From positions 1-33,479 of the forward strand of contig JADQCD010000028.1 of the NCBI GenBank assembly GCA_016278285.1: a stretch of DNA of 33,479 nucleotides, written 5' to 3'. Shown one piece after another: positions 1 through 33,479 of this stretch. The notes under the pieces are model-generated. The model was not told where the DNA came from. It worked only from the letters and a program-made list of their open reading frames with translations, and made no database searches. The position numbers were made by a program, and so were the translations under genes. Origin of the DNA: Actibacterium sp. GTDB lineage: Bacteria; Pseudomonadota; Alphaproteobacteria; Rhodobacterales; Rhodobacteraceae. How positions within the stretch are numbered: the first letter of the stretch is position 1; each line of letters opens with the position of its first letter.

Positions 1-26
1 ACCTGCCGCCGGTCATCCTGCCGTGA
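1..26 (+). CDS. 3' end of an upstream gene, probably tsaB (partial)
   Basis: The first bases read as the tail LPPVILP followed by a TGA at 24-26. The GTG start of the next gene overlaps this stop (GTGA). In Rhodobacteraceae the gene before a rimI-like acetyltransferase is commonly tsaB, the tRNA threonylcarbamoyladenosine partner protein, and a proline-rich tail fits. Only about eight codons are visible, so the identity rests on context alone. Confidence 0.4.
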
Positions 27-442
27 CGCCCGACGCGCTGGCGACACTTCACGCCGCCTGTTTCACGACGCCCCGCCCCTGGAAGGCCGATGAATTCGTC
101 CGGCTTCTGGGCAGTCCCGGCGTGTTTCTGATCGTCGAGGCGCAAGGCCTCGCGCTGGGGCGCGTTCTTGCCGGCGAGGCCGAGCTGTTGACGCTGGCGG
201 TGGATCCCGGGGCACGGCGGCAAGGCACCGGCCGGAACCTGCTGAGGGATTTTGAAATCGAGGCCCGCGCGAGCGGGGCCGAGACCGCCTTTCTGGAGGT
301 CGCAGCCGACAACGACGCGGCGCTGGCGCTGTATCTTTCGGCCGGATGGATCATGGCGGGTCGGCGGCCGGGATATTACCGCACCCCCGAAGGCGCCCGC
401 ATCGACGCGACCGTGCTGCGAAAGCCGCTGACAGGCACCTGA
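23..442 (+). CDS. rimI: GNAT N-acetyltransferase, RimI-like
   Basis: This 139-aa single-domain GNAT protein would transfer acetyl from acetyl-CoA to an amine, classically the N-terminus of ribosomal protein S18. The acetyl-CoA pyrophosphate-binding loop is visible as RRQGTG at about residues 65-70, preceded by the strand LLTLAVDP. The late motif NDAALALYLSAGW with GRRPGYY is typical of RimI. The start is a GTG overlapping the stop of the preceding gene, which implies translational coupling. Substrate specificity cannot be read from sequence, since many RimI-like proteins acetylate other targets. The GNAT assignment is firm and the RimI name moderate. Confidence 0.8.
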   Translation: MTPDALATLHAACFTTPRPWKADEFVRLLGSPGVFLIVEAQGLALGRVLAGEAELLTLAVDPGARRQGTGRNLLRDFEIEARASGAETAFLEVAADNDAALALYLSAGWIMAGRRPGYYRTPEGARIDATVLRKPLTGT

Positions 443-483
443 CCTGACCTGGCGCAAAGCCACGGCGGAACGGAAAAAACCGG

Positions 484-513
484 TTGACCGCGTTCCGGTG
501 CTTCGGCCTAAAT
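484..513 (+). promoter_or_regulatory. Candidate sigma-70-type promoter for the BMP transporter operon
   Basis: TTGACC at 484-489 is followed after 18 bp by CTAAAT at 508-513, about 77 bp before the BMP gene start. The -35 overlaps a perfect AACCGGTT palindrome (478-485), and a second ACCGGTT occurs at 538-544, so a repressor site is possible. It is assigned by eye from consensus similarity only. Confidence 0.4.
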
Positions 514-589
514 CGATCATGAAGAAAGCTGGACCGGACCGGTTACTGGTTTGCCGATCCAGAAACTTGACGCCAACCGGGAGATTTCG

Positions 590-1579
<990 letters not shown>

Positions 1580-1591
1580 GGGCCGCCCGCC

Positions 1592-3217
1592 ATGCGCAGC
1601 GAAACGCCTGAGGGGCGGCAGGAAGCTGCCATCCCGGCGATAGAGCTTCGCGGGATTTCCAAGGCCTTCGGGCCGGTTCAGGCCAACAAGGACATCTCGA
1701 TCAAGGTGATGCCCGGCACGATCCACGGCATCGTTGGCGAGAACGGCGCCGGGAAATCCACCCTGATGAGCATTCTTTACGGCTTCTACAAGGCCGATTC
1801 GGGTGAAATCTTCGTCAACGGCCGCCAGACCGCGATCCCCGACAGCCAGGCAGCAATACGTGCCGGTATCGGAATGGTTTTCCAGCATTTCAAGCTGGTG
1901 CCGAACTTCACCGTGCTGGAAAACGTCATCCTGGGCGCCGAGGATGGTCCGCTTGTCAAGCCGTCGCTGGCCAAGGCCCGTGGCACGCTGAAACGGCTGG
2001 CCGCGGAATACGAACTGCATGTCGATCCCGATGCGCTGATCGAGGATCTCAGCGTCGGGCATCAGCAGCGTGTCGAAATCCTCAAGGCGCTTTTCCGTTC
2101 GGCCGACATCCTGATCCTGGACGAGCCGACCGGCGTTCTCACGCCGACGGAGGCGGATCACCTGTTCCGGATTCTCGAAAGCCTGCGGGCCGAGGGCAAG
2201 ACGATCATCCTGATTACGCACAAACTGCGCGAGATCATGCACATCACCGACAGTGTCAGCGTGATGCGTCGGGGCGAGATGACGAAGACGCTGAAGACCG
2301 CGACGACCGGCCCGGAAGAACTGGCCGAGCTGATGGTGGGCCGGAAGGTTCTGATGCGGGTGGACAAGGAACCGGCCGCGCCAGGCGACAACGTGCTGGA
2401 AATCGAGAATTTGCACATGACCGATGAAGACGGCGTCGCGCGCCTGAAGGGCGTGTCGCTGAATGTCCGCGCGGGCGAGATCCTGGGCATCGCCGGCGTC
2501 GCCGGCAACGGCCAGTCGCATCTGCTGGAGCTTCTGGGCGGGATCACGACCGGTACCGGCACCATACGCATCAACGGCCGGCAGATTGACCTGAGCGGCA
2601 GGCATTCCGACGCCCGGTCGCGCCGCGCCCGCGGCATCGGGCATGTCCCCGAGGACCGCCAGAGCCAGGGCCTGATCATGGATTTCACGGCCTGGGAAAA
2701 CATGATCCTGGGCTATCACGGCGACCCGGCCTATCAGAAGAATGCCCTGCTGATGGACAACCATGCGATCCGCGAGATGACGGCCGGCAAGATGGAACGC
2801 TTCGACCTGCGCCCGCCGAACCCGGACCTTCTTGCCAGAAACTTTTCCGGTGGCAACCAGCAAAAGATCGTCCTGGCGCGCGAGATCGAGCGCGGCCCCG
2901 ACCTGCTGCTGGTCGGCCAGCCGACCCGCGGCGTCGATATCGGCGCGATCGAATTCATCCACCAGAGCCTGATCGCGCTGCGCGACGCGGGCAAGGCGAT
3001 CCTGCTGGTTTCGGTCGAACTGGACGAGATCATGTCGATGTCCGACCGCATCGCCGTGATGTTCGACGGACGGATCGTCGGTGAATGCCTGCCCGGAGAG
3101 ACCGACGAGAAAGAACTGGGCCTGCTGATGGCCGGAATCGAACAGCCGTCCCGGAAAACGCCCGTGGTCGAGCCCGCATTGGACGAGGCGGCGAAGGGAA
3201 AGGGCATCCATGCCTAG
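1592..3217 (+). CDS. ABC transporter ATP-binding protein, two nucleotide-binding domains (nucleoside/sugar type)
   Basis: This 541-aa protein carries two tandem ABC ATPase domains, the arrangement of RbsA-like and BMP-linked nucleoside importers. Domain 1 has an intact Walker A (GENGAGKST, residues 49-57), an LSVGHQQR signature and Walker B LILDEPT. Domain 2 starts near residue 265 and has a degenerate Walker A (GVAGNGQS, Lys replaced by Gln), a good signature (FSGGNQQK) and a Walker B ending GQPT instead of DEPT. Only site 1 is therefore likely to be fully catalytic. The gene follows the BMP gene by 12 bp and overlaps the permease start by 8 bp, indicating one operon. Confidence 0.92.
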   Translation: MRSETPEGRQEAAIPAIELRGISKAFGPVQANKDISIKVMPGTIHGIVGENGAGKSTLMSILYGFYKADSGEIFVNGRQTAIPDSQAAIRAGIGMVFQHFKLVPNFTVLENVILGAEDGPLVKPSLAKARGTLKRLAAEYELHVDPDALIEDLSVGHQQRVEILKALFRSADILILDEPTGVLTPTEADHLFRILESLRAEGKTIILITHKLREIMHITDSVSVMRRGEMTKTLKTATTGPEELAELMVGRKVLMRVDKEPAAPGDNVLEIENLHMTDEDGVARLKGVSLNVRAGEILGIAGVAGNGQSHLLELLGGITTGTGTIRINGRQIDLSGRHSDARSRRARGIGHVPEDRQSQGLIMDFTAWENMILGYHGDPAYQKNALLMDNHAIREMTAGKMERFDLRPPNPDLLARNFSGGNQQKIVLAREIERGPDLLLVGQPTRGVDIGAIEFIHQSLIALRDAGKAILLVSVELDEIMSMSDRIAVMFDGRIVGECLPGETDEKELGLLMAGIEQPSRKTPVVEPALDEAAKGKGIHA

Positions 3218-4304
3218 GCTACCCAATTGGGCCGATGTCGTGCTGATACCCGCGCTCAGCCTGCTGATCGCCTTTGTCTTGTCCGGACTGGTGATCCTTG
3301 CCATCGGCGAGAATCCGATCGCGGCCCTCAACATGATGGTCAAGGGCGCCATGGGATCGACTTATGGCTGGGGCTACACGCTTTATTACGCCACGAATTT
3401 CATGTTCACCGGTCTCGCCTTCGCCGTGGCCTTCCACGCGCGGATGTTCAATATCGGCGCCGAGGGTCAGGCAATGATGGGCGGGCTGGGCGTGGCGCTG
3501 GTCTGTCTGGCCGTCGACTGGCCGCATTGGGCACTGGCGCTTCCCGTCGCGGTGGCCGGCGGGGTGGCCTTCGGCGCTCTTTGGGCGCTGATCCCGGCCT
3601 GGCTTCAGGCGCGGCGCGGCAGCCACATCGTGATAACCACGATCATGTTCAATTTCATCGCCGCGTCGATCCTGAACTATGTCCTTGTCAACCTGATGCG
3701 GCCCGAAGGCTCGATGGACCCGGCGACGGCGAGGTTCCCGCCGGGCACCGGCCTGCCCACGTTGCACGACATCCTTGCGGTGGCGGGCATTCCGTTTTCG
3801 CAGGAAACACCGGCCAATATAAGCTTTTTGCTTGCGGTCATCGCCTGCGTCCTGGTCTGGTTGCTGATCTGGCGCACCCGGCTGGGTTATGGCATCCGCG
3901 CCTACGGTCACTCCGAAGCGGCCGCAGTCTATGCCGGGATATCTCCGGTCAGGATCGTGGTGATCGCAATGCTGATTTCGGGCGGGCTGGCCGGGATGAT
4001 GGCGATCAACAACGTCATGGGCGAGGCCGAAAGGCTGGTGCTGAACGCGGTCGAGGGGGCCGGCTTCATCGGCATCGCGGTGGCGCTGATGGGCCGCAAC
4101 CACCCGTTCGGCATCTTCCTGGCCTCGCTCCTGTTCGGATTTCTATACCAGGGTGGCGCCGAACTTGCGTTGTGGATGAGCATTCCGCGCGAACTGATCG
4201 TGGTGATTCAGGCGCTGGTGATCCTGTTCACCGGCGCGCTGGACAACATGGTGCGGATGCCGCTGGAAAAGCTGTTCGCGGTCCTGCAAAAGGAGCGCGC
4301 GTAA
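3210..4304 (+). CDS. ABC transporter permease, BMP/nucleoside type, first subunit
   Basis: This 364-aa polytopic inner-membrane protein has many hydrophobic segments, starting at about residue 13. The family segment MFNIGAEGQAMMGGLG (about residues 80-95) is characteristic of the BPD_transp_2 permeases that pair with RbsA-like dual ATPases. Its start overlaps the ATPase gene end and its stop overlaps the next start by one base (TAATG), so the subunits are translationally coupled. It is predicted to form the channel with the second permease. Substrate is inferred from the BMP binding protein. Confidence 0.9.
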   Translation: MPRLPNWADVVLIPALSLLIAFVLSGLVILAIGENPIAALNMMVKGAMGSTYGWGYTLYYATNFMFTGLAFAVAFHARMFNIGAEGQAMMGGLGVALVCLAVDWPHWALALPVAVAGGVAFGALWALIPAWLQARRGSHIVITTIMFNFIAASILNYVLVNLMRPEGSMDPATARFPPGTGLPTLHDILAVAGIPFSQETPANISFLLAVIACVLVWLLIWRTRLGYGIRAYGHSEAAAVYAGISPVRIVVIAMLISGGLAGMMAINNVMGEAERLVLNAVEGAGFIGIAVALMGRNHPFGIFLASLLFGFLYQGGAELALWMSIPRELIVVIQALVILFTGALDNMVRMPLEKLFAVLQKERA

Positions 4305-5272
4305 TGGATCTGGCGACGCTGCTTCAGGTGCTCGATTCAACGGTCCGGCTGGCCACGCCCCTGCTGCTGGCCTGCCTTGCGGGCCTGTTTTCCGAGCGAT
4401 CGGGGATTTTCGACATCGGGCTGGAAGGCAAGATGCTGGCCGCCGCCTTCTTTTCGGGCGCCATTGCGGCGGTCACCGGATCGGTCTGGCTGGGGCTGCT
4501 GGCCGGAATCGCCGCCTCGATGGTTTTGTCGGGCATCCACGGTCTTGCCTCGATCACCTTCCGGGGAAACCAGCTGATCTCGGGCGTGGCGATAAACTTC
4601 CTCGCGGCCGGGCTGACCGTGGTCATCGCACAGGCCTGGTTCCAGCAGGGCGGGCGCACGCCTTCGCTGATCGGCGGGGCACGGTTCGCCCCGATCACGC
4701 AGCCCTTCGCCGAGACGCTGAAGAATGTGCCGGTGCTGGGGCCGGTCTATTACCAGCTTTTCTCCGGTCACTCGATCCTGGTCTATTTGGCCTTCCTGAT
4801 GGTGCCGGCCACCTGGTGGGTGCTGTTGCGCAGCCGGTTCGGCCTGCGCCTGCGCGCCGTGGGCGAAGCGCCCGAGGCGGTCGACACCGCAGGTGTTTCG
4901 GTGATCGGCACGCGCTATGCGGCGGTGGCGATCTGTGGGGTGCTGTGCGGTGTCGCCGGGTCATATCTGGCGACCGGGCTGCAAGCGGGGTTCGTCAAGG
5001 ACATGTCGGCCGGGCGCGGATATATTGCGCTGGCGGCGCTGATCTTTTCCAAGTGGCGCCCGTGGCATGCACTGGGGGCGACCATGCTGTTCGGTTTTCT
5101 CCAGGCTCTTGCGCTGCGGCCCGACATCATCGAGACCGCCCTGCGCGTTCCCATCCCCGTTCAGCTGCTGGACGCGCTGCCCTATATCCTGACCGTGGTC
5201 ATCCTTGCCGGTTTCGTGGGCAGGGCGACGCCACCGCGGGCCGGCGGGTCGCCTTATGTGAAGGAACGTTGA
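4304..5272 (+). CDS. ABC transporter permease, BMP/nucleoside type, second subunit
   Basis: This is a 322-aa BPD_transp_2 permease. The ORF track extends it to 3227, but that extension is the preceding permease read in another frame. The real start is ATG 4304, overlapping the TAA of the first permease and preceded by AGGAG. The segment IFDIGLEGKMLAAAF near residues 35-50 is the family signature and parallels the one in the first permease. Multiple membrane segments span the protein. It completes a four-gene importer (binding protein, ATPase, two permeases). Confidence 0.9.
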   Translation: MDLATLLQVLDSTVRLATPLLLACLAGLFSERSGIFDIGLEGKMLAAAFFSGAIAAVTGSVWLGLLAGIAASMVLSGIHGLASITFRGNQLISGVAINFLAAGLTVVIAQAWFQQGGRTPSLIGGARFAPITQPFAETLKNVPVLGPVYYQLFSGHSILVYLAFLMVPATWWVLLRSRFGLRLRAVGEAPEAVDTAGVSVIGTRYAAVAICGVLCGVAGSYLATGLQAGFVKDMSAGRGYIALAALIFSKWRPWHALGATMLFGFLQALALRPDIIETALRVPIPVQLLDALPYILTVVILAGFVGRATPPRAGGSPYVKER

Positions 5273-5281
5273 ATTTCGCGC

Positions 5282-5300
5282 GCCCGGCAGGATGCCGGGC
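5282..5300 (+). terminator. Hairpin after the nucleoside transporter operon
   Basis: GCCCGGCA, a 3-base loop and TGCCGGGC form a perfect 8-bp stem starting 10 bp after the last permease's stop. No T-tract follows, so it is terminator-like rather than a classical intrinsic terminator. It could instead stabilise the mRNA 3' end. Confidence 0.35.
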
Positions 5301-5336
5301 CTTGCCAGCGGCGCGCGCTTGGGCCTAGGGAAGACA

Positions 5337-6251
5337 ATGCAGATCTACCTCCCCATCGCCGAAATATCGGTCAACCTGTTCCTGCTGCTGGGCCTGGGCG
5401 GTATCGTGGGGCTTCTTTCGGGCATGTTCGGGGTCGGCGGCGGCTTTCTGATAACGCCGCTGCTGTTCTTTCTCGGCATCCCGCCGGTGGTCGCCGTGGC
5501 CACCGGGGCCAACCAGATCGTGGCCTCGTCGATCTCGGGTGTGCTAGCGCATCTCAGGCGCAAGACGGTTGACCTGAGGATGGGCACGGTGTTGCTGATC
5601 GGTGGGCTGTTCGGCGCGATATTGGGGATCGCGGTATTCAACATCCTTCGGCAGATGGGCCAGGTCGATCTGCTGGTTCGGCTTTGCTATGTCCTGTTTC
5701 TTGGCGTGATCGGCGGGTTGATGATGATCGAAAGCCTGCGTTCGCTGCGGCGGGTCCGCGGTGGCGCCCCCCCAAAACGCCGCCATCACGGCTGGGTGCA
5801 TGGCCTGCCGTTCAAGATGCGCTTTCGCACCTCGGGGCTGTACATATCGGCGATCCCGCCGCTGCTGGTCGGTGCGTCGGTCGGTGTGCTGGCCGCGATC
5901 ATGGGCGTGGGCGGCGGCTTCATCATGGTGCCGGCGATGATCTATCTGTTGGGGATGCCGACCAAGGTTGTGGTGGGCACATCCCTGTTCCAGATCATCT
6001 TCGTCACCGCCTTCACCACTATGGCGCATGCGGTCACGAACCAGAGCGTGGACATGGCACTGGCCGTGATCCTGCTGATCGGTGGCGTGATCGGGGCGCA
6101 GGTGGGCACGCGGCTTGGCGCCCGGCTGAATGCCGAGCAGTTGCGCATCCTGCTGGCCGCGCTGGTGCTGGCGGTCTGCGGCAAGCTGGCGCTCGACCTG
6201 CTGCTGCGCCCGGATGAGCTGTTCTCCCTGTCCGAGCCGGGGGCGGTCTGA
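5337..6251 (+). CDS. TSUP family (TauE/SafE) transmembrane anion exporter
   Basis: This 304-aa inner-membrane protein belongs to the TSUP (DUF81/TauE/SafE) family, which exports or imports sulfur-containing anions such as sulfite or sulfoacetate. The two internally repeated halves are visible through glycine-rich motifs: GMFGVGGGFLITPLL in the first half and AAIMGVGGGFIMVPAM in the second. I chose ATG 5337 over the ORF start at 5292 because AGGGAAG lies just upstream and the first membrane segment follows directly. It overlaps the next gene by one base (TGATG), so the TIGR02186 partner is co-translated. The transported anion is not readable from sequence. Confidence 0.88.
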   Translation: MQIYLPIAEISVNLFLLLGLGGIVGLLSGMFGVGGGFLITPLLFFLGIPPVVAVATGANQIVASSISGVLAHLRRKTVDLRMGTVLLIGGLFGAILGIAVFNILRQMGQVDLLVRLCYVLFLGVIGGLMMIESLRSLRRVRGGAPPKRRHHGWVHGLPFKMRFRTSGLYISAIPPLLVGASVGVLAAIMGVGGGFIMVPAMIYLLGMPTKVVVGTSLFQIIFVTAFTTMAHAVTNQSVDMALAVILLIGGVIGAQVGTRLGARLNAEQLRILLAALVLAVCGKLALDLLLRPDELFSLSEPGAV

Positions 6252-7012
6252 TGGCGATACTGCGGTTTGCGATGGTTCTGGCTGTCCTGGCCTGTCTGCC
6301 GGCGCGGGCCGAGCAGGTCGTGGCGGGGCTGAGCCAGGCGCGAATCTCGATCAATACCAGCTTTCAGGGCTCCGAGATCCTGGTGTTCGGCGCCGTTAAA
6401 CGCGAGGCCCCGATCCCGGCCGGGCAGTTGGACGTGATCATCACTGTTCAGGGGCCGGCAGTGCCCGTCACCGTGCGAAGGAAAGCGCGCCGCATGGGGA
6501 TCTGGATAAATACCGAGGCGGTAGAGGTGGATCTGGCCCCAAGCTTTTATTCCGTCAGCACCACCGCGCCCCTGGATCGTGCCCTGAACGAAACCGAGGA
6601 TCTGCGTCACAAGGTGTCCATCGCGCGGGCGATCCGCGCCGTCGGCGTAACCGAAGACACCGCAAACCTGCCCGCCTTCATTCAGGCGCTGATCCGGATT
6701 CGGACCGAGGCCGGGCTTTACCAGACACGTCCGGGCGCAATCTCGTTGATTGAGGATACGCTGTTCCGAACCGGCATCGCACTGCCATCGGATCTGGTCG
6801 AAGGCGATTATCTTACGCGTATCTTCCTGACCCGCGGCGGCCAGGTGATCGATATGCACCAGACCACGATCCCGGTGCGCAAGGTCGGGATTGAGCGCTG
6901 GATCTTCAACCTCGCACACCAGCGCCCCTTTATCTACGGTCTGCTGTCGCTGCTGATCGCGGTGACGGCCGGTTGGGGTGCCTCTGCCGTTTTCAGGTAT
7001 TTCCGGGCCTGA
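6251..7012 (+). CDS. TIGR02186 family membrane-anchored protein
   Basis: This 253-aa protein has an N-terminal signal peptide (cut likely after ARA near residue 19), a periplasmic body, and one C-terminal membrane helix (IYGLLSLLIAVTAGWGASAV). It resembles the alphaproteobacterial family TIGR02186, whose function is not established and which is often encoded directly after a TSUP permease, as here with a one-base overlap. A periplasmic accessory role for the permease is inferred from this pairing only. Its TGA lies inside the palindrome TGACCGGTCA that also contains the stop of the convergent helicase gene. Confidence 0.75.
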   Translation: MAILRFAMVLAVLACLPARAEQVVAGLSQARISINTSFQGSEILVFGAVKREAPIPAGQLDVIITVQGPAVPVTVRRKARRMGIWINTEAVEVDLAPSFYSVSTTAPLDRALNETEDLRHKVSIARAIRAVGVTEDTANLPAFIQALIRIRTEAGLYQTRPGAISLIEDTLFRTGIALPSDLVEGDYLTRIFLTRGGQVIDMHQTTIPVRKVGIERWIFNLAHQRPFIYGLLSLLIAVTAGWGASAVFRYFRA

Positions 7013-7016
7013 CCGG

Positions 7017-8546
7017 TCATTCCGGTGCGCCGGTCAGTTCCAGCGGCGCGGCGGCCGTGCGCAGGTCATCGGTCGAAAGCGGCGCGCCGGGCCGCGCCAG
7101 GCGGTTGCGCACCACCCAGAAAAGCCGTTTTTCGGCGCGGGTGATCGCCACATAGGCCAGCCGTTTCCAGAGCGGCTGTCCCGCCTCGACGCGGCCCATG
7201 CGCGCCGCGGCGAAAAGGTCCGGTGCGAAAAGCTGGACATTTTCCCACTGGCTGCCCTGGGCCTTGTGGATCGTCACCGCGGCCCCGTGCAGAAAGGCCG
7301 CGCCCATGTGGGCAGCGAAGGGAATGAACGGCTCTTCCTCGCCGGGCAGCTCGATCTTGACGATGGACGCGGCCGAGACCTGCGGATCCTCGGCCCCGAT
7401 AACGTGCAGTCGCGAGAAGCCGGCCCGTTTGCCGGGCCCCAGATAAATCACCTGCGCGCCCTTGATCAAGCCGCGCGCCTCAAGATCCAGCCGCTTCTTG
7501 CGATGCTTGAGCGGCAACTCGATCCCGTCGCAGATCAGAGGCTCGCCCGGCAGAAGCGAATCCGAGGGCGCGCCATAGGCCGCGCGAAATGCCTGGATCA
7601 GCCGGATCCGCGTCGCGTTGCGCCAGACCAGAACCGGTGAGCGGGCCATCAGGTCCGCCTCGACCCGCTCGGCCCAGATCACCCGGTCGTCATGGGCCGC
7701 GGCCTGCGCGACCAGTTTCTCGAAATCCTCGAACCCGATTCCGGGGTCGCCCAATGCATGGGCAAGATCGAGGATCGGGTTATCCTCGGCCTGGCGATGG
7801 ATGCGATGCAGCACCAGCTTGCGCTCGTCCGGCAGGTCGTCGAACACCATCTTGCCGGACTGGTTGACCGGTGCCAACTGCGCCGGGTCGCCGAAGACCA
7901 GCAGGGTCGAAAAGATGTCCTGCAAATCCCCGAACTGGCGCTCGTCCAGCATCGAACCCTCATCGACGAAACCGATATCCAGCGGTTCCTCGCGCCGTTT
8001 CCAGCCGGTAATGAAATCCGACCCCCGAAGCCCCGCGGCGGCCAGCGCGCCGGGCACGGATTTGTGCGACTGATAAAACGCAAAGGCCCGGTCCAGCGCG
8101 GCCTCGGTCAATCCCGCGACCACCGGACGCTCGCCGTTGCCGGCCAGCCATTCGGCGATCTTTTCATATTCCGGGTCATAGACGGGGGTATAAAGGATGC
8201 GGTGAATCGTCGTCGCTGGCACCCCGCGCTGGCGCAGCACGCTGGCGGCCTTGTTGGTCGGCGCCAGAATGGCCAGGGTGCGCCGGTCCTTTCGGCGGCG
8301 GCCTTCGTAATCGCCCGAGACGGTTTCGACGCCCGCCGCTTCCAACGCCTCATGGAGCCTGGCCAGCAGCATCGTCTTGCCTGAACCGGCCTTGCCAACC
8401 AGCGCCAGAACGCGGCTGCCCTGACCCTCGCTCCGCGGGGTGAGGATGGCTTCGTCCATATCGACGCCGACGGCCCGCAACACTTCGGTCACGCGGTCGA
8501 AGGCTTCGGCCTGATCTTCGGAAAATTGCAGCGCCGGCACGGTCAT
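7017..8546 (-). CDS. RecD-like ATP-dependent DNA helicase (AAA_30 / UvrD_C_2)
   Basis: This 509-aa superfamily 1 helicase contains Walker A GKAGSGKT near residue 54 and the Walker B variant GFVDEGSM. Later come the motifs TIHKAQGSQW and YVAITRAEK, which match the UvrD-like C-terminal helicase fold. It resembles the stand-alone RecD-like helicases of alphaproteobacteria rather than RecD of RecBCD; no recB or recC lies nearby. The ORF extends to 8588. I prefer ATG 8546 (MTVPALQFSED), where homology usually begins, but no strong ribosome site distinguishes the two. A 62-aa ORF lies 54 bp upstream on the same strand. A role in repair or replication-fork processing is inferred from family. Confidence 0.85.
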   Translation of the reverse strand: MTVPALQFSEDQAEAFDRVTEVLRAVGVDMDEAILTPRSEGQGSRVLALVGKAGSGKTMLLARLHEALEAAGVETVSGDYEGRRRKDRRTLAILAPTNKAASVLRQRGVPATTIHRILYTPVYDPEYEKIAEWLAGNGERPVVAGLTEAALDRAFAFYQSHKSVPGALAAAGLRGSDFITGWKRREEPLDIGFVDEGSMLDERQFGDLQDIFSTLLVFGDPAQLAPVNQSGKMVFDDLPDERKLVLHRIHRQAEDNPILDLAHALGDPGIGFEDFEKLVAQAAAHDDRVIWAERVEADLMARSPVLVWRNATRIRLIQAFRAAYGAPSDSLLPGEPLICDGIELPLKHRKKRLDLEARGLIKGAQVIYLGPGKRAGFSRLHVIGAEDPQVSAASIVKIELPGEEEPFIPFAAHMGAAFLHGAAVTIHKAQGSQWENVQLFAPDLFAAARMGRVEAGQPLWKRLAYVAITRAEKRLFWVVRNRLARPGAPLSTDDLRTAAAPLELTGAPE

Positions 8547-8600
8547 GACGCGACCATAAGGTGGCCGTTCGCCGGGGACCAGTAGCAATGCCCGGTAATC

Positions 8601-8789
8601 TCAGTGGGACCGCGACCGACCGCACAAGGCACCGGGACCGTTATCGGGACCGTCGTCACCGGCCTGCGACAATTCCTCGCGGACGACGGCCAGGGTCTCG
8701 TCCACCTTTTCCGCCAGGCGGCCCATGTTGTTGGCCCAGGCATAGGCCTTCATGTCGGTCAGGACGTCGATGATCCATTCATGGCCCAT
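8601..8789 (-). CDS. Small conserved-looking protein, 62 aa, function unknown
   Basis: The ORF track gives a 113-aa ORF, but the coding-like part starts at ATG 8789, preceded by a GGGGGG-rich ribosome site. The product (MGHEWIIDVLTDMKAYAW...) looks like a short amphipathic helical protein, with heptad-like spacing through MGRLAEKVDETLAVVREEL and a polar glycine-rich tail. I recall similar small proteins of this length in Rhodobacteraceae but cannot name a function. An inverted repeat GTTGCAG-N11-CTGCAAC sits 17 bp upstream. It is probably cotranscribed with the helicase gene. Confidence 0.6.
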   Translation of the reverse strand: MGHEWIIDVLTDMKAYAWANNMGRLAEKVDETLAVVREELSQAGDDGPDNGPGALCGRSRSH

Positions 8790-8805
8790 GAGCCCCCCCA
8801 AGTCA

Positions 8806-8830
8806 GTTGCAGTTTTCCGCATACTGCAAC
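8806..8830. repeat. Inverted repeat GTTGCAG-N11-CTGCAAC
   Basis: Two perfect 7-bp arms are separated by 11 bp, lying between the 3' end of ccr and the start of the 62-aa gene. The arm centres are 18 bp apart, just under two helical turns, which fits a dimeric repressor site. It could also be an mRNA hairpin after ccr or in the leader of the small gene. No T-tract follows. Confidence 0.45.
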
Positions 8831-8907
8831 CGTAACAGGGGAGGCGCCGCCGTGTTATCTGTCGAAAAGGACACAACCTGTTCGCATTGCCGATACAACG
8901 CCAGGGA

Positions 8908-10200
8908 TCAGGCCGGGTGGCCAGCCTCCACGGCATCTTCAAGGGTGCGCAACCCGCTGCGCGGGGCCTGAACCAGCACCGCCATGTTGCCGGGCTTGTG
9001 TTCGTTGCGCAGCATCTTCAGATGCGCGGCGGGGATGTCTTCCCATGGGAACACCTCGGACATGCAGGGGTCGATCCGGCGCTCGATCATCAGCTTGTTG
9101 GCCGCAGCGGCCTGTTTGAGATGCGCGAAATGGCTGCCCTGGATACGCTTCTGGTGCATCCAGACATAGCGCGCGTCCATCGTCAGGTTATACCCGGTCG
9201 TGCCCGCGCAGATCACCACCATCCCGCCCTTCTTGACCACGAAGGTCGAGACGGGAAAAGTCGCCTCGCCCGGGTGTTCGAACACCATGTCGACATTGAC
9301 ACCCTTGCCGGTGACGTCCCAGATGGCCTTGCCGAAGCGGCGCACCTCGGCGAACCATTCCTTGTATTCGGGCGTGTTGACCCTGGGCAATTGCCCCCAG
9401 CAATCGAAATCCTTGCGGTTGATAACCCCGCGCGCACCCAGCGACATGACGAATTCGCGCTTGTCCTCGTCACTGATGACGCCGATCGCGTTGCCGCCGG
9501 CGGTGTTGACAAGCTGGATCGCGAAGGATCCCAGGCCGCCCGAGGCCCCCCAGATCAGCACATTCTGTCCCGGCTTCAACTCATGCGGGTGATGACCGAA
9601 CAGCATCCGATAGGCGGTGGCCAGCGTCAGCGTGTAACAGGCCGACTCCTCCCATGTCAGGTGCCTCGGCCGCGGCATCAGTTGCTGTGCCTGGACATTG
9701 GTGAACTGCGCGAAGGATCCATTCGGCGTCTCGTAGCCCCAGATCCGCTGGCTGGGAGAAAACATCGGATCGCCGCCGTTACATTCCTCGTCGTCGCCAT
9801 CGTCCTGGTTGCAGTGGATCACCACCTCGTCGCCGACCTTCCAGCGCTTCACCTTGTCGCCGACGGCCCAGACGATCCCGGCCGCGTCGGACCCGGCGAT
9901 ATGGTAATCGGCCTTGTGAACGTCGAAGGGGCTGATCGGAATGCCCAGCCCGGCCCAGACCCCGTTGTAGTTCACACCGGCCGCCATCACCAGAACAAGC
10001 ACATCGTGGCTGTCCAGCCCGGGCACATCCACCACTTCGACCTGGAACGACTTGTCGGGATCGCCATGCCGTTCGCGCCGGATCGTCCAAGCGTACATTC
10101 TTGCGGGAACATGGCCCATGGGTGGCATTTCGCCGATCTCGTACAGGTCCTTCTTCGGCGCATCATAGGCCAGCGTTTCGGGTTTCGTGTCCAGGGCCAT
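8908..10200 (-). CDS. ccr: Crotonyl-CoA carboxylase/reductase
   Basis: This is the key enzyme of the ethylmalonyl-CoA pathway, which reductively carboxylates crotonyl-CoA to ethylmalonyl-CoA with NADPH during acetyl-CoA assimilation. The 430-aa protein is a medium-chain dehydrogenase/reductase with Rossmann motif GASGGLGSFAIQL. Family landmarks include NYNGVWAGLG, RIWGYETPNGSFAQF and the late QGSHFAHL, whose Asn and His probably correspond to CO2-pocket residues of characterised Ccr. The start is ATG 10200 (MALDTKPETLAYD), with GGAGGAGG just upstream; the ORF's extra 19 residues are untranslated leader. ecm lies nearby in the opposite direction, with an acyltransferase gene between them. Confidence 0.95.
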   Translation of the reverse strand: MALDTKPETLAYDAPKKDLYEIGEMPPMGHVPARMYAWTIRRERHGDPDKSFQVEVVDVPGLDSHDVLVLVMAAGVNYNGVWAGLGIPISPFDVHKADYHIAGSDAAGIVWAVGDKVKRWKVGDEVVIHCNQDDGDDEECNGGDPMFSPSQRIWGYETPNGSFAQFTNVQAQQLMPRPRHLTWEESACYTLTLATAYRMLFGHHPHELKPGQNVLIWGASGGLGSFAIQLVNTAGGNAIGVISDEDKREFVMSLGARGVINRKDFDCWGQLPRVNTPEYKEWFAEVRRFGKAIWDVTGKGVNVDMVFEHPGEATFPVSTFVVKKGGMVVICAGTTGYNLTMDARYVWMHQKRIQGSHFAHLKQAAAANKLMIERRIDPCMSEVFPWEDIPAAHLKMLRNEHKPGNMAVLVQAPRSGLRTLEDAVEAGHPA

Positions 10201-10275
10201 CGGCGCCTCCTCCGTTTCGTGGCGATTGCCGCATTGCAGAATCAATGCCGGATACATCTTTCCGAGTAAAGATGC

Positions 10276-10289
10276 TAAAGCAATATTGC
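10276..10289 (-). promoter_or_regulatory. Motif upstream of ccr shared with the ecm promoter
   Basis: Read on the minus strand this is GCAATATTGCTTTA, containing the perfect palindrome GCAATATTGC. It matches ACAATATTTCTTTT in the ecm promoter at 11 of 14 positions. A further ACAATATA occurs about 20 bp upstream in the same leader. TTGCAA-rich sites resemble those described for ScfR/RamB-type acyl-CoA-responsive regulators, but the assignment to any regulator is inference. Confidence 0.35.
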
Positions 10290-10317
10290 AACCGACTACC
10301 GGGCCTATATTGTAATT

Positions 10318-11718
10318 TTATGTCGCGCCCGATCCATCCGGTTCCACGAATGCCGCAGATGCATCTACGAGATGCGCGATCGAGGCGGCATAGAACGCCA
10401 CCATCTCCCGGGCGCCAGGCGCGACGGTGTATTCGTCACCACGCGTGATCAGAAAACGCCGGGCGACGAGCTGTTTCAGCCCGGCGCGGGCGGCGTCGGA
10501 CAGGTTGTCCAGCGGGGCGTGCACACAGGCCCCCTGCTCGCGAAGCGCCGTGCCCAACGCGCACACGCGGGCGTCGATCACGGCCTCGCGCAGCGGCCCC
10601 CGAGCGGCTTGCATCACATGCGCCACCATCGGCACCGGCAACACGGGCATCACCGCGCGAATCCGGCCCATAAGCTCAACGGCCAGATCCTGGGCGCCCC
10701 GTTCCGGGGCGATCGCGCCGAACTGGCGCAGCGATAATGGCTGGGCAAAACTGACACCGGCATAGCCGAAGCCATGAAAACGGCCCGCCAGGCGGAACCG
10801 CAGCTGCCGCAGCAGGAAACCCAGCATCGGCATGACGCGCAGACGGAACCTGCGCCCGCCCGAAGCCCCCGCCTCCATCAATACGCGGTCTTCCAGCACG
10901 CGGTCATAATTCAGCGCAACCGGAACGAAGACCACGTCCGGCCCGCTTTCGGCGTCGAAATCCGACAGGATATAGTTCATCAATCCCAGCTTTGCGGGTC
11001 CCACCCCGCCCGTCAGACTGAGCCGCCCTTCGGGGAAGATGGCCTGTGTCATCCTGCCCTTCGTGGCAATCTGGACATAGCGTTCCAGCACGCGGCGATA
11101 GAGCGGCGTCAACGACCGGCGGCGGATGAAATATCCGCCCATCGCCCGGATCAGCCCCTGAAGCGGCCAGACCCGCGCCCATTCCCCAACGGCATAGGAC
11201 AGGGCCGAACTGTTGGCCGCCAGATAGGTGACCAGAACATAATCCATGTTCGAGCGGTGATTCATCACGAAGATCACCGTTGCATCCGGGTCGATGCTTT
11301 CGGTTCGCCGATCCACCAGTCGAACCCGGTAAAGCCGATTGCTCAGCCAGCGGGCGGCGCGGATGGCGATTCCGAAATAAGCGGTGGCGCTGAAGCCCGG
11401 CACGATTTCGCGCGCATAGCGTCGCGCCTGCTGAAAGGCGACCTCTTCGGGGACGCCTTCGGCGCGGGCATGCTCGGCGATTGCCTTGGCAACGGCCGGG
11501 TCATAGATCAACCGCTGTATCGTGTCGTGACGCCGGGCCAGCTTGAACGGTTGAATCGGCCGCTCAAGCCGTTCGTTCAGCCGGGCGACGGCGCGCTCCA
11601 TGCGGCGGCGAAAAAACCAGCGCACGGACGGGAACAGGAAATGAGAGGCGAAGGTGACGCCGGCAAAAAGCAAAAGCAGAATCAGCGCCCAGAGCGGCAT
11701 TTCCACGGTGCGAAACAT
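10318..11718 (-). CDS. PlsB-like glycerophospholipid acyltransferase
   Basis: This 466-aa membrane-associated acyltransferase would acylate glycerol-3-phosphate or lysophosphatidate in phospholipid synthesis. The PlsC/PlsB motifs appear in order: block I NHRSNMD (H-x4-D catalytic pair), block II GGYFIRRRSLTPLYRRV, and block III FPEGRLSLTGG. An N-terminal hydrophobic helix (LWALILLLLFAG) suggests a membrane anchor. It is much shorter than E. coli PlsB (about 800 aa), so the exact position acylated is uncertain. Start options are ATG 11718 or ATG 11700, neither with a strong ribosome site. It lies upstream of ccr on the same strand with a 117-bp gap and is divergent from ecm. A link between C2 assimilation and lipid synthesis is conjecture. 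Confidence 0.8.
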   Translation of the reverse strand: MFRTVEMPLWALILLLLFAGVTFASHFLFPSVRWFFRRRMERAVARLNERLERPIQPFKLARRHDTIQRLIYDPAVAKAIAEHARAEGVPEEVAFQQARRYAREIVPGFSATAYFGIAIRAARWLSNRLYRVRLVDRRTESIDPDATVIFVMNHRSNMDYVLVTYLAANSSALSYAVGEWARVWPLQGLIRAMGGYFIRRRSLTPLYRRVLERYVQIATKGRMTQAIFPEGRLSLTGGVGPAKLGLMNYILSDFDAESGPDVVFVPVALNYDRVLEDRVLMEAGASGGRRFRLRVMPMLGFLLRQLRFRLAGRFHGFGYAGVSFAQPLSLRQFGAIAPERGAQDLAVELMGRIRAVMPVLPVPMVAHVMQAARGPLREAVIDARVCALGTALREQGACVHAPLDNLSDAARAGLKQLVARRFLITRGDEYTVAPGAREMVAFYAASIAHLVDASAAFVEPDGSGAT

Positions 11719-11816
11719 CGTGTCAGCCTAACCGATCCGTCCGGCCCGTCCATTCGGGAATCGCGGATTGCTTTCGCATTCGCAGCATCACCGCCGCCGT
11801 GCCGCAACGCAGCGAA

Positions 11817-11845
11817 TTGACACAAGCACAATATTTCTTTTATCT
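11817..11845 (+). promoter_or_regulatory. Sigma-70-type promoter of ecm
   Basis: TTGACA at 11817-11822, a 17-bp spacer and TTATCT at 11840-11845 make a near-consensus promoter about 45 bp before the ecm start. The spacer contains ACAATATTTCTT, the motif shared with the ccr upstream region, in the position where a bound regulator would interfere with polymerase. The surrounding sequence is notably AT-rich. Confidence 0.55.
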
Positions 11846-11889
11846 GATTACCGGCGAAATAAAATTGCTTACAGGAATCAGAGGCTCGC

Positions 11890-13857
11890 ATGACCGATAC
11901 CCCGAAAGACCGCCCATGGCTGTTCCGCACCTATGCCGGCCATTCGACGGCGCAGGCCTCGAACGCGCTTTATCGCGCGAACCTGGCCAGGGGGCAGACC
12001 GGCCTGTCGGTGGCCTTCGACCTGCCCACGCAGACCGGCTATGACAGCGACCACGAACTGGCCCGTGGCGAGGTCGGCAAGGTCGGCGTGCCGGTGGCGC
12101 ATCTGGGCGATATGTGCGCATTGTTCGAGGGAATCCCGCTGGAGCGGATGAACACCTCGATGACGATCAACGCCACCGCGCCCTGGCTGCTGGCGCTTTA
12201 TATCGCCGTGGCCGAGGAACAGGGCGCCGACATCGCGAAGCTTGCCGGCACCGTGCAGAATGACATCATCAAGGAATACCTCAGCCGGGGCACCTATATC
12301 TGCCCGCCCGCCCCCAGCCTGCGCATGATTACCGATGTCGCGGCCTATACCCGCGCGCATCTGCCCAGGTGGAACCCGATGAACGTCTGCTCCTATCACC
12401 TGCAGGAGGCCGGCGCCACGCCCGAGCAGGAGCTGGCCTTTGCCCTGGCAACCGCCACGGCGGTTCTTGACGACCTGAAGGGCAAGGTCAGCGACGAGGA
12501 TTTTCCCGCGATGGTCGGGCGCATCTCGTTCTTCGTGAACGCGGGTATCCGCTTTGTCACGGAGATGTGCAAGATGCGCGCCTTTGCCGAGCTGTGGGAC
12601 GAGATCTGCCGCGACCGCTATGGCGTCGATGACCCGAAATTCCGTCGCTTCCGCTATGGCGTGCAGGTGAACTCCCTCGGCCTGACCGAGCAGCAGCCGG
12701 AAAACAACGTCTATCGCATCCTGCTGGAGATGCTTGCCGTAACGCTGTCGAAAAATGCTCGCGCGCGGGCCGTCCAGTTGCCCGCCTGGAACGAGGCCCT
12801 GGGCCTGCCCCGCCCGTGGGATCAGCAATGGTCGTTGCGGATGCAGCAGATCCTGGCCTATGAGACCGACTTGCTGGAATACGGCGATCTGTTCGACGGC
12901 AATCCGGCCGTCACGGCGAAGGTCGGGACACTCAAGGACGGCGCGCGCGCCGAGCTGGCGCAGATTGACGCAATGGGTGGCGCGGTGCGCGCCATTGGCT
13001 ACATGAAATCGCGGCTGGTAGACAGCAACGCCGCGCGAATTTCCCGGATCGAGAACGGCGAAACCGTGGTCGTCGGCGTGAACCGCTGGGCCGAAGCCGA
13101 ACCCGGCCCGCTGACCTCAGGGCCCGAAGCGGTCATGACAGTGGACCCCGCCGCCGAGGTCGATCAACTGGCCCGTCTGACCGCGTGGCGCGCCACGCGC
13201 GATGAGGAAAGGGTGCAAGCCGCGCTGACCCGCCTGCGCGCGGCCGCGCAGGGCGGCGAGAACATCATGCCCGCCTCGATCGAGGCCGCCAGGGCCGGCG
13301 CCACGACCGGCGAATGGGGCGATGTCGTGCGTGACGTCCACGGCCGATATCGCGGCCCCACCGGGGTTTCGGCGGCCCCCTCCAACCGCACCGAGGGGTT
13401 GGAAGAGATCCGCGCCAGGGTCGATGCGGTGTCGGACCGGCTGGGACGGCGGCTCAAATTCCTCGTGGGCAAGCCCGGGCTCGACGGCCACTCCAACGGC
13501 GCCGAACAGATCGCCACGCGGGCGCGCGATTGCGGGATGGAGATTACCTATGACGGCATCCGACTGACACCGGCCCAGATCGTCGCCGCGGCACGGGAAG
13601 GGCAAGCCCATGTCATCGGCCTGTCGATCCTGTCAGGAAGCCATATTCCGCTAATCGAAGAGGTGATGACAGGCCTGCGCGAGGCTGGGCTGCACCGGAT
13701 TCCGGTGGTGGTCGGCGGCATCATTCCCGAGGCCGATGCGATGCGATTGCGGGCGATGGGCGTGACCCGCGTCTATACGCCCAAGGATTTCGAATTGAAC
13801 AAGATCATGTTCGACATCGTCGGGCTGGTGGCTTCCGCTGCGGAGGCCGCCGAATAG
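11890..13857 (+). CDS. ecm: Ethylmalonyl-CoA mutase (B12-dependent)
   Basis: This 655-aa coenzyme-B12 enzyme converts (2R)-ethylmalonyl-CoA to (2S)-methylsuccinyl-CoA, downstream of Ccr. The substrate domain begins RPWLFRTYAGHSTAQ and carries DLPTQTGYDSDHELARGE, the ethylmalonyl-type version of this region rather than the DLATHRGYDSDH of methylmalonyl-CoA mutase. The C-terminal cobalamin domain shows the D-x-H-x-x-G signature in GLDGHSNG, followed later by VVVGGIIPEAD. It is a single-chain enzyme of normal length. The start ATG 11890 has AGAGG upstream and a good promoter. The nearby ccr strongly supports the mutase assignment over methylmalonyl-CoA mutase. Confidence 0.95.
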   Translation: MTDTPKDRPWLFRTYAGHSTAQASNALYRANLARGQTGLSVAFDLPTQTGYDSDHELARGEVGKVGVPVAHLGDMCALFEGIPLERMNTSMTINATAPWLLALYIAVAEEQGADIAKLAGTVQNDIIKEYLSRGTYICPPAPSLRMITDVAAYTRAHLPRWNPMNVCSYHLQEAGATPEQELAFALATATAVLDDLKGKVSDEDFPAMVGRISFFVNAGIRFVTEMCKMRAFAELWDEICRDRYGVDDPKFRRFRYGVQVNSLGLTEQQPENNVYRILLEMLAVTLSKNARARAVQLPAWNEALGLPRPWDQQWSLRMQQILAYETDLLEYGDLFDGNPAVTAKVGTLKDGARAELAQIDAMGGAVRAIGYMKSRLVDSNAARISRIENGETVVVGVNRWAEAEPGPLTSGPEAVMTVDPAAEVDQLARLTAWRATRDEERVQAALTRLRAAAQGGENIMPASIEAARAGATTGEWGDVVRDVHGRYRGPTGVSAAPSNRTEGLEEIRARVDAVSDRLGRRLKFLVGKPGLDGHSNGAEQIATRARDCGMEITYDGIRLTPAQIVAAAREGQAHVIGLSILSGSHIPLIEEVMTGLREAGLHRIPVVVGGIIPEADAMRLRAMGVTRVYTPKDFELNKIMFDIVGLVASAAEAAE

Positions 13858-13899
13858 CCGCGGCTTGTCGTCGGACGGCCCCGGCCCCATATCCGGGGG

Positions 13900-14178
13900 A
13901 TGGACCTTATCGCGATCACCGCCTGTATCACCGGCCGCGTCCAGGGTGTCTCGTTCCGCGCCTGGACGCGCGACCATGCGCTGGGGCTTGGCCTGACAGG
14001 CTGGGTCCGCAACGAGCCCGACGGCGCCGTGCGCACGCTGATCGCGGGGCCGCGCGCTGCCGTTGAGCGGATGATCGCCGATCTGCACGAAGGCCCCCCG
14101 GCCGCCCGTGTCGCGGCCGTCCGGACCGAATGCCGGGAAATTGCCGATAGGCCCAACGATTTCGTCATCATTCGCTGA
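13900..14178 (+). CDS. acyP: Acylphosphatase
   Basis: This 92-aa protein hydrolyses carboxyl-phosphate bonds in small acyl phosphates. The signature GRVQGVSFRAWTR contains the catalytic Arg, and GWVRNEPDG contains the catalytic Asn of the family. The length matches typical acylphosphatases. It begins 42 bp after ecm and may be cotranscribed with it, though the ribosome site is weak: the G-run sits right against the ATG. The metabolic reason for the neighbourhood is not evident. Confidence 0.92.
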   Translation: MDLIAITACITGRVQGVSFRAWTRDHALGLGLTGWVRNEPDGAVRTLIAGPRAAVERMIADLHEGPPAARVAAVRTECREIADRPNDFVIIR

Positions 14179-14273
14179 AAAACTTGGCGGCCGGCTCTCA
14201 TGAAACGGTGGAGCTGAAAGGACCCTGCCCCGCCCCCCCTATGAAAACCCCGTGGGCGTATTATTGCGCGATC

Positions 14274-14304
14274 TTGACAAATTCAAATTGCAATGAACGA
14301 TAAA
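14274..14304 (+). promoter_or_regulatory. Candidate promoter of the H-NS-like gene in an AT-rich patch
   Basis: TTGACA at 14274-14279 is followed, after a long 19-bp spacer, by GATAAA at 14299-14304, within an AT-rich stretch (roughly 14262-14320) that stands out against the GC-rich surroundings. H-NS proteins favour such DNA, so autoregulation is possible. The -10 choice is uncertain. Confidence 0.4.
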
Positions 14305-14341
14305 ATGATTACGAATTCCGGCAGGGAAATCGGAGACTCAC

Positions 14342-14671
14342 ATGCAATTCGATCTTGAAAACATGAACCGCAAGGAACTCGAAAAGCTGCGCGGCGATAT
14401 CGACACGGCGTTAAAACGCCTGACGGTGCGCGAACGCAAGAACGCATTGGCGGCGGCGGAAAAGGCCGCGCGCGAATACGGATTTTCGCTGGCCGAATTG
14501 AGGGATGATGTTCCGGCGGCCAAGGGGCGCCGCAAATCGGGCGGCCCGGTGGCGGCGAAATATCGCGATCCCGATGATCCCACCAAGACCTGGTCGGGGC
14601 GCGGGCGCCGGCCGGAATGGATAAAGCGCGCACTGGACAGCGGCAAATCCCTGAAAGACATGGAATTCTGA
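14342..14671 (+). CDS. H-NS family nucleoid-associated protein (HvrA-like)
   Basis: This 109-aa protein has an N-terminal coiled-coil-like dimerisation half (NMNRKELEKLRGDIDTALKRL) and a C-terminal H-NS DNA-binding domain. The latter is seen in YRDPDDPTKTWSGRGRRPEW, where TWSGRGRxPxW is the AT-hook-like core of the family. Rhodobacter HvrA and Spb are of this type and act as global or light/nitrogen-related regulators. The role here is not determined. A ribosome site (GGAGA) precedes the ATG. deoD starts 9 bp downstream, so the regulator heads a three-gene run with deoD and the SHMT-like gene. Confidence 0.9.
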   Translation: MQFDLENMNRKELEKLRGDIDTALKRLTVRERKNALAAAEKAAREYGFSLAELRDDVPAAKGRRKSGGPVAAKYRDPDDPTKTWSGRGRRPEWIKRALDSGKSLKDMEF

Positions 14672-14680
14672 GGGGCCTGA

Positions 14681-15385
14681 ATGACGATCCATATCGGCGC
14701 CGGCCCCGGGGAAATTGCCGAAACGGTGCTTCTGCCGGGCGATCCGTTGCGCGCGAAATGGGCGGCCGAGACTTTTCTGGACAATCCGGTTTGCGTGAAC
14801 CGGGTTCGGGGAATGTGGGGATTCACGGGCCACTGGAAAAGCCATCCGGTCACGATCCAGGGTTCGGGCATGGGAATGCCGTCGCTGTCGATCTATGCCA
14901 ATGAACTGATTCGCGATTTCAATGCGCAGACGCTGATCCGCATCGGCTCTTGCGGGGCGATGCAGGAACGAATCCAGATTCGCGAAATCATTCTGGCCAT
15001 GACGTGTTCCTCGATTTCCACGCCGTCGCAGGGGATTTTCAGGGACTTGAACTTTGCTCCCTGCGCCGACTGGTCACTTCTCAATGCGGCATGGAGGGCG
15101 GCCCAGGCCAGGGGCACGCCCGCACATGTCGGCGGAATATATTCTTCGGACGTGTTTTACGACGAACGCCCCGACCTGAATGAACAGATGATCCGCCACG
15201 GTATCCTCGGCGTGGAAATGGAGGCGGCCGAACTTTACAATCTTGCCGCCCGCCACGGGCGCCGCGCTCTGGCGGTGCTGACCGTTTCCGATCACCTGAT
15301 CACGCATGAGGCGCTGCCGAGCGCGGACCGCGAAAAGGGGTTTGCCGACATGATCGAAATTGCACTGGAGGCCGCTTTTGCCTGA
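14681..15385 (+). CDS. deoD: Purine nucleoside phosphorylase, DeoD type
   Basis: This 234-aa hexameric-type phosphorylase cleaves purine (deoxy)nucleosides to base and (deoxy)ribose-1-phosphate. Family motifs are the phosphate-binding GDPLRAKW and IGSCGAM, the ribose-binding MEAAELY, and SDHL near the C-terminus carrying the catalytic Asp. The length is close to E. coli DeoD (239 aa). It may act on nucleosides brought in by the BMP transporter at the start of the window, though the two loci are about 9 kb apart. Its stop overlaps the TTG start of the SHMT-like gene by 8 bases, indicating coupling. Confidence 0.95.
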
Positions 15386-16706
15386 AAAGCTGGCCCGCCG
15401 CGACTGGGTGCCGCAGACATCCGAGGATCACGTCCACCTGATCGCGTCCGAAACCGCCGCCGCGCCTTCGGACCGGATCGCCGGGCTGTTGGAAAGCCTG
15501 GCGCGCGAAAACCGGCAGATCCATGAACGCGATTGCTTCAACCTGAATCCGGCAACCAACGTGATGAATCCGCGCGCCGAGGCGCTGCTGTCCAGCGGTC
15601 TGGGGACGCGACCCTCGCTGGGCTATCCGGGTGACAAATACGAGATGGGGCTTGAGGCGATCGAACGGATCGAGGTGATCGCCGCCGAACTCTGCGCCGA
15701 GGTTTTCGGCGCGCGATATGCGGAAATCCGCGTCCCCTCGGGCGCCATCGCCAACCTTTTTGGGTTCATGGCATTGGCGCAACCCGGCGATGCGATCATT
15801 TCGCCACCTGCCACGATCGGCGGTCATGTGACTCATCACGCCGACGGCTGTGCCGGGCTTTACGGGCTGCGCAGCCACGCCGCCCCGGTCGACGCTGATG
15901 GCTACACGGTCGATCTGAACGCGCTGGAGGAACTGGCACTGCGGGTAAGGCCCCGCCTGATCACGATCGGCGGCAGCCTGAACCTGTTCCCGCACCCGGT
16001 GCGCGCGGTGCGCGCGATCGCCGACCGGGTCGGGGCGCATGTGCTGTTCGACGCTGCGCATCAATGCGGGATCATTGCGGGCCGGGCCTGGCCCGATCCG
16101 CTGGACGAGGGCGCGCATCTGATGACGATGAGCACCTACAAGAGCCTCGGTGGCCCGCCCGCTGGTCTGATCGTCACGAACGATGCCGAGATCGCCGAAC
16201 GGCTGGACGCCATCGCCTTTCCCGGCATGACCGCGAATTTCGACGCGGCGAAATCGGCGGCGCTGGCCATGTCGATGCTGGACTGGCGCGATCACGGCGC
16301 GGCCTATGCGTCACGGATGGTCTCGGTGGCGCAGGCCCTGGCCCGCGCCCTGCACGACCGCGGGCTGCCGGTTCACGCCGCCGACCACGGGTTTACCCGC
16401 TCGCATCAGTTCGCGGTCGAGGCGGCGGCCTTCGGCGGCGGCCAGAACGCATCGCGCATCCTGCGCCGGGCCGGTTTTTTGACCTGCGGCATCGGCTTGC
16501 CCGGCCCTGACGTGCCAGGCGACATGAACGGGCTGCGCATCGGCACGCCCGAGCTTGTCCGCTGGGGCGTCACCGAGGCGGACACGCCCGAACTGGCCCG
16601 CCTGATCGCTGCCGCCCTGCGCACCGACGCGCCCGAGGCGCTGGCGCCCGAGGTCATGGCCCTGCGCCGGCGCTTCGACCGTTCGCATTACATCCACGAA
16701 AGCTGA
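15378..16706 (+). CDS. Serine hydroxymethyltransferase-like PLP enzyme (divergent paralogue)
   Basis: This 442-aa fold-type I PLP enzyme is related to SHMT. Visible landmarks are [19 protein letters not shown] (substrate loop), [25 protein letters not shown] (PLP-ring Asp and His), and [13 protein letters not shown] with the PLP lysine at about K255. Canonical GlyA has THKTLRGPRGG there, so this is a divergent branch. Related enzymes include alpha-methylserine hydroxymethyltransferases/aldolases and threonine aldolase-like proteins; the true substrate is unknown. I choose TTG 15378, because GGAGG at 15367-15371 is perfectly spaced from it and it sits in an overlap with the deoD stop. The 3' end is 2 bp from the convergent DUF1989 gene. 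Confidence 0.78.
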
Positions 16707-16708
16707 AC

Positions 16709-17572
16709 TTACCGCACGCCATGACTGCGGGAATAGTCGCTGGGCGCGGGCGGCTGCCAGCCCGCCAGCGCGCCGTCGGCGGGCCTGAACACCTCGACCA
16801 GCAGCGGGTGGCACGGCGCCGCGTCACTGGAATGCCCCGCCCCGCAATCGCCGCCCGGACAGGCCGACAAAGCGCCGAGCAGGTCGATCTCGGCAAAAAA
16901 CTCCAGGTAATCCCCTTGCCGCGCCGGGCTGGCCTTCATGAAATATTGCCCCGTGTCGCGGGTAAAGCCGGTGCACATGAACACGTTCAGCACGTCATGC
17001 ACATGCGCCTCGGCCTGATGCAGCGGCAGGCCGGTTTCCGCGGCCAGCGCGCGGGTCAGGTTCGAGTGGCAGCAATGGTGATACTCGCCCCCGCCCAACA
17101 GCTTGTTGGTATAGGGGTCGCATCTTGTGCCGATCACGTCGTGGACGCCGCCGCCATATTTGTCGAACCCGTACCAGCCCAACGTGTCCTCGATGATCGT
17201 CGCCATCGGTCGCAGAAACGGAAAAGCAGACCACATCCGGTCACCTTCGCCCAGATGCGTGCCATGCAGGGCGCGGGTCTTTCCGGAAAAGAACCGTTCG
17301 CCCAAATCGTCCGCGCGCCACAGGTTCAGGTCGCCAACCTGGCTTCCCTCGGGGCAGGAAATACGAAAGAACTCCCCCGCGGGGACCCGGAAACAACGCG
17401 CTTCGCGCGGCGGGATCACAACCTCGGTGATCTTTCGCGCGCCGCCACGCGCGGCGCGATAAAGCGCCAGATCAGCACGTGGCAAATCCGCATCCGGATA
17501 GCAGATTACCGGGGCCACTGCGCGGCGCGTGCCGGCATCCATTGGGGTCGGGTCTGTAAACGGATCTGGCAA
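16709..17572 (-). CDS. DUF1989 protein (urea carboxylase-associated family)
   Basis: This 287-aa protein has the DUF1989 core: VIPPREARCFRVPAGEFFRISCPEGSQ..., then HDVIGTRCDPYTN, HHCCHSNLTRAL, and a C-terminal CPGGDC segment. The conserved Cys and His residues suggest metal binding. Related proteins accompany urea carboxylase or guanidine-degradation genes, but no such gene is visible here, so the function stays open. The start is a TTG at 17572: a GGAGGAGGAGG ribosome site lies just upstream, whereas the first ATG (17542) has none. It lies 44 bp after ychF on the same strand and might be cotranscribed with it. Confidence 0.82.
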   Translation of the reverse strand: MPDPFTDPTPMDAGTRRAVAPVICYPDADLPRADLALYRAARGGARKITEVVIPPREARCFRVPAGEFFRISCPEGSQVGDLNLWRADDLGERFFSGKTRALHGTHLGEGDRMWSAFPFLRPMATIIEDTLGWYGFDKYGGGVHDVIGTRCDPYTNKLLGGGEYHHCCHSNLTRALAAETGLPLHQAEAHVHDVLNVFMCTGFTRDTGQYFMKASPARQGDYLEFFAEIDLLGALSACPGGDCGAGHSSDAAPCHPLLVEVFRPADGALAGWQPPAPSDYSRSHGVR

Positions 17573-17616
17573 ACTGCCTCCTCCTCCTGGCAGATCGGGG
17601 TGCGAACACTGCGCGC

Positions 17617-18714
17617 TCAGGCGTTGAAAAGGAAGTGCAGGACATCGCCATCCCTGACTTCGTATCCCTTGCCCTCGACGCGCATCTTTCCGGCGTCCTT
17701 GGCGCCCTGCTCGCCTCCGCAGGCGACGAAATCCTCATAGGAGATCGTTTCGGCACGGATGAAACCACGCTCGAAATCGCCGTGGATGACGCCGGCGGCC
17801 TGTGGCGCGAGCGTGCCGGCGGGGATCGTCCAGGCGCGGGCCTCCTTGGGGCCGACCGTGAAATAGGTCAACAGCCCCAGAAGGTCGTAGCCGGCCTTGA
17901 TTAGCCGGTCCAGGCCGGCCTCTTCCAGGCCCAGCTCGGACAGGAACATCTGGGCCTCTTCGGCATCCAGCTGGCTGATCTCTTCCTCGATACGGGCCGA
18001 GATGACGACGCTGGCCGCGCCCTGCTCTGCCGCCATCTCCTCGACCGCGCGCGAATGGGCGTTACCGGTGGCGGCCTCGTCCTCGGAGACATTGCAGACA
18101 TAGAGGATGGGCTTGGCCGTCAGCAGTTGCAGCATGTTCCACGCCTTGCGGTCATCGTCGTCGACCCTGACGGTGCGCGCCGGGCGGCCTGCCTCAAGCG
18201 CGGCCTCGGCCTCTTTCAGAAGGCGCTTTTGCTGTGCCGCTTCCTTGTCGCCGCCCTTGATCTTGCGCGCCAGGTTCTGCAACCGCCGTTCAATGTTTTC
18301 CAGATCCGCCAGCATCAGCTCGGTCTCGATCGTGTCCGCGTCGGCGACGGGGTCCACGCGCCCCTCGACATGGGTGACGTCATCCTCTTCGAAGCAGCGC
18401 AGGACATGGGCGATGGCATCGCATTCGCGGATGTTGGCCAGAAACTGGTTACCCAGCCCCTCGCCCTTGCTTGCTCCTTTCACCAACCCCGCGATATCGA
18501 CGAAGGTCATGCGCGTCGGGATGATCTGTTTCGACCCGGCGATGGCAGCCAGCCTTTCCAGCCGGGGGTCGGGCACGGCGACCTCGCCGACATTGGGTTC
18601 AATGGTGCAGAATGGAAAGTTCGCCGCCTGTGCCGCGGCCGTGCGGGTCAGAGCGTTGAAAAGCGTCGACTTGCCCACATTGGGCAGCCCAACGATCCCA
18701 GTCTTGAAGCCCAT
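17617..18714 (-). CDS. ychF: Redox-regulated ATPase YchF (Obg-like)
   Basis: This 365-aa P-loop protein hydrolyses ATP rather than GTP and binds ribosomes in the OLA1/YchF family. The G1 motif is GLPNVGKST at about residues 8-16, the G3 region is [16 protein letters not shown], and the altered G4 (CNVSEDE rather than NKxD) explains the ATP preference. The C-terminal TGS domain is visible from [13 protein letters not shown] to [12 protein letters not shown] 18714 is preceded by AGGAG; the ORF's seven extra residues are dropped. Length and motifs are normal. Confidence 0.96.
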
Positions 18715-18836
18715 TCCATTCTCCTGTGTCTGCAACCCGGCGCATGTAGGGTGGCGCGGGGGCGAAGGTCAAGCAGGGCATTGATTTTCGTCCGGCAATG
18801 ACGCAAACCGCCTGAAACACGCCAACGAGGACGCCC

Positions 18837-19628
18837 ATGACCCGCATCGACCGCAAGTTCGCCGCCCTGAAGGCCGAGGGTAAGAAGGCGTTCGTCGCCT
18901 ATGTCATGGCCGGCGACCCGGATCACGACACCTCGCTGGAGATCATCAAGGGACTGCCGGGCGCCGGCGTGGACGTGATCGAGGTGGGGATGCCCTTCAC
19001 CGATCCGATGGCCGACGGGCCGACCATCCAACTGGCGGGGCAACGTGCGCTGGCCGGCGGGCAGACCTTGCAGAAGACGCTGGATATGGCCGCCGCCTTT
19101 CGCAAGATCGACAACGAAACGCCGATCGTGATGATGGGCTATTACAACCCGATCTACAATCGCGGGGTGGCGAAGTTTCTGAAGGACGCCGAAGCCGCCG
19201 GAATCGACGGGCTGATCGTGGTGGACCTGCCCCCCGAGGAAGACGCCGAACTTTGCATTCCCGCGCAGGCGGCCGGGCTGAACTTCATCCGGCTGGCCAC
19301 CCCCACAACCGACAACAAGCGCCTGCCCAGGGTGCTGACCAACACCAGCGGTTTCGTCTATTACGTCTCGATCACCGGCATCACCGGCGCGGCCGAGGCA
19401 CAAGCCGCCGATGTCGGCCCCGAAGTGGCGCGGATCAAGGCAAAGACCGATCTGCCCGTCATCGTGGGATTCGGCATCAAGACCCCCGAGGCCGCCGAGA
19501 CCATCGCCGGCGTGGCCGATGGCGCCGTGGTCGGCTCGGCCATCGTCAAGCTGATCGAGGAGCGGCGCCCCGTGCCCGAGATCCTCGACTTTGTCAGATC
19601 CCTTGCCGACGGCGCCCACCGCGCCTGA
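18837..19628 (+). CDS. trpA: Tryptophan synthase alpha chain
   Basis: This 263-aa TIM-barrel subunit cleaves indole-3-glycerol phosphate to indole and glyceraldehyde-3-phosphate and works with TrpB. The catalytic residues are visible in [16 protein letters not shown]: Glu in IEVGMP and Asp in DPMADG. The phosphate-binding late motifs VGFGIKTPE and GAVVGSAIV are present. ATG 18837 has an AGGA site. trpB is not adjacent in this window, and I see no trp leader or attenuator in the roughly 120 bp upstream. The stop lies 10 bp from the convergent cueR stop. Confidence 0.96.
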
Positions 19629-19638
19629 AGGCGCAGGC

Positions 19639-20061
19639 TCAACGCCTTCCCTTCCCGGCCGGGCGGGCGTCACGGTCGGACTCGGCCAGATCCGACAGGA
19701 TCGGGCAGTCGGGCCGGTCGTCGCCCGCGCAGGCCGACACCAGATGGGACAATGTGCGATGCATCGCCTGTAGCTCGGCAATCTTGTCCTCGATCCTGCG
19801 CAGATGTTCCTGCGCGATGCTCTTCACATCGGCGCTGGCGCGGCTGTCATCCTCATACAGCTTCAGAAGACCGCGGCAATCCTCGATGCTGAATCCCAGC
19901 GACCGTGCCCGACCGAGGAAGGCCAGCTTGTGCAAGTCGCTGTCACGGAAGCTGCGATAGCCGTTGGCGCCGCGCAGCGGGGCGACAAGGCCGATATCCT
20001 CATAATAACGAATGGTCTTGGCAGGCAGGCCCGAACGGCGCGCAACATCCCCGATATTCAT
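19639..20061 (-). CDS. cueR: Cu(I)-responsive MerR-family regulator CueR
   Basis: This 140-aa activator senses monovalent copper, silver or gold and unwinds promoters with long spacers. The N-terminal MerR helix-turn-helix is MNIGDVARRSGLPAKTIRYYE. The metal loop has C111 and C119 (CAGDDRPDC), equivalent to E. coli Cys112/Cys120. Ser76 in SADVK matches the Ser77 that selects +1 ions. I trim the ORF to ATG 20061, which has GGGGAGAG upstream. It follows copA by 11 bp on the same strand, so it is probably induced with copA. Matching operators lie in the copA-copZ gap. Confidence 0.93.
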   Translation of the reverse strand: MNIGDVARRSGLPAKTIRYYEDIGLVAPLRGANGYRSFRDSDLHKLAFLGRARSLGFSIEDCRGLLKLYEDDSRASADVKSIAQEHLRRIEDKIAELQAMHRTLSHLVSACAGDDRPDCPILSDLAESDRDARPAGKGRR

Positions 20062-20072
20062 CGTCTCTCCCC

Positions 20073-22598
20073 TTATTCCGCCGGTGACGATACACGGACC
20101 TTGTTCGTGTCCCGCCACTCTGCCGCAGACCGCGTCCCGCTCTCATCCATCGCCGGCGCCACGCGGCGCAGGCGCAGCGCATTGCTGAGAACAAATACCG
20201 AGGACAGCGCCATCGCGCCGGCCGCGAGGATCGGTGACAGAAGAACGCCGAAAGCGGGATACAGAACCCCCGCCGCAACCGGGATCAGCGCGGTGTTATA
20301 GCCAAAGGCCCAGAACAGATTCTGCCGGATATTGCGCATGGTCCGCGCCGATATCTCGAAGGCATTGACCACGCCGCGCAAATCCCCCGACATCAGCACC
20401 ACATCGGCGGCTTCGATCGCCACGTCGGTGCCGGTGCCGATGGCGATGCCCACATCGGCATGGGCCAGCGCCGGGGCATCGTTGATTCCGTCGCCCACGA
20501 AGGCCAGCCGCTTGCCGCCCTTGCGCAGTTCGTCCAGCGCGGCGACCTTGCCCTCGGGCAGGACGCCGGCGATCACATGATCTATCCCGGCCTCATGCGC
20601 GATCGCCTCGGCGGTTTCGCGCTTGTCACCCGTGATCATTGCGATCTTCAGACCCTGATTGTGCAGCGCGTCAATGGCCGCACGACTGGCCGGCTTGATC
20701 GGGTCCGCGACGGCAAGCACCGTGGCCACCCGCCCGTCCACGGCGGCATAAAGCGCGGTGCGCCCGCGCTGCGCCAACCGGGTCTCATCATCGTGCAGCT
20801 TGTCGGTGGACAGCCCCTCGCGCGTCATCAGACGGTCGGCGCCCACCAGAACGTCATGCCCGCCGACGGTGGCGCGCACGCCGTAGCCGGTAATGGATTG
20901 GAACCCCGTTACCTCGGGCATCGGCGCCCTCTCGGCCCGCGCTGCGCGCAGGATGGCCTCGGCGATCGGATGCTCGGACTGCGCCTCGACCGCGGCGACG
21001 AGTCCCAGCACCTGCGCCCTGTCGAAGCCATCGGCCAGCACCAGATCGGTCAGCTCCGGGCGCCCTTCGGTCAGCGTGCCGGTCTTGTCCAGCGCGACCA
21101 CATCGACCGAGGACAGTGCCTGCAAAGCGTCGCCCTTGCGAAACAGCACGCCCATCTCGGCCGCGCGGCCGGTGCCCACCATGATCGAGGTCGGCGTGGC
21201 CAGCCCCATCGCGCAGGGGCACGCAATGATCAGCACCGATACCCCGGCGACCAGCGCAAATGTCAGCGCCGGGTCCGGGCCGAAAACCAGCCAGGCCAGA
21301 ACGGTCAGCGCCGCCGCGGCCATCACAGCGGGCACGAACCACAGCGTGATGCGGTCCACCAGCCCCTGTATGGGCAGCTTGGCACCCTGGGCCTGCTCCA
21401 CCATGCGAATGATCTGCGACAGCGTGGTATCGGCCCCCACGCGGGTGGCCCGAAACCGGAAACTGCCCGTCCCGTTCACCGTTCCGCCGGTCACTGCGTC
21501 GCCCTCGTGCTTTGCGACCGGGACCGGCTCGCCGGTAATCATGCTTTCATCGACATGGCTTTCGCCCGAGATCACCGCGCCATCGACGGCCAGACGCTCG
21601 CCCGGACGCACAATCAGGATGTCGCCGGTCGCGATCTGCTCGATGGGCAGTTCGACAGATTCACCGTCGCGTTCCACACGGGCGGTTTTCGCCTGAAGCC
21701 CCAGCAGTTTTCGGATCGCCGCACCGGTGCGGCCCTTGGCGCGGGCCTCCAGGAACCGGCCCAGAAGGATCAGAACGACGATCACCGCCGCAGCCTCGTA
21801 ATAGACCGCGCGCACCCCTTCGGGCAACAGCATGGGCGCGAAGGTTGCCACCACAGAATACAGATATGCCGCGCTGGTGCCCACCGCGACAAGGCTGTTC
21901 ATGTCGGGCGCCCCGCGCAGCAGCGCCGGAAAGCCCAGCGTATAGAACTGCCGCCCCGGTCCGACCAGCACCAGCGTCGTCAGCAGGAACTGGATCAGCC
22001 AGCTGGCCTGATGCCCGATGGTGCGGCCGATCAGGTCATGCAGTCCCGGGATCAGGTGGCCACCCATTTCAAGCAGAAAGACAGGCAGGGCCAGCGCAGC
22101 GGCAAGCGCCATACGACGTGCAAGGCGGCGTGCCTCTTGCTCTTTTCGGGCGGTGCGGTCATCACCCCCCATCGGCCCGGACAGCTGTGCCGGATTGCCG
22201 GCCGCGGATGCCGCGGCGATCAGGTCGCCCGGCCTGACGGCCCCTTCCAGGAATGTCACCGTCGCGGTTTCGGATGCAAGATTCACGTTCACGTCCAGGA
22301 CCCCAGGAACCGCCGCCAGCGCCTTGTCCACCCGCCCCACGCAACTGGCACAGGACATCGACGCGATGCTCAGCTTGACCGTCTCGCGTCGCGCGGGATA
22401 CCCCGCTTTCGCCAGTGCCTCGGCAACAATGGCCGGACCGGCCGGCGCCCGCACCGTCATCCGGGCGGACTCGCTGGCCAAGTTGACGGAAACGTCGTCC
22501 ACGCCATCCAGCGCGTTCAATGCCTTCTCGACCCGGCCGACGCAGCTTGCGCAGGACATGCCTTCGATTGAAAGGCGCATCTGGTTGGAAGCGGACAT
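20073..22598 (-). CDS. copA: Copper-exporting P1B-type ATPase CopA
   Basis: This 841-aa inner-membrane pump exports Cu(I) with ATP. It has two N-terminal heavy-metal domains (Cys16/Cys19 in MSCASC and Cys83/Cys86 in MSCASC), then membrane helices. The actuator segment is [17 protein letters not shown], the metal-site helix [10 protein letters not shown], the phosphorylation site DKTGTLTEG, the [10 protein letters not shown] motif, and the hinge [13 protein letters not shown] identifies the P1B-1 (Cu+/Ag+) subgroup. ATG 22598 has AGGAG upstream. cueR follows in the same operon, and copZ is divergent. Confidence 0.96.
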
Positions 22599-22626
22599 AA
22601 TGTGACTCCTTGTCGTGTCACTCGAC

Positions 22627-22657
22627 CAAATAGGGATTCCATTAACTGGAAGGTCAA
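22627..22657 (-). promoter_or_regulatory. CueR-type promoter of copA-cueR
   Basis: On the minus strand, TTGACC (22657-22652) is followed by exactly 19 bp (TTCCAGTTAATGGAATCCC) and TATTTG (22632-22627), then the copA start about 30 bp on. The spacer contains the dyad TTCCAGTTAATGGAA. A 19-bp spacer with ACCTTCC-type arms is the hallmark of CueR/MerR-activated promoters such as E. coli copA. Confidence 0.75.
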
Positions 22658-22694
22658 GGGCGCGTGGTGAAAAACATTCCAGTCGAGGAAACCC

Positions 22695-22725
22695 TTGACC
22701 TTCCGGCGCTGGACCCCCTCATCTG
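22695..22725 (+). promoter_or_regulatory. Putative CueR-type promoter of copZ-DUF302
   Basis: On the plus strand, TTGACC (22695-22700), a 19-bp spacer (TTCCGGCGCTGGACCCCCT) and CATCTG (22720-22725) precede copZ. The left arm CCCTTGACCTTCC is an exact copy of the copA one in the opposite direction. The right half (GGACCC) and the -10 are poor, so basal and induced strength may be lower. Confidence 0.55.
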
Positions 22726-22752
22726 TGTCATGGAAAGCCAAGGAGGCCCTTC

Positions 22753-22950
22753 ATGACACGTTTCAAAGTCCCCGACATGAGTTGCAACCATTGCACCGCC
22801 GTCATCGAACGCGCGATCAAGGCTGTCGATCCCGTCGCGACTGTCGAATGCGACCTGGACAACCGGACGGTGAATGTCGACAGCGCGACCGACAAGGAAA
22901 CCCTGATCGCCGCAATGCAAAGCGCCGATTACACGGCCACCCCTTACTGA
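22753..22950 (+). CDS. copZ: Copper chaperone CopZ-like (heavy-metal-associated domain)
   Basis: This 65-aa single HMA-domain protein would carry Cu(I) in the cytoplasm and hand it to CopA or CueR. The metal site MSCNHC gives Cys11 and Cys14, and the rest has the usual ferredoxin-like pattern (IERAIKAVDP...VNVDSATDKETLIAAMQSADY). A strong AAGGAGG ribosome site precedes ATG 22753. It is transcribed divergently from copA behind a matching CueR-like promoter and is followed after 14 bp by a DUF302 gene. Confidence 0.92.
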   Translation: MTRFKVPDMSCNHCTAVIERAIKAVDPVATVECDLDNRTVNVDSATDKETLIAAMQSADYTATPY

Positions 22951-22964
22951 AAGCGGAGAGCACC

Positions 22965-23351
22965 ATGGGCTATACTTATGACCGCACCATCGCGGACACG
23001 GATTTCGAAACCGTGGACGACCGCCTGCGCACGGCGCTGGCCGACCACGGGTTCGGAGTCTTGACCGAAATCGACGTGGCCGCCACGATGAAAAAGAAGC
23101 TGGATGCGGACATGCCGCCCTATCGCATCCTCGGTGCCTGCAACCCGCAGATGGCCTACAAGGCGATCGGAATCGAACCGCGCGTCGGTGCGATGCTGCC
23201 TTGCAACGTGATCCTGCGCCAGGTCGACAACGGTGTGGAGATCAGCGCCATCGACCCCGAAGCCTCGATGCAGGCGATCGACAATGCCGAACTCAAGGCG
23301 GTGGCAGCACAGGTCCGCGACATGTTGAAGACGGCGGTGGACGCGGCCTGA
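22965..23351 (+). CDS. DUF302 domain protein in the copper operon
   Basis: This 128-aa protein matches the DUF302 pattern: TDFETVDDRLRTALADHGFGVLTEIDV..., then PYRILGACNPQMAYKAI and MLPCNVILRQ. It has two cysteines, about residues 59 and 80. The ORF extends upstream to 22695, but that part is copZ in another frame; ATG 22965 with GCGGAGAG upstream is the real start. No signal peptide is evident, so it is probably cytoplasmic. DUF302 has no settled biochemical role. Coexpression with copZ suggests copper or redox stress, which is inference. Confidence 0.85.
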   Translation: MGYTYDRTIADTDFETVDDRLRTALADHGFGVLTEIDVAATMKKKLDADMPPYRILGACNPQMAYKAIGIEPRVGAMLPCNVILRQVDNGVEISAIDPEASMQAIDNAELKAVAAQVRDMLKTAVDAA

Positions 23352-23366
23352 GCACCGTGCGCGTCC

Positions 23367-23389
23367 CGCGATCAAGGCCAGGGATCGCG
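23367..23389 (+). terminator. Hairpin after the copZ-DUF302 operon
   Basis: CGCGATC, a 9-base loop and GATCGCG form a perfect 7-bp stem starting 16 bp after the DUF302 stop. There is no T-tract, so termination function is only suggested by position. Confidence 0.35.
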
Positions 23390-23458
23390 ACAAGACCCGC
23401 ACGCGCCGCGGTCATGGTCCCTCTGGGCACTAGCAAGACAGACGCAGGGACGCCCCGA

Positions 23459-23480
23459 CCGGCCCGCAGCAGCGGGCCGG
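23459..23480 (-). terminator. Strong hairpin directly after the CoA-transferase gene
   Basis: CCGGCCCGC, loop AGCA and GCGGGCCGG make a perfect 9-bp GC stem, one base beyond the CoA-transferase stop. It lies in the convergent gap with the copper operon and could serve both directions. It lacks a T-tract. Confidence 0.45.
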
Positions 23481-23481
23481 G

Positions 23482-24588
23482 TCATGACTTGGGCAGAACC
23501 GGCGCCGAACGGTCAAGCGCCAGTTCGGAATCCGAGAACACCCAGGGACCGCGCAGGCCCGGCACCCCCTCGGGCGCGATGCGCAGGCCGCGCGCGACCA
23601 CCTGAGGATCGGCGAAAACCTGATCCAGCGTGTTGATCGGCCCGGCGGGCACCGTCGCCGCCTCCAGCGCGCGCAGCAATTCGGCCGAGGCGTGGCGGGC
23701 AATCTGCGCCGACAGCAGCGGCTCCAGCGCGTCGCGATTGGCGACTCGGTCGGCATTGGTTGCAAAGCGCGGGTCGTCGGCCAGCGCGGGCATCTCCAGC
23801 ACGTCGCAAAGCCGCCGGAACTGCCCGTCGTTTCCGACCGCGACGATCACATGCCCGTCGGCGGTGGCAAAGACCTGATAGGGCACGATGTTGGGATGCG
23901 CGTTGCCCTGTCGCACCGGAGCCTTGCCGGTAGCCAGGAAATTCATCGCCTGGTTTGCCAGCGTCGCCGTGGCGCAATCCATCAATGCCATGTCGATATG
24001 CTGGCCCTTGCCGGTACCGTGGCGCTGTTCGATCGCGGCAAGGATGCCGATTGCGCCGTAAAGACCGGTCAGGATATCGGTGACCGCCACGCCCAGCTTT
24101 TGCGGCTGGCCGTCCGGTTCGCCGGTGATCGACATCAGCCCGGACATGCCCTGGATCAGGAAATCATATCCGGCCCGGTCGGCATAGGGGCCGGTCTGCC
24201 CGAAACCGGTGATCGAGCAATAAACCAGCCGCGGGTTAAGCACCGACAGGCTGTCATAGTCGAGCCCGTATTTCGCCAGCCCACCCCGCTTGAAATTTTC
24301 GACCAGAACGTCGGCGTCCTGCACCAGTTCGCGCACCCGCGCCTGGCCCTCCGGCGTGCGGAAATCGGCCACGACCGAGGTCTTGCCCCGATTGCAGGCA
24401 TAGAAATAGGCTGCGGTTCGGTCGCCGTCCCGCTCGATGAAAGGCGGGCCCCAGCGGCGGGTGTCATCGCCTTCGGGCGCTTCGACCTTGATGACCTCGG
24501 CGCCCAGATCGGCCAGGGTCTGACCAATCCACGGCCCGGCCAGGATACGGGCCAGCTCGACGACCTTGAGCCCCTGTAACGGCGGCAT
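23482..24588 (-). CDS. Class III (CaiB/BaiF) CoA-transferase, possibly glutarate-active
   Basis: This 368-aa family III CoA-transferase moves CoA between acyl-CoA and carboxylates through an aspartyl intermediate. It begins with the typical LKVVELARILAGPWIGQTLADLG and has the EAPEGDDTRRWGPPF region. The catalytic Asp is in DMALMDCATATLANQAM. Its ATG overlaps the TGA of the gcdH-type gene by one base, so the two are made together. Succinyl-CoA:glutarate CoA-transferases are common partners of glutaryl-CoA dehydrogenase, which is the most likely role. In this operon a different dicarboxylate is also possible. Confidence 0.85.
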   Translation of the reverse strand: MPPLQGLKVVELARILAGPWIGQTLADLGAEVIKVEAPEGDDTRRWGPPFIERDGDRTAAYFYACNRGKTSVVADFRTPEGQARVRELVQDADVLVENFKRGGLAKYGLDYDSLSVLNPRLVYCSITGFGQTGPYADRAGYDFLIQGMSGLMSITGEPDGQPQKLGVAVTDILTGLYGAIGILAAIEQRHGTGKGQHIDMALMDCATATLANQAMNFLATGKAPVRQGNAHPNIVPYQVFATADGHVIVAVGNDGQFRRLCDVLEMPALADDPRFATNADRVANRDALEPLLSAQIARHASAELLRALEAATVPAGPINTLDQVFADPQVVARGLRIAPEGVPGLRGPWVFSDSELALDRSAPVLPKS

Positions 24589-25808
24589 CAGAAGAACGCT
24601 TGCAGCCCGGTCTGGGCGCGGCCCAGGATCAGGGCGTGCACGTCATGCGTGCCTTCATAGGTGTTCACGGTTTCCAAGTTTATCATGTGCCGGATCACCT
24701 GGTATTCCTCGGAAATCCCGTTGCCGCCATGCATGTCGCGCGCGGCACGCGCGATGTCCAGCGCCTTGCCGCAATTGTTGCGCTTTATCAGCGAGATCAT
24801 TTCCGGTGCCGCGCGCCCCGCATCCATCAAACGCCCCACCTGCAATGCCGCCTGAAGGCCCAGCGTGATCTCGGTCTGCATGTCTGCCAGTTTCTTCTGG
24901 AACAATTGCATCTGCGCCAACGGCTTGTTGAACTGCTTGCGGTCCAGCCCGTATTGTAGGGCCGCGCGCCAGCAGAACTCGGCGGCGCCCATCGCACCCC
25001 AGGCGATGCCAAAGCGCGCCCGGTTGAGACACCCGAACGGCCCTTTCAGCCCCTCGACACCGGGCAGCAGCGCGTCTTCGCCCACCTCGACACCGTCCAT
25101 CACGATCTCGCCCGTGGTCGAAGCGCGCAAGCTGAGCTTGCCGTCGATCTTCGGCGCCGACAGGCCCTTCATGCCCTTTTCCAATACGAAGCCCTTGATC
25201 TTGCCGTCATGCGCCTCGGACCTGGCCCAGACCACGAAGATATCGGCAAAGGGGCTGTTGGAAATCCACGTCTTGCTGCCGGTCAGGCGATAGCCCGTCC
25301 CGGTCTTTTCGGCCCGGGTCTTCATGCTTCCCGGATCGCTGCCCGCATCGGGCTCGGTCAGACCGAAACAGCCGATCAATTCGCCCGAGCACAGGCCGGG
25401 CAGGAACTTCTTTCGCTGGGCCTCGGTACCGTAGGCATGGATCGGATAGATCACCAGGCTGGATTGCACCGACATCATCGAGCGATAGCCCGAATCCACG
25501 CGCTCGATCTCGCGCGCGATCAGGCCATAGGTGACATAGGACGCGCCCAGCCCGCCATATTCCTCGGGCAGGGTTGCGCCCAGCAGCCCCGCCTCGCCCA
25601 TCTCCTTGAACAGCTCGGGCTCGGCGCGTTCCTCGCGATAGGCGGCAATGACGCGCGGGGCAAGCTTGTCGTCGGCGAAGGCACGCGCACCGTCGCGCAG
25701 CATCCGCTCTTCCTCGCTGAGCTGGTCCTCCAGCCGCAGCGCATCCTCCCAGTCGAAACGGGACAAATCGGGCGAATCCTTGGCTGATGTCACGGTGGCG
25801 TCCTTCAT
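24588..25808 (-). CDS. gcdH: Glutaryl-CoA dehydrogenase-type acyl-CoA dehydrogenase
   Basis: This 406-aa FAD enzyme oxidises and decarboxylates glutaryl-CoA to crotonyl-CoA. FAD and substrate motifs are [12 protein letters not shown] and [16 protein letters not shown]. The segment [15 protein letters not shown] and the C-terminal [20 protein letters not shown], with the catalytic Glu near residue 385, are characteristic of the GcdH branch. The product crotonyl-CoA is the substrate of Ccr, encoded elsewhere in this window. It starts 11 bp after the DUF4387 gene, so it is likely read from the sigma-54 promoter. The ribosome site is weak (GAGGG). No LysR-type gcdR is adjacent. Confidence 0.9.
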
Positions 25809-25819
25809 TCTGTTTACCC

Positions 25820-26146
25820 TCAGGCAGCGTCGTCGATCACAATATCCAGTAACGGTGCATATTGCTGCGCGCCGAAAATGTCACCATCCCCCGCACTTCC
25901 GCTGGGGCGTTTGCGCAAAATGGTGAACTTGATCGCATAGGCCGGGTCGTATTCGACGAAATCGGTGATCCGCGCGGGGTCGATCTTCAGCAGACTTGCG
26001 ACAGAATCGCGCGACAGCGCGCCAGATCGCTTGACCAGTTCATAGGCGTCCGCCGCACGGAAGATCACGTCGAAGGTGATCTTGTCGGTGCCGGCATTCT
26101 TGCTGCGGATCGTCTTGGCGAGATCGCTCAGTTTCTTGTTGGACAT
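25820..26146 (-). CDS. DUF4387 protein (AtuA partner family)
   Basis: This 108-aa protein resembles DUF4387, a small family typically encoded beside, or fused to, DUF1446/AtuA proteins. It starts [28 protein letters not shown], and the central segment [27 protein letters not shown] is the conserved core. No signal peptide or membrane segment is visible. ATG 26146 has AAGGAG upstream, 17 bp after the AtuA-like gene. The pair probably forms one enzyme with large and small subunits, but no reaction is established that I can name. Confidence 0.82.
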
Positions 26147-26163
26147 TGGGCCAGCTCCTTGGA

Positions 26164-27543
26164 TCAGGCGTCTGCGAAGGTCTTTGCGCCGACGATTTCG
26201 GTTGCGGTCGGGAAAAGCTCCAGCGGCTTTTCGACGGCCATGGTGTGGTTCAGCGTCCAGCGATGGGCCGGGCTGGCTGGCAGAACCTCGTCAAAGACGA
26301 AAGAGACGCCGCCGGCAGTGCCCTTCACGTCGGGTAGTCGGGCATAGAAAAGCTGCCGGGTGCCGGTAATCGCCACTTCCTCGGCCATCTCGGGGGTCGG
26401 CGCAACGCCCTGGACGACAACCAGCACCTCGTGCCCGGGCCTGTCGCGCAGCGGTTCCATTTCACCCATGATCCCGTCGCGACCGAAGACATTGAAATGC
26501 AGCTCCCAGCCTTCGGGGCCGAACCGTTCTTCGACCTGGCGGCGCCCCCAGGCCATCACCTCGTCCACATTTGAGATGGTATAGGGGTCGCGGATGCCGG
26601 CCATGCCGACATAGCGCTCGCCGACCTTGCCCGAGCCTTCCAGCTTTACCCTCAGTTCTTCCGCGGGAACGAAGCGCATGCCGGTCACGCGGGTGGTCTT
26701 GTCCGACACCTGCTCGTAATGGCAATCGGTCATGTCCAGCATCCCGCCGGCGACAAACTCATGATAGGGGTTGGACCGTTCGTACATCGCGTGCCCTGCG
26801 ACCGAGGCGACCGTGCAGCGCTGTTCGGGGTGCATGGCCGTGACCTCGACCCATTCGTCGGTGATCTCGCCCAGCACGGTTTCCTTCGCGCCGTAAGGCT
26901 CGGCGCAGAAGGACGCGCATTCCAGCACCTTGCCCAGGTAATAGGACTGCGCCTCGGGGAAGCCGTGATAAAGCGCGGGCGCGGCGAAAACCGCGCTGTC
27001 CGAACAGCGCCCCCCGATGATGACGTCGCATTTCTCCTCCAGCAGCGAAACGAAGGGATGCACGCCGGCCATTGCCACGATCCGCGTCGTCGCGTCGAGC
27101 TCGTCCTCGGTCAGGTCGTCACGGGCATCGAGCCCCTTGACCGCCGAACCGGAGCGGATCTTGCCGCGGACCAACTCCTTGTCCAGCTCCGAATAGAACC
27201 ATCCGATGCGGAAGGCCGGCAGGTTGTGACGCCTGGCGATGTCCCGGATCATCCCGACATACATGTCCACGCGCGAATTCGATCCGGTATCACCGGCCGA
27301 TCCGATGATCATCGGCACGCCCAGTTCCCGGGCAGCCAGCAGCATCTGTTCCAGGTCGTGTTCCTGCCAGGATGCGGGGCTGGCACAGGTGTCGCTGCCC
27401 AACGGCACCGGGCCGATATCGTCGCTGCCCGAATCCGCGGCGATGTAGTCCGGCTTTTCAGCCACGCCCAGGCGGAAGCTTTCGACCTTGAGCGGGGCAA
27501 ATCCCAGGTGGCCGTTCGGGCAAATGATCTTGAGCGATTTCAT
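26164..27543 (-). CDS. AtuA/DUF1446 family protein
   Basis: This 459-aa cytoplasmic protein belongs to DUF1446, named after AtuA of acyclic terpene utilisation in Pseudomonas. Visible landmarks are CPNGHLGFAP at the N-terminus, IAADSGSDDIGPVPLGS, IGSAGDTGSNSRVDMY, DVIIGGRCSDSAVFAAPAL and AGIRDPYTISNVDEVM. The reaction is not established. The acidic, glycine-rich N-terminal motifs suggest a metal or CoA/nucleotide site, but that is inference. I trim the ORF to ATG 27543, where GGAGAA precedes and homology starts. A sigma-54 promoter lies about 35 bp upstream. It leads a four-gene unit with DUF4387, gcdH and the CoA-transferase. Confidence 0.85.
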   Translation of the reverse strand: MKSLKIICPNGHLGFAPLKVESFRLGVAEKPDYIAADSGSDDIGPVPLGSDTCASPASWQEHDLEQMLLAARELGVPMIIGSAGDTGSNSRVDMYVGMIRDIARRHNLPAFRIGWFYSELDKELVRGKIRSGSAVKGLDARDDLTEDELDATTRIVAMAGVHPFVSLLEEKCDVIIGGRCSDSAVFAAPALYHGFPEAQSYYLGKVLECASFCAEPYGAKETVLGEITDEWVEVTAMHPEQRCTVASVAGHAMYERSNPYHEFVAGGMLDMTDCHYEQVSDKTTRVTGMRFVPAEELRVKLEGSGKVGERYVGMAGIRDPYTISNVDEVMAWGRRQVEERFGPEGWELHFNVFGRDGIMGEMEPLRDRPGHEVLVVVQGVAPTPEMAEEVAITGTRQLFYARLPDVKGTAGGVSFVFDEVLPASPAHRWTLNHTMAVEKPLELFPTATEIVGAKTFADA

Positions 27544-27576
27544 GAAGTTCTCCACAATTTTTTGTCGCTTCGTAAA

Positions 27577-27593
27577 TGCAAACTGCATGCCAA
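27577..27593 (-). promoter_or_regulatory. Sigma-54 (-24/-12) promoter of the AtuA-gcdH operon
   Basis: On the minus strand the sequence reads TTGGCATGCAGTTTGCA, that is TGGCAT (27592-27587), five bases, TTGC (27581-27578). This matches the RpoN consensus TGGCAC-N5-TTGC at all but one core base, with exact spacing. The predicted start leaves a leader of about 25 nt before ATG 27543. A sigma-54 activator gene lies immediately upstream. Confidence 0.78.
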
Positions 27594-27663
27594 CGTCAGA
27601 AAACCAGCCAAGTAGCTGTTGCAACTTTATTTTTCACATCCTGTTTCCGGAAAAAATGCGGAC

Positions 27664-27684
27664 TCGCGCGCGGAACACGCGCGA
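27664..27684 (-). terminator. Possible terminator after the sigma-54 activator gene
   Basis: TCGCGCG, 7-base loop and CGCGCGA form a perfect 7-bp stem 12 bp past the activator's stop. On the minus strand it is followed after about eight bases by TTTTTT. This would separate the activator transcript from the sigma-54 promoter downstream. The T-run is further from the stem than usual. Confidence 0.4.
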
Positions 27685-27695
27685 CGGTGAAAATT

Positions 27696-28700
27696 TCACG
27701 CGCCGCGCATTTCCAGTTTTATCATCTGGTGACGCAGGGCATGACGACTGATCTTCAGCATTGCCGCCGCCTCCTGCATGTTGTGCCCCGTGGCCGACAG
27801 CGCATGCGCGATCAGCTCGCGCTGAAAGTCCGCCGTCGCCTCATGAAACCCGTGGGGATACGCCGAGCCGGCGATTGTTTCCTCCACGCTCGGGACGGTG
27901 TCGCGGCCGGCGCGGACGGTGCGCAGGATCCGGTCGGGCATATGCCGCGGTAGAACCTCATCGTCGTCTTCCAGGATAAAGATTCGCTCCAGCAGATTCT
28001 CCAGTTCGCGCACGTTTCCCGGCCAGGGGTATTTCAGGAATATCTCGCGCACTTCAGGCGACAAACCGCTGATATTGCGATCATATTGCCGGTTGAACCT
28101 GTCGATGAAATGCCGCGAGAGAACCAGAACATCTTCGCCCCGCTCGCGCAGCGGCGGAATATTGAGCGCGACGACCTGAAGCCGATAGTAAAGATCCTCT
28201 CGGAAATTCCCGGCCTTGACCTCTGACAACAGAACCTTGTTCGTCGCGGCGATGAAACGCACGTCCACCGGCGTCATGCGCACCGCACCGACTCGCCGAA
28301 ACTGATAGGTGTCCAGCAGCGACAGTAGCTTGGCCTGCAAGGTCAGCTCCAGCTCGCGGATCTCGTCAAGGAAGATCGAGCCGTGATTGGCGGCCTCGAC
28401 CAGTCCGATCTTGCGTTCGACCGCGCCGGTGAAGGCCCCCTTCTCGTGGCCGAAAAGTTCCGATTCCATCAGGTTGGCCGGGATGGCGGCACAGTTTATG
28501 TCGACGAATTCCTTGTTCGCGCGCGATGATTTGGCGTGGACGATGCGGGCGACCAGACCCTTGCCCGTGCCGGTCTCGCCATAGATCAGAACCGTCCGGG
28601 CCGGGCTTTTCGCCACCCGGTCCATCAGCCCCTGCAGGTTGCGGATGCTCTCGTGTTCGCCGATCAGCCTGTTCGAATAATCCGCCATTGCCCGTCCCAT
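27696..28700 (-). CDS. Sigma-54-dependent activator without sensor domain (PspF-like layout)
   Basis: This 334-aa bacterial enhancer-binding protein has an AAA+ domain starting within the first dozen residues. Walker A is GETGTGKG (41-48), the sigma-54 contact loop GAFTGA is at 88-93, Walker B is IFLDEIREL, and the arginine-finger region is [11 protein letters not shown]-terminal Fis-type helix-turn-helix follows ([20 protein letters not shown]). There is no receiver, GAF, PAS or V4R domain, so it is either constitutively active or controlled in trans, as PspF is by PspA. It begins 12 bp after the C45 hydrolase gene and thus belongs to the transporter operon. It is the obvious activator for the sigma-54 promoter just downstream. 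Confidence 0.9.
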
Positions 28701-28712
28701 CGGTTTCCCCCG

Positions 28713-29813
28713 TCAGGACGTCAGCGCGATACTTTGCCATTCGCCCGAACAGGGATTGTCGAGGCAAACATACATCAGGCGCGACCGACAGCAATAAACC
28801 ACACCGGACAGGGTGCGCGTGCCCGAGGCGCCACCATGCTGGCACAACGGCGCGAGGGCGGGATCATCGCCGTCGCGATGCTGCGCCATGAGCCGGGCCG
28901 CGTCCCCGACGCCCCATGCCTGCCGGGGCAGTATCCGGTCCAGAAATCCCCGCCGGTCGAGCGAACTGTCCTCGATGGAACTGCGCCGATCAACCAGCGT
29001 TTGCGGTGCCAGCGCCGTGGTCGTGAAATGGTTGGTGCGGCAGACCAGTGGCGCGGTTTCCACCGACACACCCTCTGCGCCCAGCTCAACCGCGGCCACC
29101 TCGCCGGCCGCATCGGCCAACACCAGCGTGCCACCCCCTGCATGGCGCAGGTCCCGGATCATCGACACCGCCGCACCGACGCTGGCCGTTTCGGTCAGCA
29201 GGCGGGTCATCAGGAAATAGCGCAGCCAGCCGACGGCGTGTTGCGTCACACCGACTTGCGTGTCCACCACGGCCAGGCCGGCAGCGTTCATCCCGCTGGA
29301 ATAGGCCCCCGGGCTGCCGAGACTGCCCAGACACAGCATCGGCCCGTGCTTCAGATCGGGTCCCTCATGGCGGAATACCCTTTGAATACCCGCGTGTCCG
29401 CCAGAAAAATCACGATTCTTGACGGCTAGCGGCCCGTCCGGCCCGTCCGACACGGCCCAGGCGCTGCAGCCGTCGGATGTTCCGCCCTGCGCCTGCGCCA
29501 GATCTCGCAGGGTGCCCAGATGAAGATGCTGGAAAAGCGCATCCTCCGGCAAATCGAACCCCGCGGCGATACCGGCTAGCTCGGCCATCGCGTCGGCGCA
29601 TTCGCTCCGGGCGAATGATTTTTGACGATCGAGATAGGCGCGCGCCGCATCACCCAGAAGGCCATTCTCGCGCGCCGCGGCGATCCGGTCGCGGGTGAGC
29701 TGGCGCACCTCCTGCCAGATGTTTGTCCCCGCAGTAATCTGCGCCTCTCCCCGCTCGAAGGGGGTGCCAACCAGTGGCAGAACGGCATCCTGGTCTGCGG
29801 CGCGCACCCTCAT
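28713..29813 (-). CDS. C45-type Ntn hydrolase/acyltransferase (isopenicillin N acyltransferase-like)
   Basis: This 366-aa protein resembles the C45 autoproteolytic acyltransferases/hydrolases related to acyl-CoA:6-aminopenicillanate acyltransferase. The likely self-cleavage site is Gly-Cys in GTSDGCSAWAV, making Cys116 the new N-terminal nucleophile, with VKNRDF following as usual. C-terminal landmarks are CRTNHFTT and GTRTLSGVVYC. Such enzymes cleave or form amide bonds; the substrate is unknown. No signal peptide is seen, so it acts in the cytoplasm on imported material. I trim the ORF to ATG 29813, which overlaps the ATPase stop as ATGA. The position inside an oligopeptide-type ABC operon suggests it hydrolyses the imported compound. 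Confidence 0.8.
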   Translation of the reverse strand: MRVRAADQDAVLPLVGTPFERGEAQITAGTNIWQEVRQLTRDRIAAARENGLLGDAARAYLDRQKSFARSECADAMAELAGIAAGFDLPEDALFQHLHLGTLRDLAQAQGGTSDGCSAWAVSDGPDGPLAVKNRDFSGGHAGIQRVFRHEGPDLKHGPMLCLGSLGSPGAYSSGMNAAGLAVVDTQVGVTQHAVGWLRYFLMTRLLTETASVGAAVSMIRDLRHAGGGTLVLADAAGEVAAVELGAEGVSVETAPLVCRTNHFTTTALAPQTLVDRRSSIEDSSLDRRGFLDRILPRQAWGVGDAARLMAQHRDGDDPALAPLCQHGGASGTRTLSGVVYCCRSRLMYVCLDNPCSGEWQSIALTS

Positions 29814-30838
29814 GTCCCGACCGGATCCAGAAGCGACAGATTTTCGTTCAGCCGGTGGCAGGCGGCCTGATGTCCGTTGCCGACCCGTTCCGTGACGGGC
29901 GCCTGACGCCGGCAGATGTCGATCGCCAGCGGGCACCTTGTGTGGAATTTGCAGCCCGAGGGCGGCGACAGCGGCGAGGGCAGATCGCCGGTCAGGCGGA
30001 CGCGCGCCTTGCGGACCCCGGCGTCCACCTCTGGCACCGCCGACATCAGGCTTTGCGTATAAGGGTGGCGCGGTCCCGTCAGAATCGACTCGACGGGCCC
30101 CATTTCAACGATCTCGCCCAGATACATCACGGCAACCCGGTCGCTGAGATATCCGATCACCGAAATATCGTGCGAGATGAAGAGATAGGTCAGGCCCATT
30201 TCCTGCTTCAGATCGGTCAGCAGTTCGATGATCTGCGCCTGGATCGACACGTCAAGCGCCGAGACAGGTTCATCGCAGACGATGAATTCCGGGTTGCTGA
30301 CCAGCGCGCGGGCAATGCCGATACGCTGGCGCTGTCCGCCCGAGAACTGATGCGGGTAGCGGTCCAGATGCGCCGATTTCAGGCCCACTTTCTCGACCAT
30401 CGCGACGACCTTGTCTCGCGCCTCGGTGGGGGTCTTCGTCAGCCCGTGCAGTTTCAGCGGCAGACCCACGATCTCGGCCACGGTGCGACGCGGATTGAGC
30501 GAGGCATAGGGATCCTGAAAGATGATCTGCATCCGCCGGCGCATCGCCTTCATGGCCGCGTCGTCCAGCCCGGTCACGTCCACCCCGTCGAAAACGACCT
30601 TGCCCGCCGAAGGCTCGTGCAACCGCAGTATAGACCGGCCCAGCGTGGACTTGCCGCAGCCGCTTTCGCCGATCAGGCCCAGGATCTCGCCCGGCCTGAC
30701 GCCGAAACTGACATCGCTGACGGCCTGGACGCGCGTCTGCTTGCGACCCGAAAGACGGTCGGCCAGATTGTGCCGCCCCAGATAAGTCTTGGACAGTCGC
30801 TGAACGTCCAGCAAAGCTGTATCGGCTTGCGCGATCAT
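29810..30838 (-). CDS. Oligopeptide/dipeptide ABC transporter ATPase, OppF/DppF type
   Basis: This 342-aa ATPase has Walker A GESGCGKST, signature FSGGQRQRIGIARAL and Walker B FIVCDEPVSALD. The C-terminal oligopeptide extension ends in the cysteine cluster CKFHTRCPLAIDIC. The ORF runs to 31162, but the upstream part is the other ATPase in another frame; ATG 30838 overlaps the preceding stop as ATGA. The N-terminal segment with a longer insertion before Walker A (GRHNLADRLSGRKQT) is typical of the F-type subunit. It energises import with its D-type partner. Confidence 0.92.
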   Translation of the reverse strand: MIAQADTALLDVQRLSKTYLGRHNLADRLSGRKQTRVQAVSDVSFGVRPGEILGLIGESGCGKSTLGRSILRLHEPSAGKVVFDGVDVTGLDDAAMKAMRRRMQIIFQDPYASLNPRRTVAEIVGLPLKLHGLTKTPTEARDKVVAMVEKVGLKSAHLDRYPHQFSGGQRQRIGIARALVSNPEFIVCDEPVSALDVSIQAQIIELLTDLKQEMGLTYLFISHDISVIGYLSDRVAVMYLGEIVEMGPVESILTGPRHPYTQSLMSAVPEVDAGVRKARVRLTGDLPSPLSPPSGCKFHTRCPLAIDICRRQAPVTERVGNGHQAACHRLNENLSLLDPVGT

Positions 30839-31860
30839 ACCTCGGCCTCCTGTCTGGTCGCGGCGTTCTCGACCCGGATGCAGCGCGCCATACGCCGCGG
30901 GCCGGCCGGTTGCATCGCGATGTTCTTCAGACAGTCCGGCCCCGCCAGCGGGCAGCGCGAATAGAACCGGCATTGCGGCGGCAGGTCGATGAGGTCGGGC
31001 ACCTGCCCCTGGATCGGATGTATCCGTTCGCCCCGCAGCGCCGGGCGCGGAATCGAGGCCAGAAGCCCCTTTGTATAGGGGTGCTGCGGTGCCGAGATCA
31101 CATCGCGTGTCGGCCCCTGCTCGACCACCTGGCCGGCATACATCACCATCACCCTCTCGCAATGCTCGGCCACGACGCCCAGATCGTGGGTGATCAGAAC
31201 GACGCTCATGCCCAGCCGGGCGCGAATGTCGCTGATCAGTTCCAGCACCTGCGCCTGGATCGTCACGTCCAGCGCGGTCGTCGGCTCGTCCGCGATCAGC
31301 AACTTGGGACGCGAGGCCAGCGCGATGGCGATCATGATGCGCTGGCGCATCCCGCCCGAGAATTCATGCGGATACTGGCGCAGACGTTCCCCTGGCGAGG
31401 GAATGCCGACAAGGCCCAGCATCTCGACCGCCCGCTCACGGATCGCGCGGCGGCGCGCGGCGCCGCGCGCGGGAAGCTCCTCGTCATGGGCCTCCAGCAC
31501 CTCGCGGATCTGCTCGCCCACGGTCAGCGCGGGGTTGAGCGCGGTCAGGGCGTCCTGCATGGTCATGGCGATGTCGCGGCCACGGATCGCGCGCATCTGG
31601 CCCGGGCCGAGCGCGCGCAGGTCCTGCCCCTCGAAAATGATCGATCCGGCGTCGATCCGTCCCGGCGCGCGCACCAGCCCCATCACCGACCCGAATGTGA
31701 CGCTCTTGCCCGATCCGGATTCGCCCACGACGCCCAGGCACTCGCCCCGGCGCACGGTCACATCCACCCCGTCCACCGCGCAGACGACGCCCGCGCGCGT
31801 ATCGAAGACCGTCCTCAGGCCGGACACTTCCAGCAGGGTGTTCTCGTCGTTCTGCATCAT
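30835..31860 (-). CDS. Oligopeptide/dipeptide ABC transporter ATPase, OppD/DppD type
   Basis: This 341-aa ATPase has Walker A GESGSGKSVTF, signature FSGGMRQRIMIAIAL and Walker B LLIADEPTTALD. The OppD-type C-terminal region has CRFYSRCPLAGPDC. The start is ATG 31860 (MMQNDENTLL), overlapping the permease stop; the ORF extension to 32244 is permease sequence in another frame. All junctions in this operon are ATGA overlaps, which implies coupled translation and balanced subunits. Confidence 0.92.
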   Translation of the reverse strand: MMQNDENTLLEVSGLRTVFDTRAGVVCAVDGVDVTVRRGECLGVVGESGSGKSVTFGSVMGLVRAPGRIDAGSIIFEGQDLRALGPGQMRAIRGRDIAMTMQDALTALNPALTVGEQIREVLEAHDEELPARGAARRRAIRERAVEMLGLVGIPSPGERLRQYPHEFSGGMRQRIMIAIALASRPKLLIADEPTTALDVTIQAQVLELISDIRARLGMSVVLITHDLGVVAEHCERVMVMYAGQVVEQGPTRDVISAPQHPYTKGLLASIPRPALRGERIHPIQGQVPDLIDLPPQCRFYSRCPLAGPDCLKNIAMQPAGPRRMARCIRVENAATRQEAEV

Positions 31861-32762
31861 TCGTGGAACCTCGGATCGAAGGCATCGCGCAGGCCCTGAC
31901 TTGCAACATTGATCCCCAGCACCAGCAAGAGGATCGCGATGCCGGGAAAGGTGCTGACCCACCAGGATTGCATGATGAAGGCGCGGCCATCGGCGACCAT
32001 CGCACCCCAGGACGCGGTCGGCGGCTGCACGCCCAGCCCCAGAAAGCTCAGGCTCGCCTCCAGAATGATCACATGGGCCATGCGGATGGTCGACACGACG
32101 ATAACCGGCGACAGGATGTTGGGAAGGATCTCGCGCATCATGATGTGCCGGCTGGATGCCCCGAGTGCGCGGGCGGCTTCGACATATTCCAGTTCGCGCG
32201 TGGCCAGCGTCTCGCCCCGCACGACGCGGCAGGGGATCACCCATTCCTTGTAGACCAGCGCCAGGATGATGTTGATCAGTCCCGGCCCCATCATCGCCAT
32301 CAGGCCGATCGCGAAGATCAGATAGGGAAAGCCCAGAAGGATATCGACAACGCGCGAGATGACGGTGTCCACCCAGCCGCGCAGGAATCCCGCCGCCAGC
32401 CCGGCGACGATGCCGATCGTCGTGGCGACCAGGACGACCGCGGCACCGACGAATATCGAGATGCGCGCGCCATAGATGATGCGCGAAAGGATATCGCGGC
32501 CCAGTGCGTCGCAGCCCAGAAGATAGGCCCAGTCGCCGCCTTCCTGCCAGGCCGGCGGCTGCAGGCGCCGGAACAGGTCGGTGACGTTGGGATCATGCGG
32601 CGCGATGAAAGGCGCGAAGACGGCCATCAGGACGAACAGCAGCACGACCACGGCGCTGCCAAGCGCAAGCCGGTTCTCGGCAAAGGTCGCCATGTTCCGG
32701 CGGAAGATCGAATTCACCACCGGATCCGCCGATGCGGCCGGGCCGTTGTCGATGGCTGTCAT
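31857..32762 (-). CDS. Oligopeptide/dipeptide ABC transporter permease, DppC type
   Basis: This 301-aa inner-membrane permease has an N-terminal cytoplasmic stretch, a first helix (ALGSAVVVLLFVLMAVFAPF), the family segment GCDALGRDILSRIIYGARIS, and the cytoplasmic EAA loop EYVEAARALGASSRHIM followed by LPNILSPVIV. These are all typical of DppC/OppC. Its ATG overlaps the stop of the DppB-type gene. It forms the pore with the next protein. Substrate cannot be told from the permease. Confidence 0.92.
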   Translation of the reverse strand: MTAIDNGPAASADPVVNSIFRRNMATFAENRLALGSAVVVLLFVLMAVFAPFIAPHDPNVTDLFRRLQPPAWQEGGDWAYLLGCDALGRDILSRIIYGARISIFVGAAVVLVATTIGIVAGLAAGFLRGWVDTVISRVVDILLGFPYLIFAIGLMAMMGPGLINIILALVYKEWVIPCRVVRGETLATRELEYVEAARALGASSRHIMMREILPNILSPVIVVSTIRMAHVIILEASLSFLGLGVQPPTASWGAMVADGRAFIMQSWWVSTFPGIAILLLVLGINVASQGLRDAFDPRFHE

Positions 32763-33479
32763 AGCTTCACCCTCGGGTTAAGGACGGTGTAAAGAATGTC
32801 GGCCACGAAATTCAGCAGCACATAGGTCAGCGCGTAGAACAGCACGGCGGCCTGCACCAACGGGTAATTCCGCACGAAGATGCTTTCGACGACCAGCCGA
32901 CCCAGACCCGGCCAGCCGAAGACCGTTTCGACGATCATGTTGCCGCCCAGCAGTGAACCCGTTTCGATCGCCGCCACCGACACGGTCGGGATCAGCGCGT
33001 TCTTGAGGGCATGACGAAACAGGATGCGATTGCGCCGCAGGCCCTTTGCCTCGGCGAAGGTGACATAATCCTGGCGCATCACTTCCAGCATGGATGTCCG
33101 CGTGACCCGCATCAGGATCGCGGTCATGGGCAGACCCAGCGTGATCGCCGGCAGAATGATGTGCGACAAGGCATCGAGGAACGCATCGGGACGGCCGCGC
33201 AACAACGTGTCGATCAACAGGAAATGGGTGATCGGCTCGATCTCGCTGGAAAACCCGATCCGCCCGGATACCGGCAGAAGCTGAAGCTGCACCGCGAACA
33301 GCATAAGCAGCAGGATACCGAACCAGAACCCCGGCAACGAGACCCCCAGCAGGGAGCCGACTGTCGCCAGGCGGTCGGTTATGGAATTCTTCTTGATCGC
33401 GGCCACGACCCCCAGCGGGATCGCTGTGACCAGCGCGATGATAAGCGCCACGAGGCTGAGCTCGATGGTCGCGGGCAAC
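32759..33479 (-). CDS. Oligopeptide/dipeptide ABC transporter permease, DppB type (5' part outside the window)
   Basis: The visible 240 codons (including the stop) are the C-terminal part of a DppB/OppB permease that continues past the window edge. The ORF's TTG start at 33478 is just where the window begins. The EAA loop DYVTFAEAKGLRRNRILFRHALKNALIP and the final FVADILYTVLNPRVKL are diagnostic. The substrate-binding protein, which would reveal the ligand class, is expected upstream and is not visible. Confidence 0.92.
   Translation of the reverse strand, partial: LPATIELSLVALIIALVTAIPLGVVAAIKKNSITDRLATVGSLLGVSLPGFWFGILLLMLFAVQLQLLPVSGRIGFSSEIEPITHFLLIDTLLRGRPDAFLDALSHIILPAITLGLPMTAILMRVTRTSMLEVMRQDYVTFAEAKGLRRNRILFRHALKNALIPTVSVAAIETGSLLGGNMIVETVFGWPGLGRLVVESIFVRNYPLVQAAVLFYALTYVLLNFVADILYTVLNPRVKL

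Follow-up and report, generated by a model that had tools for sequence, protein, structure and literature searches.

Most sigma-54 activators (bEBPs) carry a sensor domain, which is not a requirement and is absent in the PspF type, an activator without a regulatory domain. In Cereibacter sphaeroides, one sigma-54 copy and one activator are assigned to each gene set, as in RpoN1-NifA (nif) and RpoN2-FleQ (fla1) (PMC11999139). The RpoN3-AprX-xrpA system of C. sphaeroides and relatives (PMC11999139) likewise joins a particular RpoN copy and a cognate activator to a conserved -24/-12 element, with the presence of the activator co-occurring with that of the promoter; AprX has a REC domain, and its target is an XRE repressor of ctrA. 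The locus described here was found in a window of 33,479 nucleotides (the whole stretch of DNA analysed, contig JADQCD010000028.1 of Actibacterium sp.) and has in common with RpoN3-AprX-xrpA the pairing of an RpoN copy and an activator, the conserved -24/-12 element, the co-occurrence of activator and promoter, and the bacterial group, but its activator is sensorless, its predicted targets encode an importer and a lyase, and the cluster includes rpoN. It follows the one-copy, one-activator pattern of RpoN1-NifA and RpoN2-FleQ, whereas its targets are catabolic and nif and fla genes are absent from the cluster. The activator resembles the PspF type in its AAA+ domain with GAFTGA, its HTH and its missing sensor domain, but psp genes are not linked to it and it is encoded at the end of an operon preceded by a -24/-12 site. 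An RpoN copy with a cognate activator and targets is thus known already, and what is new is one more such set. The features of the window are as follows.

23482..24588, minus strand: family III CoA-transferase; best match, below cut-off, succinate--glutarate CoA-transferase
24588..25808, minus strand: acyl-CoA dehydrogenase, best read as glutaryl-CoA dehydrogenase (gcdH); NCBIfam matches below cut-off; 11 bp after DUF4387
25820..26146, minus strand: DUF4387 protein, related to citramalate lyase subunit B (CmlB)
26164..27543, minus strand: AtuA (DUF1446), related to citramalate lyase subunit A (CmlA)
27577..27593, minus strand: putative -24/-12 sigma-54 promoter TTGGCATGCAGTTTGCA; predicted start near 27566; kept in 20/20 activator-linked relatives
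27666..27680, minus strand: candidate enhancer dyad GCGTGTTCCGCGCGC, 88 bp upstream of the -24 element; the composite of dyad and promoter was found genome-wide
27687..27701, minus strand: second dyad GCGTGAAATTTTCAC, degenerate; it is spaced 21 bp from the first and overlaps the stop codon of the activator gene; weak in the window
27696..28700, minus strand: sigma-54 activator of 334 aa; AAA+ with GAFTGA, Fis-type HTH, no N-terminal sensor domain
28713..29936, minus strand: C45 (AAT-type) autoproteolytic acyltransferase/hydrolase; start of the reading frame probably over-extended
29810..30850, minus strand: OppF/DppF-type ATPase; start approximate
30835..31860, minus strand: OppD-type ATPase; start approximate
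31857..32762, minus strand: OppC-type permease
32759..33478, minus strand: OppB-type permease, truncated at the contig end; contig C253 carries the oppA start, its -24/-12 site and rpoN

The site at 27577-27593 is very probably a genuine sigma-54 promoter that drives AtuA-DUF4387 and is fired by the adjacent activator, a reading of the whole module to which we give a probability of roughly 90% from comparative sequence analysis. The order Opp-C45-activator-AtuA-DUF4387 is widely kept in relatives. Subunit A of citramalate lyase is matched by AtuA and subunit B by DUF4387 (PDB 9erq chains A and B, 3e-135 and 3.8e-34; also 9evf), although the AtuA of the window is only distantly related despite the strong profile match. 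A literature search found no literature on DUF4387 and incidental mentions only of DUF1446. In the activator, the AAA+ domain (PF00158, 4e-64) begins at residue 12 and contains the GAFTGA loop, the C-terminal Fis-type HTH corresponds to PF02954, and the NCBIfam pspF match is below cut-off; no N-terminal sensor domain is present. Elsewhere in the window, an ABC ATPase with a duplicated domain and the permease after it (1592-4304, plus strand) resemble a sugar/nucleoside importer, and 20073-22598 (minus strand) encodes a P-type ATPase of the copper type whose N-terminus has two metal-binding repeats.

At the promoter site the minus strand reads gtTGGCATGCAGTTTGCAttt, with GG at -24 and GC at -12 in canonical sigma-54 spacing. 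The first-pass annotation had described TGGCAT-N5-TTGC with exact spacing on this strand, 35 bp before ATG 27543 and within about 120 bp of the activator stop; the motif is present there, and the distances were measured as 34 nt to the ATG (the C of the -12 GC being 27578) and 103 bp to the activator stop codon (27698-27696), within an activator-AtuA gap of 152 bp. The one weak terminator-like hairpin in the gap (27618-27605) is within shuffle expectation.

Taken alone, the motif occurs in this genome no more often than expected by chance. TGGCAY-N5-TTGC has one exact match in the window, the AtuA site, and with one mismatch allowed 5 window matches were obtained against 5.6 expected; genome-wide, TGGCAYN5TTGCW gave 4 matches compared to 6 for reversed-pattern controls. 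Motif counts inside this genome were set aside as uninformative, the matches being no commoner than controls. A functionless chance match, with AtuA expressed by read-through from opp or from a sigma-70 promoter, would fit this frequency in the genome and in the window, as well as the collinear genes and their 152-bp gap. The motif is nevertheless significant because it is conserved in relatives. Phylogenetic footprinting of the gap, proposed in the first-pass annotation as a check, recovered the -24/-12 element as the main conserved island besides the ribosome site. Among relatives taken from family and from species genomes, it precedes AtuA in 20/20 with a linked activator (among them L059, whose activator is an unrelated REC-type protein, and L057, whose activator is cut at the contig end so that the loop is unreadable) and in 0/10 without the activator or with GAFTGA lost; the loci are mutually related, so these counts are not phylogenetically independent and the Fisher value overstates significance. 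The strict, medium and relaxed forms occurred in 6, 17 and 20 of the 20 orthologous upstream regions, with shuffle means of 0.003, 0.05 and 0.38, respectively, and the orthologous sites of L069, L070 and L071 are off consensus. Conservation at the same place spans alpha-, beta- and gammaproteobacteria, with an intact linked activator throughout except in Haematobacter (L053). Furthermore, the enhancer dyad is conserved, and a promoter scan found no sigma-70-like site in the gap, so that a chance match is hardly credible. In L059, a Thermoanaerobacterales MAG, the -24/-12-like site before AtuA (7926) lies downstream of the REC-type activator and has no dyad, and rpoN was not found in the 1.7 Mb assembly.

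In an unguided search of 33 promoter-upstream regions, the top dyads were GCGCG-N5-CGCGC and GCGTG-N5-CACGC, in 7 and 6 regions; the best dyad in 200 shuffles reached 4 regions. The merged form GCGYG-N5-CRCGC was exact in 24/35 promoter regions (shuffle mean 1.06, max 4) and present with at most one mismatch in 33/35 (shuffle mean 8.0, max 15), although this form was picked after the dyads had been seen and a genome search with the composite is the better test. Across 298 family genomes, the composite of dyad and -24/-12 site had 26 matches, 15 of them at the two promoters of the cluster (9 genomes); the other 11 are at background level, the reversed control giving 10. Copies of the dyad are often paired in relatives, 20-22 bp apart. 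This enrichment provides the sigma-54 promoter with a putative enhancer. The promoter might instead be fired by a different activator, for example the REC-type GAFTGA protein encoded on contig C314, with the adjacent one serving other targets. That protein is the other GAFTGA activator of the genome, with a REC-like N-terminus, and in Haematobacter the -24/-12 site before AtuA is kept (L053, 7950) while an orthologous activator was not found in the genome. At both promoters, however, the dyad is found together with the orthologous activator, and this holds also in betaproteobacteria, where the activator lies downstream on the opposite strand. Away from the cluster, composite sites are no more frequent than background. 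The protein on C314 is consistent with AprX and may be AprX, which has a known target, xrpA (PMC11999139). We therefore consider control by another activator very unlikely and retain the adjacent one as the regulator.

The module extends beyond the AtuA promoter. Most relatives have a -24/-12-like site before oppA, accompanied by the GCGYG-N5-CRCGC dyad. In this genome the oppA start is at the end of C253, with the -24/-12 site at C253:729-744, and rpoN lies immediately upstream on the same strand, thus adjoining the oppA operon that the site precedes. This is the only rpoN of the genome, and it encodes activator-interacting, core-binding and DNA-binding domains. The same linkage, with oppA directly downstream of rpoN, was seen in 12 Rhodobacteraceae genomes (this genome, nine family genomes in which a single contig holds the cluster, G130 on contig C22, and G300, the genome of L047), the oppA upstream stretches of L048 (Maritimibacter fusiformis HY14, a cultured relative that carries the cluster) and L052 being outside this reading. 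An exception is G040 (L076), whose more distant cluster has the promoter and activator with the sole rpoN on another contig. Although rpoN scored above cut-off in 93/298 family genomes, it was present in all 11 sampled genomes with a close-type cluster and its -24/-12 site. In the rpoN tree, linked copies form a near-single group (2 changes compared to 10.9 for shuffled labels) within a branch to which the four copies of one multi-copy genome all belong. The rpoN of Stappia and Bordetella relatives falls in the other main branch, so the linkage is a Rhodobacteraceae feature and the pairing of activator and promoter is wider. Very probably, then, the module conserved together comprises rpoN, a -24/-12 site with oppABCDF, the C45 hydrolase and the activator, and a -24/-12 site with AtuA-DUF4387.

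A third -24/-12-like site of this genome (C82:6310; L002, 1501-1516) lies before an XRE-family gene whose neighbours are a divergent quinone-oxidoreductase-like gene and an inositol-monophosphatase-like gene, which is the published gene context of xrpA (PMC11999139). A fourth strict match lies at 1501-1516 of L003 (G000, C114). These findings bear on an extension of the preferred reading, namely that the cluster-borne RpoN is dedicated solely to the module. The adjacency of rpoN and oppA in the 12 genomes is consistent with dedication, as are three of these, G200, G206 and G255, which carry another full-length rpoN elsewhere, but here rpoN is the sole copy and both an xrpA-like gene with its -24/-12 site in the published context and a likely AprX are present. 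The single RpoN therefore probably serves at least two activators, and exclusive dedication is rather unlikely.

A later sample, comprising a class-wide draw and wider regions, added 13 loci from other families. L182 has an intact GAFTGA, the -24/-12 site and two exact dyads 21 bp apart; a -24/-12-like site near its oppA (15443) was rejected since it is inside coding sequence. The -24/-12 site was absent before 12 AtuA genes (11 loci) without a linked activator, where L180 is apparently the same contig as L063 and the upstream stretches of L189 and L181 are short. L178 (G491) encodes an intact GAFTGA activator, but its gap measures about 47 bp and its AtuA lacks a preceding -24/-12 site, and its oppA is preceded by a -24/-12-like site with a longer-spaced palindrome; this pattern fits a single fused operon, a reading made after the fact. 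In L056 and L075 the activator is kept with the loops GTLAGA and GSFAGA, and the promoter site is absent; the L056 genome has one rpoN and the L075 genome none. Based on their common gene order these two loci are probably one lineage, so the loss counts as perhaps one event. They represent a naturally occurring series of joint losses, which affect the promoter, the GAFTGA loop and in some cases rpoN.

In the predicted mechanism, RpoN-RNA polymerase would occupy the -24/-12 element as a closed complex, and the sensorless activator, encoded just upstream, would bind GCGYG-N5-CRCGC about 65-130 bp upstream of -24; the DNA would then loop and the GAFTGA loop of the activator would open the complex. 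The same activator and RpoN would fire the second promoter, before oppABCDF-C45-activator, and since that operon includes the activator gene, the activator would thereby amplify its own synthesis. Judged from the encoded proteins, the cluster may serve uptake and cleavage of an amide-linked hydroxy-acid: Opp would import the compound, the C45 enzyme would cleave an amide-type bond, and the CmlAB-like lyase would cleave the hydroxy-acid.

The first-pass annotation had proposed a single RpoN-dependent operon of AtuA, DUF4387, gcdH and the CoA-transferase. The AtuA-DUF4387 part is strongly supported by the footprint, the dyad, the pattern of GAFTGA loss and the rpoN linkage. The remainder did not generalize: of about 20 loci, just 3, namely the window, L047 and L068, have gcdH and the CoA-transferase after DUF4387, which makes the glutarate angle secondary. 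RpoN control of gcdH would thus be no conserved property, and in this genome the 11-bp gap suggests that the two genes would be transcribed by read-through. It may matter in this organism because this gcdH is the only close copy in the genome, the next being 35% identical. The earlier statement that glutarate genes are usually under LysR- or FadR-type control agrees with the GntR/LysR control described for Pseudomonas putida (PMC6667623), and a literature search found no RpoN control of glutarate genes.

With a second promoter, enhancer sites and rpoN, the module is larger than the single promoter first annotated. For the AtuA-DUF4387 (CmlAB-like) enzymes, which have been little studied, it provides enhancer and promoter sequences that can be put to the test. 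A sigma-54 copy and an activator thereby gain a predicted regulon in the Rhodobacteraceae, where most sampled species are without rpoN and about a third retain it. Tentatively, the module may be a self-contained sigma-54 unit, with its own sigma factor, a sensorless activator, both target operons and positive feedback, in which the whole route of import and cleavage would stay off until the activator reached a threshold, and which may be what keeps rpoN in some Rhodobacteraceae.
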